Assembly: GCF_014653945.1 (NCBI RefSeq)
Contig: NZ_BNAU01000007.1
Span: 124,001-188,000, forward strand
Source of the DNA: Amycolatopsis deserti
GTDB taxonomy: Bacteria > Actinomycetota > Actinomycetes > Mycobacteriales > Pseudonocardiaceae
Direction of reading: 5' to 3'
DNA: 64,000 nt
The notes below the pieces were generated by a model that worked only from the letters and a program-made list of their open reading frames with translations, was not told the DNA's origin and made no database searches. Position 1 is the stretch's first letter. Every line of letters begins with the position of its first letter. Shown here piece after piece: positions 1 to 64,000 of the stretch. The translations under genes and the position numbers were made by a program.

Positions 1-1329
1 GCCCTCGACCAGGGCGTCCTTGAGCGCCTGCTCGATGGCCGCGGTCTCCCATGACGGCAACGCCTCCAGCGCCTCGATCGACGCGCGCAGCACGGGTTCG
101 GCGTCCGGCTTGAGGTTCTTGGCGGCCGCGTCCTCCTCGGGCGCGAACTCCTCCTCCGGCACGAACAGGAACCGCACCAGCGGCGCGGCGTCGCCCAGGA
201 CGGTCACCCGCTCCTGCACCAGCGGCGCGATGGTGCGCCACTTGGTCAGCTGTTCGTCCGACGGCTCGGCGGGCAGGACCCCGGCCGCCTGCAGGTAGGG
301 CACCACGCGCTGCGCGAAGTCCTCGGCGTCCAGCGCCCGGACGTGCACGCCGTTGATCGCCTCGGCCTTCTTGACGTCGAAGCGGGCCGGGTTGGCGCTC
401 ACCTTGGAGATCTCGAACGCCCGCACCAGCTCGTCGACGGTGAAGGTGTCCCGGTCGTCGGCGATGGACCAGCCGAGCAGGGCCAGGTAGTTCAGCAGGC
501 CCTCGCGGATGAAGCCGCGGTCGCGGTAGTTGAACAGGTTGGACTGCGGGTCGCGTTTGGACAGTTTGCGGTTGCCCTCGCCCATCACGTACGGCAGGTG
601 GCCGAACTCCGGCGTGAACTCCGCCACGCCGATCCGCTCCAGCGCCCGGTACAGCGCGATCTGGCGGGGTGTGGACGGCAGCAGGTCCTCGCCGCGCAGG
701 ACGTGCGTGATCCGCATCAGCGCGTCGTCGACCGGGTTGGTCAGCGTGTACAGCGGGTCGCCGTTGGCGCGCACCAGGACCGGGTCCGGGATGGAGCCGG
801 CCGGGAAGCTGATCTCGCCGCGCACCAGGTCGTTCCAGGCCAGGTCCTCGTCCGGCATGCGCAGGCGCAGCACCGGGACGCGGCCCTCGGCGCGGTAGGC
901 CTCGCGCTGCTCGGGCGTGAGGTCGCGGTCGAAGTTGTCGTAGCCGAGCTGCGGGTCCTGACCGGCCGCCCGGCGGCGCTCGGCGACCTCCTCGTTGGTG
1001 GAGAACGCCTCGTACAGCTCGCCGGCTTCGAGCAGGCGGCGCGCGATGTCGGCGTAGATGTCGCGGCGCTCGCTCTGCCGGTACGGGCCGTACTCGCCGC
1101 CGGCGTCGGGACCCTCGTCCCAGTCCAGACCGAGCCAGCGCAGCGCCTCCAGCAGTTGCTGGTAGGACTCCTCGCTGTCGCGGGCGGCGTCGGTGTCCTC
1201 GATGCGGAACACCAGGCTGCCACCGTGGTGCCGGGCGAAGGCCCAGTTGAACAGCGCCGTGCGGATGAGCCCCACGTGCGGGGTTCCGGTGGGCGACGGG
1301 CAGAAGCGGGCGCGGACTGTCTCAGTCAT
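1..1329 (-). CDS. gltX: Glutamyl-tRNA synthetase, C-terminus cut by window edge
   Basis: Charges tRNA with glutamate in the cytoplasm. In bacteria that also carry gatCAB, as here, the enzyme is usually non-discriminating and mischarges tRNA-Gln for later amidation; that role is inferred. The frame opens with ATG at 1329 ([15 protein letters not shown]) and stays open to base 1, giving about 443 codons of a family usually near 490. Class I signatures are visible: HVGL (HIGH motif) at residues 18-21 and KLSKR (KMSKS motif) near residue 254. A TAGGCT box ends 9 bases before the ATG with no clear Shine-Dalgarno, so the mRNA may be almost leaderless. The stop codon lies outside the window. Confidence 0.97.
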
Positions 1330-1419
1330 AACCCGTTCAGCCTATCCCGCTTGACCAGGCGTTCGGAGAGCGCCATGCTGGTCTTATTCAACACAGGATG
1401 AATTAAGGGGATGGTGGCC

Positions 1420-2637
1420 ATGAGCGAGCGCACGACCTGCCTCGTCGCCGGTGGCGGACCGGCCGGAATGGTGCTCGGGCTGCTGCTCGCGCGGGCCGGG
1501 GTCGAGGTGACGGTGCTGGAGAAGCACGCGGACTTCCTGCGGGACTTCCGGGGCGACACGGTGCACCCGTCGACGCTGACGCTGCTGGACGAGATGGGCC
1601 TGGGTGAGCGGTTCGCCAAGCTGCCGCAGAGCAGGCTGGACACGGTGTCGCTGCCGGGGCCGCCCGCGCTGACGATCGCGGATTTCCGCGAGCTGAAGGT
1701 CGCGCACCCGTACGTGGCGATGGTTCCGCAGTGGGACCTGCTGGACCTCCTGGCCGAGGCGGGCCGGGCCGAGCCGGCGTTCCACCTGCGGATGAACACC
1801 GAGGTGACGTCGCTGATCTCGGAGGGGGGCCGGGTCGCCGGGGTGCGGTACCGGACGGCGGACGGGACGACGGGTGAGATCCGGGCGGATCTGACCGTGG
1901 GGTGCGACGGGCGCTGGTCGGTGGTGCGGCGGGAGGCCGGGCTGCGGCCGCGGGAGTTCCCGGTGCCGATCGACACGTGGTGGTTCCGGCTGCCGCGGAA
2001 GGGGGACGAGAAGGCGGAGCTGACGCCGGGGATGCGCGACGGGCACTTCGCGGTGGTCATCCCGCGGGAGGACTACTTCCAGATCGCCTACCTCGCGGCG
2101 AAGGGGCTCGACGGGCGGCTGCGGGCGGAGGGGGTGGCGGCGTTCCGCGACCGGATCCGCGGGGCGCTGCCGCCGCTGGCGGACCGGGTGGACGCGATCA
2201 CGTCGATGGACGACGTGAAGCACCTGGACGTGCGGCTCAACCTGCTGCCGCGCTGGCACCGCGAGGGCGTGTTGTGCATCGGGGACGCGGCGCACGCGAT
2301 GTCGCCGGTCGGGGGCGTGGGGATCAACCTGGCCGTGCAGGACGCGGTCGCCACGGCCCGGTTGCTGGTGGAACCGTTGCGGCGGGGGCGGATCAGCGGG
2401 CGGGAGCTGGGCCGCGTCCGGCGGCGCCGCCTGCTGCCGACGCTGGTGGTGCAGGGGATCCAGCGGATGATGCACCGGGCGGTGATCCGGCCGGTGATCG
2501 AGGGACGGCGGAACGGCCCGCCGCGCCCCCTGGTGGCGGTGATGAACGCGATACCGGCGGCGCGGCGGATCCCCGCGTACGTCATCGGGGTGGGCCTGCT
2601 GCCGGAACACGCACCGAAGTGGGCACGGCGGGGTTGA
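1420..2637 (+). CDS. FAD-dependent aromatic-ring-type monooxygenase (PHBH fold)
   Basis: A 405-residue flavoprotein of the p-hydroxybenzoate hydroxylase family. The N-terminus has the FAD dinucleotide-binding GGGPAG at residues 11-16, the second flavin motif GCDGRWS lies near residue 160, and the GDAAHAMSPVGGVG motif that contacts the flavin ribityl chain lies near residue 287. Such enzymes hydroxylate or epoxidise small aromatic or polyketide substrates with NAD(P)H and O2; the substrate here cannot be read from sequence. The start at 1420 is preferred over the in-frame ATG at 1411 because AAGGGG at 1405-1410 is well spaced only for 1420. It diverges from gltX and converges on the FAH-family gene. 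Confidence 0.88.
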   Translation: MSERTTCLVAGGGPAGMVLGLLLARAGVEVTVLEKHADFLRDFRGDTVHPSTLTLLDEMGLGERFAKLPQSRLDTVSLPGPPALTIADFRELKVAHPYVAMVPQWDLLDLLAEAGRAEPAFHLRMNTEVTSLISEGGRVAGVRYRTADGTTGEIRADLTVGCDGRWSVVRREAGLRPREFPVPIDTWWFRLPRKGDEKAELTPGMRDGHFAVVIPREDYFQIAYLAAKGLDGRLRAEGVAAFRDRIRGALPPLADRVDAITSMDDVKHLDVRLNLLPRWHREGVLCIGDAAHAMSPVGGVGINLAVQDAVATARLLVEPLRRGRISGRELGRVRRRRLLPTLVVQGIQRMMHRAVIRPVIEGRRNGPPRPLVAVMNAIPAARRIPAYVIGVGLLPEHAPKWARRG

Positions 2638-2661
2638 TCAGGGAGGCGCGAACCGGCGGCG

Positions 2662-3420
2662 TCAGGCGTTCTGCACTGGATTGGTCAGCGTCCCGATGCC
2701 CTCGATCGTGATCGACACCGTCTGCCCGTCCGTGATCTGTCCGACGCCGGCCGGCGTGCCGGTCAGGATGACGTCCCCGGGCAGCAGCGTCATCACGCCG
2801 GACACGAACTCCACCAGCTCCGGGATCTTGTGGATCAGCAGCGAAGTCCGCGAGTCCTGCTTCAGCTCGCCGTCGACCTCGGTGCGGATCGCCAGGTCGG
2901 ACGCGTCCACGGCGGTCTCGATCCACGGGCCGAGCGGGCAGAACGTGTCGAAGCCCTTCGCGCGGCCCCACTGGCCGTCCGACTTCTGCAGGTCCCTCGC
3001 GCTGACGTCGTTGGCGATCGTGTAGCCGAGGATCGCCGCCGGGGCCTGGGCGGCCTTCACGTTGCGGATCGGCTGGCCGATGACCACGGCCAGCTCACCC
3101 TCGAAGTCCACCCGCTGCGACGCGGCGGGCAGCTTGATGGCGGCGTTCGGGCCGATCACGCTGGTCGACGGCTTGAGGAACATCATCGGCGACTCCGGCA
3201 CCTCGTTGCCGAACTCGGCCGCGTGCTCGGCGTAGTTCCGGCCGATCGCGATCACCTTCGACGGCAGGATCGGCGCGAGGAGCCGCACGTCGGCCAGCGA
3301 GAACCGCTTGCCCGTGTAGTTCGGCTGTCCGAAGGGGTGGTCGGCGATTTCCAGGAGCTCGTCGCCGTCGACGGAAGCGAAGGCGACCCCACCGGCATGA
3401 GCAACTCGAGCTAGACGCAC
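2662..3420 (-). CDS. Fumarylacetoacetate hydrolase family protein
   Basis: 252 residues with the FAH fold. The metal-binding and catalytic pattern is present: VDFEGELAVVIG near residue 106 and the NDVSARDLQ segment near residue 137. Members hydrolyse C-C bonds of acylpyruvates, decarboxylate oxaloacetate, or hydrate/isomerise 2-oxo-alkenoates; the exact reaction is not decidable. In mycobacteria the gene next to gltX (Rv2993c, from memory) is of the same family, so this is part of a conserved core block. The ATG at 3420 is followed by MRLARVAHAGG, and the C-terminus ends with a normal glycine-rich FAH tail. It faces the monooxygenase tail to tail with only 24 bases between them. Confidence 0.9.
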   Translation of the reverse strand: MRLARVAHAGGVAFASVDGDELLEIADHPFGQPNYTGKRFSLADVRLLAPILPSKVIAIGRNYAEHAAEFGNEVPESPMMFLKPSTSVIGPNAAIKLPAASQRVDFEGELAVVIGQPIRNVKAAQAPAAILGYTIANDVSARDLQKSDGQWGRAKGFDTFCPLGPWIETAVDASDLAIRTEVDGELKQDSRTSLLIHKIPELVEFVSGVMTLLPGDVILTGTPAGVGQITDGQTVSITIEGIGTLTNPVQNA

Positions 3421-3473
3421 ATCCCAAGCCTAGCCAGCCGCCCCCGCCCGGGCACGGCGGCCTGGGGAACCGC

Positions 3474-3479
3474 CATGAT
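3474..3479 (+). promoter_or_regulatory. -10 box CATGAT for a probable leaderless GNAT mRNA
   Basis: CATGAT ends six bases before the GTG at 3486, which puts the expected transcription start on the start codon. No Shine-Dalgarno precedes the GTG. The same box sequence serves the cimA leader at 5719-5724. Confidence 0.45.
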
Positions 3480-3485
3480 CGTGGC

Positions 3486-3908
3486 GTGAACGACCTCCTC
3501 GTCGCCGAAGAACCCGGCCCGGGCGCCGCCGAGCTGCTGGCGCTGTACGACTCGGTGGGCTGGTCGGCCTACACCCGGGATCCCGAACTCCTGCGCGCCG
3601 CGATCGCCGGCTCGTCCTATGTGGTCACCGCGCGCCGCGCCGGGCGCCTGGTCGGGCTGGCCCGCGCCCTGTCCGACGACGCGACGATCTGCTACCTGCA
3701 GGACGTGCTGGTGCACCCGGCGGAGCAACGCCGCGGCGTCGGAGCGCTCCTCGTGCGGGCCGTGCTCGACCGCTACGCCGCGGTCCGGCAGAAGGTGCTG
3801 CTGACCGACGACGAACCGGCCCAGCGCGCGTTCTACGAATCCCTCGGGTACGCCGAGATCCGCGACTACGGGCCGGGCACGCTCCGCTCGTTCGTCCGGT
3901 TCGACTGA
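3486..3908 (+). CDS. GNAT-family N-acetyltransferase
   Basis: 140 residues, a single acetyltransferase domain. The acetyl-CoA pyrophosphate-binding motif A is visible as VHPAEQRRGVGALLVRAVL in the middle of the protein, and the C-terminal ALxFYxSLGY pattern appears as QRAFYESLGYAEI. The acceptor is unknown; proteins of this size modify small amines or protein termini. The GTG start at 3486 has no Shine-Dalgarno but a -10 box immediately upstream. It stands alone between the FAH gene (divergent) and cimA (convergent). Confidence 0.85.
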   Translation: MNDLLVAEEPGPGAAELLALYDSVGWSAYTRDPELLRAAIAGSSYVVTARRAGRLVGLARALSDDATICYLQDVLVHPAEQRRGVGALLVRAVLDRYAAVRQKVLLTDDEPAQRAFYESLGYAEIRDYGPGTLRSFVRFD

Positions 3909-3971
3909 ACGCCGCCCGCGGTGGGCCACCGGCGCGGGGCCGTGTCCCGTCGGCGGCTCCCGCGCCCGCCG

Positions 3972-5579
3972 CTATCCGCGCAGGCTCTTGTGCACCAAGG
4001 CGTCGCAGAGGGCGAGCCAGCTCGCCTCCACGATGCTGCCGTGCACGCCCACCGTCGTCCACTCCTGGTCGCCGTCGCTGGACTTCAGCAGTACCCGGGT
4101 GACCGCGTCGCTGCCCGGGTGGCTGGGCAGGATGCGCACCTTGTAGTCGGCCAGCTCGACACTGTCCAACCAGGACAGGAACGGGGACAGCGCCTTCCGC
4201 AGCGCCTCGTCCAGCGCGTGCACCGGGCCGTTGCCCTCGGCGGTGGCGATCACCCGCTCCCCCGCCACGTGCACCTTCACCGTCGCCTCCGAGATCACCT
4301 CGCCGTCGCCGCGGTGGTCCAGCACCACGCGGTAGGACTCGAGCGTGAACGGCGGCTCGACCGGGCCGTCGACCTCCTTGCGCAGCAGCAGTTCCAGCGA
4401 CGCGTCGGCGGCCTCGAACGACCAGCCCCCGGCCTCCAGCTCCTTCACCTTCGTCACCACGCTCGTGACCGCGTCCGGCCGGCCGGCAAGGTCCACCCCG
4501 AGCTCACGTCCCTTGAGCTCCAGGCTGGCCCTGCCGGCCATCTCGGTGACCAGGACCCGCATGTCGTTGCCGACGGAAGACGGATCGATGTGGTTGTACA
4601 ACAACGGATCCACCTTGATCGCGCTCGCGTGCAGCCCCGCCTTGTGGGCGAAGGCCGACGACCCGACGTAGGCCTGGTGGGTGTCGGGGGCGATGTTCGC
4701 GATTTCGGCAAGGGCATGGGAGACGCGGGTCAGCTCGGCCGCGGCCCCGGTCGGGAGCACGTCCATGCCGAGCTTGGCCACGAGGTTTCCCGTCACGGCG
4801 AACAGGTCGGCGTTGCCGGCCCGCTCCCCGTACCCATTCGCGGTGCACTGCACGTGCGTCGCGCCGGCCTGGACCGCCGCGATGCTGTTGGCCACGGCGC
4901 AGGACGTGTCGTCCTGGCAGTGGATGCCGAGCCGGAACCCGGTGCGCGCGGCGACTTCCCGCACGGTGTCGGCGATCCCGAGCGGCAGCTGGCCGCCGTT
5001 GGTGTCGCACAGCACGACGACGTCGGCGCCCGCGGTGTAGCCGGCCTCCAGCACGCGCAGGGCGGTGTCCGGGTCGAACGCGTAGCCGTCGAAGAAGTGC
5101 TCGGCGTCGAGGAAGACGCGACGGCCCTCCCCCACCAGGAACGACACCGTGTCGGCCACCATCGCGCAGGCCTCGTCGACGTCGACGCGCAGCGCGCGCT
5201 CGATGTGCCGCCGGTCGGACTTCGCCACCAGCGTCACCACCGGCGCCCGCGAATCGAGCAGGGCCCGCACCTGGGCGTCCTCCGATGCCTTCGTGCCGGC
5301 CTTGCGGGTCGATCCGAACGCGACCAGCGCCGCGTGCTTGAGGATCAACTCCCCGTCCGCGGCGCGGGCGAAGAACTCGGTGTCCTTCGGCAGCGCGCCC
5401 GGCCAGCCGCCCTCGATGAAACCCACACCCAGCTCGTCCAGCAGGCGTGCGACGGCGAGCTTGTCCGCCACCGAATAGGAGATGCCTTCGCGCTGGGCGC
5501 CGTCCCGCAACGTCGTGTCGTACAGGTGGAAGTCGTCACCGAGCGGCAATCCGGCTGGCTCCGTGCGGGTCACGGTCAT
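3972..5579 (-). CDS. cimA: (R)-citramalate synthase
   Basis: Condenses acetyl-CoA with pyruvate to citramalate, the first step of the threonine-independent route to 2-oxobutyrate and isoleucine. About 535 residues. It has the DRE-TIM signature DTTLRDGAQREG at residues 21-32, the metal-binding HCQDDTSCAVANS segment, and a C-terminal LeuA-type allosteric domain. The DTTLRDGAQ opening and 500-plus length fit the CimA branch rather than LeuA or homocitrate synthase. The three consecutive Ile codons in its leader peptide (5668-5712) independently point to isoleucine as end product. ATG at 5579 is chosen; an in-frame TTG at 5585 is also possible. leuB, whose product can carry the pathway onward, lies directly upstream. 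Confidence 0.9.
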   Translation of the reverse strand: MTVTRTEPAGLPLGDDFHLYDTTLRDGAQREGISYSVADKLAVARLLDELGVGFIEGGWPGALPKDTEFFARAADGELILKHAALVAFGSTRKAGTKASEDAQVRALLDSRAPVVTLVAKSDRRHIERALRVDVDEACAMVADTVSFLVGEGRRVFLDAEHFFDGYAFDPDTALRVLEAGYTAGADVVVLCDTNGGQLPLGIADTVREVAARTGFRLGIHCQDDTSCAVANSIAAVQAGATHVQCTANGYGERAGNADLFAVTGNLVAKLGMDVLPTGAAAELTRVSHALAEIANIAPDTHQAYVGSSAFAHKAGLHASAIKVDPLLYNHIDPSSVGNDMRVLVTEMAGRASLELKGRELGVDLAGRPDAVTSVVTKVKELEAGGWSFEAADASLELLLRKEVDGPVEPPFTLESYRVVLDHRGDGEVISEATVKVHVAGERVIATAEGNGPVHALDEALRKALSPFLSWLDSVELADYKVRILPSHPGSDAVTRVLLKSSDGDQEWTTVGVHGSIVEASWLALCDALVHKSLRG

Positions 5580-5612
5580 CTCCAATGCGTGGTGGGAGGC
5601 TTCACGGGCAAC

Positions 5613-5640
5613 AAAAAAACCTCCCGCGGATGCGAGAGGT
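5613..5640 (-). terminator. Intrinsic terminator in the cimA leader (attenuator)
   Basis: On the minus strand ACCTCTCGC (5640-5632) pairs with GCGGGAGGT (5627-5619) around an ATCC loop, giving a 9-bp stem with one G-T wobble. Seven T residues follow at 5619-5613. It lies between the leader peptide and cimA, 34 bases before the ATG, so it must be read through for cimA to be expressed. That placement is the signature of an attenuator rather than a gene-end terminator. Confidence 0.8.
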
Positions 5641-5642
5641 CT

Positions 5643-5680
5643 GCGCGCCAGGTGTCCGATGCGGACACTACCCGGCGCGC
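5643..5680 (-). promoter_or_regulatory. Leader stem-loop overlapping the end of the cimA leader peptide
   Basis: GCGCGCC at 5680-5674, inside the last leader codons, pairs with GGCGCGC at 5649-5643. GTGTCCG (5668-5662) and CGGACAC (5658-5652) form an inner hairpin beginning at the leader stop codon. The structure ends two bases before the terminator. A ribosome finishing the leader would cover its left arm, so it is a candidate pause or control stem; the switch mechanism itself is inferred. Confidence 0.6.
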
Positions 5681-5712
5681 CTGCCGATAATGATCACGGC
5701 GAAAGAAGCCAT
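5668..5712 (-). CDS. Isoleucine-rich leader peptide of the cimA attenuator
   Basis: A 14-residue open frame, MASFAVIIIGRRAG, ending in TAG at 5670-5668. Residues 6-9 are Val-Ile-Ile-Ile. There is no Shine-Dalgarno; the CATGAT -10 box ends six bases before the ATG, so the transcript probably begins at the A of ATG and is translated leaderless. It is followed by a stem-loop and an intrinsic terminator before cimA. A ribosome short of Ile-tRNA would stall inside the Ile run and could let transcription through. The frame is short, so the case rests on the arrangement as a whole. Confidence 0.75.
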   Translation of the reverse strand: MASFAVIIIGRRAG

Positions 5713-5718
5713 GAGCGC

Positions 5719-5748
5719 ATCATGCCACAACGGTGCGTGAAAGGGCAA
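5719..5748 (-). promoter_or_regulatory. Promoter of the cimA leader/attenuator transcript
   Basis: TTGCCC at 5748-5743 and CATGAT at 5724-5719 are separated by 18 bases. The start point expected 6-7 bases downstream coincides with the leader-peptide ATG at 5712. Confidence 0.55.
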
Positions 5749-5756
5749 CGAACGCG

Positions 5757-5792
5757 GCGGAGGCCACCCCCGGGATCGGGGATGGCCTCCGC
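5757..5792 (-). terminator. Hairpin downstream of leuB
   Basis: GCGGAGGCCA (5757-5766) and TGGCCTCCGC (5783-5792) form a perfect 10-bp stem closed by a C-rich/G-rich loop. It sits between the leuB stop and the cimA promoter. There is no T-run, which is common for actinobacterial terminators. It would separate leuB transcription from cimA. Confidence 0.6.
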
Positions 5793-5807
5793 GGCGGGAC
5801 GAAACGA

Positions 5808-6851
5808 TCAGGCGACGGGTCGCGTGTTCGACGAGACCAGGGCGGCCAGGCGGTCGCCGATCGCCTGGGTGGTGCCCGGGTTGGCCTGGTCGCGCGTGGC
5901 CAGGTCGAACGCGACGGACGCCTCGATGCGGCGGGCCGCCTCGCGCTGGCCCAGGTGGTCCAGCAGCAGCGACACCGACAGCACGGCGGCGGTCGGGTCG
6001 GCGATGCCCTGCCCGGCGATGTCCGGCGCGCTGCCGTGCACCGGCTCGAACATGCTCGGGTTGCGGCGCGTGATGTCCAGGTTCCCGCTGGCGGCGAGGC
6101 CGATGCCGCCGGTGACCGCGGCCGCCAGGTCGGTGATGATGTCGCCGAACAGGTTGTCGGTGACGATCACGTCGAAGCGGCCCGGGTCGGTGACCATGTG
6201 GATCGTGGCGGCGTCGACGTGCGAGTAGGAGACCGTGACCTCCGGGTGCTCGAGCGACACCTCCTCGACGATCCGCGACCACAGCGACCCGGCGTGCAGC
6301 AGCACGTTGGTCTTGTGCACCAGCGTGAGGTGCTTGCGCGGCCGCTCCTCGGCCCGCTTGAACGCGTCCGACACCACACGGCGGATGCCGAACGCGGTGT
6401 TGACGCTCACCTCGGTGGCGATCTCGTGCTCGGTGTCCTTGCGCAGCAGGCCGCCGTTGCCCGCGTACGGGCCCTCGGTGCCCTCCCGCACGACCACCAT
6501 GTCGATCTCGGCGTTCGGGTCGCCCAGCGGGCCGCGCACGCCCGGGTACAGCTTGGCCGGGCGCAGGTTCACGTGGTGGTCCAGCTCGAACCGCAGGCGC
6601 AGCAGCAGGCCCCGCTCCAGGATCCCGCTGGGCACGGTCGGGTCGCCGACCGCGCCCAGCAGGATCGCGTCGTGCTGCCGGAGCTCGCCCAGAACCGACT
6701 CGGGGAGCAGTTCGCCGGTGGCGTGCCAGCGGGCCGCGCCGAGGTCGTAGTTCGTGTACTCCACTGTCGGAGCGACCTCGCCGAGTACCTTCAGGGCCTC
6801 GGTGATCACTTCGGGTCCGATCCCATCACCTGGGATCACCGCCAGCCGCAT
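5808..6851 (-). CDS. leuB: 3-isopropylmalate dehydrogenase
   Basis: Oxidatively decarboxylates 3-isopropylmalate to 2-oxoisocaproate in leucine synthesis. The same enzyme class can act on 3-methylmalate in the citramalate route, which makes the adjoining cimA meaningful. 347 residues, normal length. GDGIGPE sits at residues 8-14; the substrate and metal segment [14 protein letters not shown] and the NAD-binding [12 protein letters not shown] are intact. ATG at 6851 has a strong GGAGG seven bases upstream. Its 3' end is followed by the hairpin at 5757-5792, so it is probably its own transcript. Confidence 0.95.
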
Positions 6852-7017
6852 CAGACACCTCCGTCGATCAGGGCCAGGGCGCTCGTTCGCGCCCGTTTGC
6901 CCACATACTCCAGCGACGGCAGGTTACCGGCTGTCGCCAATGAGCCGAAGCGGCACCACCCTTATGACGGAATCTCCCGACAAGTGAGACACCCGGACGG
7001 TGGATTCACCCCGGTCG

Positions 7018-10000
7018 TCAGCCCAGCGACCCCCCGTTCACCCGGATCACGCTCACCCGGTTGCCGTTGCCGTTGTGGTGCTTCAGCGCGAGCAGCCCGA
7101 GCACGGTGTCGGTCGACGCCGGGTTGCGGGTGACGACCAGCGCGGTGCCCGGCTTCGCCGAGTAGCTCAGCGCGGTGCCGACGGCGCCGGAGACCGAGTA
7201 GCCCGGCGCGAGCGCGTCGAACGTCATCGGCGTGCCGATGGCGTCGATGAGGCCGTTCTCGCTGCTGGGCGCCACGTAGTAGCCGGTGGTGCCGACGGTG
7301 TAGCTGATCTTGTGCGAGGCCGCGTTCGGATCGATGCCCAGCGCCGCGATGCTGACCGGCAGCAGCACGACGTTGGTGTCGAACACGTTGGTGTCCACGT
7401 CACCGAGCTGCCCGTTGACCGCCTGGATGTCCACGCTCGGGAAACCCTCGGCGTTCAGGTCGACGGTGTTGACCAGCCAGACGTCGGTGCCGCTGGCCTT
7501 GGTGACGTAGGACTCGAAGTCCGGCACCCCGTCGCCGGTGGTGTCGATGTCGACGAACGGGATCGTGTTGCTGCCCAGGTTCGCCCAGTTGCCCCAGGTC
7601 GAGATCCCGAAGGCGAGCAGCGCCTGGTCGGCGTGGCCCTCCTGCCGAGCCTGCGCGATGGTCGACGCGGCGCCGACGTACTGCAGGTCACCGCCCTTGG
7701 CCGTCTCGTTGATCGTGCAGCCGTCGGTCAGCCGGCCACGGCACTCGGGCAGCCGCGGCGAGGAGCCCTGCAGCTCCAGGACGCTGATCAACGACTCGTA
7801 GCGCTGGCTGGCGGTGCCCTGGTCGACCCCGCGGCCGGTGAGCGTGAACCGCGCGGTGTCACCGGTGAAGTTCAGCGACCGCGGGGTGTCGATGGCCGAC
7901 ACCGGCTTCGGCGCCGCGTAGACCGGCACGCGCAGCGACGGGGTGTTGCCGCCGGGCGGCGGGCTGAGCACGACCCGGCCGGAGGCGTCGGCGACGAACT
8001 GGCGGGCCATCCCGGCCTGTTCGGTCGCGACGGTCGGGTCGATGACCTTGCGCAGCGCGGTCGGGTCGGTGATCCGCAGGGTGACGCGAACCGAGGCGGT
8101 GCCCCGCGGCGGGACCGTCACCGAGCGGTCCGACAGCTGGTACTGCACGCCGGGCAGGTTGGTGATGCCCTCGTAGGCCACGTTGTAGCGGGCCCAGTTG
8201 CTGCCCTTGTTGACCACCTGGATGGTCTTGGTGAGCGTGACCGGCCGGTCCACCTCGACGGTGCCGAAGGTCACGCTGACCGCGCCCCGGTCGTCCCGCG
8301 AGTAGGCCAGCACCTGGTCGTTCAGCGCGGCCTGCGCGTCCACCCGTCCGGCGCCGACGCGCTGCGGCGCGTAGGTCTTGCCGTCGGCGACGATGTCGTG
8401 CCCGGCGGTGTTCATCACCAGGGCCTTGATCTCCTCGACGGACCAGTCCGGGTGCGCCTGCCGCAGCAGCGCGGTGATGCCGGCGGTCAACGGCGTGGCC
8501 ATCGACGTGCCGGACAGGACCGTGCGGTTGTTGCCGCTGCCGCGCAGGGCCGAGGAGATCGTGTCACCGGGCGCGGACACGTCCGGTTTGACGGCCGGCC
8601 CGCGCACGCCCCGCGAGGTGAACGAGCTCGGGGTGTCCACGATGGCCGGGTCGTAGGTCTGCAGGCTCGCGCGGCCGGCGCCGTAGAGGCGGACGGTCAG
8701 CGTGCCCGCGTCCAGCGCCGGGCGGATCTGGCTGGTCGCCGAGGCGGTGAACTGGAACATCGGGATGGCCGAGTTGCCCGCGATGCCGGCGGCGAAGTGC
8801 TCCAGGCTGGACGACAGCAGCACACCGGTGGCGCCGGCGGCCTGCGCGTTGTTGGCGCGCGCGGCCGAACCGCAGGCGCGGGTGGCGTCGTTGTCGTCCC
8901 ACTCCAGCCACGCGAACTTGCCCGCGACGGCGGCCTTGTCGGCGTCGGAGTAGGGCGCGCAGCCGTCGGCGTTGGCCGCGGACACCTTCGCCACCGCGGA
9001 CGTGCGGTCGAGGGTGTCGTAGCCGGTGTAGTTCTGGCTGTACTGGCCGCCCTTCGGGCCGGCGATCCCGGCCGGGGCGGTCACGTCCGCCGCGTCGCGC
9101 AAGACCGACACGTCCCGGCTGGACGCCACGGTCAGCGCCTCGGGCGTGTTGCCCGGCGAGCCGCCCACGTCGTAGAGGTCTCCGCCGTTGCCCTCGGCGA
9201 TCACCGACAGGACGTTGTTCGCGGCGAGCTTGCGCACGAACAGCGAGTCCGGGTCGTCCGGCGCGCCGAAGTCGCTGCCCAGCGACAGGTTGACGATGTC
9301 GAGGTGGTCGTCGAAGTCACCGTCGCCGTTGGGGTCCAGCGCCCAGTCCAGGGCCTGCGAGGTGACGTCGGTGGAGCCTTCGCAGCCGAACACCTTGATC
9401 GCGTACAACGCGGCCTTGGGCGCCATGCCCGGGCCGATCTTCATCGCGTTCAGCGAGTCGGCGGTCAGCTTCGAGTAGTCGCCGGTGAAGGTGCTGCCGT
9501 CGGCGTTGACGCCGTACCCGGCGACGGTGCCGGCGACGTGCGTGCCGTGCTCACCACAGGCGATCGGGTTCGGGTCCGGCTTCGGGGTGTCCGCGCCCTC
9601 GGTGCCTGCGTCGTAGTCGTCGCCGACCAGGTCGGTGCCGCCGACCACCTTGGCGTTGGGGAACAGCGGCGTCGGCGCGGTCCGGTCGACCGAGTCGTAG
9701 GCCGCCTTCGTGCCGGGGCCGCCGAAGTCGGCGTGGGTGTAGTCGATGCCGTCGTCGATGACCCCGACCTTGATGCCGTCGCCGAGGCGGCCGGTCTGCT
9801 GCCACGCGGTGAGCGTGTTGGTCAGCTGCGCGGCGCTGTTGTTGCTGCGCGTCTTGGGCACGACCGTGCGGATCGACGCGACGTCGGGCCGGGCGGCCAG
9901 TTCGCGGATCTTCGCGGCGTCGGCGGTCACCACCACACCCGACACCGCGTTCGCGGTCGAGTACAGGACCTCGGTGCCGGCGTCGAGCGACCGCAATTGG

Positions 10001-10326
10001 CCCAGCACGGAGTTCACCACCCCGGCGACCCCGGCCTTGGCGCTGTTCGCCGCCTGCTTGGCGCGGTCCTTGCCGGCGCCGCGCTCGGCGTTGAAGGCGT
10101 CCACCGCGGACTGCTGGGTCAGCTCGATGAACGCGGTCGTCCGGCCCGAGGCCGACGCCAGGCGCGGGGACAGCTTGCCCCGCAGGCCGTCCTCGGCGAC
10201 CTTGGCGACGGGCTTGGCCGCCGCGAGCGGCTCGTCCTGGGCCGCCGCGCTGCCCGACGCGAAACCGGTCGCGGCGAGCGCGGCGGCGAAGACGGCGGCG
10301 AGCGACCGCCGGGTCCTGTTTCTCAT
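7018..10326 (-). CDS. Secreted subtilisin-like serine protease (S8 family)
   Basis: A large exoprotease, about 1102 residues from ATG 10326 (MRNRTRRSLAAVF). The N-terminus is a Sec/Tat-like signal (Arg-rich, Ala-rich core, likely cleavage after ASGSAAA), followed by an inhibitor-like propeptide. The catalytic triad is readable: Asp in GVIDDGIDYTHADF near residue 189, His in GEHGTHVAGT near 259, Ser in SGTSMATP near 606. The wide His-Ser spacing holds an inserted PA-like domain. About 480 residues follow the catalytic Ser and probably form beta-rich C-terminal domains. An in-frame GTG at 10344 is an alternative start, but GAGGG suits 10326. It is a single-gene unit between leuB and serA. Confidence 0.9.
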   Translation of the reverse strand: MRNRTRRSLAAVFAAALAATGFASGSAAAQDEPLAAAKPVAKVAEDGLRGKLSPRLASASGRTTAFIELTQQSAVDAFNAERGAGKDRAKQAANSAKAGVAGVVNSVLGQLRSLDAGTEVLYSTANAVSGVVVTADAAKIRELAARPDVASIRTVVPKTRSNNSAAQLTNTLTAWQQTGRLGDGIKVGVIDDGIDYTHADFGGPGTKAAYDSVDRTAPTPLFPNAKVVGGTDLVGDDYDAGTEGADTPKPDPNPIACGEHGTHVAGTVAGYGVNADGSTFTGDYSKLTADSLNAMKIGPGMAPKAALYAIKVFGCEGSTDVTSQALDWALDPNGDGDFDDHLDIVNLSLGSDFGAPDDPDSLFVRKLAANNVLSVIAEGNGGDLYDVGGSPGNTPEALTVASSRDVSVLRDAADVTAPAGIAGPKGGQYSQNYTGYDTLDRTSAVAKVSAANADGCAPYSDADKAAVAGKFAWLEWDDNDATRACGSAARANNAQAAGATGVLLSSSLEHFAAGIAGNSAIPMFQFTASATSQIRPALDAGTLTVRLYGAGRASLQTYDPAIVDTPSSFTSRGVRGPAVKPDVSAPGDTISSALRGSGNNRTVLSGTSMATPLTAGITALLRQAHPDWSVEEIKALVMNTAGHDIVADGKTYAPQRVGAGRVDAQAALNDQVLAYSRDDRGAVSVTFGTVEVDRPVTLTKTIQVVNKGSNWARYNVAYEGITNLPGVQYQLSDRSVTVPPRGTASVRVTLRITDPTALRKVIDPTVATEQAGMARQFVADASGRVVLSPPPGGNTPSLRVPVYAAPKPVSAIDTPRSLNFTGDTARFTLTGRGVDQGTASQRYESLISVLELQGSSPRLPECRGRLTDGCTINETAKGGDLQYVGAASTIAQARQEGHADQALLAFGISTWGNWANLGSNTIPFVDIDTTGDGVPDFESYVTKASGTDVWLVNTVDLNAEGFPSVDIQAVNGQLGDVDTNVFDTNVVLLPVSIAALGIDPNAASHKISYTVGTTGYYVAPSSENGLIDAIGTPMTFDALAPGYSVSGAVGTALSYSAKPGTALVVTRNPASTDTVLGLLALKHHNGNGNRVSVIRVNGGSLG

Positions 10327-10436
10327 GCTTGTTCGCACCCTCACTCCGGATCAAGGCGAGGGTGCGAACTTAGCCCGTGCCCCGGCGAAACGCCTAGAGC
10401 GGATCGGAGTAATCCGACTTTGGGAGGTAGTCCGCG

Positions 10437-12035
10437 TTACGCGAACGTGATGGCGCGAATCGTGCGGGCGCCCACGGTCGCCGCGATCGGCTCCAGCAGG
10501 TGGGAGTCGACCTCGCGGTCGACGCGCAGGATCATCACCGCGTCCGACCGGTCGGTGGTCTGGCTGATCTGCGCCGCCTCGATGTTGATCGAAGCCTCAC
10601 CCAGCAGGGTGCCCACGCGGCCCATGATGCCCGGCCGGTCCGGGTACTCCAGGAGCAGCATGTGGCCCTCGGCGCGCAGGTCGAAGTGGCGGCCGTTGAC
10701 CTCGACCAGCTTCTCCACCTGGTTGTTGCCGGTGACCGAACCCGACACCGACAGCACGCTGCCGTCGTCGTGCACCGCGCGCACGGTGACCAGGCTGCGC
10801 CAGTTCGGGCTCTCCGGCTCGGTGACGATCTCGGTGCGCACGCCGAACTCCTCGGCCAGGCGCGGCGCGTTGACGAACGTGACCTGGTCCTCGACCACGC
10901 CGGAGAACACGCCGCGCAGCGCGGCCAGCGACAGCACGCTGACGTCCTCCGACGACAGCTCGCCGCGCACCTCGACGGTGACCGCCGACGGCGCCTTCTG
11001 GCTCAGCGCGGCCAGCACGGTGCCCAGCTTCTGGGTCAGCGGCAGGTACGGGCGGACCTCCTCACCCACCACGCCACCGCTGGCGACGTTCACCGCGTCC
11101 GGCACGAAGTCGCCGCGCAGCGCCAGCAGCACCGACCGGGCGACGTCGGTGCCCGCGCGGTCCTGCGCCTCGGCGGTCGAGGCGCCCAGGTGCGGGGTGA
11201 CCACGACGTTGGGCAGGCCGAACAGCGGGCTCTCGGTGGTCGGCTCGGTGACGAACACGTCGATCCCGGCGCCGCCGACGTGACCGTTGCGGATGGCCTC
11301 GGCCAGCGCCTCCTCGTCGACCAGACCACCGCGCGCGGCGTTGACGATGATCACGCCCGGCTTGGTCTTCTTCAGCGCCTCGGCGTCGATCAGGCCCTTG
11401 GTCTCCGGGGTCTTGGGCAGGTGGATCGAGATCGCGTCGGCGCGCTGGAGCAGCTCGTCCAGGCTCACCAGCTCGACGCCCAGCTGGGCGGCGCGGGCGG
11501 CCGAGACGTAGGGGTCGTAGGCGATGATCTTGGTGTCGAACGCGGCCAGGCGCGCGGCGAACAGCTGGCCGATCTTGCCGAAGCCGACCACGCCGACGGT
11601 CTTGCCGTTCAGCTCGACGCCGCTGAACGAGCTGCGCTTCCACGCGCCGCCCTGCAGGCTCTGGTCGGCGGCCGGGATGCGGCGGGCCACGGCGAGCAGC
11701 AGCGCGACGGCGTGCTCGGCGGCCGAGACGATGTTCGAGGTCGGCGCGTTGACCACGAGCACACCACGCTCGGTGGCGGCCGGGACCTCGACGTTGTCCA
11801 GGCCGACGCCGGCCCGGGCGACGACCTTCAGGCGCGTGCTCGCGGCCAGCACCTCGGCGTCCACCTTGGTCGCGGAGCGGACCAGCAGCGCGTCGGCGGC
11901 CTTCACGGCCTCCAGCAACGCGGGGCGGTCGGTGCCGTCCACGTGCCGGACCTCGACCTCGTCACCGAACACGGCCAGCGTGGACGGAGCGAGCTTTTCG
12001 GCGATGAGGACGACCGGCTTGCTGGGGTTGGTCAC
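10437..12035 (-). CDS. serA: D-3-phosphoglycerate dehydrogenase, long form with ACT domain
   Basis: Catalyses the first committed step of serine synthesis, oxidation of 3-phosphoglycerate. 532 residues, the long actinobacterial type: catalytic/NAD domain with VGVVGFGKIGQLF near residue 150, the HLPKTPETKGL segment and GIDVFVTEP; an intervening ASB domain (about 320-450); and a C-terminal ACT domain beginning LLLEYPDRPGIMGRVG that usually binds serine for feedback control. GTG at 12035 is preceded by GGGAG at good spacing. leuB-serA-ilvC order is shared with mycobacteria (from memory), here with the subtilase and LLM genes inserted. Confidence 0.96.
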   Translation of the reverse strand: MTNPSKPVVLIAEKLAPSTLAVFGDEVEVRHVDGTDRPALLEAVKAADALLVRSATKVDAEVLAASTRLKVVARAGVGLDNVEVPAATERGVLVVNAPTSNIVSAAEHAVALLLAVARRIPAADQSLQGGAWKRSSFSGVELNGKTVGVVGFGKIGQLFAARLAAFDTKIIAYDPYVSAARAAQLGVELVSLDELLQRADAISIHLPKTPETKGLIDAEALKKTKPGVIIVNAARGGLVDEEALAEAIRNGHVGGAGIDVFVTEPTTESPLFGLPNVVVTPHLGASTAEAQDRAGTDVARSVLLALRGDFVPDAVNVASGGVVGEEVRPYLPLTQKLGTVLAALSQKAPSAVTVEVRGELSSEDVSVLSLAALRGVFSGVVEDQVTFVNAPRLAEEFGVRTEIVTEPESPNWRSLVTVRAVHDDGSVLSVSGSVTGNNQVEKLVEVNGRHFDLRAEGHMLLLEYPDRPGIMGRVGTLLGEASINIEAAQISQTTDRSDAVMILRVDREVDSHLLEPIAATVGARTIRAITFA

Positions 12036-12107
12036 GATGGGGCTCCCGTGGACGCGGCTGGGCTCAAACGACGCCCGCGAGTCTAGTCGCGCTGCTCACC
12101 GGGGCCG

Positions 12108-12662
12108 TTAACGGGAGCGCAACCCGGCGAAAACGAGATCGAGAAGCCGATCCGGGTCACCGGCGTGCTCGCCGGCCCAGCCCGCCGCGTGCACCATCAG
12201 CAACACCTCGTCGGGCTCGAGGTCCGCGCGCAGCTGTCCGGATTCCTGCGCGCGGGCGACCAACCGGGCGACGGCCGCGCGCATCCCGGCGCAGGCGGCG
12301 TGCAGGTCGGAGGTCTCGTCGTTGAGCGCGTCGGCGGTCGCGTCGGCCAGGCCGCGGAACGTGGTGGCGGCGCCGAGCAGGCTCCGCGCGAAGGTGCGCA
12401 GGGCGGCGAGCGGGTCCCGGTCTTCGAGGAGTTCTTCGGCCGTGCGGGCCTGCGCCTCGAACCGCTCGCCGAGCAGGGCGACCAGCAGCGCCTCCCGGGT
12501 CGGGAAGTGCCGGTAGAGCGTGCCGATCCCGACCCCGGCCCGGCGCGCGATCTCCTCCAGCGAGGCGTCCACGCCGAACTCGGCGAACGCCGTGTTGGCC
12601 TCCGCCAGCAGCCGCTCGTAGTTGCGGCGGGCGTCGGCGCGCAGGGGTCGGGTGCTGTTCAT
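12108..12662 (-). CDS. TetR-family transcriptional regulator
   Basis: About 184 residues from ATG 12662 (MNSTRPLRADARRNYE). The N-terminal helix-turn-helix is typical: ASLEEIARRAGVGIGTLYRHF, preceded by a helix with ANTAFAEFGVD. The C-terminal ligand domain has no recognisable specificity. It diverges from the LLM oxidoreductase pair across 77 bases, so it most likely represses that operon and itself. TAAAGT eight bases before the ATG is a possible -10 box, which would make this mRNA nearly leaderless. An upstream in-frame ATG at 12686 is less likely. Confidence 0.9.
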   Translation of the reverse strand: MNSTRPLRADARRNYERLLAEANTAFAEFGVDASLEEIARRAGVGIGTLYRHFPTREALLVALLGERFEAQARTAEELLEDRDPLAALRTFARSLLGAATTFRGLADATADALNDETSDLHAACAGMRAAVARLVARAQESGQLRADLEPDEVLLMVHAAGWAGEHAGDPDRLLDLVFAGLRSR

Positions 12663-12713
12663 CACGATCCACTTTAGGCGTGACAAACCGGAGGCTGCCT
12701 TCGTAGAGTGATC

Positions 12714-12728
12714 CGGAGGACCCCTCCG
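12714..12728. promoter_or_regulatory. Inverted repeat in the TetR/LLM intergenic region
   Basis: CGGAGG and CCTCCG flank ACC, directly 11 bases before the LLM start at 12740. It could be a TetR operator or a small hairpin in the LLM leader that controls translation. A TAGAGT box at 12704-12709 lies just before it. Confidence 0.4.
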
Positions 12729-12739
12729 AAAGGTTTTCG

Positions 12740-13600
12740 ATGACTTCAGTCGGTGTTTGGCTCTACGGCGGTCACCCGGCGACCGCCGAGGTGGAACGGG
12801 AGCAGCTGGCGCGGCTCGACGCGCTCGGCTACGCCTCGGTGTGGATGGGCGAGACCGTCGGCGGGCGCGACGCGTTCGCCCGGTCCGCGGTGTTCCTCGG
12901 CGCGACCGGGCGGATCACGGTGGGCACGGGGATCGCGAACGTGTGGTCGCGGCCCGCGGTGACCGCACAGGCCGCGGCGCGCACCGTCGCCGAGGCCCAT
13001 CCCGGGCGGTTCGTGCTCGGACTGGGGGTCGGGCACCCCTTCCAGGCCGCGAGCCTGGGGCAGTCGTTCGCGAAACCACTGCGCGGGATGCGGGAGTACC
13101 TGTCCCGGATGGACGAAGAGGCGGCGGCCAACCCGCCGGCCGCGCCGTTCCCCCGGGTGCTGGCCGCGATCGGGCCGCGGATGCTGGAGCTGTCCCGGGA
13201 CGCCGCCGACGGCGCGCACCCGTTCGCCATGCCCGTGCGGCACACCGCGTTCGCGCGGGAGATCCTCGGTCCGGGCAAGCTGCTGATCCCGCACCAGTCG
13301 GTGCTGCTGGAGACCGATCCGGAAGTGGCGCGCGCGAAGGCGCGGTCGTCGGCGAGCCAGATCCTGCGGGCCGAGGCCTATGCCCGGGCGTGGCGCGAAT
13401 TCGGCTACGACGAGATGTCCGACCGGCTGGTGGACGCGGCCGTCGCCTGGGGCGACGAGGAGGCGATCGCGCGGCGGGTGCGGGAACAGTTCGACGCGGG
13501 CGCCGATCAGGTGCTGATCTCCCCCACCGCGACCGACCTGCCCGGCGCGGTGGACCAGCTCGCCCGGCTGGCGCCGGTGCTGCTGGGGGTGGCCGCGTGA
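12740..13600 (+). CDS. LLM-class F420-dependent-type oxidoreductase (first of pair)
   Basis: 286 residues, luciferase-like TIM barrel. The N-terminus SVGVWLYGGH and the GRITVGTGIANVWSRP and HPGRFVLGLGVGHP segments are typical of the actinobacterial LLM subfamily assumed to use coenzyme F420; cofactor use is inferred from family. The substrate is unknown. The ATG at 12740 is preceded by AAAGG. It overlaps the next gene by four bases (GTGA), so the two are translationally coupled and probably a recent or ancient duplication. A divergent TetR gene upstream is the likely regulator. Confidence 0.87.
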   Translation: MTSVGVWLYGGHPATAEVEREQLARLDALGYASVWMGETVGGRDAFARSAVFLGATGRITVGTGIANVWSRPAVTAQAAARTVAEAHPGRFVLGLGVGHPFQAASLGQSFAKPLRGMREYLSRMDEEAAANPPAAPFPRVLAAIGPRMLELSRDAADGAHPFAMPVRHTAFAREILGPGKLLIPHQSVLLETDPEVARAKARSSASQILRAEAYARAWREFGYDEMSDRLVDAAVAWGDEEAIARRVREQFDAGADQVLISPTATDLPGAVDQLARLAPVLLGVAA

Positions 13601-14421
13601 GCGTCGGTATCTGGACCTTCGCCTTCGACGCCGCGCCGATCGGCCAGGTGCGCGAGGCCGCCGCGGAGATCGAGGAACTCGGGTTCGACGGCCTGTGGTT
13701 CGGCGAGTACCCGGGCCGCGAGGCGCTCACCCAGGCGGCTTTGCTGCTCGGCGCCACGTCCCGGATCACGGTCGCCACCGGCGTCGCCCGCTTCGACCGG
13801 CGCAGCCCGGCCGGTGTCGCGGGCGGGGCGCGTGCCCTGGCCGAGGCCTATCCCGGCCGGTTCACGCTGGGCCTGGGCGGGCACGCGCGCGGCGCGCGCC
13901 CCGTCGAGAGCATCCGCGCGTACCTGGACGAAATGGACGCGGCCGAGTTCACCAGCCCCGAGCCCGTGCCACCGCCGCGCAGGCTGCTCGCCGCACTGGG
14001 ACCGCGGATGCTGCGGCTGGCCGCCGAACGCGCCGACGGCGCCCACCCGTACTTCGTGCCACCCGAGCACACCGCGCTGGCGCGGGAGATCATGGGGCCG
14101 CACGCCTACCTCGCGGTGGAGCAGGGCGTGGTGCTGGACCGGGTTCGCGGCCTGGACATCGCCCGCGCGGAGGTGGGCTTCTACCTGGAGAGCGCCGAGC
14201 ACCACCGCGTGAACCTCAAGCGCCTCGGCTTCACCGACGACGATCTCGCGGGCAGCGACCGGCTGGTCGAGTCGGTCATCGCGATCGGCGAGGAGGAGAT
14301 CGCCGGCCGGGTCAAGGCCCATCTGGACGCGGGCGCGGACCACGTGTGCCTGCAGGTGATCACCGACGAGCCCGGCCTGCCCCTGGCCGGCTGGCGGCGG
14401 CTGGCCGAACTCGTGCTCTGA
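13597..14421 (+). CDS. LLM-class F420-dependent-type oxidoreductase (second of pair)
   Basis: 274 residues starting at the GTG inside the upstream stop (GTGA overlap, 13597-13600). It shares the plan of its neighbour: SVGIWTFAFD at the N-terminus, SRITVATGVARFDRRSP, YPGRFTLGLGGHAR, and the LAALGPRMLRLAAERADGA block. The repeated pattern in the same places indicates paralogy. The two proteins may form a heteromer or act in sequence on related substrates; neither can be shown from sequence. No terminator is evident before the convergent DUF397 gene. Confidence 0.86.
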   Translation: MSVGIWTFAFDAAPIGQVREAAAEIEELGFDGLWFGEYPGREALTQAALLLGATSRITVATGVARFDRRSPAGVAGGARALAEAYPGRFTLGLGGHARGARPVESIRAYLDEMDAAEFTSPEPVPPPRRLLAALGPRMLRLAAERADGAHPYFVPPEHTALAREIMGPHAYLAVEQGVVLDRVRGLDIARAEVGFYLESAEHHRVNLKRLGFTDDDLAGSDRLVESVIAIGEEEIAGRVKAHLDAGADHVCLQVITDEPGLPLAGWRRLAELVL

Positions 14422-14431
14422 CCGCGGCCGG

Positions 14432-14674
14432 TCAGTCGGCGCTCAGGCCCGCCAGGTCGTGGAACTCGCCGTCGCGGGCGCCGGCCACGAACGCGTCCCA
14501 TTCGGACGGTGTGAAGACCAGGACCGTGCCGTCCGGGTCGGTCGCCTTCCGCAGCGCCGTGTAGACGAGGCCGTCGGTGTGCTCGACGTGCGCGAACTCC
14601 AGTTCACCGCCGGTCGCCTGCCACCTGGCGCCGGTGAGATCCAGTTCCTCGCGAACCCGCGCCTTGTCGTCCAC
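14432..14674 (-). CDS. DUF397 domain protein (orphan)
   Basis: 80 residues from GTG 14674 (MDDKARVREELDL). The C-terminal half matches the DUF397 pattern: ALRKATDPDGTVLVFTPSEW followed by DAFVAGARDGEFHDL. DUF397 proteins are abundant in Streptomyces and Amycolatopsis and normally sit beside an XRE-type regulator as a bald/AbaA-like or toxin-antitoxin-like pair. No XRE gene is adjacent here. It converges on the LLM pair and lies just downstream of the ilvC terminator. ATG starts further upstream in frame would run through the terminator hairpin and are rejected. Confidence 0.75.
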   Translation of the reverse strand: MDDKARVREELDLTGARWQATGGELEFAHVEHTDGLVYTALRKATDPDGTVLVFTPSEWDAFVAGARDGEFHDLAGLSAD

Positions 14675-14702
14675 GCGCTCACGGTAACTCCGCGACGAAG
14701 AA

Positions 14703-14737
14703 GGGACCGCTCCGGGGGCGCACCCCGGAGCGGTCCC
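14703..14737 (-). terminator. Terminator of the ilvBNC operon
   Basis: GGGACCGCTCCGGGG (14703-14717) and its perfect complement (14723-14737) form a 15-bp stem with a 5-base loop, 16 bases past the ilvC stop. On the minus strand TTCTTC follows. It separates ilvC from the DUF397 gene. Confidence 0.85.
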
Positions 14738-14753
14738 TGCTGCCGCGGAAAAC

Positions 14754-15791
<1,038 letters not shown>

Positions 15792-15801
15792 CTAAAAAAC
15801 T

Positions 15802-16308
15802 TCAGCGGGGCGCGGAGGCGGTGATCGACCGGGGACCCCGGCCGACCGCGACCATGCCGGACTGCACGATCTCACGCACGCCATAGGGCTCGAGCATGCG
15901 CAGGAGGGCACTGAGCTTGTCACCGGTGCCGGTGGCCTCGATGGTGAGCGCCTCGGGCGAGACGTCGACCACCTTCGCACGGAACAGCTGGACGGTCTCG
16001 AGGACCTGGCTGCGCACGGTGGCGTCGGCCCGGACCTTGACGAGCAGCAGTTCGCGCTGCACCGACGAGACGGGCTCGAGCTCCACGATCTTGATGACGT
16101 TGACGAGCTTGTTGAGCTGCTTGGTCACCTGTTCGAGCGGTAGCTCCTCAACGGCGACCACGATCGTCATCCGGGACACCTCGGGGTTTTCCGTGGGCCC
16201 GACGGCGAGGGACTCGATGTTGAAACCGCGGCGGGAGAACAACCCGGCGACTCTGGCGAGCACCCCGGGGACATTCTCCACCAACACGGACAGCGTATGC
16301 GTGGTCAC
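15802..16308 (-). CDS. ilvN: Acetolactate synthase regulatory subunit
   Basis: Small regulatory subunit that binds valine and sets activity of IlvB. 168 residues; the N-terminal ACT domain begins [20 protein letters not shown], followed by the conserved [11 protein letters not shown], and a second C-terminal domain with [14 protein letters not shown]. The GTG start at 16308 lies inside the ilvB stop (GTGA), so the two subunits are translationally coupled, which suits fixed stoichiometry. Confidence 0.97.
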
Positions 16309-18167
16309 TGCGAAACCTCGTCGTCTTCGAACAGCGGGCGGATGCCGCGCGCGGCCATGATCTCGTCGTTCCCGGTGCCTGCCGCCACCATGGGCCAGAC
16401 CTGGGCGTCCTTGCCGACCACGAAGTCGATCACCACCGGCCGGTCGTTGATCTCCATCGCGCGGCGGATGACGTCGTCGACCTCGTCCTTGGTCTCACAC
16501 CGCAGGCCGGCGCAGCCCAGCGCCTCGGCCAGCAGCGTGAAGTCCGGGATGCGGTGCTTGTGGGTGCCGAGGTCGGTGTTGGAGTACCGCTCGGCGTAGA
16601 AGAGGTTCTGCCACTGGCGGACCATGCCCAGGTTGCCGTTGTTGATGACGGCGACCTTGATCGGCGCGCCCTCGATGGCGCAGGTGGCCAGCTCCTGGTT
16701 GGTCATCTGGAAGCAGCCGTCGCCGTCGATGGCCCACACCTGCTTGTCCGGCACGCCGAACTTGGCGCCCATCGCGGCCGGGACCGCGTAGCCCATGGTG
16801 CCCAGGCCACCGGAGTTGAGCCAGGTGCGCGGGTGCTCGTACTTGATGAACTGCGCGGCCCACATCTGGTGCTGGCCGACCCCGGCGGCGTAGACGGCGT
16901 CCGGGCCGACGATCTGGCCGATGCGCTCGATGACGTACTGCGGCGACAGCGTGCCGTCGCTGGGCCACTCGTAGCCGGCCGGGAAGGTCTGGCGCCACGC
17001 GTCGATCTGCGTCCACCACGGGGCCAGGTCCGGCTCGCCGAGGCGCTCGGTCTCGGCCTTCACCGCGTCGATCAGCTCGGTGATGATCTCCGCGCAGTCG
17101 CCCACGATCGGCACGTCGGCCTTGCGGTTCTTGGAGATCTCGGCCGGGTCGATGTCGGCGTGGACGACCTTGGCCTCCGGCGCGAACGACGACAGTTGAC
17201 CGGTCACCCGGTCGTCGAAGCGCGCGCCCAGCGCCACCAGCAGGTCGGCGCGCTGCATCGCGGCGACCGCGGCGACCGAGCCGTGCATGCCGGGCATGCC
17301 CAGGTGCTGCTGGTGCGAGTCGGGGAACGCGCCGCGCGCCATCAGCGTGGTGACCACGGGGATGCCGGTCAGCTCGGCCAGCCGCCTGAGCTGCTCGTGC
17401 GCCTGGGCCTTGATCACGCCGCCGCCGACGTAGAGGACCGGGCGGCGGGCCTGCGCGATCAGCTTCGCGGCCTCGCGGACCTGCTTGCCGTGCGGGCGCA
17501 GCGTGGGCCGGTAGCCGGGCAGGTGCATCTCCGGCGGCCAGGAGAACGACGTGGTCTCCTGCAGCACGTCCTTGGGGATGTCGACCAGGACCGGGCCGGG
17601 ACGGCCGGTGGAGGCCAGGTGGAACGCCTCGGCGATCACCCTCGGGATGTCGATCGGGTCGGTGACCAGGAAGTTGTGCTTGGTGACCGGCATCGTGATG
17701 CCGCAGATGTCGGCTTCCTGGAAGGCGTCGGTGCCGATCAGCGCCCGGGTCTGCTGGCCGGTGATCGCGACGACCGGGACGGAGTCCATGTTCGCGTCGG
17801 CCAGCGGGGTGACCAGGTTGGTGGCGCCGGGGCCGGAGGTCGCCATGCAGACCCCGACCTTGCCGGTCGCCTGCGCGTACCCGGTGGCCGCGTGCCCCGC
17901 GCCCTGCTCGTGGCGGACGAGGACGTGGCGCACCTTGGTCGAGTCCAGAAGCGGGTCGTACGCCGGCAGGATCGTGCCGCCCGGAATCCCGAAGACCACC
18001 TCCACGCCCATCGCCTCGAGCGACCGCACCAGCGACTGCGCACCGGTCACCCGGACCGGCGTGCCGGCGGGCGGGGCGGGCTTGGGGCGGTTGCCGAGCT
18101 GGGCTGGCGACGCGGCGGCCGGAGTTCCTCCGGATTTCGTGTCCGATCGCGACGTGGCGCTTGTCAT
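16305..18167 (-). CDS. ilvB: Acetolactate synthase catalytic subunit
   Basis: ThDP/FAD enzyme joining two pyruvates, or pyruvate and 2-oxobutyrate: the entry step of Val/Leu and Ile synthesis. 620 residues from ATG 18167 ([11 protein letters not shown]) with GAGG upstream. The catalytic Glu lies in [15 protein letters not shown]; the ThDP motif GDG...N is [17 protein letters not shown], followed by [12 protein letters not shown]. The N-terminal 50 residues (Ala/Pro/Thr-rich) are a loose extension. The frame is open further upstream, but that stretch crosses the terminator and is regulatory leader. The operon is ilvB-ilvN-ilvC. Confidence 0.97.
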
Positions 18168-18234
18168 CAGTTCTGCCTCGTGGGTCTCGTCGGGCTTCTC
18201 GTCAGGTGGTCGGGTCTGGCAAGGCGTGGGCAAC

Positions 18235-18271
18235 AAAAAACCCCCGCCGACCTTGGTAGGTCGCACGAGGG
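18235..18271 (-). terminator. Intrinsic terminator in the ilvB leader (attenuator)
   Basis: CGACCT (18263-18258) and AGGTCG (18253-18248) form the upper stem over an ACCA loop. CCCTCG (18271-18266) and CGGGGG (18246-18241) extend it below a small internal loop. Six T residues follow at 18240-18235. It lies 67 bases before the ilvB ATG and after the leader peptide, so it must be bypassed for ilvBNC expression. Confidence 0.82.
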
Positions 18272-18272
18272 T

Positions 18273-18321
18273 CGCGCGTCGACGCAGGCGGGCTCGATCG
18301 GTCCCTACGCGTCGACGCGCG
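18273..18321 (-). promoter_or_regulatory. 13-bp paired arms in the ilvB leader
   Basis: CGCGCGTCGACGC at 18321-18309, within the last leader-peptide codons, is perfectly complementary to GCGTCGACGCGCG at 18285-18273. The right arm ends one base before the terminator stem. The stretch around the leader stop codon (GCGTAGGG, 18310-18303) can also pair with the terminator's left arm through AGGG:CCCT and GCG:CGC (shifted), a possible antiterminator. Which fold wins should depend on ribosome position; this is inferred. Confidence 0.6.
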
Positions 18322-18352
18322 GGAAAAGTACGAGGCCAATCTGCGGTGTCAC
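18305..18352 (-). CDS. Branched-chain-amino-acid leader peptide of ilvBNC
   Basis: A 15-residue frame from GTG 18352 to TAG 18307-18305 with sequence [15 protein letters not shown]. Ile5, Leu7, Val8, Leu9 and Val13 cover all three branched-chain amino acids, matching what IlvBNC makes. There is no Shine-Dalgarno, and the -10 box ends about eight bases before the GTG, so it is probably translated leaderless. Stem-loop arms and an intrinsic terminator follow before ilvB. Attenuation of ilvBNC by a leader peptide is established in Corynebacterium glutamicum; the assignment here is by arrangement. Confidence 0.78.
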
Positions 18353-18359
18353 GGCGCTG

Positions 18360-18389
18360 ACGTTAACGGGTCGCGCCAGATGGTGTCAA
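18360..18389 (-). promoter_or_regulatory. Promoter of the ilvBNC leader transcript
   Basis: A consensus -35, TTGACA at 18389-18384, is separated by 18 bases from TAACGT at 18365-18360. The predicted start falls at about 18353-18352, on the leader-peptide GTG. Confidence 0.7.
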
Positions 18390-18465
18390 CTCTGCGGGAT
18401 CGTGATCCCGGATACTGGGCACACCCGGCGGAGGTGTCCCGGGCGGCGGAAGGCACCATGGTGGC

Positions 18466-18903
18466 GTGGCCGAAACGCAGCACGAGGGCCGGAAGGCGAT
18501 CTTCCGGGTCCCGCTGATCACCCTGCTCGCCGTCGTGTTCCTGGCGGTCTGCATGATCCCCGCCGCCTTCGCCGACGTGCCGGGGCTGTGGCTGATGTAC
18601 GTCGTCCCGATCGGGTTGTTCGTCTACGTGCTGCGCACCCGCACGGTCGCCTCGGCGCGCGGCCTGAGCGTGCGGACGGTGTTCGGCCACCGCGAGATGC
18701 CGTGGTCGGCGCTCAAGGGCCTGGCGATCAACGACAAGGCCAAGGTGCGGGCCGTGCTGACCGACGGCAGCGAGGTCGCGCTGCCGTCGGTGCGCACCCG
18801 GCACCTGCCGGTGATCTCGCTGGTCAGCGAGGGCCGCATGAAGGATCCGAGCGGCCTGACCGACGACGTGGACCCCGAGTCCCCGGACGCGGCGACGGAC
18901 TAG
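18466..18903 (+). CDS. PH-domain-like membrane protein
   Basis: 145 residues. Two hydrophobic segments at about residues 16-36 (VPLITLLAVVFLAVC region) and 42-57 (LWLMYVVPIGLFVYVL) are followed by a soluble domain with the bacterial PH pattern: RGLSVRTVFGHREMPWSALKG and a following beta-rich stretch. The family is common in Actinobacteria beside ilvB (Rv3004/Rv3005-type position, from memory) and has no known function. The GTG at 18466 is chosen. Its stop overlaps the stop of the convergent small gene by a few bases. Confidence 0.75.
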   Translation: MAETQHEGRKAIFRVPLITLLAVVFLAVCMIPAAFADVPGLWLMYVVPIGLFVYVLRTRTVASARGLSVRTVFGHREMPWSALKGLAINDKAKVRAVLTDGSEVALPSVRTRHLPVISLVSEGRMKDPSGLTDDVDPESPDAATD

Positions 18904-19100
18904 CGGGCCCAGTCCTCGATCCGGGCGCCGGCGCGGAAGCGCAGCGCCGGGTCGGTGTAGCGGGCCTCCGGCACCGCGTAGAGGGCGTCGAGTGCGGCGC
19001 GCTGCCCGGTGTAGGCCGGGACGTAGGCGGCGAGTTCCGCCTCGCTCGTGGTGAGGCCGGCGGCGGCGAGCAGGCCGCGCACCATCGTCAGGTCGTCCAT
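18900..19100 (-). CDS. AtzG/DUF4089-like small amidase-partner protein
   Basis: 66 residues from ATG 19100 (MDDLTMVRGLLAAAG), ending RFRAGARIEDWAR. The pattern of two short helices ending in an acidic/aromatic tail, and the place eleven bases after an amidase, resemble the small DUF4089/AtzG proteins that bind GatA-like hydrolases such as AtzE, much as GatC binds GatA. The match is judged by layout and size, not by an alignment. Translational start has GAGAG upstream. It is the last gene of the GntR-amidase operon. Confidence 0.55.
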   Translation of the reverse strand: MDDLTMVRGLLAAAGLTTSEAELAAYVPAYTGQRAALDALYAVPEARYTDPALRFRAGARIEDWAR

Positions 19101-19111
19101 GTTCTCTCCTC

Positions 19112-20521
19112 TCAGGCCGCGGCCACGCCGGCCGGCCGCGGCACGCGCAGGTGCCAGTCGGTGCTCTGCTGGAACGCGTCGCCGGCCCGCAGGATCGCCG
19201 CCTCGCCGAACGCGGGACCGGCCAGCTGCAGCGACAACGGCATGCCGTCGGCGGTGAACCCCATCGGCACGGCCAGGACCGGGTTGCCGACGCTGTCCCA
19301 GTAGGGCGTGAAGATCAGCGAGAACAGATCGGCGACGTCCACGCCCCCGCCGGGCGTGGTGATGCTCGCGAAGGTCGGCGCCCCGACCGCGGCCGTGGGC
19401 GCGGCAATCACGTCGACGGTCTCGAACAACCGGGCCAGCGCGTCCTGCGCGACCCGGCGCACCCGCTGGGCCTGCACGTAGTCGGCGCCGGAGGCCATCG
19501 CGCCGGTCACCAGCATCGCGCGGGTCGCCGCGTAGTAGTCGTCCCAGCGGCCGCCCAGGTCGTTGCGGTGGTAGGCCAGCGCTTCGCAGCCCATCGTGAC
19601 CAGGTCCGCGGTGATCATCTCGGTCCGGTACGGCAGCGTCACCTCGACGAGCGTCGCGCCCTGCTCGGCGAGCACCGCGACCGCGGCGTCGAACGTGCTC
19701 ACCAGCGCCGGATCCGCGTGGTCCGGGAAGTGGCCCTCGCGCACCACGCCGATCCGCAGCCCGGTCAGGTCGCCGTCGAAGGCGGGCGCGGTGAACGGCG
19801 CGTCCACGCAGTCCGGGTCGCTCGCGTCGAGTCCGGCGAGCACCTCCAGCACGGCCGCGCAGTCCTGCGCCGAGCGGGCGAGCGGCCCGATGTGGTCGAG
19901 GCTGTAGCCCAGCGGCACGCACCCGGATTTCGGCACCCGGCCGAACGTCGGCATCAGGCCGCTGACGCCGCAGAACGCCGCCGGGATGCGGATGCTGCCC
20001 GCGGTGTCGGTGCCCAGCCCGGCCAGGAACATTCCGGCCGCCACCCCGCTGCCGGTGCCGGAGCTGGACCCGCCGGGCCAGGTGTCCGGGTTCCACGGGT
20101 TGCGCGGCACGGGGAACGGCTTGGTGTCGTCCGGCATGCCGCAAGCGAACTCCATCGTCGAGGTCTTGCCCGTGATCACCGCGCCGGCGGCCTTGAGGCG
20201 GGCGACGACTGGCGCGTCCCGGCCCGCGCCCCACGCCGGGTCGAGGACCAGGCTCTGCGCGGTCGTCGGGCCCTCGGCCATCGCGATGATGTCCTTGACG
20301 CCGAACGGGATCCCGTGCAGCGGGCCGCGGTCCACGCCGCGGGCCAGCTCGGCATCGGCCGCTGCGGCCCGCTCGAGCGCGTAGTCGTCGAGTCGGTGCA
20401 GGTAGGTGCCGATTTCGGCGTCGCGGTGGTCGGCGGCGGCGATCGCGGCCTCGGTGAGCGCGACGGACGTGGTGGCGCCCGCGCGCAGCGCGGCGGCGGC
20501 GTCGGTGACGGTCTGGATCAC
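19112..20521 (-). CDS. Amidase-signature-family amidase (GatA/AtzE type)
   Basis: 469 residues from GTG 20521 (MIQTVTDAAAALRAG). The Ser-cisSer-Lys triad is complete: Lys76 in GIPFGVKDI, the cis-Ser in GGSSSG (150-155), and nucleophile Ser176 in GTDTAGSIRIPA. It should hydrolyse a small amide, biuret-like or carbamoyl compound; GatA proper is encoded elsewhere in the window (30829-32334) and this paralogue has no GatB beside it. It overlaps the GntR gene by four bases (GTGA) and is followed by an AtzG-like small protein, so the three form one unit controlled by the regulator. Confidence 0.88.
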   Translation of the reverse strand: MIQTVTDAAAALRAGATTSVALTEAAIAAADHRDAEIGTYLHRLDDYALERAAAADAELARGVDRGPLHGIPFGVKDIIAMAEGPTTAQSLVLDPAWGAGRDAPVVARLKAAGAVITGKTSTMEFACGMPDDTKPFPVPRNPWNPDTWPGGSSSGTGSGVAAGMFLAGLGTDTAGSIRIPAAFCGVSGLMPTFGRVPKSGCVPLGYSLDHIGPLARSAQDCAAVLEVLAGLDASDPDCVDAPFTAPAFDGDLTGLRIGVVREGHFPDHADPALVSTFDAAVAVLAEQGATLVEVTLPYRTEMITADLVTMGCEALAYHRNDLGGRWDDYYAATRAMLVTGAMASGADYVQAQRVRRVAQDALARLFETVDVIAAPTAAVGAPTFASITTPGGGVDVADLFSLIFTPYWDSVGNPVLAVPMGFTADGMPLSLQLAGPAFGEAAILRAGDAFQQSTDWHLRVPRPAGVAAA

Positions 20522-21270
20522 GCTTCCCTCCCGGGGAATCGGGTGCCGCGCGAGACGAACCGGAACCGGTCGGCGCGGATGTGGACGAAGGCCAGGTCGA
20601 ACGGGCGCCCGGCGGCGTCGGCGATGGTCTGCTCGGTGACCAGGACGGGCGCGCCGGGCGCGATGCCCAGCACCGCGGCGACGAGCGGGTCGGCCGGCTC
20701 GGCGCCGATGATGAACTCGGACTGTCCGAACTCGACACCGGCCTCGGCCATGAGGGCGTACCAGTCGGTGACGAACGGGCTGTCGCGCAGCCGCGCCGCC
20801 TCGGGGAAGAGCGCGTAGTTGGTGGCGAGCCAGATCGGCTCCTCCTGGTGGAGCGCGACGTACTCCAGCCGCAGGCACGGGGTCCCGGCCGGCACCCCGA
20901 GCCGGTCGGCGACCAGCGCGGGCGCGGCGATTTCGGACCGGTCGAGCAGCCGGGGCCGGGTCCGGCGGTTGAGCAGGCTGTGCTGGTCCGGCCGGATCAC
21001 CCCGTGGGCCTCGACGAGTTTCTCGTCGGCCGGCCGGACGACCGCGTGCGTGCCGATGCCCTGGGTGCGTTCGATCAGCCCTTCGGCGCGCAGCAGGGAA
21101 AGAGCTTCGCGGACGGTGGCGCGGGAGGCCCCGTGGGCGGCCATCAGCTCGGCTTCGGTGGGCAGCTGCCCGCCGGGGTAGCTGCCGCCTTGGACGGCCG
21201 CTCGGATCATGTCCCGCAGGCGGCGCACGTCGTGGGCCCGCCCTTCGCCGCGCCGGTGCTGGGTCCTCAT
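20518..21270 (-). CDS. GntR-family regulator with UTRA ligand domain (HutC subfamily)
   Basis: About 250 residues from ATG 21270 (MRTQHRRGEGRAHDVRR). The N-terminal winged helix is clear (LPTEAELMAAHGASRATVRE, then LSLLRAEGLIERTQGIGTH). The C-terminal UTRA domain has the usual SFVTDWYALMAEAGVEFG-like and PGAPVLVTEQTIADAAGRP segments that bind small effectors. It is first in an operon with the amidase, so it is presumably an autoregulator whose ligand is the amidase substrate or product. The start is uncertain; an ATG at 21354 in frame is upstream. Confidence 0.85.
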   Translation of the reverse strand: MRTQHRRGEGRAHDVRRLRDMIRAAVQGGSYPGGQLPTEAELMAAHGASRATVREALSLLRAEGLIERTQGIGTHAVVRPADEKLVEAHGVIRPDQHSLLNRRTRPRLLDRSEIAAPALVADRLGVPAGTPCLRLEYVALHQEEPIWLATNYALFPEAARLRDSPFVTDWYALMAEAGVEFGQSEFIIGAEPADPLVAAVLGIAPGAPVLVTEQTIADAAGRPFDLAFVHIRADRFRFVSRGTRFPGREA

Positions 21271-21554
21271 TCCCGGCGACGCTAGGGAACGGGCTTTGCC
21301 GCCCGGTCTCCACGGCATCACCGCGGTGTTACCGCCGATCGCGCGAACGCCCATATCCGATCCCTTCCCTCAGGTGCCGGAAAACTAGGAATCGCGTATT
21401 TCAACCGCGTATCCGACGCCATTGCGCCCGGTTACGCCGGTTCTCACTCCCTGAGACAATGCGCTGACCTGCGGTTTCTCCCACTGGAGTGAAGGCTGCG
21501 CCGGATTCGGTGTGGGATGCGCCGCCGGTTGAACGGGACAACGGCGGCCGGGCG

Positions 21555-21560
21555 TAATCT
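21555..21560 (+). promoter_or_regulatory. -10 box TAATCT of a probable leaderless ilvD mRNA
   Basis: TAATCT ends seven bases before the ilvD ATG at 21568, with no Shine-Dalgarno between. The expected start point lies at or next to the A of ATG. A weak -35 (TTGAAC, 21529-21534) is 20 bases upstream. Confidence 0.5.
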
Positions 21561-21567
21561 GGCGGAC

Positions 21568-23412
21568 ATGCCTGCTCTGCGTTCCCGAACAACCACCCAC
21601 GGCCGCAACGCCGCGGGCGCCCGCTCCCTCTGGCGGGCCACCGGGCTGACCGACGGCGACTTCGGCAAGCCGATCGTCGCGATCGCCAACTCCTACACCC
21701 AGTTCGTGCCCGGGCACGTGCACCTCAAGGACCTCGGCGACATCGTGGCCGGGGCGATCCGCGAGGCCGGTGGCGTGGCGCGCGAGTTCCACACGATCGC
21801 GGTGGACGACGGCATCGCCATGGGGCACAGCGGCATGCTCTACTCGCTGCCCTCGCGCGAGATCATCGCCGACTCCGTCGAGTACATGGTCAACGCGCAC
21901 CAGGCCGACGCGCTGGTCTGCATCTCCAACTGCGACAAGATCACGCCGGGCATGCTCAACGCCGCGATGCGGCTGAACATCCCGGTGGTGTTCGTCTCCG
22001 GCGGGCCGATGGAGGCCGGCAAGGCGGTCGTGGTCGACGGTGTCGCGCACGCGCCCACGGACCTGATCACCAGCATCTCCGCCTCGGCCAACCCCGCTGT
22101 CGACGAGGACGGGCTGTCCATTGTGGAGCGGTCCGCGTGCCCGACGTGCGGGTCGTGCTCGGGCATGTTCACCGCGAACTCGATGAACTGCCTGACCGAG
22201 GCGCTGGGCCTGTCGCTGCCTGGCAACGGCTCGACGCTGGCCACGCACGCCGCGCGCCGCAAGCTGTTCGAGGACGCCGGCCGCACCGTGATGGAGCTGT
22301 GCAAGCGCTGGTACGGCGAGGACGACGACAGCGTGCTGCCCCGCTCGATCGCCAACCGCAAGGCGTTCGAGAACGCGATGGCGCTGGACATGGCGATGGG
22401 CGGCTCGACCAACACGGTTTTGCACATCCTGGCCGCGGCGCGGGAGGGCGAGGTCGACTTCACGATCTCCGACATCGACGCGATCGGCCGCCGCGTGCCG
22501 TGCCTGTCGAAGGTCGCGCCGAACTCCGACTACCACATGGAGGACGTGCACCGGGCCGGTGGCATCCCGGCGATCCTGGGCGAGCTGAACCGGGCCGGGC
22601 TGCTCAACCGGGATGTCACTGCTGTGCACTCCTCTTCCCTTGACGAGTGGCTGTCCAAGTGGGACATCCGGGGCGGGTCGGCGTCCGAGGAAGCGATCGA
22701 GCTGTTCCACGCCGCACCGGGCGGGGTCCGCACCACGGAGGCGTTCTCCACGTCCAACCGCTGGACCGAGCTGGACACGGACGCGGCGAACGGCTGCATC
22801 CGCGACATCGAGCACGCCTACAGCAAGGACGGCGGGCTCGCGGTGCTGCGCGGCAACCTGGCCGAGAACGGCGCGGTGATCAAGTCCGCTGGTATCGACG
22901 AGGAGCTGTGGCGGTTCCAGGGGCCGGCCCGAGTGGTCGAGAGCCAGGAGGAGGCCGTCTCGGTCATCCTGGGCAAGCAGATCCAGCCGGGTGAGGTGCT
23001 CGTGGTGCGCTACGAGGGTCCCGCCGGCGGGCCGGGCATGCAGGAGATGCTGCACCCGACGGCGTTCCTGAAGGGCGCCGGGCTGGGCAAGAAGTGCGCG
23101 CTGATCACCGACGGCCGGTTCTCCGGCGGCTCGTCGGGCATCTCGGTCGGGCACATCTCGCCGGAGGCCGCGTCCGGCGGCACGATCGGCCTGGTGGAAA
23201 ACGGCGACCAGATCCTGATCGACGTGCACGAGCGGAAGCTGGAGCTGCTGGTGGACGCCGACGTGCTGGCCGAACGCCGCGCGAAGATGGAGGCGTCGGA
23301 GCGGCCGTGGCAGCCGGCGGAACGCCAGCGCCCGGTGACCGCGGCCTTGCGCGCCTACGCCCGGATGGCCACCTCGGCCGACACCGGCGCGGTGCGCGAC
23401 CCGAACAAGTAA
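21568..23412 (+). CDS. ilvD: Dihydroxy-acid dehydratase
   Basis: Dehydrates the dihydroxy acids from IlvC to 2-oxoisovalerate and 2-oxo-3-methylvalerate. 614 residues from ATG 21568 ([12 protein letters not shown]). Iron-sulfur Cys residues are Cys122 in SNCDKITPG and Cys191/194/197 in [11 protein letters not shown]. The segment that carries a third cluster Cys in [2Fe-2S] members reads [13 protein letters not shown] here, as in E. coli IlvD, so an oxygen-labile [4Fe-4S] type is more likely (inferred). It is away from ilvBNC, has its own promoter with no attenuator, and ends in a strong hairpin. Confidence 0.97.
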
Positions 23413-23424
23413 GTCAGGAAGAGC

Positions 23425-23456
23425 AAGGGCCCCGGCTGGTCGCAGCCGGGGCCCTT
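23425..23456 (+). terminator. Terminator of ilvD
   Basis: A perfect 14-bp stem, AAGGGCCCCGGCTG (23425-23438) against its complement (23443-23456), with a GTCG loop, 13 bases after the ilvD stop. No T-run follows. Confidence 0.85.
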
Positions 23457-23477
23457 CGCTGTGCGCTGCTAGCTGTC

Positions 23478-23975
23478 GTGACCTGGCGGCACAACGGTAT
23501 CCGCTACGAGCGCCGCGCCCCGGGCGAGCACCTGGCCTACGTCGAAGCCTCCCGGACGAACGTGACGCCACCGCCACCGCCTTCCTGCACCGCGCCGTGG
23601 CCTGGTCCGCCGGCGCGGCATCACCGCGCAACCCTGGACTACCAACGCCCAACGGCTCGACGCCTTGCCCGGATAGCTCCACCAATGCGCCAGCAAGTGG
23701 GTCAACCGCTGGCGACGCCACCCCAACCGAGGTGGTGGCCAGGATCGAGCAGCTGCGCCGACAGCACAAGTACTGACCGCCGAAGGCATCACCATCTCGG
23801 TCCGCACCGTCGGCCGATACCTACTGCGGCTCGGCCTGAACCGCCGCCGGTTGCTTGACCCCACCCCAACGGCTCGACGCCTTGCCCGGATGGCTTCACC
23901 ACTACAACACCCAACGCCCAAACAGCCCCGGCAGGCCACCCACCCGACTGGCCAAACGTCTACGACCTGTCAGGT
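23478..23975 (+). pseudogene. Two truncated IS481-type transposase remnants in tandem
   Basis: Fragments of the same transposase family appear in several frames. A middle part (IRYERRAPGEHLAYVEA; DATATAFLHRAVAW from 23564, then RRRGITAQ after a frameshift) runs into a late part QRLDALPG followed by a stop at 23650-23676. Then an early part begins again (TPTEVVARIEQLRRQHKY stop, 23727-23780; GITISVRTVGRYLLRLGLNRRR, from 23785), joined to a second late part QRLDALPGWLHHYNTQRPN from 23867. The late block is therefore present twice (23650-23685 and 23867-23905) nearly identical. This reads as two insertions, each with internal deletions and frameshifts. No terminal inverted repeats were found. 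Confidence 0.7.
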
Positions 23976-23983
23976 CACGACAC

Positions 23984-24622
23984 CTATCGCGCCAGCACGA
24001 TCACCACCACCGCCGCCGCGGCGGCGATCAGCAAGAAGAACACCCCGAACGGCACCGGGCGGCGCCGCCACGGGGTGTTGACGTCCAGGGCGATCCGGCC
24101 GGAGCCGGTGAACAGCAGGGTGAACGCCACGGCCGCCAGCAGCAGCTCGAACTCGAAGCCGCTCGGCTCGAAGAGCCCGCCGTGCCACTGGACGTACACG
24201 ATGTTGGCGGTGACGCCGAGCAGCGCGGCCGCCCCGATCTGCGTGAACAGACCCAGCACGATCAGCACCGCGCCGATCAGCTCGCTCAGCCCGGTGACCC
24301 ACGCGAGCAGCGTCGGCTGGGCGGTGTAGCCCACCGACTCCAGGATCCGCGCGGTGCCGTCGATCCCGGGGCCGTTGAACAGCCCGAACACCTTCTGCAG
24401 CCCGTGTGCGCCCAGGATCGCGCCGAGCACGAGCCGCAGCACGAGCAGGCCGAAGTCGATCCCGCCGTGGTACCGGTTGACCGGCGGCGACGGCCGGTCC
24501 TCGACGTCGGAGAGCATGCTGGTGCTGGCGGTGTCCGTGGCCTCGTAGTACCCGGACTCCGTGAACAGGTTCTGGGTCTTCGGCTCGTCCTGAGGGCTGG
24601 TCACCCGCGCAGGGTAGGCCAT
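23984..24622 (-). CDS. DoxX-family membrane protein
   Basis: About 212 residues from ATG 24622 (MAYPARVTSPQDEPK); GTG 24604 is an alternative start. The N-terminal 65 residues are polar, then four hydrophobic segments: GLLVLRLVLGAILGAHGLQK, LLAWVTGLSELIGAVLIVLG, a segment near ALLGVTANIVYVQ, and ELLLAAVAFTLLFTG, with a fifth at the C-terminus (FGVFFLLIAAAAAVVVIVLA). DoxX/SURF4-like proteins sit in the membrane and are linked to redox and thiol stress in mycobacteria. It is intact although flanked on both sides by gene debris. Confidence 0.85.
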   Translation of the reverse strand: MAYPARVTSPQDEPKTQNLFTESGYYEATDTASTSMLSDVEDRPSPPVNRYHGGIDFGLLVLRLVLGAILGAHGLQKVFGLFNGPGIDGTARILESVGYTAQPTLLAWVTGLSELIGAVLIVLGLFTQIGAAALLGVTANIVYVQWHGGLFEPSGFEFELLLAAVAFTLLFTGSGRIALDVNTPWRRRPVPFGVFFLLIAAAAAVVVIVLAR

Positions 24623-24639
24623 CGGTGTCCGGCGCGCGA

Positions 24640-24870
24640 GCGGATCCGGGGCGACACAACGCGAACGGGCCACGCCCAGTCGGGCCGAGGTCCTGCACCC
24701 ACAGGCCCAGACCGAGGCCGAGCTCGCCGTGCGGCGTGAGCATCTCGGCCAGCAGCGGGGCCGGCGGGAGCTCGCCGCCCAGCAGCGCGCGGATGAACGT
24801 GTTCAGGTCCCTGGCGGTCGAGAGGTCTTGATGACGCTGCCCGCCCACACCTGCCCGTTGACCCTCGGCT
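24640..24870 (-). pseudogene. Serine hydrolase (beta-lactamase/DD-peptidase fold) fragment
   Basis: Minus-strand reading gives STARDLNTFIRALLGGELP, LLAEMLTPHGELGLGLGLW and VQDLG, the C-terminal third of class C beta-lactamase-type serine hydrolases (the STARDL and GLGLW motifs are typical). Immediately upstream VNGQVWAGSVIKTS is in another frame, so a frameshift lies near 24830. No catalytic SxxK region is present. It is a remnant of a gene lost by truncation. Confidence 0.6.
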
Positions 24871-24926
24871 CACGGCGACATCACCGCCCAACCCTCCCCG
24901 CACTGGAGCGCCCGGAGCGTGGATGG

Positions 24927-25028
24927 TCAGCTGGGCGCCGACCGAGTGTCGCCGGCCTCGGTGCGCAGCACGAGCGTGCCGCGCACGGCCTCGGCGGTGA
25001 TCGGGGCGGTGGTGGCGAACTTCTGCAT
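24927..25028 (-). pseudogene. Truncated 33-codon frame, possibly the start of a DUF4097-type gene
   Basis: ATG 25028 has AGGAG upstream and opens MQKFATTAPITAEAVRGTLV, stopping after 33 residues at 24927. The opening resembles actinobacterial DUF4097 proteins, which usually run past 200 residues. The rest of such a gene is missing downstream, where serine-hydrolase debris starts. It could be expressed as a short peptide, but a truncated gene is more likely. Confidence 0.35.
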
Positions 25029-25134
25029 CGGGGGCTCCTGTGTCGGTCCGGCTTGGTGGGACCAGATTCGCCCGCCGTCCTGACACCGGACCGCCTCCAC
25101 GCTGACAGCGCGGCTGAGACCCCGCGGCGCCGTG

Positions 25135-25512
25135 TCAGGTGGCCCGGCGCTCGCCCGCGCTGCGTTCGATGCAGAACTCGTTGCCCTCCGGGTCGAGCAG
25201 CGTGACCCACCCGAGCCCGTCGGCCCTGCGATGGTCCTCGTGCACCGTCGCGCCGAGGGCGACTACACGCGCCACCTCCTCGTCGCGCGTCCGCTCGTCC
25301 GGCATCCAGTCGAGGTCGAGGCGGTTCTTCACCGCCTTGCCCTCCGGCACCCGGATGAACAGCAGCCCGGGCACCGGCGCGGGCGCCTCGACCAGCACCT
25401 CGGGGTCGCCCGGCGAGTCCTCGCCGGACACCGGCCACCCGGTCACCTCGCTCCAGAACCGCGCCAGCTCGTACGGCTCGGCGCAGTCGATCGTCACGTG
25501 ACGGAGGATCAT
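25135..25512 (-). CDS. VOC-superfamily (glyoxalase/bleomycin-resistance-like) protein
   Basis: 125 residues from ATG 25512 (MILRHVTIDCAEPYELARFW). One beta-alpha-beta-beta-beta unit pair typical of VOC proteins: start with the metal-ligand position in RHVTIDC, then VPGLLFIRVPEGK, LDLDWMPDERTRDEEVARVV and a C-terminal LLDPEGNEFCIER with the Glu ligand. This is the actinobacterial subfamily of unknown substrate often annotated glyoxalase-like. It is six bases upstream in frame order of the hydroxyacid dehydrogenase stop, so the two may be cotranscribed. Confidence 0.85.
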   Translation of the reverse strand: MILRHVTIDCAEPYELARFWSEVTGWPVSGEDSPGDPEVLVEAPAPVPGLLFIRVPEGKAVKNRLDLDWMPDERTRDEEVARVVALGATVHEDHRRADGLGWVTLLDPEGNEFCIERSAGERRAT

Positions 25513-25517
25513 CGGCC

Positions 25518-26432
25518 TCAGTACTCCCCGTGCACGAGGTTGTTCGGCAGCTCGCCGCCGGCGTAGCGCGCTATTTCCGCCGCCACCACCGCGTATGAGC
25601 GCCGCTTGCTGCCGGTCACCGAGCCGGCCACGTGCGGCGTCAGCACCACGTTCGGCGCCGTCCACAGTGGATGGTCCGCGGGCAGCGGCTCGGGGTCGGT
25701 GACGTCCAGGGCGGCGCGCAGCCGTCCCGCCGTCAGCTCGGCGAGCAGCGCGTCGGTGTCGACCACCGGTCCGCGGGCGGCGTTGACCAGGATCGCGCCG
25801 TCCGGCATCGCGGCGAGGAACTTCGCGTCCACCATCCCCCGGGTGCGCGAGGTGAGCGGCACCATCAGCGCGACGACGTCGTGCGCGCCCAGCAGCCCGG
25901 GCAGCTCGTCCACCGGGTGCACGCCCTCCCGACCGCTGACGCCGACCATCGTGACCCGCGCGTCGAAGGCATGCAGCCGCCGCTGGAGCTGCCGCCCCAG
26001 GTCACCGGCCCCGACGACGAGCACCCGCTTGTCCTGCAGGGTGTCGGTGGCGTGCAGGTTCCAGCGGTGCGCGGCCTGGTCGGCGGCGAACCCGGGCAGC
26101 TCGCGGTAGATCGACAACAGCACCGCGACGACCCATTCGGCCGTGCTGCCGCCGTGCGCGCCGCGGCAGGTGGACAGCAGCACACCGTCCGGCACGGTGC
26201 CGATCCAGTTCTCCGCGCCCGCCGACAGCAGCTGGATCAGCTTCAGGTTCGGCAGCGCGCCGAGCACGGCGTCGCGTTCCTCGGGCCGGTGGGCGCCGGG
26301 GACGAGGACCTCGGCGTCGGCGGCTTCGGGCGGCAGCGGCTCGCGCCAGGTGTAGCGGACGGGCCGCACCCCGGCCAGCTCGCCGAGCGCGCGCAGGCCG
26401 TCTTCGTCGGGAACCAGAACGGTCACGGGCAT
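25518..26432 (-). CDS. D-2-hydroxyacid dehydrogenase
   Basis: About 304 residues from ATG 26432 (MPVTVLVPDEDGLRALG). NAD-binding motif VLVVGAGDLGRQLQRRLH is central, followed by the catalytic Arg and Glu regions (NAARGPVVDTDALLAEL, ALDVTDPEPLPADHPLW) and His in LTPHVAGSVTG. It belongs to the broad family of PGDH-like/glyoxylate-hydroxypyruvate reductases; SerA itself is at 10437-12035. A longer start (GTG 26450 or ATG 26471) cannot be excluded. No clear Shine-Dalgarno. Confidence 0.87.
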   Translation of the reverse strand: MPVTVLVPDEDGLRALGELAGVRPVRYTWREPLPPEAADAEVLVPGAHRPEERDAVLGALPNLKLIQLLSAGAENWIGTVPDGVLLSTCRGAHGGSTAEWVVAVLLSIYRELPGFAADQAAHRWNLHATDTLQDKRVLVVGAGDLGRQLQRRLHAFDARVTMVGVSGREGVHPVDELPGLLGAHDVVALMVPLTSRTRGMVDAKFLAAMPDGAILVNAARGPVVDTDALLAELTAGRLRAALDVTDPEPLPADHPLWTAPNVVLTPHVAGSVTGSKRRSYAVVAAEIARYAGGELPNNLVHGEY

Positions 26433-26485
26433 GATCGCCACGGTACTTACCCGTCGTTCACCCACCGGCACCTAGGCTGGGAGGC

Positions 26486-27676
26486 GTGCGTGTCGGGAAC
26501 CGGAAGTCGCGGTGGTGGCTGGTGGCGGCCTGCGGGCTGCTGCTGACCGGCTGCGCCCGGTTCGACGACCGGGCCGCGCACCAGACGTTCGAACCGGCCC
26601 CGGAACTGACCGCCCCGGCCGGCCCGCAGCCCGAGCTGCCCGAGGTCGACGGCGGTGACGACGAGTCGCGGCCCAGCTCGCCGCGGACGTCGATCCCGCC
26701 GCCGCAAGGCTGCACGGACTACGACCAGTCGGTGATCGCGACCTGCCTGGACACGGTGTCCGCGCTCGCGGCGCTGCCGAACACCGGCGCCGCGCCGGGC
26801 GCGCTGGCCGCCGAGCGCAAGACGGGCCGCGTGCTGCAGGTTTCCAGCGGCAACGCGCCGGCCGAGGTCATCCGGCTGGACGTGCAGGCGACCGGCGACG
26901 GCGGCCTGACCGGGCTCGCGCTGTCCCCGACGTTCGCCGAGGACCAGCTGGTTTTCGCGTACCTCACCACGGCCACCGACAACCGCGTCGTGCGCTTCAC
27001 GCGCGGCCAGCAGCCGAAGGCGGTGCTGACGGGCATCCCGAAGGGCGCGACCGGCAACCGGGGCGCGATCATGGCCGACGGCAAGGGCGCCCTGCTGGTC
27101 GCGACGGGCGACGCGGGCAACCCGTCGGCGGCGGCCGACCCGAACTCGCTCGCCGGGAAGGTGCTGCGCATCGACACGGCGGGCAACGCGGCCCAGGGCA
27201 ACCCGACGCCGGGTTCGCGGGTGTACGCGAGCGGCGTGCACTCCCCCGGAGGCCTCTGCAAGGCGACGGACGGTTCGCGGATGTGGATCACCGACCGGGG
27301 CACCTCGGCGGACGCGCTGTACCCGATCGTGCCGGGCGCGTCGCTCGCGGTACCGACCTGGACCTGGCCGGAGAAGCCGGCGCTGGCGGGCTGCGCGGAC
27401 AGCGGCACGGCGGTCGTCATCGCCACGTCGGTGGGCGCCAACCTGCAGGAACTGCCCATCACGCTGGACGGTTCGGTGGGCGGCAAGCCGAAGGCGCTGA
27501 TGGACGGCAAGAACGGCACCGCCTACGGCCGGTACGGCGGCCTGGACCAGATCGACAGCCAGTTCGCGCTCGTGGGAACCGTCAACAAGGACGGCGGCCA
27601 GCCCATTTCGAGCGATGACCGGGTCGTGCTGATCTCACTGCAGGCCACCCCGAGCGGCGGCACCGGCAAGGACTAG
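26486..27676 (+). CDS. Lipoprotein with PQQ-glucose-dehydrogenase-like beta-propeller
   Basis: 396 residues with a signal peptide and lipobox ending at Cys23 (LLLTGC), so it is exported and lipid-anchored. A disordered Pro/Glu-rich linker (residues 30-70) precedes a six-bladed propeller of the soluble glucose dehydrogenase type, with blades such as GLTGLALSPTFAEDQLVFAY and a Ca/PQQ-site-like SGVHSPGG. Actinobacterial members seldom keep true PQQ activity, so the role is open. TAGGCT at 26473-26478 lies seven bases before the GTG 26486, suggesting a leaderless mRNA. Its stop overlaps the convergent oxidase. Confidence 0.83.
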   Translation: MRVGNRKSRWWLVAACGLLLTGCARFDDRAAHQTFEPAPELTAPAGPQPELPEVDGGDDESRPSSPRTSIPPPQGCTDYDQSVIATCLDTVSALAALPNTGAAPGALAAERKTGRVLQVSSGNAPAEVIRLDVQATGDGGLTGLALSPTFAEDQLVFAYLTTATDNRVVRFTRGQQPKAVLTGIPKGATGNRGAIMADGKGALLVATGDAGNPSAAADPNSLAGKVLRIDTAGNAAQGNPTPGSRVYASGVHSPGGLCKATDGSRMWITDRGTSADALYPIVPGASLAVPTWTWPEKPALAGCADSGTAVVIATSVGANLQELPITLDGSVGGKPKALMDGKNGTAYGRYGGLDQIDSQFALVGTVNKDGGQPISSDDRVVLISLQATPSGGTGKD

Positions 27677-28797
27677 AACCGGTCCGGATTCAGGAAACCC
27701 GCGGGCAACGAGCTGCTGCCGTGCAGCACTGATTCCGCAGCCACCCGCCCGATCGCCGGCGCCATCTTGAACCCGTGCCCGGAAAACCCGCCGAGCACCA
27801 CCAGGTTCGGCACCGCGGGCACGTTCCCCACCAGCGGATTCCCGTCGGCGGTGTACCCGTCCATGTGCACGGATACCCGATGCGGATGGGGATGCAGCTC
27901 CGGCAGGCACTCCCCCACCAGCGAGCTGATCGCCGACAGCGCCGACGGCCGCACGTCCCGGTCCAGCGCGTCCGGATCATCCACCGGATCTTCCGCGACC
28001 AGCGCCACCTTCACCGATCCGCCGTCGAAGGTGGGGATCCCGAAGAAGTGCCGCTCCCCGCTCTGCCGGATGAAGACCGGGAACCGCTCCGGGCCGTACC
28101 GCGCCGGGTCGGTGGTCGCGAACCACGTCATCACGATCCGCCGCACGCGCACCGCGTCCGCGAGCGCCGGGACCAGCCTCCCGGTCCACGGCCCACCAGC
28201 CACCACCGCCTGCCGCACGGTGAACCGGCGCTCGCCGGCCACGATCACCACGTGGTCGTCGAACGGTTCGATCGCGGTCACGGCCGCGCCGCTGTGCACC
28301 CGGGCGCCCAGCGCGGCCGCCCGCGTCACCGCCGCGATCACCGCGAACTCCGGCCGCAGCACGCCAGCCGTGTGGTCGAGCACCGCCATCTCGCCGTCCG
28401 CCAGCCGGTGCTGCGGATACCGCCACGCCATCGCCTCAGCGTCGAGCACCTCCGCGGGCAGGCCGAAGCGGTCGATCGAGGCGAGCACGTTGGTCATCGC
28501 CTCGGTGCCCTCGGTGCCGATGGTCAGCCCGCCCGTCGTGGTCAGCAGCCGCCAGCCGGACTCCGCCTCCAGCTCCCGCCACAGCCGCTGCGCCTCGCGT
28601 AGCAGCGGCACGTATTCGGGGCCCTCCTGGTAGGCGGTGCGGAAGATCCGCGACTCGCCACCGGCGGCGGACCGGTCGTGCCCGATGCCGAACTGCTCGA
28701 ACCCGAGGACGTCCGCCCCGGCGCGGGCGAGCTGCCACGCGGTCATCGAGCCCATCGTGCCGAGCCCGACCACGGCCACATCGGCGTCGAACGCCAT
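27673..28797 (-). CDS. SolA-like FAD-dependent amino acid oxidase
   Basis: 374 residues from ATG 28797 (MAFDADVAVVGLGTMGSMT). The FAD motif is VVGLGTMGSM at about residues 9-18; the conserved FGxGH and GGESRIFR of monomeric sarcosine oxidase/N-methyltryptophan oxidase follow, along with a Cys-less flavin region and a C-terminal GGFSGHGFKMAPAIG. It oxidises N-methyl or secondary amines with H2O2 release; the exact substrate is open. It is cotranscribed-looking with the membrane protein upstream (11-base gap) and overlaps the lipoprotein gene by four bases at the stops. Confidence 0.87.
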   Translation of the reverse strand: MAFDADVAVVGLGTMGSMTAWQLARAGADVLGFEQFGIGHDRSAAGGESRIFRTAYQEGPEYVPLLREAQRLWRELEAESGWRLLTTTGGLTIGTEGTEAMTNVLASIDRFGLPAEVLDAEAMAWRYPQHRLADGEMAVLDHTAGVLRPEFAVIAAVTRAAALGARVHSGAAVTAIEPFDDHVVIVAGERRFTVRQAVVAGGPWTGRLVPALADAVRVRRIVMTWFATTDPARYGPERFPVFIRQSGERHFFGIPTFDGGSVKVALVAEDPVDDPDALDRDVRPSALSAISSLVGECLPELHPHPHRVSVHMDGYTADGNPLVGNVPAVPNLVVLGGFSGHGFKMAPAIGRVAAESVLHGSSSLPAGFLNPDRF

Positions 28798-28808
28798 GGC
28801 TCCCCCAG

Positions 28809-29324
28809 TCAGCGACGCCGCAGCGCACGCACGTCCAGCACGGCCGCGGCCGTGGAAGCCAGCGCGCCGAGCATCCCCAGGTACCGGCCGATCCCGGCGT
28901 ACAGACCGATCCCGCCGTCCTCGAGCAGGCCGCGGGTGTCGGAGTCGAACTGCCAGCCCATCGCGAACCAGCCGAGGACCATCAGCAGCAGCGCCACCCC
29001 GGCGAAGATCAGCCACAGGTGCGGCAGGCCCGCCACCCGCACCTTCCGGAACTGCCCGAACGCCACCACCGCCAGACCGGCGACCAGCAGCAGCAACGGC
29101 CCGCACCACGCCAGGAACCCGGTGGTCCAGGCGTCGCGCGCGACGTCCGACGAAGGCAGCTCACGCAGGGCTTCGTCGACGACCTGGTTCGTCGCCGACA
29201 GGTTCGTCCACGGCAGGAACAGGGCGAGCGTGGCCACCACGCCCGCCCCCAGGCCCGTCCACTCGCGCGAGCTGACGCGAGCGAGCGAGAACCGCTCCGG
29301 TTCCGCGGACACCTTCGACGGCAT
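28809..29324 (-). CDS. Conserved membrane protein, unknown function
   Basis: 171 residues with four predicted hydrophobic segments: GLGAGVVATLALFLPW near residue 25, FLAWCGPLLLLVAGLAVVAF, LIFAGVALLLMVLGWFAMGW, and GRYLGMLGALASTAAAVL. There is a conserved-looking extracytoplasmic loop after the first segment (TNLSATNQVVDEALREL). I do not recognise a characterised family. It lies two bases after gatB's stop region and just ahead of the SolA-like gene on the same strand. Confidence 0.8.
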   Translation of the reverse strand: MPSKVSAEPERFSLARVSSREWTGLGAGVVATLALFLPWTNLSATNQVVDEALRELPSSDVARDAWTTGFLAWCGPLLLLVAGLAVVAFGQFRKVRVAGLPHLWLIFAGVALLLMVLGWFAMGWQFDSDTRGLLEDGGIGLYAGIGRYLGMLGALASTAAAVLDVRALRRR

Positions 29325-29326
29325 CC

Positions 29327-30832
29327 TCAGGCGCCGACCCGCTCGATGATGAGTTCGCGGACGCGCTTGGCGTCGGCCTGGCCCTTGGTCGCCTTCATGA
29401 CCGCGCCGACGATCGCGCCCGCGGCCTGCACCTTGCCGCCGCGGATCTTGTCCGCGATGTCCGGCTGCGCAGCCAGCGCCTCGTCGACCGCGGCGAGCAG
29501 CGCCGAGTCGTCCGACACGACCTTCAGGCCCCGCTTCTCCACGACCTCGTCCGGCTCGCCCTCGCCGGCCAGCACGCCCTTGACGACCTCACGCGCGAGC
29601 TTGTTGGTCAGCTCGCCGGAGTCGACCAGCGCGGCCACCCGGGCGACCTGCGCCGGGGTGATCGGCAGCGCGGCGATCTCCACCTCGCGGGCATTGGCCT
29701 CCTGCGCCAGGAAGTTGACCCACCAGCTGCGCGCCTCGTTCGGCTTGGCGCCCTCGGCGACCGTCGCCTCGACCAGGTCGACCGCGCCCGAGTTGAACAG
29801 GTCGCGCAGCTCCTCGGCGGACAGGTTCCACTCGGTCTGGATCCGCTTGCGGCGCGCGGCCGGCATCTCCGGCAGCGTCCCGCGCAACTCTTCGACCCAC
29901 TCGCGCGACGGCGCGATCGGCACCAGGTCGGGCTCCGGGAAGTACCGGTAGTCCTCGGCGGTCTCCTTGGTGCGGCCCGGCGAGGTGGTGCCGTCGGACT
30001 CCTGGAAGTGCCGGGTCTCCTGGGTGACCTTGCCGCCCGCGACCAGCACGGCGGCCTGACGCGTCATCTCGTACCGCACGGCGCGCTCGACGCTGCGGAA
30101 GGAGTTGACGTTCTTGGTCTCGGTGCGGGTGCCGAACTCGGTCGTGCCCTTGGGCATCAGCGACACGTTCGCGTCGCAGCGCAGCGAGCCCTGGTCCATG
30201 CGCACGTCGGACACGTCCAGCGCACGCAGCAGATCGCGCAGCGCGGTCACGTACGCCCGCGCCACCTCCGGCGCCCGCGAGCCCATGCCGACGATCGGCT
30301 TGGTGACGATCTCGATCAGCGGCACGCCGGCGCGGTTGTAGTCGAGCAGCGAGTGCTCCGCGCCGTGAATGCGACCCGTCGCGCCGCCGACGTGCAGCGA
30401 CTTGCCGGTGTCCTCCTCCATGTGCGCGCGCTCGATCTCCACGCGCACGACCTCGCCGTCGTCCAGCGTCACGTCCAGGTAGCCGTTGAACGCGATCGGC
30501 TCGTCGTACTGCGAGGTCTGGAAGTTCTTCGGCATGTCCGGGTAGAAGTAGTTCTTCCGGGCGAACCGGCACCACTCGGCGATCTCGCAGTTGAGCGCCA
30601 GCCCGATGCGGATCGCGCCCTCGACGCCCTTGCCGTTGAGCACCGGCAGCGCACCGGGCAGGCCCAGGCAGGTCGGGCACACGTGGGTGTTGGGCTCGCC
30701 GCCAAACTCGTTGGCGCAGCCGCAGAACATCTTCGTCTTGGTGTTCAGCTCGACGTGGACCTCGAGCCCGAGCACCGGGTCGAACCGCTCGACGACCTCG
30801 GCGTAGTCCATCACTTCGGCAACGGCGGTCAC
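29327..30832 (-). CDS. gatB: Glutamyl-/aspartyl-tRNA amidotransferase subunit B
   Basis: 501 residues. Activates the mischarged Glu-tRNA-Gln or Asp-tRNA-Asn by phosphorylation and receives ammonia from GatA. The family opening [22 protein letters not shown] is present, with the zinc-site Cys residues 37, 39, 52 and 55, the Asn/Asp-rich catalytic stretch [13 protein letters not shown], and the C-terminal YqeY-like tail domain after residue 350. It overlaps gatA by four bases (GTGA). Order is gatC-gatA-gatB. Confidence 0.97.
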
Positions 30833-32334
30833 GCCGAGACTCCCTTCAGCTCCGGAACCCGGTCGATGATCGAGCCGCGCGCGACCTCGTAGGCGGCGCC
30901 GACCCGGTAGAGCCGGTCATCGGCCAGCGCCGGGGCCATGATCTGCAGGCCGACCGGCAGACCGTCCTCGTCGGACAGTCCACTCGGCACGCTCATGGCG
31001 GCGTTGCCGGCCAGGTTCGCCGGGATGGTGCACAGGTCGGCGAGGTACATGGCCATCGGGTCGTCGACCCGCTCGCCGATCTTGAACGCGGTGGTCGGGG
31101 TGGTCGGCGAGACCAGCACGTCCACCTTCTCGAACGCCGCGTCGAAGTCGCGCGTGATCAGCGTCCGCACCTTCTGCGCCGAGCCGTAGTAGGCGTCGTA
31201 GTAGCCGGAGGACAGCGCGTAGGTGCCGAGCATGATGCGGCGCTTGACCTCGGGGCCGAACCCGGCCTCGCGGGTGAGCGACATGACCTCTTCGGCGCTG
31301 TGCGAACCGTCGTCGGACACCCGCAGGCCGTAGCGCATGGCGTCGAACCGGGCCAGGTTCGACGACGCCTCGCTCGGCGCGATCAGGTAGTACGCCGGCA
31401 GCGCGTAGACGAAGTTCGGGCAGGACACCTCGACGACCTCGGCGCCGAGCGCCTTGAGCTGCTCGACGGCGCCCTCGAACGAGCGCTGCACGCCGGCCTG
31501 GTAGCCCTCTCCGCTGAACTCCTTGACCACGCCGACCTTGACGCCCTTGAGGTCACCGCGCAGGCCCTCGCGGGCGGCGGCGACGACCGGCGGCACCGGC
31601 GCGTCGATCGAGGTCGAGTCGAGCGGGTCGTGCCCGGCGATGACTTCGTGCAGCAGCGCCGCGTCCAGCACGGTGCGCGCGCACGGCCCGGCCTGGTCGA
31701 GCGAGGACGAGAACGCCACCAGCCCGTACCGGGACACGCCGCCGTAGGTCGGCTTCACGCCGACCGTGCCGGTGACCGCGCCCGGCTGGCGGATCGAGCC
31801 GCCGGTGTCGGTGCCGATCGCCAGCGGCGCCTCGAACGCGGCCAGCGACGCGGCGGAGCCACCGCCGGAGCCGCCCGGGATGCGGGCGTGGTCCCACGGG
31901 TTGTGCGTCGGGCCGAACGCCGAGTTCTCGGTGGAGGAGCCCATCGCGAACTCGTCCATGTTGGTCTTGCCCAGGATCGGCACGCCCGCCTCGCGCAGCT
32001 TGCGCGTGACCGTCGAGTCGTACGGCGGGATCCAGTTCTCCAGCGTCTTCGAACCGCAGGTGGTGGGCAGGCCCACGGTGGTCAGCACGTCCTTGAGGGC
32101 GAGCGGGACACCGGCGATCGGCGAGGCCGGGGCCTGGCCGCCGGCCAGGGCGGAGTCGACCTCGCGGGCCGCCGCGAGGGCGCCCTCGGCGTCGACGTTG
32201 AGGAACGCGTGGACGTGGTCGTCGACCTCGCCGATGCGGTCCAGGTGCGCCCGCGTGACCTCCTCCGAGGACACCTCGCGCGCGTGGATCTTCTCGGCCA
32301 GCTCGGCGGCCGACAGCCGTGTTAGGTCGGTCAC
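30829..32334 (-). CDS. gatA: Glutamyl-/aspartyl-tRNA amidotransferase subunit A
   Basis: 501 residues; hydrolyses glutamine to supply ammonia to GatB. The amidase triad is intact: Lys81 in GVPLALKDV, cis-Ser156 in GGSGGG (154-159) and nucleophile Ser180 in [12 protein letters not shown]. Starts at GTG 32334 inside the gatC stop (GTGA overlap). Distinguished from the paralogous amidase at 19112-20521 by its gatC/gatB neighbours. Confidence 0.97.
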
Positions 32335-32630
32335 TGTTCCTCCCCCAGGATCCGCGGCACCCGGAAGCGGCCCTCCTCGGCGGCCGGCGCACCGGCCAGG
32401 GCCTGCTGCTGGGTCAGTCCGGGCCGGGCCACGTCCTCGCGGAAGACGTTCGTGAGCGGCACGGCGTGCGAGGTCGGCGGCACGTCGTCGGCGGCGACCT
32501 CGCTGACCTTGGCCACCGCGTCCAGGATGTGGTCGAGCTGACCTGCGAAAACGTTCAGCTCGTCGTCGGTGACCGCGAGCCTGGCGAGCTTGGCCAGGTG
32601 CGCGACCTCGTCGCGGGAAATGTTGGGCAC
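32331..32630 (-). CDS. gatC: Glutamyl-/aspartyl-tRNA amidotransferase subunit C
   Basis: 99 residues from GTG 32630 ([18 protein letters not shown]), which has GGGAG eight bases upstream; the longer frame from 32675 has no good site. The family signature is [21 protein letters not shown] and C-terminal [11 protein letters not shown], which wraps between GatA and GatB and stabilises the complex. First gene of gatCAB. Divergent from the ACT-domain gene across 215 bases. Confidence 0.95.
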
Positions 32631-32845
32631 GCGGGTGACTCCCGGGGTGTGCGGATCGGTGTTTCGGTGAGTCACAAGTCTATGGCGGCGGGCCCCGCGA
32701 CCTCGACCGGGTTGTTCACGGCGGGCGCGCGATCCGGTCTCGGTAGGCAGACGATGGCTCCCCGTGACGGCCTTCGTCTGTCACAATCAGCGGCCGGTTG
32801 CGCTCCCCGGCGAGGCGGGAGCGCCGGACCCGAGAGGGGTTCACG

Positions 32846-33499
32846 TTGTCCTTCCTGATCCGGGTGCAGCTCCCGGACACGCCAGGAACCCTCGGAGCGG
32901 TCGCGACGGCTCTCGGCATGATCGGGGCGGACATCCTCTCGGTGGACGTCGTCGAGCGCGGCGGTGGCGTCGCGATCGACGACATGGTCGTCGAACTGCC
33001 CTCCGGACGGCTGCCGGACGCGGTGATCACCGCGGCCGAGAGCGTGGAGGGCGTCGAGGTCGACGCGGTGCGGCCGTACGCCGGCGTGCTGGACACCCAC
33101 CGCGAGCTGGAGCTGGTCGAGGAGATCGCCGCGCAGCCCGCGTCCGGGCTGTCCGTGCTGGTCGAAGGCGTGCCGCGGATCATCCGCGCGGGCTGGGCGA
33201 TCGTGGTGTCGGTCAGCGACGCGGGTATCTACCGCCTGGCCTCCTCGAGCGCGTCGCCCGAGGCGCCGATCACCGACCTGCCGTGGCTGCCGCTGGAGCG
33301 CGCCACGATCCTGGACTCCGAGGACTCGTGGGTCCCGGAGACCTGGCAGGAGCTGGGCACCGAGCTGGCCGCGACGCCGCTCGGCAAGCCGGACAAGGCG
33401 CTGCTCGTCGGCCGCCCCGGCGGCCCGATGTTCCGGGCGGCCGAGGTCGCGCGCCTGGCGCACCTGGCCGGGATCGTCGCCGTCGTGCTCGACGGCTGA
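32846..33499 (+). CDS. ACT-domain amino-acid-binding protein
   Basis: 217 residues from TTG 32846, chosen because GAGAGGGG lies five to twelve bases upstream; an ATG at 32798 gives a non-conserved Arg-rich prefix. The N-terminal ACT domain is plain: LIRVQLPDTPGTLGAVATAL with VVERGGGVAIDDM. The C-terminal part is another alpha/beta domain with no recognised activity. The M. tuberculosis homologue position is Rv3013, between gatC and ligA (from memory). It probably senses an amino acid; the ligand and partner are unknown. Confidence 0.82.
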   Translation: MSFLIRVQLPDTPGTLGAVATALGMIGADILSVDVVERGGGVAIDDMVVELPSGRLPDAVITAAESVEGVEVDAVRPYAGVLDTHRELELVEEIAAQPASGLSVLVEGVPRIIRAGWAIVVSVSDAGIYRLASSSASPEAPITDLPWLPLERATILDSEDSWVPETWQELGTELAATPLGKPDKALLVGRPGGPMFRAAEVARLAHLAGIVAVVLDG

Positions 33500-33502
33500 G
33501 TC

Positions 33503-35518
33503 TCACGGCACCCTCGAGGGCCACCAGATCCGCCGCCCGACGTCCAGCGTCAGGGCCGGCACCAGCAGCGACCGCACGATCAGGGTGTCCAGCAGCACGC
33601 CGAAGCCGACGATGAACGCGATCTGGGCCAGGAACAGGATCGGGATCACCGCGAGCGCCGCGAAGGTCGCCGCGAGCACCACCCCGGCCGAGGTGATGAC
33701 GCCGCCGGTGAGCGTGAGCCCGCGCAGCGTGCCGTCGCGGGTGTTCGTCCCGAGCGCTTCCTCGCGGACCCGGGTCATCAGGAAGATGTTGTAGTCGATC
33801 CCGAGCGCCACCAGGAAGACGAACCCGAACAGCGGCACCGCCGGGTCCGCGCCCGGGAAGTCCAGCAGGTGGTTGAACACCAGCGCGGACACGCCCATGG
33901 TGGCGGCGAAGGACAGCACGACGGTCGCGATCAGCAGCAACGGCGCGAGCAGGGCCCGCAGCAGGAGCGCGAGCACCGCGAAGATCACCACCAGGACGAT
34001 CGGGATGATCACGGCGCGGTCCCGTTCCGAGGTCTCCTGCGTGTCCAGCTGGGTCGCGGTGGTGCCGCCGACGAGCGCGTCCGCGCCGGGCACGGCGTGC
34101 ACGGCCTGGCGGATGCGGCCGACGGTGTCGAGCGCGGCCTCGGAGTCGGCGGCGTCGGTGAGGATCGCGATGACCTGGACGCGGCCGTTGACGACGGTGG
34201 GAGCCGCGGCGACCTGCGCGACGCCGTCCACCCGCGCGGCCCGCGCGACGGCTTCGGCCTGGCCGGCGTTGGCGATGATCGTGGTCGGTGAGCCGGAGCC
34301 GCCGGGGAAGTGCTCGATCAGGACCTCCTGGCCGGCGACCGAGTCGACCGGGGTGAGGAAGAGGTCGGACTGGGCGACGCCGCCGGCCTTGAGCTGCGGC
34401 ACGAACGCCGCACCCGCGAGGAGCAGGACGGTGGTGCCGATCCAGGTCGCGCGGGGTTTGTGCGCGACGGCCTCGGCGATGCGGCCCCAGATGCCGCTGG
34501 ACTCCGGGTGCGGGGAGCCGAGCTTCGGGCGGACCGGCCAGAACGCGGCGCGGCCGAGCAGCGCGAGCACGGCGGGCAGGAAGGTGACGGAGGCCGCGAA
34601 CGCGGCGGCGATGCCGATCGCGGCGACCGGGCCGAGGCCGCGGTTGGACTGCAGGTCGGAGAACAGCAGGCAGAGCACGCCGAGCACGACGGTCCCGGCG
34701 GAGGCGGCGATCGGCGGGAGGGTGGCGCGCCAGGCCAGCTTGACGGCTTCGTAGCGGTTTCCGGTGTCGCGGAGTTGTTCCCGGAACCGGGAGACCAGCA
34801 GCAGCGCGTAGTCGGTGGCCGCGCCGAAGACGAGGATGAACAGGATGCCCTGGCTCTGGCCGTTGACGGTGAGGACGTCGTGGTCGGCGAGGAGGTAGAC
34901 GACCAGGCTGGCCAGGCCGAGCGCGAAGACGGCGGAGAGCAGGACGACGAGCGGCAGCAGCGGGCTGCGGTAGACCACGACGAGGATCAGCGCCACGACG
35001 ATGCCGGCGACCAGCAGCAGGAGGCCGTCGATGCCGCCGAACGCGGTGACCAGGTCGGCGATCTGGGCGGCCGGACCGGTGACGAGGACGGTGAGACCGT
35101 CGGGCGCGTGGTCGAGTTCTCCGCGGATCCGCTCGACGACCTCGCCCGGTTCGCCGCCCACCCGGACGGAGACGGTGAGTTCGAGGGCCTGGCCGTCCTG
35201 GGCGGGTTGCGGGCTCGCGGCTTTGGTGACGCCGGGGATGGCCTGGATGCGGGCGGCCGCGTCGGCGAGGAAGGCGGTGTCCTGGGGCGTGATGTTCGTG
35301 GCCCGCTCGGCGACGACGATCCCGGGGAGGGTTTCGTCGGTGGAGAAGGTGCGCTGTTCGGCGAGGGCGCGGGTGGATTCGGCGGAGGCCGGGAGGAAGG
35401 CGGAGTTGTCGTTGGTGGAGACGTCGCTGAGCTTGCCGGCGTAGGGGCCGCCGATACCGCCGAGCACCAGCCAGGCGACGACGAGCAGGGCGGGGACGAG
35501 CAGGCGGGCGGTCCTCAT
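33503..35518 (-). CDS. MMPL-family (RND-superfamily) transporter
   Basis: 671 residues with two MMPL halves. Each has one leading membrane segment, a large extracytoplasmic loop and a five-segment bundle: first half from LLVPALLVVAWLVLGGIGG, loop about residues 40-150, bundle with LLLVAGIVVALILVVVYRS and GAATDYALLLVSRFREQLRD (the conserved D-Y relay and RxxREE-like stretch); second half has the loop near 350-470 and GIDYNIFLMTRVREE near residue 585. Exports lipids, polyketides or drugs by proton antiport. A MarR-type regulator is divergently encoded 65 bases away. Start ATG 35518. Confidence 0.92.
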   Translation of the reverse strand: MRTARLLVPALLVVAWLVLGGIGGPYAGKLSDVSTNDNSAFLPASAESTRALAEQRTFSTDETLPGIVVAERATNITPQDTAFLADAAARIQAIPGVTKAASPQPAQDGQALELTVSVRVGGEPGEVVERIRGELDHAPDGLTVLVTGPAAQIADLVTAFGGIDGLLLLVAGIVVALILVVVYRSPLLPLVVLLSAVFALGLASLVVYLLADHDVLTVNGQSQGILFILVFGAATDYALLLVSRFREQLRDTGNRYEAVKLAWRATLPPIAASAGTVVLGVLCLLFSDLQSNRGLGPVAAIGIAAAFAASVTFLPAVLALLGRAAFWPVRPKLGSPHPESSGIWGRIAEAVAHKPRATWIGTTVLLLAGAAFVPQLKAGGVAQSDLFLTPVDSVAGQEVLIEHFPGGSGSPTTIIANAGQAEAVARAARVDGVAQVAAAPTVVNGRVQVIAILTDAADSEAALDTVGRIRQAVHAVPGADALVGGTTATQLDTQETSERDRAVIIPIVLVVIFAVLALLLRALLAPLLLIATVVLSFAATMGVSALVFNHLLDFPGADPAVPLFGFVFLVALGIDYNIFLMTRVREEALGTNTRDGTLRGLTLTGGVITSAGVVLAATFAALAVIPILFLAQIAFIVGFGVLLDTLIVRSLLVPALTLDVGRRIWWPSRVP

Positions 35519-35548
35519 GGGCTAATACAGTCCTAGGATCGGGGAAAT

Positions 35549-35566
35549 TGCTCAGCAGGCTGAACA
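35549..35566. promoter_or_regulatory. Candidate MarR operator between MMPL and MarR genes
   Basis: TGCTCAGC and GCTGAACA form 8-base half-sites separated by AG, matching as an inverted repeat except one position. It sits midway in the 64-base divergent intergenic region. Length and symmetry fit MarR-family sites. Confidence 0.55.
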
Positions 35567-35582
35567 TTACCGGGAGGCGCGA

Positions 35583-36152
35583 TTGGCCGCCGAGGAAGGC
35601 CCGGCAAATCGGACACCGTGCGACGGTGCTCCGCCGCCGGCTGCCGAGCTGTCCACGGCCGCGACACCGCCGCCCGCGAACGAAGCCCCTGCCTCTGGAC
35701 AACCCCCGGGTGGCGGCGCTCCGGCGCCGGGCGAGGAAGGGATCGCCTCCTGGCCCACCGGGCGCTTGCTCTCGGCGGCGGCGAGGCTCGTCGAGCAGCG
35801 GTGGGCGGCGCGGCTGGAGACGCTCGGTCTGTCGCACGCCGGGCTGATCGCCCTGCACACGTTGCGCGGCGGGCCGCTGTCCCAGCGGGTGCTGGCCCGG
35901 CGGTGCCAGGTGACCGACCAGACGATGAGCCGCACGCTGGAGCGGCTGTCCAGGTCGGGGTACGTCACCCGCGTGCCCGATCCGCTGGACGGCCGCCGCT
36001 CCCTGGCGCGGCTCACCCCCGCGGGCGAGGACGTCCTCGCCACCTCGGAGCGGATCGCGCGGGACGACGCGTCCGTGATCGGCGCGCTCGGCGACGACGC
36101 GGCCTTCCGGCGGCAGCTGATCGAGCTGATCGGGCACCTGAGCGGGTCATGA
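35583..36152 (+). CDS. MarR-family transcriptional regulator
   Basis: 189 residues from TTG 35583, well supported by GGGAGG five bases upstream. An Ala/Pro-rich N-terminal tail of about 55 residues precedes the winged-helix domain: WAARLETLGLSHAGLIALHT, HTLRGGPLSQRVLARRCQVT, DQTMSRTLERLSRSGYVTRV, and the wing DPLDGRRSLARLTPAG. It diverges from the MMPL gene and likely represses it; the inverted repeat at 35549-35566 is the obvious site. The stop lies within the repeat at 36149-36162. Confidence 0.9.
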   Translation: MAAEEGPANRTPCDGAPPPAAELSTAATPPPANEAPASGQPPGGGAPAPGEEGIASWPTGRLLSAAARLVEQRWAARLETLGLSHAGLIALHTLRGGPLSQRVLARRCQVTDQTMSRTLERLSRSGYVTRVPDPLDGRRSLARLTPAGEDVLATSERIARDDASVIGALGDDAAFRRQLIELIGHLSGS

Positions 36153-36178
36153 CAACTGTCATAGTCCCGCGCTAGGGT
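36149..36178 (+). promoter_or_regulatory. Palindrome and -10 box before the 3-HIBDH-like gene
   Basis: ATGACA and TGTCAT (36149-36162) are perfect half-sites around AC. Eleven bases on, TAGGGT (36173-36178) ends six bases before the ATG at 36185, so the repeat covers the -35 region and the mRNA is probably leaderless. The palindrome is a good regulator site, plausibly for the adjacent MarR protein. Confidence 0.5.
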
Positions 36179-36184
36179 GCTCAC

Positions 36185-37126
36185 ATGAAGCTGGGTTTCC
36201 TGGGGCTCGGTGTGATGGGCACGCCGATGGCGCTCAACCTCGTCCGCGCGGGCACGCCGCTGGTGGTGTGGAACCGGACCGCCGCGAAGGCCGAGGTGCT
36301 GCGGGCGGCGGGGGCGGAGGTCGCCGGGAGCGCGGCCGAGGTGTGCCGCCGGGTGGACGTCGTGTTCCTCATGCTGGCCGACGGTGCCGCGGTGGATGCC
36401 GCACTGGACCGTGGCGGGAGCGGGTTCGCGGCGAACGTCGGCGGGCGGATCGTCGTGCACATGGGGACGACGTCGCCGGAGTATTCACGCGGGCTGGCGG
36501 CCGAGGTCGCCGCGGCGGGTGGCCGGTACGTCGAGGCGCCGGTGTCGGGGTCGCGCAAGCCGGCCGAGGCGGGGCAGCTGGTGGCGATGCTGGCGGGCGA
36601 GCCGGGCGCGGTGGCCCAGGTGGGGCCGTTGCTGGCGCCGATGTGCCGTCAGGTGGTCGAGTGCGGGCCGGTGCCGGGCGCGTTGCTGATGAAGCTCGCG
36701 GTGAACCTGTACCTGATCACGATGGTGACGGGCCTGGCCGAGGCGACCCACTTCGCGGAGCGGCAGGGCCTGGACCTGGCGCGGTTCGTGGAGGTGCTGA
36801 ACGCGGGCCCGATGGCGAGCGACGTGTCGCGGGTGAAGGTGGCGAAGCTGGTGGCGCGGGACTTCGAGGTGCAGGCGGCCGTCGCGGACGTGCTGAAGAA
36901 CAACCAGCTGGTCGCGGAGGCCGCCCGCGCGGCCGGGCTGGCGTCGCCGCTGCTGGACGTGTGCCACCGCTTGTACGACGAGACCCTGCGGCTGGGCCAC
37001 GCCGGGGAGGACATGGCCGCGGTGGTGCGAGCGATCGAGACGAGGACCGCGGCGGTGGCAGGAGGAGCTGGGGCGTTCGCTGCGACCGTCCCAGCCGCCG
37101 CGAACCCCGCTCCGGCCGGGGACTAA
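36185..37126 (+). CDS. 3-hydroxyisobutyrate dehydrogenase-family NAD(P) oxidoreductase
   Basis: 313 residues, beta-hydroxyacid dehydrogenase. The opening [20 protein letters not shown] has the GxGxxG fold. The substrate motif and catalytic Lys region follow: [19 protein letters not shown] and [17 protein letters not shown]. Reduces or oxidises small beta-hydroxy acids or semialdehydes; closely related enzymes handle 3-hydroxyisobutyrate or tartronate semialdehyde. The C-terminal 30 residues are low-complexity Ala/Thr. It is likely leaderless with its own promoter just after the MarR gene. Confidence 0.9.
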
Positions 37127-37153
37127 AACCCCGGGTGCCGCCGTCGTCCGGCC

Positions 37154-39800
<2,647 letters not shown>

Positions 39801-39805
39801 TCAGC

Positions 39806-40510
39806 TTAGTCAGCACCCCCGACAGTTTCCGGACGTTCCTCGTCCAGACCGCGGACCAGGTCACGCAGTTCCAGGAGCGTGATGGCGCCGGCGGGCTCGG
39901 TCTCGGCCGCCTCCACCCTGCGTAACCGTTCCGCCGCGAGCCGTTCGCCGAGCGTGGCGTCCAGCGGCAGGAAGGTCATCGCCGAGCGGGTGGCCGCGTC
40001 GAGTTCACCCAGCAGCGGGTGGTGGACCGCGACGTCGACCACCCCTTCGGCCTCGTCGACCAGCGCGGCGACCCGGACGTCGGCCAGCGCGACCGACCGC
40101 GTCCCGAGGTTCACCGTGACCCCGGTCGGATCGGGCACCGGCGGCACCGAGTCGTGGTACTCCCAGATCGCGTCCTCGGGCGGCGCCGCGGCCTTCCACG
40201 CGTCGGTGAACGGCCGCAGCGCGGGGTCCTCCTGACCGCTCACCACGAGGGCGTAGATGGCGCGCTGCCCCCGTTCAAGTGACACGTGCAGGTTCGGGTG
40301 CAGCTGCGCGACCGCGGCGGCCAGCTCACCCTCGACGCGCTGCGGCTCGCGGTCGCCGAGCGCCGCGCTGATCTCCGGCAGCATCTCCGCCCACCGGCGC
40401 CAGAACCGCTCCGCGGCCGCCACCGGGTCGTCCGGCACCGCCTGTTCGGGCCACGCGGTGCGCGGGTCCGGCAGGTCGTCCTCGCGCCGATTCCGTCGAA
40501 ACCATCGCAT
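39806..40510 (-). CDS. Conserved actinobacterial hypothetical protein
   Basis: 234 residues, soluble, acidic, from ATG 40510 (MRWFRRNRREDDLPDP). No signal or membrane segment. Recognisable features are a basic first ten residues, an alpha-helical start (FWRRWAEMLPEISAALG) and a beta-rich middle (AIYALVVSGQEDPALRPF; VTVNLGTRSVALADVRVAALVDE). The C-terminus ends with a coiled helix ATLGERLAAERLRRVEAAE. I do not recognise a named family. It lies between the MetE-like gene and ligA on the same strand with 10-11-base gaps, so the three may be one transcript. Confidence 0.7.
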   Translation of the reverse strand: MRWFRRNRREDDLPDPRTAWPEQAVPDDPVAAAERFWRRWAEMLPEISAALGDREPQRVEGELAAAVAQLHPNLHVSLERGQRAIYALVVSGQEDPALRPFTDAWKAAAPPEDAIWEYHDSVPPVPDPTGVTVNLGTRSVALADVRVAALVDEAEGVVDVAVHHPLLGELDAATRSAMTFLPLDATLGERLAAERLRRVEAAETEPAGAITLLELRDLVRGLDEERPETVGGAD

Positions 40511-40520
40511 CGCCGAAGTC

Positions 40521-41543
40521 CTACCAGCCTTCCGGTGGCTCCACGAACGCTTTGCCCAGATCCGTGGTCAGCTTCAGCGCGCGGCGCGTCCAGTCGGCGG
40601 TCGCCCCCGCGAAGCCGCAGGTCGGCGTCGGCACGGCCCGGTCGGCCAGCGTCGAGCGGTTGAACCCGAGCCGGTCGGCCAGCGCCAGCGCGGGCTGCGC
40701 CAGCTCACGCAGCGACGGCCGTCGCGCCGGCTCCAGCGCCGGCACCAGGCCCAGGAACAACACGGTCCCGCTGTCCCACGCCTCGCCGAGTTCGTCGAGC
40801 AGGGTCGACGGTGCCCCGCCCAGCAGCGTCGCGTCGATCGCCAGCGCGCCGGCACCGGCCGCGTGCAGCAGGCCGACCGGCGGCCGCGCGGCGCAGCAGT
40901 GCACGACGACGGGCTGCCCGGTCAGCTCACCGGCCCGTTCGATCACGCGGCCGAGCAGCTCCCGCGCCTCCGGCTCGGGCACGGCCGGCACGGTGCCGTA
41001 GCCCGACGGCGTGGGCAGGGAGCCGGCGAGCACGTCCGGCAGCGTCGGCTCGTCGAACTGGACCACGACCTCGGCGCCGGTGCGGGCCTTCAGCTCCCCG
41101 ACGTGCGCGGCCAGCCCCTCCAGCGCCGATTCGGTGAACTCGCGCACCGCGCCCCGGTCGGTGAGCACGCGGTGGCCGCGGGGCAGCTCGATGCCGGCCG
41201 CCAGCGTCCACGGCCCGGCCAGCTGCGTCTTGATCACCGGGGCGCCACCCGCCTCGGTGACCGCGTCGAGGTCCCAGCGCAGCAGGTCGACCGCCCGCCG
41301 GTGGTCCCGCCCCGGCCGCGCGGCGACCCGGTAGCCGCTGGGCACGACCTCGATCGCGAGGTCGACCAGCATCGCGGCGGTCCGCCCGATCAGGTCCGCG
41401 CCGACGCCGCGAGCCGGCAGCTCCGGCAGGTGCGGGAAATCGGGCAGCTCGCCGAAGACGACCGCGGCCGCCTCGGCCGGGTCGGTACCGGGCATCGATC
41501 CCACCGCGGTGGCCGCACCGGGTGGCCAGACGTGTTCGCTCAC
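40521..41543 (-). CDS. MetE C-terminal-domain-like protein (UROD/methionine-synthase fold)
   Basis: 340 residues from GTG 41543 (MSEHVWPPGAATAVGSMPG) with GGAG upstream; about half of MetE, lacking its N-terminal half. The zinc-type ligands are kept: His and Cys in VVVHCCAARPPVGL and Cys in VPTPTCGFAGATADWTRR, plus the conserved AGPWTLAAGIELP and VQFDEPTLP. In M. tuberculosis Rv3015c occupies the same place near ligA (from memory). Such short forms transfer methyl groups in some archaea, but in actinobacteria the role is not settled. Confidence 0.85.
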   Translation of the reverse strand: MSEHVWPPGAATAVGSMPGTDPAEAAAVVFGELPDFPHLPELPARGVGADLIGRTAAMLVDLAIEVVPSGYRVAARPGRDHRRAVDLLRWDLDAVTEAGGAPVIKTQLAGPWTLAAGIELPRGHRVLTDRGAVREFTESALEGLAAHVGELKARTGAEVVVQFDEPTLPDVLAGSLPTPSGYGTVPAVPEPEARELLGRVIERAGELTGQPVVVHCCAARPPVGLLHAAGAGALAIDATLLGGAPSTLLDELGEAWDSGTVLFLGLVPALEPARRPSLRELAQPALALADRLGFNRSTLADRAVPTPTCGFAGATADWTRRALKLTTDLGKAFVEPPEGW

Positions 41544-41722
41544 ACCCCGATTCTCCAAGGCCGCCCGGCCACCCGCGCCCCGGCCCCGCGCGGCCGGGGA
41601 AATGGCACCGGCGGCGCTTGGCGAAAAGGCCGCCACAATCGGAAATCCGGTCAACCGGACATTTCCGCGTAATTCACCGGCCGTCTCCCGTTCTTGATTT
41701 CCGCTGGCTAACCTTGACCGGC

Positions 41723-42268
41723 ATGACGAGCGGTTCGCGGCACGCGGGCGGTGGCACCCTGTTCACCGAGCCCTTCCTGGTGGTCAGCCACCGTGCCGGA
41801 GCGGCCGAATCCGGCGTGCGGGACCAGTACGGGCAGCCGCTGGGAACCGTCGCGGAAGCCGAGAACCGCACGTTCCGGAAAGCGCTGCGGATGATCACCG
41901 GATCCGCGCGGTTCCGCCCGAACTGTTTCGCGGTGCGCGACTCCGGCGGAAGTGTCGTGCTGAAAGTGCGGGTGCACGACTCCCGCTTTCTGGTGATGCG
42001 CGCCGACGGGACGCCGATCGGCGAGATCGCCCCGGACGGGCCGGACCGGTTCGCCCTGTCCGCCCACGGGCACCCGGTCGGCGCGCTGGAGAACCGGCAC
42101 CGCGGCGACTTCCGCATCACCGACTTCTCCGGCGGCGAGGTGGCGCGGGCGGCCGAGGAGCCCGGCCGCGGCTACGTCGTCGAGGTGTTCGCCCAGCTCA
42201 CAGACCCGCTGGCGAGCCTGGTGCTTGCCGCCGCGCTGACCGTGGAGACCGCGCTGCGCCCAGCGTGA
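41723..42268 (+). CDS. LURP-one/phospholipid-scramblase-like (tubby C-terminal fold) protein
   Basis: 181 residues from ATG 41723 (MTSGSRHAGGGTLFTEPF). The sequence has the LOR/scramblase pattern: TLFTEPFLVVSHR near the start, the internal repeat RDQYGQPLGTVAEAENR with later ALENRHRGDFRITD, and a C-terminal hydrophobic helix TDPLASLVLAAALTVETAL. Such proteins are single 12-strand barrels around a central helix; bacterial function is unknown. TAACCT ends nine bases before the ATG, so a leaderless mRNA is possible. Confidence 0.75.
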   Translation: MTSGSRHAGGGTLFTEPFLVVSHRAGAAESGVRDQYGQPLGTVAEAENRTFRKALRMITGSARFRPNCFAVRDSGGSVVLKVRVHDSRFLVMRADGTPIGEIAPDGPDRFALSAHGHPVGALENRHRGDFRITDFSGGEVARAAEEPGRGYVVEVFAQLTDPLASLVLAAALTVETALRPA

Positions 42269-42354
42269 CGTGGGTCTCAACCGCGGCAGGTGGACATTCC
42301 ACCCGGGAAGTTCCAAAGTGAAATATCCCGGGTCGGAAAGGACGATGAGATCTC

Positions 42355-43395
42355 GTGGAACCAATTCCCGAAGGCAGCGCCGAGTGGAGCGAGCCCGGCC
42401 TGTACGCCGTGGCGCCGGGCGTGCACCGGATCCCGTTGCCGCTGCCGAACGACGGACTGCGGGCCGTCAACGTCTACGCCCTGAGCGAAGGCTCCGACCT
42501 GGTGCTCATCGACTCCGGCTGGGCGCTCGCGGAGGCGCGCGAGCAGCTGGCCGCGGCGCTGAAGGGGCTGGGCGCCGAACTCGGTGACGTGAGCCAGTTC
42601 CTGGTCACCCACGTGCACCGCGACCACTACACCCAGGCGGTCGCGCTGCGGCGCGAGTTCGGCGGGCGGATCGCGCTGGGCTCGCAGGAGGAGCCGTCGT
42701 TGCGCATGACGGCGGATCCGGACGTGGTGCCGCTCATCAGCCAGATCCGGTCGCTGCGGGCGTGCGGCGCCGATCCGGTGGCCGACGAGCTGGTGCGGGT
42801 GTTCGAGATCCACGGCCGCAACACGGAGGCCTCGATCTGGGAGCAGCCCGACGAGTGGCTGACGCCGGGACGGCGGACGGTGCTGCCGAGCCGCGCGCTG
42901 GACGTCGTGCACACCCCGGGGCACACCGCCGGGCACGTCGTGTTCGACGACGGCGCGGCCGGGCTGATGTTCACCGGCGACCACGTGCTGCCGCACATCA
43001 CACCGTCGATCGGGTTCCAGCCCGCGGTGGCGGAGATGCCGCTGCGGGACTTCCTGGACTCGCTGCGCCTGGTGCGCGGCATGCCGGACCGGCGGATGCT
43101 GCCGGCGCACGGCCCGGTGGCCGACAGCGTGCACGCCCGCGTCGACGAGCTGCTGGACCACCACGCCCAGCGGCTGGACGTCATCGCGACGACCATTGTG
43201 GACGGTGCGGGGACGGCGTACGAGTCGGCGCTGCGGCTGGGCTGGACGCGGCGGCAGCGCAAGCTGGGCGAGATGGACGTGTTCAACCAGATGCTGGCCG
43301 TCCTGGAGACCGCCGCCCACCTCGACCTGCTGGTGCACCAGGGCAAGCTGATGCTCCTGGTGGAGGACGGGGTGCGCCGCTATTCGGTGGCCTGA
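42355..43395 (+). CDS. Metallo-beta-lactamase-fold hydrolase
   Basis: 346 residues from GTG 42355 (MEPIPEGSAEWSEPG). Zinc motif HVHRDH at residues 86-91, second site HTPGHTAGHVVFDD, GLMFTGDHVLPHITPSIG and the late His in LPAHGPVADSV. A C-terminal helical dimer/DNA-binding-like domain (RLGWTRRQRKLGEMDVFNQM) follows, as in LACTB2/GlyII-like hydrolases. It should hydrolyse a thioester, lactone or small ester; no specific substrate is indicated. It is preceded only by weak AAGGA. Confidence 0.88.
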   Translation: MEPIPEGSAEWSEPGLYAVAPGVHRIPLPLPNDGLRAVNVYALSEGSDLVLIDSGWALAEAREQLAAALKGLGAELGDVSQFLVTHVHRDHYTQAVALRREFGGRIALGSQEEPSLRMTADPDVVPLISQIRSLRACGADPVADELVRVFEIHGRNTEASIWEQPDEWLTPGRRTVLPSRALDVVHTPGHTAGHVVFDDGAAGLMFTGDHVLPHITPSIGFQPAVAEMPLRDFLDSLRLVRGMPDRRMLPAHGPVADSVHARVDELLDHHAQRLDVIATTIVDGAGTAYESALRLGWTRRQRKLGEMDVFNQMLAVLETAAHLDLLVHQGKLMLLVEDGVRRYSVA

Positions 43396-43631
43396 GCGGG
43401 TGGCGCGGGCGGCGGCGCGCGACTTCGCGTAGGGTGGGTACCAGCGGGCGGGTTCGGTCGCCGTCGACGCCGGTTGCGAGGAGCACCGGAACGGCGAACC
43501 TGATGCGATGCTCATGCTCGCCCCCCGCTGACACCGACTCCACCGGCCGCCGTTCGACGATCCACCGGCCGGTCGTTCTTCCACCCGTGGCTGCCGCGCC
43601 GATGGCGCCGGCCACCCGCCAAGGAGCTTCC

Positions 43632-43799
43632 ATGATCCAGACCACCCGTCACACCCGTACCCAGGTCACGGCCGAGCCCGTCCTGTTCAGCCACCCGCTG
43701 GTCGAGGAGACCAGCCGGGTGGCGGGCGAACTCGACGTGGCCGCCGCGCGGACCGTGCTGTTCGCGGCGCCGTCCGCGAAGCCGGCCCGGCGCCGGTGA
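43632..43799 (+). CDS. Small protein of 55 residues, unknown
   Basis: ATG 43632 has AAGGAG six bases upstream, the best ribosome site in the neighbourhood. The product MIQTTRHTRTQVTAEPVLFS continues with a conserved-looking HPLVEETSRVAGELDVAAAR and a basic end APSAKPARRR. It has no signal, Cys or transmembrane segment. The 236-base stretch upstream (43396-43631) has a possible -10 box near 43429 and no other convincing gene. I do not recognise a family; it might be a ribosome- or stress-related microprotein, which is only a guess. Confidence 0.5.
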   Translation: MIQTTRHTRTQVTAEPVLFSHPLVEETSRVAGELDVAAARTVLFAAPSAKPARRR

Positions 43800-43881
43800 C
43801 CGGCCGCGGCTAGGCCGCCCTTTCGGGGGAGATCCGCGCCGCCGGATCACGGCCAGCCGGCGTGAGCCCCGGCGGGGCCGG

Positions 43882-45372
43882 TCAGGAGAACTGGTCCCGC
43901 AGCTCGCGCTTGAGGATCTTGCCCGAGGCGTTGCGCGGCAGGTCCGGCACGAAACGGATCGCCTTCGGGACCTTGAACGCGGACAGCCGCTCGCGGACGT
44001 GGGCGATCAGCGCCTCCGGTGAAACGTCCTCTTTGGACACCACCACGGCGGTGATCGCCTCGATCCACTTCTCGTCCGGGACACCGATCACCGCGGCTTC
44101 GGCGACCGCGGGGTGGGTGTAGAGCGCGTCCTCCACCTCGCGGGAGGCCACCAGCACGCCGCCGGTGTTGATGACGTCCTTGATGCGGTCGACGACGTAG
44201 ATGTAGCCCTCCTCGTCGATGCGCACCAGGTCGCCCGAGTGGAACCAGCCGTCGCGGAACGCTTCTTCGGTCTCCTCGGGCTTGTCCCAGTACCCCTCGC
44301 ACAGCTGAGGACTCCGGTACACGCATTCCCCGGACTCGCCAGGCGACACGTCGTTGCCCTCGGCGTCGACCACGCGCAGCTCGACGAACAGCACCGGGCG
44401 ACCGGCCGAATCGGGGCGCTCGGCGTGGTCCTCGGGGCGCAGGATGGTCGCCAGCGGGCCGATCTCCGACTGGCCGAAGCAGTTGTAGAACCCCAGTTCC
44501 GGCATGGCCTGGCGGAGACGGTCGAGCACCGGACCGGGCATGATCGACGCGCCGTAGTACGCCTTGCGCAGCGCGGTGAGGTCCCGCGAGCCGAAGTCCG
44601 GGTGGTTGGTCAGCGCGACCCACAGCGTCGGCGCGGCGAAGAACGCGCCGTGCCGGTCCTCGGCCAGGCGGCGCAGGATGTCCGTCGGATCGGGGGTCTC
44701 CAGCAGCGTGTTGGTCGCACCGACGGCCAGCCACGGCACGAGGAACACGTGCATCTGGGCGGAGTGGTAGAGCGGCATGACGTGCAGCGGGTCGTCGTCC
44801 GCGGTGAGGTCGAGGCCGGTGATGCACGAGATGTACTCGTGGACCAGCGCGCGGTGGGTCATCATCGCGCCCTTGGGCCGGGAGGTCGTGCCCGAGGTGT
44901 AGAGCAGCTGGGCGAGGTCGCCGTCGCTCACCTCGGCGTCCAGCTCGGGGACATCGCCGGAGAGCGCGACGAGCGAACCGTCGGCGTCGCGCAGGGGCAC
45001 GACTTCTTCCAGCGCGGGCAGGTTGCCGGCGAGGGCGGGGTCGGCGAGCGCGACCCGGCTGCCGGACTGTTCGACCAGGTAGGCCAGCTCGTCGCCGGTG
45101 AGGTTGTAGTTGATCGGGACGTGCACCAGCCCGGCGCGGGCGCAGGCGAGGAAGCCGATGAGGTAGGCGTCGGAGTTCTTGCCGTACGCGGCGACCCGGT
45201 CGCCCTTGACGAGCCCGAGGCCGAGCAGGTGCGCGGCGGCGCGGGTGACGGCGGCGTCGAGGTCGGCGTAGGTCCACTGCCGTCCGGCGAACTTCAGCGC
45301 GACGCGGGCGGGCCAGCGGGCCGCGCTGCGGCGGAGGATGTCCGCGACGGTGCTGGAGCGGAGCGTGGTCAA
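43882..45372 (-). CDS. Long-chain-type acyl-CoA synthetase (AMP-forming)
   Basis: 496 residues from TTG 45372, preceded by GGAGGAG; the longer open frame upstream runs across the divergent GNAT gene and is rejected. The AMP-binding motif is LYTSGTTSRPKGAMMTH; later motifs GWFHSGDLVRIDEEGYIYVVDR and the catalytic Lys in LPRNASGKILKRELRD are intact. It activates a carboxylic acid, most likely a fatty acid, to acyl-CoA; FadD and benzoate-type ligases look alike at this depth. It diverges from a GNAT gene with only 40 bases between start codons. Confidence 0.9.
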   Translation of the reverse strand: MTTLRSSTVADILRRSAARWPARVALKFAGRQWTYADLDAAVTRAAAHLLGLGLVKGDRVAAYGKNSDAYLIGFLACARAGLVHVPINYNLTGDELAYLVEQSGSRVALADPALAGNLPALEEVVPLRDADGSLVALSGDVPELDAEVSDGDLAQLLYTSGTTSRPKGAMMTHRALVHEYISCITGLDLTADDDPLHVMPLYHSAQMHVFLVPWLAVGATNTLLETPDPTDILRRLAEDRHGAFFAAPTLWVALTNHPDFGSRDLTALRKAYYGASIMPGPVLDRLRQAMPELGFYNCFGQSEIGPLATILRPEDHAERPDSAGRPVLFVELRVVDAEGNDVSPGESGECVYRSPQLCEGYWDKPEETEEAFRDGWFHSGDLVRIDEEGYIYVVDRIKDVINTGGVLVASREVEDALYTHPAVAEAAVIGVPDEKWIEAITAVVVSKEDVSPEALIAHVRERLSAFKVPKAIRFVPDLPRNASGKILKRELRDQFS

Positions 45373-45412
45373 GGGGACTCCTCCTTCGGCGCCGGTGCCA
45401 TACTCGATTGTC

Positions 45413-45862
45413 GTGAGTGAGATCCACATTAGACGTGCTCGGCGGTCGGATGTCGAGGAGATCGTGGCGATGCTGGCCGACGACCACCTCGGCGCCCGGC
45501 GCGAGCAGCCCGGCGATCCGGCGTACCTGCGGGCGTTCGAGGCCATCGACGCGGACCCGAACCAGCTGCTGGCGGTGGCGGAGCGGGACGGTTCGCTGGT
45601 CGGGACGTTGCAGCTCACGTTCATCCCGGGCCTGTCCCGCCGCGGCGCGACGCGGGCGCTGGTGGAGGCCGTGCGGGTGCGCGCGGACCAGCGGGGCGGC
45701 GGCCTCGGGGCGACGCTGATGGAGTTCGCGGTCGACGAGGCCCGGCGGCGCGGGTGCGCGATGGTGCAGCTCACGTCGGACGCCTCGAGGGTGGACGCGC
45801 ACCGCTTCTACGAGCGGCTGGGGTTTGCGGCCAGCCACGTGGGTTTCAAGCTGATGCTCTGA
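45413..45862 (+). CDS. GNAT-family N-acetyltransferase
   Basis: 149 residues from GTG 45413 (MSEIHIRRARRSDVEE). The GNAT pattern is complete: VEEIVAMLADDHLGARRE, SLVGTLQLTFIPGLSRRG, VRVRADQRGGGLGATLMEFA with the acetyl-CoA loop, and DAHRFYERLGFAASHVGFKL. It is the PA4866/RimI-like class that modifies small molecules or antibiotics; the target is not known. Promoters of this gene and the acyl-CoA synthetase must overlap in the 40-base gap. Confidence 0.88.
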   Translation: MSEIHIRRARRSDVEEIVAMLADDHLGARREQPGDPAYLRAFEAIDADPNQLLAVAERDGSLVGTLQLTFIPGLSRRGATRALVEAVRVRADQRGGGLGATLMEFAVDEARRRGCAMVQLTSDASRVDAHRFYERLGFAASHVGFKLML

Positions 45863-45881
45863 GGGGCGGACGCCTTCGCGG

Positions 45882-45903
45882 GTGCCGGGGGCAGTGCCGG
45901 CAC
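45882..45903. terminator. Hairpin between convergent GNAT and ArsR genes
   Basis: GTGCCGG (45882-45888) pairs with CCGGCAC (45897-45903) around eight bases. It is 20 bases past the GNAT stop. It lacks a T-run and may end transcripts from either side. Confidence 0.4.
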
Positions 45904-45985
45904 GCGCGCGGGAGGGGATCGCCCGTGGCAAGGTCTTCGCCGGGAGGGCGCGTCCCAAAGCGCCCTCGGCCCGCCACCCGCCACG

Positions 45986-46327
45986 TCACGCGGCGGCCGG
46001 TGGCTCCCAGTTCCGCACCAGCTCCAGCAGCCCCGGGAAGCGCGCCTCCAAATCGGCCACCCGCACCTCGCTGCGTCGCTCCAGTCCGTACTGCCTCTGG
46101 GTCGTCACGCCGGCCTCGCGCAGCAGCTTGAAGTGGTGGCTCAGCGTCGACTTCGGGCGGTCGATCCCGAACCACCCGCAGGAGCGCGGCACGCCCGGCG
46201 ACTCCAGCAGCAGCTTCCGCACCATCCCCAGCCGCAGCGGGTCGCTCAGCGCGGACAGCACCGTCTCCAGGCGGATCTCCTCGCGCGCCGGCTGCGGCAG
46301 CGCCTCCTCGGTCACAATCCCGATCAT
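45986..46327 (-). CDS. ArsR-family winged-helix regulator
   Basis: 113 residues. LETVLSALSDPLRLGMVRKL opens the ArsR-type domain, and the recognition helix is in PKSTLSHHFKLLREAGVTTQ. No metal-binding Cys pair is present except a lone Cys in SCGWFGID, so it may sense redox or a small molecule. It diverges from the MFS gene across 57 bases holding three TTCG/CGAA half-sites and is the likely repressor. Confidence 0.9.
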   Translation of the reverse strand: MIGIVTEEALPQPAREEIRLETVLSALSDPLRLGMVRKLLLESPGVPRSCGWFGIDRPKSTLSHHFKLLREAGVTTQRQYGLERRSEVRVADLEARFPGLLELVRNWEPPAAA

Positions 46328-46333
46328 AGCCCT

Positions 46334-46375
46334 TAGTTCGGCTATCTTCGAACAAGTACGAGAAAAGTCGAACTA
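46334..46375. promoter_or_regulatory. Candidate ArsR operator with three half-sites
   Basis: TAGTTCG (46334-46340), CGAAC (46349-46353) and CGAACTA (46369-46375) lie in the ArsR/MFS divergent region. The outer pair is a perfect 7-base inverted repeat, and the left and middle sites form a 5-base one. Confidence 0.5.
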
Positions 46376-46384
46376 GGAGTCCTC

Positions 46385-47596
46385 GTGATCCCGAAACGCG
46401 CCGCCTGGCTCGCCGCCTGGCCGGTCCTCGCCGTGTTCGTCCTGTCCAACGCCCCCACCCCGCTCTACGTGCTCTGGCAACGCGAACTCGGCTTCTCCTC
46501 GGGCGTCCTGACCGTCGTCTTCGCCTGCTACATCGCTGGCCTGCTCGGCGCGCTCCTGGTCGCGGGTGTGGTCTCCGACCGGATCGGGCGCAAACCCGTT
46601 CTCCTGCCGGCACTCGCGCTGGGCATCGTCTCCTGCGTCCTCTTCGCGACCGCCGCCTCGGTGCTCGCCCTGGCCATCGCGCGGTTCCTCGCCGGGCTCG
46701 CGGTCGGCGCCGCGGTCTCCGCCGGCATGGCCGCGGTCAACGACGTCGCCCCGGGACGCGGCAAGACCGCGGCACTGGCGTCCTCGACCGCGATGGTCCT
46801 CGGCGCCGGCCTCGGGCCGCTGCTGGCGGGCGTCGCGTCGGAGACCCTGCCCGGGCCGACGGTCACGATCTTCCTCGCCGAGATCGTCCTGCTCGCCTCC
46901 GCCGCGGTCGTCGTCGCGCGGCTGCCGCTGCCACGCCCACAGAGCACCAGCCGCGCGTGGATCCGGATCCCGAACGTCCACCCGGACGGCCGCGGCGCGG
47001 TCCTGCGCGGCATCGCCGTGTTCGCGCCCGGCATCACGGCCACCTCGTTCGTGCTGTCCCTCGGCCCGTCCGTCCTGACCGACCTGCTGGGCAGCACCGA
47101 CCGGATCGTCGCCGGCGCGCTCGCGTTCGTCATGTTCCTCGGCGCGACGGGCATCCAGTTCGCCGTGCGCGGCCTGCCCGCCCGGACCATCCTGATCGCC
47201 GGCGCCGCTTCGACCACGGCGAGCATGGCCGCCCTGATCGCCTCGCTGCAGACCTCGTCGCTCACGCTGCTCGCGGTCGCCGCGGTGCTCGCCGGGACCG
47301 GCCAGGGCATGGGCCAGTTCGGCGGCCTCACGCTGGTCAACGCGAGCGTCCCGGCGAACCGGCTCGCTGAGGCGACCGCGGCGCAGAACGTCGGCGGCTA
47401 CGTGCCCGCCGCGGTCCTGCCGCTCGCCGCCGGGTTCCTCAGCGACGCCACCGGCCTGGCGACCGGGGCCACCGCGTTCGGCGTTGTCGTGATCGCCGCC
47501 GCCGTGGCGGGCGGCCTCGTCGCCGGACGAGGCCGCCCCACCCGTCAGGACACAGCTTCCACCGGGCTGCGGAACTGCGCGGAGTACAGCCGGTAG
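46385..47596 (+). CDS. MFS transporter
   Basis: 403 residues, 12 hydrophobic segments in two halves. It starts MIPKRAAWLAAWPVLAVFVL at GTG 46385 with AGGAG six bases upstream. The MFS signature between segments 2 and 3 is GVVSDRIGRKPVLLPALALG; a symmetrical one is weaker. Likely drug or small-molecule exporter of the DHA1 type. Regulated by the divergent ArsR-family gene. Its last 52 bases overlap the end of the convergent ABC gene, an unusually long antiparallel overlap. Confidence 0.9.
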   Translation: MIPKRAAWLAAWPVLAVFVLSNAPTPLYVLWQRELGFSSGVLTVVFACYIAGLLGALLVAGVVSDRIGRKPVLLPALALGIVSCVLFATAASVLALAIARFLAGLAVGAAVSAGMAAVNDVAPGRGKTAALASSTAMVLGAGLGPLLAGVASETLPGPTVTIFLAEIVLLASAAVVVARLPLPRPQSTSRAWIRIPNVHPDGRGAVLRGIAVFAPGITATSFVLSLGPSVLTDLLGSTDRIVAGALAFVMFLGATGIQFAVRGLPARTILIAGAASTTASMAALIASLQTSSLTLLAVAAVLAGTGQGMGQFGGLTLVNASVPANRLAEATAAQNVGGYVPAAVLPLAAGFLSDATGLATGATAFGVVVIAAAVAGGLVAGRGRPTRQDTASTGLRNCAEYSR

Positions 47597-49467
47597 TAGG
47601 CGCCGCCCGCGGCGAGCAGCTCCTCGTGCGTGCCCTGCTCCACGATCCGCCCCGACTCCATCACCAGGATGAGGTCGGCGTCGCGGATCGTGGACAGGCG
47701 GTGCGCGATCACGAACGAGGTGCGGTCGGTCCGCAGCGCCGCCATCGCCTGCTGCAGCAACGCCTCGGTGCGGGTGTCGACCGAGCTGGTGGCCTCGTCG
47801 AGGATCAGCAGCGACGGGTCGGCGAGGAACGCCCGCGCGATCGTCACCAGCTGCTTCTCCCCCGCGCTGAGGTTGGTGCCCTCGTCGTCGATCACCGTGT
47901 CGTAACCGTCGGGCAGGCTGCGCACGAACCGGTCAACGAACGTGGCCCGCGCGGCGGCCTCCACCTCCTCGGGGGTCGCCGACGGCCGGCCGTAGGCGAT
48001 GTTGTCCCGGATGCTCCCGTTGAACAGCCAGGTGTCCTGCAGCACCATCCCGGTCTGACCGCGCAGCTCGTCGCGGGTCATCTCGGTGATGTCCACGCCG
48101 TCGAGCGTGATCCGCCCCGCGTCCAGCTCGTAGAACCGCATGATCAGGTTCACCAGCGTGGTCTTGCCCGCCCCGGTCGGGCCGACGATCGCCACCGTCT
48201 GCCCCGGCTCGGCGACCAGCGACAGGTCCTCGATCAGCCGCCGCTCCGGGTCGTAGGAGAAGCCGACGTGCTCGAACTCCACCCGGCCCCGGCGCTGCTC
48301 CGGCAGCTGCGGCGACGCGGTGTCCGGCTCCTGCTCCGCCGCGTCCAGCAGCTCGAAGACCCGCTCGGCCGAGGCGACCCCGGACTGCAGCAGGTTCGCC
48401 ATCGACGCGGCCTGCGTCAGCGGCTGCGTGAACTGGCGCGAGTACTGCAGGAACGCCTGCACGTCGCCGAGCGTCATCGTCCCCGTCGCCACGCGCAGAC
48501 CGCCGATGACGGCCAGCACCACGTAGCTGAGGTTCGACAGGAACATCATCGCGGGCATGATGATCCCGGAGATGAACTGCGCGCCCATCCCGGCGCGGTA
48601 GAGATCGCCGTTGCGGCGCGCGAACTCCTGCTCCACCTCGCGGCGGCGGCCGAAAACCGTCACCAGCTCGTGCCCGCTGAACGCCTCCTCGATGTGCGCG
48701 TTGAGCGCGCCGGTGTGCTTCCACTGCGCCACGAACAGCTTCTGCGAGCGCTTCCCGATGACCCTGGTCAGCGCGATCGAGGCCGGGACCACGAGCAACG
48801 CGATCACCGCCAGCAGCGGCGAGACCACGAACATCATCACCAGCACGCCGATCAGCGACAGCAGCGACGTGAGCAGCTGGCTCAGGGTCTGTTGCAGCGT
48901 CAGGGAGATGTTGTCGATGTCGTTGGTGACGCGGGACAGCAGCTCTCCGCGCGGCTGCCCGTCGAAGTACCGCAACGGCAGCCGGTGAAGCTTCGCCTCG
49001 ACGTCCTCGCGCAGGCGGTACACCACGCGCTGCACGGCCCCGTTGAGCAGGTACCCCTGCAGCCACCCGAACACCGACGCGGCCACGTACAGCACCAGCA
49101 CCCAGGACAGCACCCGGCCGAGCGCGGCGAAGTCGATGCCCGCGCCCGGCACGACGTCCATCCGGGCGAGCATGTCGGCGAGGTTGGTGTTGCCCTCCGC
49201 CCGCGCCGCCGCGACCGCCTGCTCGGTGGTAGTGCCCGCGGGCAGCCGGCTGGAGATGAACCCGCCGAAGATGATGTCGGTGGCGTGGCCGAGGATCTTC
49301 GGCCCCACCACGGTGAACGCGACGCTGGCGACGCCGAGGACGACCACGAACGCGAGCGTGAGCCGTTCCGGGCGCAGCCGGCCCATCAGGCGGCGGGCGG
49401 CGTCGCCGAAGCTCTTCGGCTTCTGCACGGGCCCGGCCGGCGCGCCGGGGAAACCTGGTCTGGTCAC
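47545..49467 (-). CDS. ABC exporter, subunit with canonical Walker B (second of heterodimer)
   Basis: 640 residues from GTG 49467 (MTRPGFPGAPAGPVQKP), fused membrane plus ATPase domains. Six membrane segments (residues 40-350) include LLSLIGVLVMMFVVSPLLAV. Walker A GPTGAGKTTL near 428, Walker B LLILDEATSSVD near 551 with the catalytic Glu, but the signature is LSAGEKQ near 531 instead of LSGGQ. That combination is what one partner of a heterodimeric exporter carries. It overlaps its partner by four bases (GTGA). Confidence 0.92.
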   Translation of the reverse strand: MTRPGFPGAPAGPVQKPKSFGDAARRLMGRLRPERLTLAFVVVLGVASVAFTVVGPKILGHATDIIFGGFISSRLPAGTTTEQAVAAARAEGNTNLADMLARMDVVPGAGIDFAALGRVLSWVLVLYVAASVFGWLQGYLLNGAVQRVVYRLREDVEAKLHRLPLRYFDGQPRGELLSRVTNDIDNISLTLQQTLSQLLTSLLSLIGVLVMMFVVSPLLAVIALLVVPASIALTRVIGKRSQKLFVAQWKHTGALNAHIEEAFSGHELVTVFGRRREVEQEFARRNGDLYRAGMGAQFISGIIMPAMMFLSNLSYVVLAVIGGLRVATGTMTLGDVQAFLQYSRQFTQPLTQAASMANLLQSGVASAERVFELLDAAEQEPDTASPQLPEQRRGRVEFEHVGFSYDPERRLIEDLSLVAEPGQTVAIVGPTGAGKTTLVNLIMRFYELDAGRITLDGVDITEMTRDELRGQTGMVLQDTWLFNGSIRDNIAYGRPSATPEEVEAAARATFVDRFVRSLPDGYDTVIDDEGTNLSAGEKQLVTIARAFLADPSLLILDEATSSVDTRTEALLQQAMAALRTDRTSFVIAHRLSTIRDADLILVMESGRIVEQGTHEELLAAGGAYYRLYSAQFRSPVEAVS

Positions 49468-51197
49468 GCCGCTTCCTCCGCGGTGAGCTGGGACTGCACG
49501 ATCTCGAGGTAGGTGGGGCAGTCGCGCAGCAGCTCGGCGTGCGTGCCGCGGCCGGCGATCTCCCCGTTCTCCAGCACGACGATCTGATCGGCGTCGACGA
49601 TCGTGGAAACCCGTTGCGCCACCACGAGAACCGCGGCCTCCGCGGTGTGCGGGGCCAGCGCCGCGCGCAGCCGGGCGTCGGTCGCCAGGTCCAGCGCCGA
49701 GAACGAGTCGTCGAACAGGTAGACCTCCGGCTTGCGCACCAGTGCCCGCGCAATCGCGAGCCGCTGCCGCTGCCCGCCGGAGACGTTCGTGCCGCCCTGC
49801 GCGATCGGCGCGTCCAGACCGCCGGGCATCTCCGACACGAACTCCCGCGCCTGCGCGATCTCCAGCGCCTGCCAGAGTTCTTCGTCGGTGGCGTCCGGTT
49901 TGCCGTAGCGCAGGTTGCTCGCCACCGTGCCGGTGAACAGGTACGGCCGCTGCGGCACCAGCCCGATGCGGCTCCACAGCACGTCCGGGTCGAGTTCCCG
50001 CACGTCGACGCCGTCCACCAGCACCCGCCCCGCCGTGACGTCGACGAGCCGCGGCACCAGCGACAGCAGCGTGGTCTTGCCGGCGCCGGTGCTGCCGATG
50101 ATCGCGGTGGTCTTCCCCGCCTCCGCGCGGAAGGAGATGTCCCGCAGCACCGGGGCGTCCGCGCCCGGGTACCGGAACTCGACCCCCTGGAACTCGACCG
50201 CGCCGTGTTCGGTCACCTCCCGCACCGGCCGCAGCGGCGGCCGCACCGACGAGTCGGTGTCCAGCACCTCGGCGATGCGCTCGGCGCACACGGACGCGCG
50301 CGGGATCATCGTCGCGATGAAGGTCGCCATGGTGACCGACATCAGGATCTGGATCAGGTAGTTCAGGAACGCCGTCAGCGCGCCGATCTGCATCTCCCCG
50401 CCCGCCACGCGGTGCGCGCCGAACCACAGCACGGCGACGCTGGAAGCGTTCATCACCAGCAGGACCGTGGGGAAGATCAGCGCCTGCAGACGGCCGACGC
50501 GCAGCGCGGTGACGGTCAGCTCGTCGTTGGCGACGGCGAACCGCCGTACCTCGTCGCGCTCGCGCACGAACGCCCGCACCACGCGGATGCCGGACAGCTG
50601 TTCCCGCAGCACGCGGTTGACCTGGTCGATGCGGGTCTGCATGAGCCGGAACTGCGGCACCATCCGCGACACGACGAGCCCGATCGCGACGAGCAGCACC
50701 GGGATCGCAACCAGCAGCAGCCAGGACAACCCCACGTCCTGTTCCAGTGCGAGCACGATTCCGCCGACGCACATGATCGGCGCCATGATCAGGATCGTGC
50801 AGCCCATCACCACGATCATCTGCACCTGCTGCACGTCGTTGGTGGTGCGGGTGATCAGCGACGGCGCCCCGAACTGCGCCACTTCGCGGGCGGAGAAGCC
50901 GCCCACGCGGTGGAAGACGGCGGCCCGCACGTCGCGCCCGAACCCGGCCGCGCTGCGTGCCCCGAAGTACACCGCGCCGATGGAGCAGGCGATCTGCAGC
51001 AGCGTCACGGCCAGCATCCAGCCGCCGGTCGAGAGGATGTAGCCGGTGTCCCCCGTGGCCACGCCGCGATCGATGATGTCGGCGTTGAGGCTCGGCAGGT
51101 AGAGCGACGCGATGGTGCCCACGAGCTGCAGCACCACCACCGCGGCGAGCGCTCGCCAGTACGGACGCAGGAATGTCCGCAATATCCGGATGAGCAC
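49464..51197 (-). CDS. ABC exporter, subunit with degenerate Walker B (first of heterodimer)
   Basis: 577 residues from GTG 51197 (MLIRILRTFLRPYWR), chosen because AGGGGG is well placed. Membrane domain 20-310. Walker A GSTGAGKTTLL near 367, canonical signature VSGGQRQRL near 470, but Walker B reads VYLFDDSFSALD near 494, with Asp where the catalytic Glu belongs. The pairing Asp-type partner plus LSAGE partner creates one degenerate and one competent ATP site, as established for TM287/288 and LmrCD-type exporters. Divergent TetR gene upstream is the likely repressor. Confidence 0.92.
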   Translation of the reverse strand: MLIRILRTFLRPYWRALAAVVVLQLVGTIASLYLPSLNADIIDRGVATGDTGYILSTGGWMLAVTLLQIACSIGAVYFGARSAAGFGRDVRAAVFHRVGGFSAREVAQFGAPSLITRTTNDVQQVQMIVVMGCTILIMAPIMCVGGIVLALEQDVGLSWLLLVAIPVLLVAIGLVVSRMVPQFRLMQTRIDQVNRVLREQLSGIRVVRAFVRERDEVRRFAVANDELTVTALRVGRLQALIFPTVLLVMNASSVAVLWFGAHRVAGGEMQIGALTAFLNYLIQILMSVTMATFIATMIPRASVCAERIAEVLDTDSSVRPPLRPVREVTEHGAVEFQGVEFRYPGADAPVLRDISFRAEAGKTTAIIGSTGAGKTTLLSLVPRLVDVTAGRVLVDGVDVRELDPDVLWSRIGLVPQRPYLFTGTVASNLRYGKPDATDEELWQALEIAQAREFVSEMPGGLDAPIAQGGTNVSGGQRQRLAIARALVRKPEVYLFDDSFSALDLATDARLRAALAPHTAEAAVLVVAQRVSTIVDADQIVVLENGEIAGRGTHAELLRDCPTYLEIVQSQLTAEEAA

Positions 51198-51273
51198 GAT
51201 TCCCCCTAGGAAACGATCGGTACCCACTGCGTAGACTACCGCCGTAAGAAACGCAACGTATTTTGGAGGGCGG

Positions 51274-51885
51274 GTGCCGCAGCCGAAGTCGAGGCGCCAC
51301 GGGGCGGAGCTGGAGTCGGCGATCCTGGACGCGGCCTGGGCCGAACTCGTCGAGGTCGGCTACGCCAAGCTGACCATGGAAGGCGTCGCGGTCCGCGCGG
51401 GCACCAGCAAGCCGGTGATCTACCGCCGCTGGCCCGGACGCCCCGAACTGGTCCTCGCGGCCTGGCGCCGTCGTCTGCCGGACGGCGAGGACCCGCCCGA
51501 CACCGGCGGCCTCCGGTCGGACTTGCTGGCGCTGATGCATCGATTGCTGCACCGATTTCAGGACACCCCGCGCGACGTTGTCGTCGGACTGATGAGCGAA
51601 ACGTGCCGCGATCCGCAAGCGTTCGCCTTGTTGCTCAGGCAGATCGCCGCCGCACGGCAGCGGCCGTCCGTCGAGGCCATCGTGCGGAAAGCCGTGGCCC
51701 GTGGGGAGATTCCGCCGGTCGAGATTCCGCCGCGGGTCGCGCGCGTGCCCCTCGACCTCATCCGCGCCGAGGCGATCTTCCACCACCGGGAAATCGACGA
51801 GAAAACGATTACCGAGATTGTCGACGACGTCTTTCTGCCCCTCTTGCGGGGATTGGCCCACCAGGAGTTGCATGAGGAGGAATGA
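51274..51885 (+). CDS. TetR-family transcriptional regulator
   Basis: 203 residues from GTG 51274. The DNA-binding domain is ILDAAWAELVEVGYAKLTME followed by GVAVRAGTSKPVIYRRWPGR. A TetR_C_11-like C-terminal domain (LLALMHRLLHRFQDTPRDVV) suggests hydrophobic-ligand binding. It has GGAGG upstream. It is divergent from the ABC heterodimer across 76 bases and should control it; the short region includes AT-rich AACGTATTTT but no operator that I can define. Confidence 0.9.
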   Translation: MPQPKSRRHGAELESAILDAAWAELVEVGYAKLTMEGVAVRAGTSKPVIYRRWPGRPELVLAAWRRRLPDGEDPPDTGGLRSDLLALMHRLLHRFQDTPRDVVVGLMSETCRDPQAFALLLRQIAAARQRPSVEAIVRKAVARGEIPPVEIPPRVARVPLDLIRAEAIFHHREIDEKTITEIVDDVFLPLLRGLAHQELHEEE

Positions 51886-51952
51886 CTGGCCCCCCGGCGG
51901 GGTATCAAACCGCTGACACGACCGACGAGAAGTGTGGAGGCGGTGTCGGAAG

Positions 51953-52720
51953 ATGAGCACCGCTGGGCGGGTCCGCATCCGGCGGCGGGAGGTCGCCGGG
52001 TGCACGGTCGTCGACCTCACCGGCAGGCTGAACGGCCACAGCTACGGGGAACTCCGGGACAGCCTGATCAAGCTGACGCTGGACCAGCCACGGGCGTTGA
52101 TCGCGCAGGTGGACGACCTGGACGTGACCACCGAGCCCGCTCTGACCGTGTTTTCGGCGGTCCGGATGCGCACCGACCAGTGGCCCGCCGTGCCGGTGCT
52201 GCTCGTCGCGAACGACCCGCGGCGGCACCAGTTGCTCTCCGGCAGCGCGATCCGCCGCTTCGTGCCCGTCTACCCCCGCCTGGAGACGGCTATCGAAGCG
52301 GTGGCGGAACCGCCGCAGCGACGGCGGCGGTCGGCCGTGTTCCTGCCGCTCCCCAGCAGCTCGCACGGCGCGCGGCGGTTCGTCCAGGAGACCTGTCGCG
52401 AGTGGAACATCCGGCACCGGCTGGAGGACGCGCTCGGCGTGGCCACCGAGCTGGTCGAGAACGCGATCACGCACGCCGGCACCGCGCTGGAGGTGCGGCT
52501 GGAGCTGCGCCGCGGCTACCTGACCATCGCCGTCCGCGACGAGGACCCGCACCCGGCCGTGCTTCGGCAGCGGCCCAGCGGCCGGCTGCAGGGCTACGGC
52601 CTGCAGGTCATCTCGGCGCTGTCCAGCGCCTGGGGCTGCTCCCCCGCGCAGGACGGCGGGAAGGTCGTGTGGGCCGTGCTCAGTGTCGGCCCGCGTCGCC
52701 TCGCACCGTTCCCGACGTGA
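51953..52720 (+). CDS. STAS-HATPase fusion (anti-anti-sigma plus RsbW-like kinase domains)
   Basis: 255 residues from ATG 51953 (MSTAGRVRIRRREVAGC). Residues about 5-115 form a STAS domain (VAGCTVVDLTGRLNGHSYGE; VPVLLVANDPRRHQLL). Residues about 135-245 form a Bergerat ATPase: N-box ELVENAITHA at 166-175, G1 VRDEDP at 194-199, G2 GYGLQVI at 214-220. In partner-switching systems these domains are usually on separate proteins. The STAS phospho-Ser position reads LDVTTE (56-61), Thr instead of Ser. It converges on a free STAS protein, a likely partner. Confidence 0.85.
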   Translation: MSTAGRVRIRRREVAGCTVVDLTGRLNGHSYGELRDSLIKLTLDQPRALIAQVDDLDVTTEPALTVFSAVRMRTDQWPAVPVLLVANDPRRHQLLSGSAIRRFVPVYPRLETAIEAVAEPPQRRRRSAVFLPLPSSSHGARRFVQETCREWNIRHRLEDALGVATELVENAITHAGTALEVRLELRRGYLTIAVRDEDPHPAVLRQRPSGRLQGYGLQVISALSSAWGCSPAQDGGKVVWAVLSVGPRRLAPFPT

Positions 52721-52913
52721 CGTCCGGCAGCGCGATCCCGTCGAGGGTTTCCATCACCAGGGCGGCGGGTCGGCGGTTGCGCAACGCGGCGCATCGCGCT
52801 GCCGCGCGTGTACCCGGTGAAATCGAAGCCGCGCGCGCCACCGGAAGTGCCTTCCCCGAGGGTTCTGCGTCCGCCCTCAGCCGACGGTCGCCCTCTTCCG
52901 GAGGGTCAGCAGA

Positions 52914-53249
52914 TCATGAACTCAAGGCCTCGGGCACGGTCTCGTAGCGGGGCAGGATCGCGGTCAGGCCGGTGAGGTCGAGGACGCGGGCGACCTGGCT
53001 GCACCGCGGCGCGACCACCCGCAGCTCGCGCACGTCGAGCATCGCCTGCACGCCCGCGGCGCTGAGGAACGCGACCCGCGTCAGGTCGAGCACGACCGGA
53101 CCGAGCTGCCCGGCGAGCGTCTCGGCGAGCCGGGGCGCGGTGCAGAGGTCGATTTCGCCGGTCGCGCGCACCACGGACGCCCCGGAGCGGTACTCGACGG
53201 CGAGGTCCAGCAGCCGCTCGGTGAGCGGGGTGCGCGGCACGTCGGACAC
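52914..53249 (-). CDS. STAS-domain anti-sigma-factor antagonist
   Basis: About 111 residues from GTG 53249, chosen for AGGGGGC eight bases upstream; a start at 53345 would add an Arg/Ser-rich 32-residue tail. The STAS core includes SVVRATGEIDLCTAPRLAET, PVVLDLTRVAFLSAAGVQAM and RVLDLTGL. Ser63 in FLSAAG is the expected phosphorylation site. Its convergent neighbour carries an RsbW-like ATPase domain, the class of kinase that phosphorylates such Ser residues. Confidence 0.87.
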   Translation of the reverse strand: MSDVPRTPLTERLLDLAVEYRSGASVVRATGEIDLCTAPRLAETLAGQLGPVVLDLTRVAFLSAAGVQAMLDVRELRVVAPRCSQVARVLDLTGLTAILPRYETVPEALSS

Positions 53250-53356
53250 CAGGTTCGCCCCCTCGGCAACGTGGTCGTGTCTCCGGCCGGAACCGGACCA
53301 CGATGCTAGCGCCGCGCGGCTAAACCGCGCAGCCATCGAGTTCACCGGATCGGGCG

Positions 53357-54445
53357 TTACCCGTCGGTCGCCACGATCTTCGCGCTGCCCAGCACGATGT
53401 CCCCCGCGGCGTCCGGCCGGTAGAGCACGACGACCTGCCCGGGAGCGACGCCGGTGAGCGGTTCGCGCAACTGGATCCGCACCTGGTCACCGTCGGTCTC
53501 CGCGACGGCCTCGCCGAGACCGCCGTGGGCGCGGACCTGGACCACGCACTCCGTCGGGCCGTCCAGTGGCCGTCCGGGCCAGACCGGGCGGTCGGCGCGG
53601 ATCTCGCGGACGGTCAGCGCGTCGGCCGAGCCGACCTTGACCGTGCCGGACACCGGCTCCAGCGCCAGCACGTAGCGCGGCTTGCCGTCCAGCACCGAGC
53701 GGTCGATGCCCAGGCCCTTGCGCTGGCCGATGGTGAAGCCGTGCACGCCGGTGTGGCGGCCGAGGACCGCGCCGGTCTCGGCGTCCACCAGATCGCCCGG
53801 CCGCTGGCCGAGGCGCTTTTCCAGGAACTTCTTGGTGTCGCCGTCGGGGATGAAGCAGATGTCGTGGCTGTCCGGCTTGCGCGCGACGGCGAGGCCGCGG
53901 CGCTCGGCCTCGGCGCGGATGTCCGGCTTGCGGGTGTCGCCGACCGGGAACATCGAGTGGCGCAGCTGCTCGGGCGTCAGCGAGGCCAGCACGTAGGACT
54001 GGTCCTTGTCCGCGTCCACCGCGCGGCGCAGCTCCGGCACACCGTCCACCATGGACAGCCGGGCGTAGTGTCCGGTGGCGACGGCGTCGAAGCCGAGCGC
54101 GATCGCCTTCTCCAGCAGGGCCTCGAACTTGATCTTCTCGTTGCAGGTGACGCACGGGTTGGGCGTGCGGCCCGCGGCGTACTCGCCGACGAAGGTCTCG
54201 ATGACCTCCTCGGTGAACCGCTCGGCGAAGTCCCAGACGTAGAACGGGATGCCGAGGATGTCCGCGGCGCGGCGCGCGTCGTGCGAGTCCTCGATCGTGC
54301 AGCACCCGCGCGACCCGGTGCGCAGCGTGCCGGGCTTGGCCGACAGCGCCAGGTGCACGCCGACCACGTCGTGCCCGGCCTCCACCGCGCGGGCCGCCGC
54401 CACGGCCGAGTCCACTCCCCCGCTCATCGCGGCCAGTACCCGCAT
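53357..54445 (-). CDS. mnmA: tRNA-specific 2-thiouridylase
   Basis: 362 residues. Inserts sulfur at the wobble uridine of Lys, Glu and Gln tRNAs. The PP-loop SGGVDS sits at residues 8-13. Catalytic Cys101 (NPCVTCNEK) and persulfide Cys197 (DSHDICFIP) correspond to Cys102 and Cys199 of the E. coli enzyme. The C-terminal RNA-binding barrel is complete ([14 protein letters not shown]). Its ATG at 54445 overlaps the cysteine desulfurase stop by one base (TGATG), so sulfur donor and thiolase are coupled. Confidence 0.97.
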
Positions 54446-55641
54446 CACACCTCCTGCTTGTTCTTGCGCAGCCCGGACAGGCCGGCCTGCCGCGCCCGCG
54501 CGACCACGGCGCCGATCTCCCGCGCCACCGCCTCGACGTCCTCCGGGGTGGACGTGTGGCCGAGCGAGAACCGCAGCGACCCGCGGGCCGACGCGGCGTC
54601 GGCGCCCATCGCCAGCAGCACGTGGCTGGGCTGCGCGACGCCCGCGGTGCACGCCGAGCCGGTCGAGCACTCGATGCCCTTGGCGTCCAGCAGCATCAGC
54701 AGGCTGTCGCCCGCGCAGCCGGGGAACGTGAAGTGCGCGATGCCGGGCAGCCTGCCCTCGCCGGTGGGCATGCCGTTGAGGATGACGTCGGGCACCTCGC
54801 GCCGGACCGCTTCGATGAGCGCGTCCCGCAGGGCGCCGACCCGCTCGGCGTAGCGCGGCTGCTCGCGCACCGCCTCCTCGACGGCCGTGGCGAACGCGCG
54901 GATGGCCGGCACGTCGAGCGTGCCGGAGCGGACGTCGCGTTCCTGACCGCCGCCGTGCAGCAGCGGCACGCATTCGGTGTCGCGCGAGAGCAGCAGCGCG
55001 CCGACACCGTACGGGCCGCCGAGCTTGTGGCCGGTGAGGGTCAGCGCGGCCACGCCGCTGTCGGCGAAGTGGACCGGGACGCCGCCGACGGCCTGGACGG
55101 CGTCGGTGTGCAGCGGGATGGCGTGCTCGGCGCAGATCGCGGCCAGCTCCGGCATCGGGTTGACCGTGCCGACCTCGTTGTTCGCCCACATGACGGTGAC
55201 CAGCGCCACGTCGTCCGGGTCGGCCTCGATGGCCTTGCGCAGCGTCTCCGGCAGCACGCGGCCGTGCTCGTCCACGTCCAGCCAGGTCACCTCGGCCTGC
55301 GCGTGGTCGGCCAGCCACTGCACCGCGTCGAGCACGGCGTGGTGCTCGACCGCGCTCGCCAGGACGCGGCGGCGGGCCGGGTCGGCGCCGTGCCGGGCCC
55401 AGAAGATGCCCTTGACCGCGAGGTTGTCGCTCTCCGTGCCGCCCGCGGTGAAGATGACCTCGGACGGACGGGCGCCCATCGCCTCGCCGATGACCTCCCG
55501 CGCCTCCTCGACGGCCCGCCGCGCGCGGCGGCCGGAGGAATGCAGCGAGCTGGCGTTGCCCACCGTGGACAGCGCCTCGCTCATCGCCGCAATGGCGGAC
55601 GGCGACATGGGGGTGGTCGCCGCGTGGTCGAGATAGGTCAT
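54445..55641 (-). CDS. Cysteine desulfurase (IscS/NifS type)
   Basis: 398 residues; PLP enzyme that passes sulfur from cysteine to acceptors. The PLP Lys is in [16 protein letters not shown] near residue 204, and the catalytic Cys loop is [15 protein letters not shown] near residue 325. [16 protein letters not shown] starts the protein and [16 protein letters not shown] is a typical PLP-binding region. It is directly upstream of mnmA. In mycobacteria the gene at this place is Rv3025c (from memory). It probably feeds MnmA and perhaps iron-sulfur assembly. Confidence 0.95.
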
Positions 55642-55668
55642 CGCACCACCAGGGTAGACCGTGCGGTA

Positions 55669-57021
55669 TCACCCGCGCGTGGGCCACCGGCGGGTGATGA
55701 CGACGCCCACCACGGCGAGCGCGGCGAGGGTGAGCGCGAGCACACCCAAGGCGGGCGCGGGCTCGCGGGCCGAGGCGAGCAGGCCGAGCAGGACCCCGCC
55801 GAAGCCGACCGTCAGCGCCGACGCGACCCAGTCGCCCAGCTGCATGGCGGAGGTGTTGAACCCGCGCTCGTGCTCGGGCGAGAAGCGCAGCAACAGCAGC
55901 GAGATCGACGGGTAGGCGATGCCCATGCCGGCCCCGCCGATCAGGCACGCGACGAACGCGAGCCAGCCGGGGAACCACGGCTGCGCGACGAACCCGAACA
56001 GCAGCACGCTGACGGCGACCATGGCGAACCCGGCGCGCAGCAGCTTCTCGCGGGACCAGTCCGGGTGGCGGCCCTGCACGGCGGAGGCGGCCGACCAGGT
56101 GAGCGCGGTCGCGGTCAGCGGGAGACCGGCCAGCGCCGGGCTGTAGCCGTGCACGGTCGCCATGGCCAGCGGCAGGTATGCCTCCATCCCGGCGAACGCA
56201 CCGCCGAGCAGGGCGCGGGAGGCGACCACGGTGGGCAGCCCGGGCCGCGCGGTGACCGTGCCGGGCGGGACGAGACGGCGGACCGCCAGCACGAGCGCGA
56301 GGAGCCCGGCGGCGCCGTAGCCGAGCGCGGCCGGGCTCGGGTGCTGGGCGGCCCAGGTCAGCGCGGCGACGCCGACGGCGGCGGCGAGGGCGACGACGAT
56401 CCCGGCCCGCCGCTGTCGTTCACCGGCGACGTGGGTGAGCCGGCGGGCGACCGGGATCAGCATCAGGAGACCGAGAACGGCCAGCGGCGCGAGGCCGAGG
56501 AACACCCAGCGCCAGCCGAGGTGCTCGGTGACCAGGCCCGCGACGGTCGGCCCGACGACGGCGGGCAGCACCCACGCCGCCGCGTTGGCCGCGTACATCA
56601 TCGGCCGTTCCCGGTCGGTGTAGACGAGCGCGATGAGCAGCGAGACGGCGACCAGGACGGTGCCCGAGCCCAGCCCCTGGAGGACCCGGCCGGCGAGCAG
56701 GAGCGCCATGTGCGGCGCGGTCCCGGCGACGATCAGGCCGGCGAGGAAGAGGGCCGGCCCGGCGATCATCGGAAGCGCGGGGCCGCGGCGGTCGCAGAAG
56801 CGCCCGGACAGCACGGTCGCGACGACGCTCGCCACGAGGAACGCGGTGAACGGCCACGAGTAGAGGCGCTGCCCGTCCAGGTCGGCGACCATGGTGGGCA
56901 TCGCGGTGGCGACGCCCATGTTCTCGAACGCGATCAGCGTGACGACCAGCAGGCTGGCCACGGTGGTCGTCCGGTGCTCGGCCGTCCACAACACGCCCCG
57001 CGACCGGGCTTCGACGATCAT
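55669..57021 (-). CDS. MFS transporter
   Basis: 450 residues with about 12-14 hydrophobic segments. It opens [20 protein letters not shown] followed by segment 1 [18 protein letters not shown]. The MFS loop signature is [19 protein letters not shown], and [20 protein letters not shown] gives a central motif C-like segment of DHA-type exporters. Probably an antiporter for drugs or metabolites. No regulator is adjacent; the 246 bases behind it hold the inverted repeat at 57145-57206. Confidence 0.9.
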
Positions 57022-57144
57022 GACCTCAGGCTGACACCTCCAGTGCGGTGGAGGTCAAGACACCCCACAAAACCGCCACCCGGCAACGCAACGCACCCAC
57101 CCCACGAGCCAGCCCGCCTCCCGCACCCGATCCCCAGCCCAAAT

Positions 57145-57206
57145 CGGTTGCCGAGCAGCGGGGTCAAGGTACTCTTTCCCGCCTTGACGCCGCTTCTCGG
57201 TAACCG
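57145..57206. repeat. 25-bp imperfect inverted repeat (stem-loop) in intergenic DNA
   Basis: 57145-57169 and 57182-57206 are inverted copies matching at 22 of 25 positions around a 12-base centre. The inner arms GTCAAGG/CCTTGAC are perfect. It is 123 bases from the MFS start and 61 from the PlsC stop. It may be a bidirectional terminator, a REP-like element or the remains of a mobile element; no gene is seen in 57022-57267. Confidence 0.65.
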
Positions 57207-57267
57207 AACACTGAAAGATCGGGTTCGGGAGGGGCGAATCCGGGCGTAGCGAAGCGAAGCAGGCGCC

Positions 57268-58119
57268 CTAGATACGCGCGTAGCGCCTCGCCGAAGCCCG
57301 CCGCTGGGCCGGCAAAGCCACATTCCCCAGCGCCGCCTGCACCGAAGCCTCCGCCAACCCAGCCAGCTCCCGCCGGTCCGCGGCCCGCCCCGGCGCGATC
57401 TCCCCGCACACCGTCACTTCCAGCACCAGCCCGCGCAGCGCCGCGACCCGCTTCAGCGAGTCGATCAGCGACTCCGGTCCGATGAACGCCGGCTGGGTCG
57501 TCTCGCGGCCGTCGGCCATCCGGTAGCGCAACGCGAGCGGCCGCACCGGGACACCGGCGTCGATCGCCGCCTGGAAGGTCGCCGGGCGGAACCGGCCGGA
57601 CGCCAGACCGCACCACGTCGTCCCCTCGGGCGTGACGTTGACCAGCGAGCCCGCGCGCAGCGCCGCGGCCAGGTCGTCGATCGTGGCCGGCAGCGTGGAC
57701 AGCCGCTCCCGGTCCAGGAAGATGCTGCCGCCACGTGCGACGAGCGTGCCCAGCACCGGCCAGCCCGCGATCTCCTTCTTCGCCAGCGCGCGCATCGGCC
57801 GCACCGCGTTGACCGCCACGATGTCCAGCCACGAAATGTGGTTGTTCACCACCAGCGCCCCGCGGCCGCCGCCGTCCAGCGGCTCGCCCCGCACCACCAG
57901 CCGCACCCCGAACGCCCGCAGCACGCCGCGGAACACCAGGCGCGCCAACGGTTCCCGCAACCGCGGCACGAACAACACCGGCAGAGCCGCGAAAGCCAGC
58001 AGCACCACGGCCACAGCGGCGGCGAACCGCAGCGCGCGCCGCGGCCCACCGACCGTGGGGGCGCCCGGCGTCAGGCACCCGTCCCCGCACGGCGAGACCG
58101 GCATCCAGGGGTGGCTCAC
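57268..58119 (-). CDS. 1-acyl-glycerol-phosphate-type acyltransferase (PlsC/OlsA-like)
   Basis: 283 residues from GTG 58119, inside the stop of the preceding gene (GTGA). An N-terminal hydrophobic segment (AAAVAVVLLAFAALPVLFV, 33-51) anchors it. Acyltransferase motif H(x4)D is HISWLD at 94-99, and the second motif PEGT is at 164-167, with FLDRERL between. It transfers an acyl chain to a lyso-lipid. Coupling to an OlsB-like acyltransferase suggests the second step of ornithine-lipid synthesis; a generic lysophosphatidate acyltransferase is possible. Confidence 0.87.
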   Translation of the reverse strand: MSHPWMPVSPCGDGCLTPGAPTVGGPRRALRFAAAVAVVLLAFAALPVLFVPRLREPLARLVFRGVLRAFGVRLVVRGEPLDGGGRGALVVNNHISWLDIVAVNAVRPMRALAKKEIAGWPVLGTLVARGGSIFLDRERLSTLPATIDDLAAALRAGSLVNVTPEGTTWCGLASGRFRPATFQAAIDAGVPVRPLALRYRMADGRETTQPAFIGPESLIDSLKRVAALRGLVLEVTVCGEIAPGRAADRRELAGLAEASVQAALGNVALPAQRRASARRYARI

Positions 58120-58895
58120 GCCTGGTTCCCGAGGAAGAACTTCAGGTAGCGCTCGTCCATCGACTGCAGGTCGAGCAGCGTGAAGAAGTCGGCGACGCCG
58201 AAGTCCGGGTCGTGCGCCGGCGGGCCGCAAACCTTGGCGCCGAGCCGCGTGTAGCCCTTGATCAGCGGCGGCAGCACCGATCGCGACGGCCGCGCGACGC
58301 CGGCGTCCGGCCACGGGTTGAGCGGCCGCACGCGCTGCGACTCGGGCGCGTAGTGCTTGGCGCGCAGCACGTCCCACACACCGGCGGCGTAGGAACCGCC
58401 GTCGGTGAGCGGGACCGAGGCGCAGCCGCCGAGGTAGCGGTGGCCCGACAGCAGCATGTACCGCCCGATCCCGGCCCACACCAGGCTCACCACGGCGCCG
58501 GAGCGGTGGTCGGGGTGCACGCACGAGCGGCCGGTCTCCACCAGCGAGCCCCGCAGCCCGGCGAGGTTGGACAGGTCGAACTCGGTTTCGGCGTACAGGC
58601 CGCCGGCGCGCTCGGCGCGTCCGGGCGGGAGCATCCGGTAGGTGCCGACGATCTCGCCGGTGTTGTCGTCGCGCACCACGAGGTGGTCGCAGAACTCGTC
58701 GAACTCGTCGGCGTCCAGGCCGGGGGCGGAGTGCAGCCTGGCACCCATCTCCTCGGCGAAGACCTGGTAACGGAGTCGTTGGGCGGCAACGACTTCGTCG
58801 TTGTCGTAGGCGACGAGGAGGGAGTACCGGGCAGCGCCCTCGGGCAGCTGGCCGTCCTGGCTGTCGGTGGTGACGAGCAACTGGGACCGCGTCAT
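58116..58895 (-). CDS. GNAT-fold N-acyltransferase, OlsB-like
   Basis: 259 residues (MTRSQLLVTTDSQDGQLPEG). The pattern VAYDNDEVVAAQRLRYQVFAEE, ETGRSCVHPDHRSGAVVSLV and YLGGCASVPLTDGGSY matches the ornithine N-acyltransferase/hemolysin-like family, which puts a 3-hydroxyacyl group on the alpha-amino of ornithine. Mycobacterial neighbour Rv3027c (from memory) is the same family. It is translationally coupled to the PlsC-like protein, as OlsB with OlsA in proteobacteria. The product lipid is inferred and not proven for this clade. Confidence 0.82.
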   Translation of the reverse strand: MTRSQLLVTTDSQDGQLPEGAARYSLLVAYDNDEVVAAQRLRYQVFAEEMGARLHSAPGLDADEFDEFCDHLVVRDDNTGEIVGTYRMLPPGRAERAGGLYAETEFDLSNLAGLRGSLVETGRSCVHPDHRSGAVVSLVWAGIGRYMLLSGHRYLGGCASVPLTDGGSYAAGVWDVLRAKHYAPESQRVRPLNPWPDAGVARPSRSVLPPLIKGYTRLGAKVCGPPAHDPDFGVADFFTLLDLQSMDERYLKFFLGNQA

Positions 58896-59083
58896 GTGTG
58901 TAGGTGTACCGGCGCGAAGGAAACCGCCAGGAGGTTCATCGCGTGACCACCTCGTGCACGTTGGATGAACCGCGGGTTCTCAGGGTTCTCTCAGGTAGCC
59001 GGGCGTGATCAGGCTCAAGTCATGAGATCCACACGATCGGGGTATGGCCCCACGGAACGTGGTGCCGACCGGAAGTGAGAGGG

Positions 59084-60232
59084 ATGTCCGGCAGCTGGTT
59101 GCGGATCTTGGTGTCGCTCGGTGTGGCGGCGGTGGTGTTCGGCCTGTTCCTGGCGGTCGAGTACGTGCTGCGGCGGGTCCTGCGACGGCTCGGGCAGCGC
59201 GCCACCGTGCTGGGCGAACTGGCCGAGCACATCCGCCGGCCGCTGCGCTGGTTCGGCGCGATGGTCGTCCTGCGCATCACCGTGCTCGTCGCGTTGCCCA
59301 CCGGATCGTGGCGCGCCGTCACCTCACACCTGCTGACGCTCGCGCTGATCGGGACCGGCGCCTGGCTGCTCGCGGGCGTGCTGACCGCGATCGAGCAGAC
59401 GATGCTCAACCGGTGGCGCGTCGACGTGGCCGACAACCGGCACGCGCGGCGCATGCAGACCCAGATCCGGCTGGTGCGGCGGGTGATCGTGGCGGCGGTC
59501 GCGGTGCTCGCGCTGGGCGCGATGCTGATGACGTTCCCCGCGCTGCGCACGGCGGGCACCAGCCTGCTGGCCTCGGCGGGGGTCATCGGCGCGATCGCCG
59601 CGCTGGCCGCGCAGTCGTTGCTGGGCAACGTGTTCGCCGGGCTGCAGATCGCGTTCAGCGACGCCATCCGGCTGGACGACGTGGTGATCGTGGAGAACGA
59701 GTGGGGCCGCGTGGAGGACATCACGCTGACCTACCTGGTGGTGCACCTGTGGGACGACCGGCGGCTGGTCGTCCCGACCGCGCAGTTCATGTCGCAGCCG
59801 TTCGAGAACTGGACCCGCCGCGACGCCGCGCTGCTCGGGACGGTCGAGCTGGACGTGGACTGGACGATGCCGGTCGAGGAGATGCGTGAGGAGCTGCGGC
59901 GGATCCTGGAGTCGACCGATCTGTGGGACGGCCGGGTCAGCGTGCTGCAGGTGACCGACGCGACGCACACCCTGGTGCGCGTGCGGGCGCTGGTGAGCGC
60001 GGTGGACGCGCCGACGCTGTGGGACCTGCGCTGCCTGGTTCGCGAGCGGCTCGTGCACTGGGTGCGCGGCAAGCACCCGTACGCGGTGCCGCGGCTGCGC
60101 GCTGAGCAGGTGCCGGGCACCCCGGCGCGGCCCGTCGAGAACCCCGCACCGGACCACGACGCCCGCGTCTTCGGCGACAGCGTGGACGGTCTGGTGCGCG
60201 AGCACGCGTTCAACGGTCCGCGGAAGGCTTGA
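59084..60232 (+). CDS. MscS-family mechanosensitive channel
   Basis: 382 residues from ATG 59084; GTG 59075 is a close alternative. Membrane segments: WLRILVSLGVAAVVFGLFLA (first), MVVLRITVLVALPTG, LLTLALIGTGAWLLAGVLTA, VIVAAVAVLALGAMLMTF, and the pore segment LLASAGVIGAIAALAAQSLL. The MscS beta domain follows (DAIRLDDVVIVENEWGRVED). It releases solutes on osmotic downshock. The C-terminal 60 residues are an acidic/flexible tail. Its 3' end overlaps the convergent methyltransferase gene by 23 bases. Confidence 0.9.
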   Translation: MSGSWLRILVSLGVAAVVFGLFLAVEYVLRRVLRRLGQRATVLGELAEHIRRPLRWFGAMVVLRITVLVALPTGSWRAVTSHLLTLALIGTGAWLLAGVLTAIEQTMLNRWRVDVADNRHARRMQTQIRLVRRVIVAAVAVLALGAMLMTFPALRTAGTSLLASAGVIGAIAALAAQSLLGNVFAGLQIAFSDAIRLDDVVIVENEWGRVEDITLTYLVVHLWDDRRLVVPTAQFMSQPFENWTRRDAALLGTVELDVDWTMPVEEMREELRRILESTDLWDGRVSVLQVTDATHTLVRVRALVSAVDAPTLWDLRCLVRERLVHWVRGKHPYAVPRLRAEQVPGTPARPVENPAPDHDARVFGDSVDGLVREHAFNGPRKA

Positions 60233-60974
60233 CGCCACGGACCATCCAGGCTCGGGCGGTGAGTCCGGTGCTGGTGAAGCGTTCGCGAAGCAGGTCGCGG
60301 AGGGCGTCGCGCCGCCGGTCGTCGAGCGCGGCGACGTAGCCCGGCGCCGGTCCCTGGCCGCCCCGGAACGGGGCCCAGTAGTCGTCGAAGTCCGCGAAGG
60401 GCGTGTCCACGTCAATCGCCGCGACGGTCACCTCGTCCAGGCCGGTCCACAGCCGGACGAGGACCTGTGGATGGCACACCGGGAACCGGCGGCCCTCGTC
60501 GAGTTCGGCGGCGGCCGGGTTCAGCTCCACGGCCGCGTCCCAGAAGATACGGAGCATCCCCATGCCACCGGCGTAGTCCCAGACGTAGGCCGCGATCGTC
60601 CCGCCGGGTGCCGCGGCCCGCGCGAATTCACCGACCGCGCCCGCGGGATCGGGCACGAAGTTCAGCGCGAGCCCGCTGACGACCGCGTCGAAGCTGTTGT
60701 CCCGCACGGGAAGCGCCCGAGCATCGCCCTGGACGAACGCCCCGGCGCGACGGGCTTTCGCGGCGGCCAAGAACCCCGCCGACGGGTCCACCCCGACCAC
60801 GACCCGCGGCTGCCCCTTCTGGATGGCGCCGGTGAGCACCCCGGTGCCGCAGCCGACGTCCAGCCACCGCTTCCCGCTCGGCACGGCCAGGCGGCGCAGG
60901 AACTCCTCCGCCACCGGCGCGCTCCAGCGGCCCATGTACGCCTCGTACGCATCGCCGGCGGCCCAGACCTCCAC
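60210..60974 (-). CDS. Class I SAM-dependent methyltransferase
   Basis: 254 residues ([20 protein letters not shown]). Motif I is [16 protein letters not shown] at about 37-52, the acidic residue for SAM ribose is [13 protein letters not shown], and motif post-II is [16 protein letters not shown]. Of the UbiE/COQ5-like group. Mycobacterial Rv3030 beside fixAB is of this type (from memory) and is said to act in lipid metabolism. The substrate here is not determinable. It lies upstream of a strong terminator for etfA. Confidence 0.88.
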
Positions 60975-61004
60975 TCCCGGAACGGTAGGCCCGGAAACGC
61001 CGAA

Positions 61005-61035
61005 GGGCCACCGCCGGAACTCCCGGCGGTGGCCC
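61005..61035 (-). terminator. Terminator of etfBA
   Basis: A perfect 13-bp stem, 61005-61017 with 61023-61035, and a 5-base loop, 17 bases past the etfA stop. On the minus strand CTTCGGCGTTT follows. Confidence 0.8.
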
Positions 61036-61052
61036 CTGCGTCAAGCGAGCGG

Positions 61053-62009
61053 TCAGCTCTTGCGCTTGGTGACCTCTTCGGTCAGCTGCGGCGCGACGTT
61101 GAACAGGTCGCCCACCACACCGAAGTCCGCGATCTCGAAGATCGGCGCCTCGGGGTCCTTGTTGACCGCGACGATCGTCTTCGAGGTCTGCATCCCGGCC
61201 CGGTGCTGGATGGCCCCGGAGATGCCCAGCGCGACGTACAGCTGCGGCGAGACCGTCTTACCGGTCTGGCCCACCTGGAACTGCGCCGGGTAGTAGCCGG
61301 AGTCGACCGCGGCGCGGGAGGCGCCCACGGCCGCGCCGAGCGAGTCGGCCAGCTTCTCCACGACCTCGAACTTCTCGGCCGACCCGACACCGCGCCCACC
61401 GGACACCACGATCGTGGCCTCGGTCAGCTCGGGGCGGTCACCGCCGACGACCGGCTCCACACCGGTGATCTTCGCGGACTTGGCGGCGTCCACCGCGGGC
61501 AGCTCGACGGCCTCCTCGGCCGCCGCGCCCTCGGCCTGCGAAGCCTCGACCGCACCCGGGCGCACCGAGATGATCGGCAGGCCCTGGGCCTTGGACTTCA
61601 CCGAGTACGCGCCACCGAAGATGGACTGCTCCACGGTGCCGTCGGAGTTGACCCCCACGGCGTCGTAGATCAGGCCGCCGCCGACGCGGATCGCCAGGCG
61701 GCCGGAGACCTCCTTGCCCTCGGCGGACGCGGTGACGATCACCGCCGCCGGGGAGGTCTGCTCGACCAGCTTGGCCAGCGCGTCGACCTTCGGGGTCACC
61801 AGGTAGTTCGCCGCGTCCTCGGACTCGGCCACGTACACCTTCTGGGCACCGTAGGCGCCCAGCTGCTCCTTGAACTTGCCGGCGGTGCCCGGGGCGCCGA
61901 CGACGACGGCCGACGGCTCGCCCAGCTCGCGGGCGGCGGTCAGCGCTTCGAACGTGGTCTTCTTGAGCTCGCCGTTCAGGTGGTCGACGAGAACCAGAAC
62001 TTCAGCCAT
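61053..62009 (-). CDS. etfA: Electron transfer flavoprotein alpha subunit
   Basis: 318 residues; the FAD-binding subunit that takes electrons from acyl-CoA and other dehydrogenases. C-terminal FAD domain contains [49 protein letters not shown] and [13 protein letters not shown]. The N-terminal domain starts [20 protein letters not shown]. Downstream of etfB by 18 bases and cotranscribed. The Rv3028c (fixB) position in mycobacteria (from memory). Confidence 0.97.
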
Positions 62010-62027
62010 TGCTCCGTTGCTCCTGCC

Positions 62028-62813
62028 TCAGATGATCTTCTGGCCGACCAGGTACTCGGCGATCTTGCTGCCGCCGTCACCCTCGTCCTCGACGCGCTCA
62101 CCCGCGGTGCGCGGGGGCTTCGGGGCCGCTTCGACCACAGTGGACAGCGCGCTGCCGAGTCCGACCGCACCCGCGTCGACGCCGAGGTCGGCGATCGTCA
62201 GGGTCTCGACCGGCTTCTTCTTCGCGGCCATGATGCCCTTGAAGGACGGGTACCGCGGCTCGTTGATCTTCTCGGTGACGCTCACCAGCGCGGGCAGGTT
62301 CGCCTCGAGGTGGGTCAGGCCGTCGTCGGTCTCCCGGTCGGCCTTGACGGTGCCGCCCTCGACGGTCAGCGACCGCACCTGGGTCAGCTGCGGCAGGCCG
62401 AGCAGCTCGGCCAGCATCGCGGGCACGGCGCCGGCGCGGCCGTCGGAGGCCTCGTTGCCGGCGATGACCAGGTCGAAGCCCTCGACCTTGCCGACCGCGG
62501 CGGCGAGCACCTTGGCGGTGGCCACGGCGTCGGAGCCGTGCAGGGCCTCGTCCGAGACGTGGATGGCCTTGTCCGCGCCCATCGACAGGGCCTTGCGGAT
62601 GGCGTCGGTGGCGCGGTCCGGGCCTACCGAGATCACGGTGACCTCGCCCTCGCCGGCTTCCTTGATCTTCAGCGCTTCTTCGACCGCCTTCTCGTTGATC
62701 TCGTCGAGAACGGCGTCGGCGGACTCGCGGTCGAGCGTGTGGTCACCGTCGGAGAGCTTGCGCTCCGAGTAGGTGTCCGGCACCTGCTTGACCAGGACAA
62801 CAATGTTCGTCAT
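62028..62813 (-). CDS. etfB: Electron transfer flavoprotein beta subunit
   Basis: 261 residues from ATG 62813 (MTNIVVLVKQVPDTYSERK) with AGGGG five bases upstream; the longer open frame to 62903 runs into promoter DNA and is rejected. The signature LDEINEKAVEEALKIKE and the AMP-binding ISVGPDRATDAIRKALSMG are clear, as is the recognition-loop-like LAELLGLPQLTQV. It heterodimerises with EtfA and docks partner dehydrogenases. First gene of etfBA. Confidence 0.97.
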   Translation of the reverse strand: MTNIVVLVKQVPDTYSERKLSDGDHTLDRESADAVLDEINEKAVEEALKIKEAGEGEVTVISVGPDRATDAIRKALSMGADKAIHVSDEALHGSDAVATAKVLAAAVGKVEGFDLVIAGNEASDGRAGAVPAMLAELLGLPQLTQVRSLTVEGGTVKADRETDDGLTHLEANLPALVSVTEKINEPRYPSFKGIMAAKKKPVETLTIADLGVDAGAVGLGSALSTVVEAAPKPPRTAGERVEDEGDGGSKIAEYLVGQKII

Positions 62814-62842
62814 TGGTCCCCTTCGACCTCCCTGAACCAGCC

Positions 62843-62856
62843 TTACTGGTCGGTAG
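62843..62856. promoter_or_regulatory. Candidate TetR-type site upstream of etfB
   Basis: TTACTGGTCGGTAG is a partial palindrome (TAC/GTA arms) 29-43 bases before the etfB start. TACGCT at 62859-62854 may be the -10 box it overlaps. Operators of this general form (palindromic, ACCGACC-like) occur in fatty-acid-degradation regulons; the link is inferred. The rest of 62814-63026 has no gene. Confidence 0.35.
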
Positions 62857-63026
62857 CGTAGGGAGATTCGGCCGCCAACGCGCCCCGAGGTGACGGCATT
62901 CACCCGGAATCCCGATTTATCGGGACGATCGTTCAGCTTTATCTCCGATAGGCCCAGGCTACTCCGAGTGGAGGCTTGCGCGGACGGGTTACCCCCGATG
63001 GTGCTTTCGGTCTAACCTCACTTCCC

Positions 63027-63869
63027 GTGCCCAACCACGTCGCCGTCGTCACCGATTCGACCGCGTCCCTGCCCGAGCAGCTGCGGAGGCAGTGGGACGT
63101 CACCGTGATCCAGCTGCAGCTGCAGGTCGGGGACCAGGTCGACGAGGAGAACCGGTTCGACCGCGGCGAGCTCACCGAGGCGCTGCGGTCCGGGCAACGG
63201 GTCAGCACCAACCCGCCCGATCCGGGCGCCTTCTTCTGGGCCTACCAGGACGCTGCCGCCGCCGGGGCGAGCGCGATCGTCAGCCTGCACATCTCGCAGC
63301 GCATGTCAGCCACATTGCTGGCCGCACGCGAAGCCGCGCAACAGGTCCAGATCCCGGTGTACCCGGTGGACAGCGGCACGACCGGCATGAGCCTCGGCTT
63401 CGCCGTGCTGTCCGCGGCCCGGGCCGCCGCGGCGGGCGCACGGGTCGAGCGGGTGATCGAGGCGGCGGAGCGCAGGTTCTCCACCAGCAGCGAACTGCTC
63501 TACGTGGACACGCTGGAGTACCTGCGCCGCGGCGGGCGGATCGGCGGCGCGGCCGCGCTGCTCGGCACCGCGCTGTCGATCAAGCCGCTGCTCACCGTGC
63601 GTGACGGCGAAGTGGCCCCGCTCGCGCGCGCCGCCGGCAACCGGCGCGCGCTGGCCAAGCTCGTCGACCTGGCCGTCGAGCGGGCCGGCGGCCGGCCCAC
63701 CGACCTGGCGATCTCCTGCTTCCGCCCCACCGAGCGCGAGCTGATGCTGGTGCAGCAGCTGCGCGACCGGATCCCGGACGTCCGGGAGCTGAGCATCGTC
63801 GAGGCGAGCACGGTGATCGGCGCGCACGTCGGCCCGGGTGCGCTCAGCGTCACGGTCTCCCCGGCGTAG
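63027..63869 (+). CDS. DegV-family fatty-acid-binding protein
   Basis: 280 residues from GTG 63027 (MPNHVAVVTDSTASLPEQL). DegV hallmarks: TDSTASLPEQL at the start, the NPPDPGAFFWAY segment, SLHISQRMSATLLAAREAA and the lipid-headgroup-binding STSSELLYVDTLEYLRRGG-like stretch, with a C-terminal lid domain. Binds a fatty acid, in firmicutes as FakB for the FakA kinase; actinobacterial role is uncertain. TAACCT ends eight bases before the GTG, so the mRNA is nearly leaderless. Divergent from etfB. Confidence 0.88.
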   Translation: MPNHVAVVTDSTASLPEQLRRQWDVTVIQLQLQVGDQVDEENRFDRGELTEALRSGQRVSTNPPDPGAFFWAYQDAAAAGASAIVSLHISQRMSATLLAAREAAQQVQIPVYPVDSGTTGMSLGFAVLSAARAAAAGARVERVIEAAERRFSTSSELLYVDTLEYLRRGGRIGGAAALLGTALSIKPLLTVRDGEVAPLARAAGNRRALAKLVDLAVERAGGRPTDLAISCFRPTERELMLVQQLRDRIPDVRELSIVEASTVIGAHVGPGALSVTVSPA

Positions 63870-63940
63870 GCGAGGAACCACCGGGGTACCCCGTCCGTTG
63901 TCCGGGTGACGAAACCGGCATACCGCCCTGGAGGACGGAC

Positions 63941-64000
63941 ATGGCTTCGCTGTTCAACAAGATCGCCCGCTTCGCGAACTCCCCGCAGGGCAAGCGCGCC
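63941..64000 (+). CDS. Small conserved protein, cut by window edge
   Basis: ATG 63941 has GGAGG eight bases upstream. The visible 20 residues are MASLFNKIARFANSPQGKRA, the start of a small basic protein seen widely in Actinobacteria, usually 50-70 residues, with no known function. The stop lies beyond the window. Confidence 0.6.
   Translation, partial: MASLFNKIARFANSPQGKRA

Follow-up and report, generated by a model that had tools for sequence, protein, structure and literature searches.

Upstream of cimA in Amycolatopsis deserti, a short open reading frame with three consecutive isoleucine codons stands in front of a stem-loop and an intrinsic terminator. This raises the question of whether isoleucine supply decides if transcription continues into the gene and, if so, how a ribosome on the small frame could control the terminator behind it. 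We address this in a window of 64,000 nt (assembly GCF_014653945.1, contig NZ_BNAU01000007.1, positions 124,001–188,000, forward-strand numbering), which is the whole stretch of DNA analysed, and in related loci from other genomes. Our reading, held with considerable confidence, is that this region is a transcription attenuator, leaderless and worked by the ribosome, through which cimA expression follows the charging of isoleucyl-tRNA. Many related bacteria have this arrangement too, and the cimA leader is thus very likely to be a real supply-sensing switch.

An earlier note on this DNA had placed a promoter, a small frame, a stem-loop and a terminator with seven T before cimA, and each of these parts sits where it was placed (Table 1). 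It had also preferred citramalate synthase over LeuA for the downstream product; this assignment is confirmed, as the protein matches TIGR00977 at 580.9 bits (cut-off 450) and leuA models score it under their own cut-offs. The start codon of cimA is most likely the GTG in Table 1, which has a GGAG ahead of it and a position common to relatives. The candidate promoter is weak, agreeing with a strict sigma-70 consensus at 8 of 12 positions, and its CATGAT lies 6 nt from the leader ATG; an automatic promoter scan did not report it, and its sole promoter-like call was on the opposite strand. The terminator scan, on the other hand, made one call, with 0.3 expected in shuffles, and this call is P2 of the cimA leader. 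Between the leader ATG and cimA, the RNA has a folding energy of −64.3 kcal/mol (z −5.3), a value equalled in 0 of 200 shuffles. Searches against Rfam gave no match at the gathering threshold across the 64-kb window and, in a permissive scan of 5550–5800, sub-threshold matches only.

Table 1. Features of the cimA leader and related elements in the window
Feature	Position	Strand	Details
cimA, citramalate synthase	3972–5573	−	predicted start GTG 5573; ORF listed as 3972–5585
Intrinsic terminator P2 (predicted)	5613–5642	−	hairpin 5642–5617; T7 5619–5613; flush with P1
Stem-loop P1	5643–5680	−	5680–5672 pairs with 5651–5643; 5′ arm within leader frame; covariation
Leader frame MASFAVIIIGRRAG and stop	5668–5712	−	ATG 5712–5710; TAG 5670–5668; without Shine-Dalgarno; ATG at expected transcription start
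Sensor codons ATC ATT ATC	5686–5694	−	−14, −11, −8 relative to P1
Promoter-like site	5719–5748	−	TTGCCC 5748–5743; 18-nt spacer; CATGAT 5724–5719
ilvB version of the chassis	18231–18352	−	TTGACA 18389–18384; TAACGT 18365–18360; GTG 18352; frame; terminator

We retrieved 571 relatives and compared the best 80, which by their titles belong nearly all to the window's family and mostly to Amycolatopsis and related genera; the parts of the leader are conserved among them. The frame, P1, the terminator and the T-run are present in all 80 cimA loci. Every leader has at least two Ile codons, 69 of the 80 have Ile-Ile-Ile, and in the remaining 11 an Ile pair is flanked by Val, Leu or, in one case, Arg. 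At the middle sensor position (−11), 77 of 80 loci were counted as ATT, and L065 joins them after re-reading, giving 78; this codon is used for none of the 108 isoleucines across five genes of the window. A hexamer of the form xAxxxT or xTxxxT lies 6–8 nt ahead of an in-frame start in all 80 relatives. Counted without any frame-based choice rule but anchored on the same Ile codons, 81 of the starts 6–8 nt behind such a −10-like hexamer share the reading frame of these codons and 13 do not, with at least one in-frame start per locus; among all upstream ATG and GTG codons the background is 179 of 422 in frame. The Ile run, the terminator and the spacing between −10 element and start, whose conservation the earlier note had made the test of its reading, are therefore conserved. 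Sequence conservation is high across the Ile codons, P1, P2 and the T-run and drops outside them. P1 and P2 also covary: 9 of their 18 base pairs have changed on both sides, compared with a shuffled mean of 4.5 and with none of 500 shuffles reaching as high. Alignment A1 of the cimA leaders holds 53 of 68 distinct sequences (13 duplicate loci dropped). One leader of the set comes from a genome labelled Rhodococcus rhodnii NRRL B-16535 (L051); it is close to two Kibdelosporangium leaders (L055, L057), and the label may thus be wrong.

The absence of a ribosome-binding site is conserved as well. When both starts are examined over windows of one length and under one spacing rule, a Shine-Dalgarno core 3–10 nt before the start was found at 3 of 80 leaders and at 77 of 80 cimA start codons. 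In 45-nt windows, Shine-Dalgarno matches of at least 5 nt occur at 2 of 80 leaders, fewer than the approximately 12 expected from shuffles, and at 73 of 80 cimA starts, above the shuffled level. The earlier note had thought a leader peptide with no ribosome site unusual, but this is normal for such leaders: in S. lividans, leaderless transcription is reported for several leader peptides, among them IlvL (MRTRILVLGKRVG; PMC8079986), and work on C. glutamicum likewise takes the ilvBNC leader to be leaderless (PMC11857589).

The same chassis is not confined to cimA. A covariance model (R1) trained on 53 cimA leaders of the window's family only matches 194 of 298 genomes of the window's order. The downstream genes of 28 of 29 matches were read (one match within the window's family, L098, was excluded), representing 15 genomes outside that family and one inside; 15 matches stand before cimA, 12 before ilvB and 1 before an amino-acid dehydrogenase gene. 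A model trained on one family's cimA leaders thus also recovers ilvB leaders. A second model (R2), built from 49 cimA and ilvB leaders (alignment A2), matches 292 of 394 genomes of the window's class, in 117 of 138 genera, and among 29 of 32 matches in 12 genomes whose downstream genes were read (one locus, L180, was too short and two matches came without a locus) we find 11 cimA, 12 ilvB, 5 leuS and 1 ilvA-like gene. The leuS leaders were not contained in its training set. Downstream genes were assigned by motif (DTTLRDG, FGIPGG) and some by profile scan; two of the leuS calls (L170, L178) fall under the curated cut-off, their proteins being cut at the end of the locus. The codons near −14, −11 and −8 are Ile in cimA leaders, mostly Leu, Val or Ile in ilvB leaders and Leu in leuS leaders, so the identity of the sensor codons changes with the downstream gene. 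The window itself carries the ilvB version less than 13 kb from the cimA leader; it scores 37.1 bits (E 1.5e-9) against R2, in whose training set it is included. One matched locus (L166) encodes MRTRILVLGKRVG, identical to the S. lividans IlvL peptide.

Two single matches extend the range of downstream genes. In Prauserella shujinwangii (genome G251, locus L136), an Ile-type leader at 1501–1595 encoding MSLGLIIIDGAG and a stop precedes an ORF at 1631–2731 that is called an amino-acid dehydrogenase at 345 bits with NF035922, below its cut-off of 600; enzymes of this class are more often catabolic. A class-level match with a single Ile codon (ATT), at 1501–1586 of locus L163, precedes an ORF at 1632–2882 that resembles ilvA, a threonine ammonia-lyase gene, below curated cut-offs. 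Threonine ammonia-lyase represents the other route to isoleucine.

The genomes that lack the element are also informative. The window's family is represented by 54 genomes; by a count of the matches listed, R1 finds the element in 50, and in the four negative ones no CimA was detected at E ≤ 1e-100. Of four further R1-negative genomes of the order, two are without CimA, and in the other two (L182, L183) cimA lies almost directly behind leuB, with no leader. The element thus seems absent where cimA is joined to leuB, and appears to go with a separately transcribed cimA.

From the sequence we infer the start of transcription, the dependence on Ile-tRNA, stalling, termination and induction, which would be connected as follows. 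Transcription would begin at or beside the leader start codon, so that the ribosome would bind the bare 5′ end. When isoleucine is sufficient, the ribosome would reach the stop codon and cover the 5′ arm of P1; with P1 blocked, P2 would form and transcription would end ahead of cimA. When isoleucine is short, the ribosome would stall on ATC-ATT-ATC with its front edge just 5′ of P1, P1 would fold, and RNA polymerase would read through, making P1 the antiterminator. The geometry of the leader agrees with this scheme. A ribosome covers 12 nt past the first base of its A site, as known from E. coli toeprinting, and the first Ile codon lies 14 nt ahead of P1, so a ribosome stalled there would end just before P1, whereas with the same footprint a ribosome at the stop codon covers the 5′ arm. 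In occlusion folds, P1 is formed at 98, 76, 37 and 0% (mean of 68 distinct leaders) with the A site at −14, −11, −8 and the stop codon, respectively. Outside the window's family the TAG mostly stands directly 5′ of P1 (TA/GCGC; 15 of 15 order-level cimA leaders), while within the family the frame usually continues through the P1 arm (ending in xRAG and the stop); the two layouts follow the same logic. A leader of Kutzneria sp. CA-103260 (L075) ends early, as VALHTVIIIS and a stop, with its TAG just 5′ of P1; this is the layout of the other families, and the other leaders retrieved from the window's family run through P1.

The more difficult question is how P1 would prevent termination. In trp-type attenuation, stalling lets an antiterminator that shares bases with the terminator exclude it by pairing. 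Such a device would have the same genetic logic and the same kind of control codons, and its requirement of an intrinsic terminator before the structural gene agrees with the predicted P2. For C. glutamicum ilvBNC, hairpins that overlap have been proposed and backed by mutations (PMC11857589), and the hairpins of M. tuberculosis ilvB1 are described as excluding each other (PMC13236596). Here, however, P2 is formed at 97–100% at every ribosome position in equilibrium folds of the 68 leaders, with or without P1; P1 thus does not remove P2 by pairing. Furthermore, P1 and P2 adjoin without shared bases in all 96 folded leaders: with pairs of the U-tract counted, 82 leaders have no gap and 14 a gap of 1 nt, and among 29 class-level loci the gap is 0–1 nt in 28, the remaining one not being called (with the core terminator pairs alone it is 1–2 nt). 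Equilibrium folding therefore shows neither the shared bases nor the mutual exclusion. The 5′ arm of P2 is less variable than its 3′ partner, but no conserved alternative partner of this arm was seen by eye in A1 or A2. In the window, the 3′ arm of P1 can by eye be paired weakly with the loop side of P2; since other families lack this pairing, it was not retained. Taken together, we regard trp-type exclusion as unlikely, at perhaps one chance among several. The interpretation of the earlier note, that cimA is tuned by Ile-tRNA charging, is supported, but the step from stalling to read-through as a plain swap of base-sharing hairpins is not, since the terminator folds at every ribosome position.

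Explanations that dispense with attenuation fare less well. Terminators between genes are common, and leuB ends just upstream of the leader (5808), so P2 could be the ordinary terminator of leuB with a small frame behind it by chance. Yet the frame, the codon choice, the promoter spacing and P1 are all conserved, and the same chassis stands before ilvB and leuS; this comparative conservation contradicts a chance terminator, and the explanation retains hardly any weight. It is slightly more plausible, but still improbable, that the conserved terminator and frame act on cimA translation or mRNA decay rather than on termination. Leaderless poly-cysteine frames of mycobacteria do regulate downstream genes in a manner that a review describes as translational (PMC9031893). 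The Shine-Dalgarno core that cimA has of its own in 77 of 80 loci and the terminator with its T-run in 80 of 80 loci argue against this, the latter being superfluous in a purely translational device.

Our preferred scheme remains attenuation in which, as a hypothesis suggested by the flush spacing, P1 would block the terminator as an abutting hairpin and not through shared pairs. P1 would fold first, flush on the base of P2 and with the ribosome against it, and P2 would then probably fail to complete its final pairs within the polymerase. Such adjacency also occurs elsewhere: of 64 other terminators in the retrieved DNA, homologous sites among them, 23 have a helix of 7 bp or more lying 0–1 nt upstream; it is its constancy that is the point. 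Two observations are not accounted for by the flush hairpins alone: the GCGC of both P1 arms is near-invariant (48–49 of 49 leaders, cimA and ilvB versions together), which exceeds what base pairing requires, and the two arms of P2 differ in variability. We put forward only tentatively, as somewhat short of an even chance, the full proposal of a class-wide chassis in which sensor codons are swapped per gene and a flush P1 antiterminates in the exit channel without base-pair competition.

The leader can be placed among the branched-chain attenuators of actinobacteria. Leaderless examples before ilvB and leuS are known (PMC1262725, PMC8079986), and we found no description of a cimA attenuator in the open-licence literature; the main text of PMC8079986 has 0 occurrences of 'cima' and 'citramalate'. 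The cimA leader thus joins this group, with which it has in common a frame with codons matching the pathway, a predicted start at the expected transcription start without Shine-Dalgarno, and P1 followed at once by a terminator and U-run, under one covariance model across genes. The survey of Seliverstov et al. (2005; PMC1262725) reports no conserved structures beyond the Trp, Cys and Leu pathways and ileS T-boxes. A close likeness is to S. lividans ilvBHC (PMC8079986, PMC1262725), where a leaderless frame with branched-chain codons, a stem and an intrinsic terminator precede a biosynthetic gene, and where IlvL ends on basic residues plus Gly (GKRVG, compared with GRRAG in the cimA leader, each before the stop); IlvL, however, serves ilvB and has Ile, Leu and Val codons, whereas the window's leader serves cimA with Ile only.

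M. tuberculosis ilvB1 (PMC13236596) likewise has branched-chain codons including GUA, an early terminated transcript and a terminator, and the same logic of stalling with read-through and completion with termination is proposed there with support from codon replacement: changing LVVI to AAAA abolishes induction. Its leader is 166 nt, and its frame, as described, is thus not at the 5′ end; unlike P1 and P2, its antiterminator and terminator are said to exclude one another. In S. coelicolor ilvBNC, substitution of the regulatory codons was without effect in a study cited by Seliverstov et al. (PMC1262725), which counts against our reading. The three-hairpin 'fast' attenuator of C. glutamicum ilvBNC (PMC11857589; ilvB-II motif, PMC10272879) is a related arrangement, but two of its hairpins overlap by a boundary GCC, whereas the cimA hairpins do not, and an additional anti-antiterminator is proposed there. 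Streptomyces leuS leaders (PMC1262725, PMC8079986) are matched by R2 and carry Leu codons, but they sense Leu before a tRNA synthetase gene, and Seliverstov et al. describe them as a classical attenuator with an antiterminator. The mycobacterial poly-cysteine frames (Canestrari et al. 2020, as cited in PMC9031893) are also short, leaderless and amino-acid-sensing; they read cysteine, however, and have no conserved terminator hairpin according to Seliverstov et al. (PMC1262725). The LEU element of leuA from the same survey is a pseudoknot with a base stem formed between the run of Leu codons and the Shine-Dalgarno of leuA, no terminator being described for it.

The gene for the enzyme that opens the citramalate route to isoleucine thus joins those under leaderless attenuators. 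The conserved rare ATT agrees with theoretical work in which control codons of low usage render attenuation hypersensitive (Elf and Ehrenberg 2005; PMC1183508). One chassis with different sensor codons occurs across many actinobacteria, among them families with many antibiotic producers, and its cimA, ilvB and leuS versions provide natural paired switches for asking how a ribosome may control a terminator with which it does not compete by base pairing.
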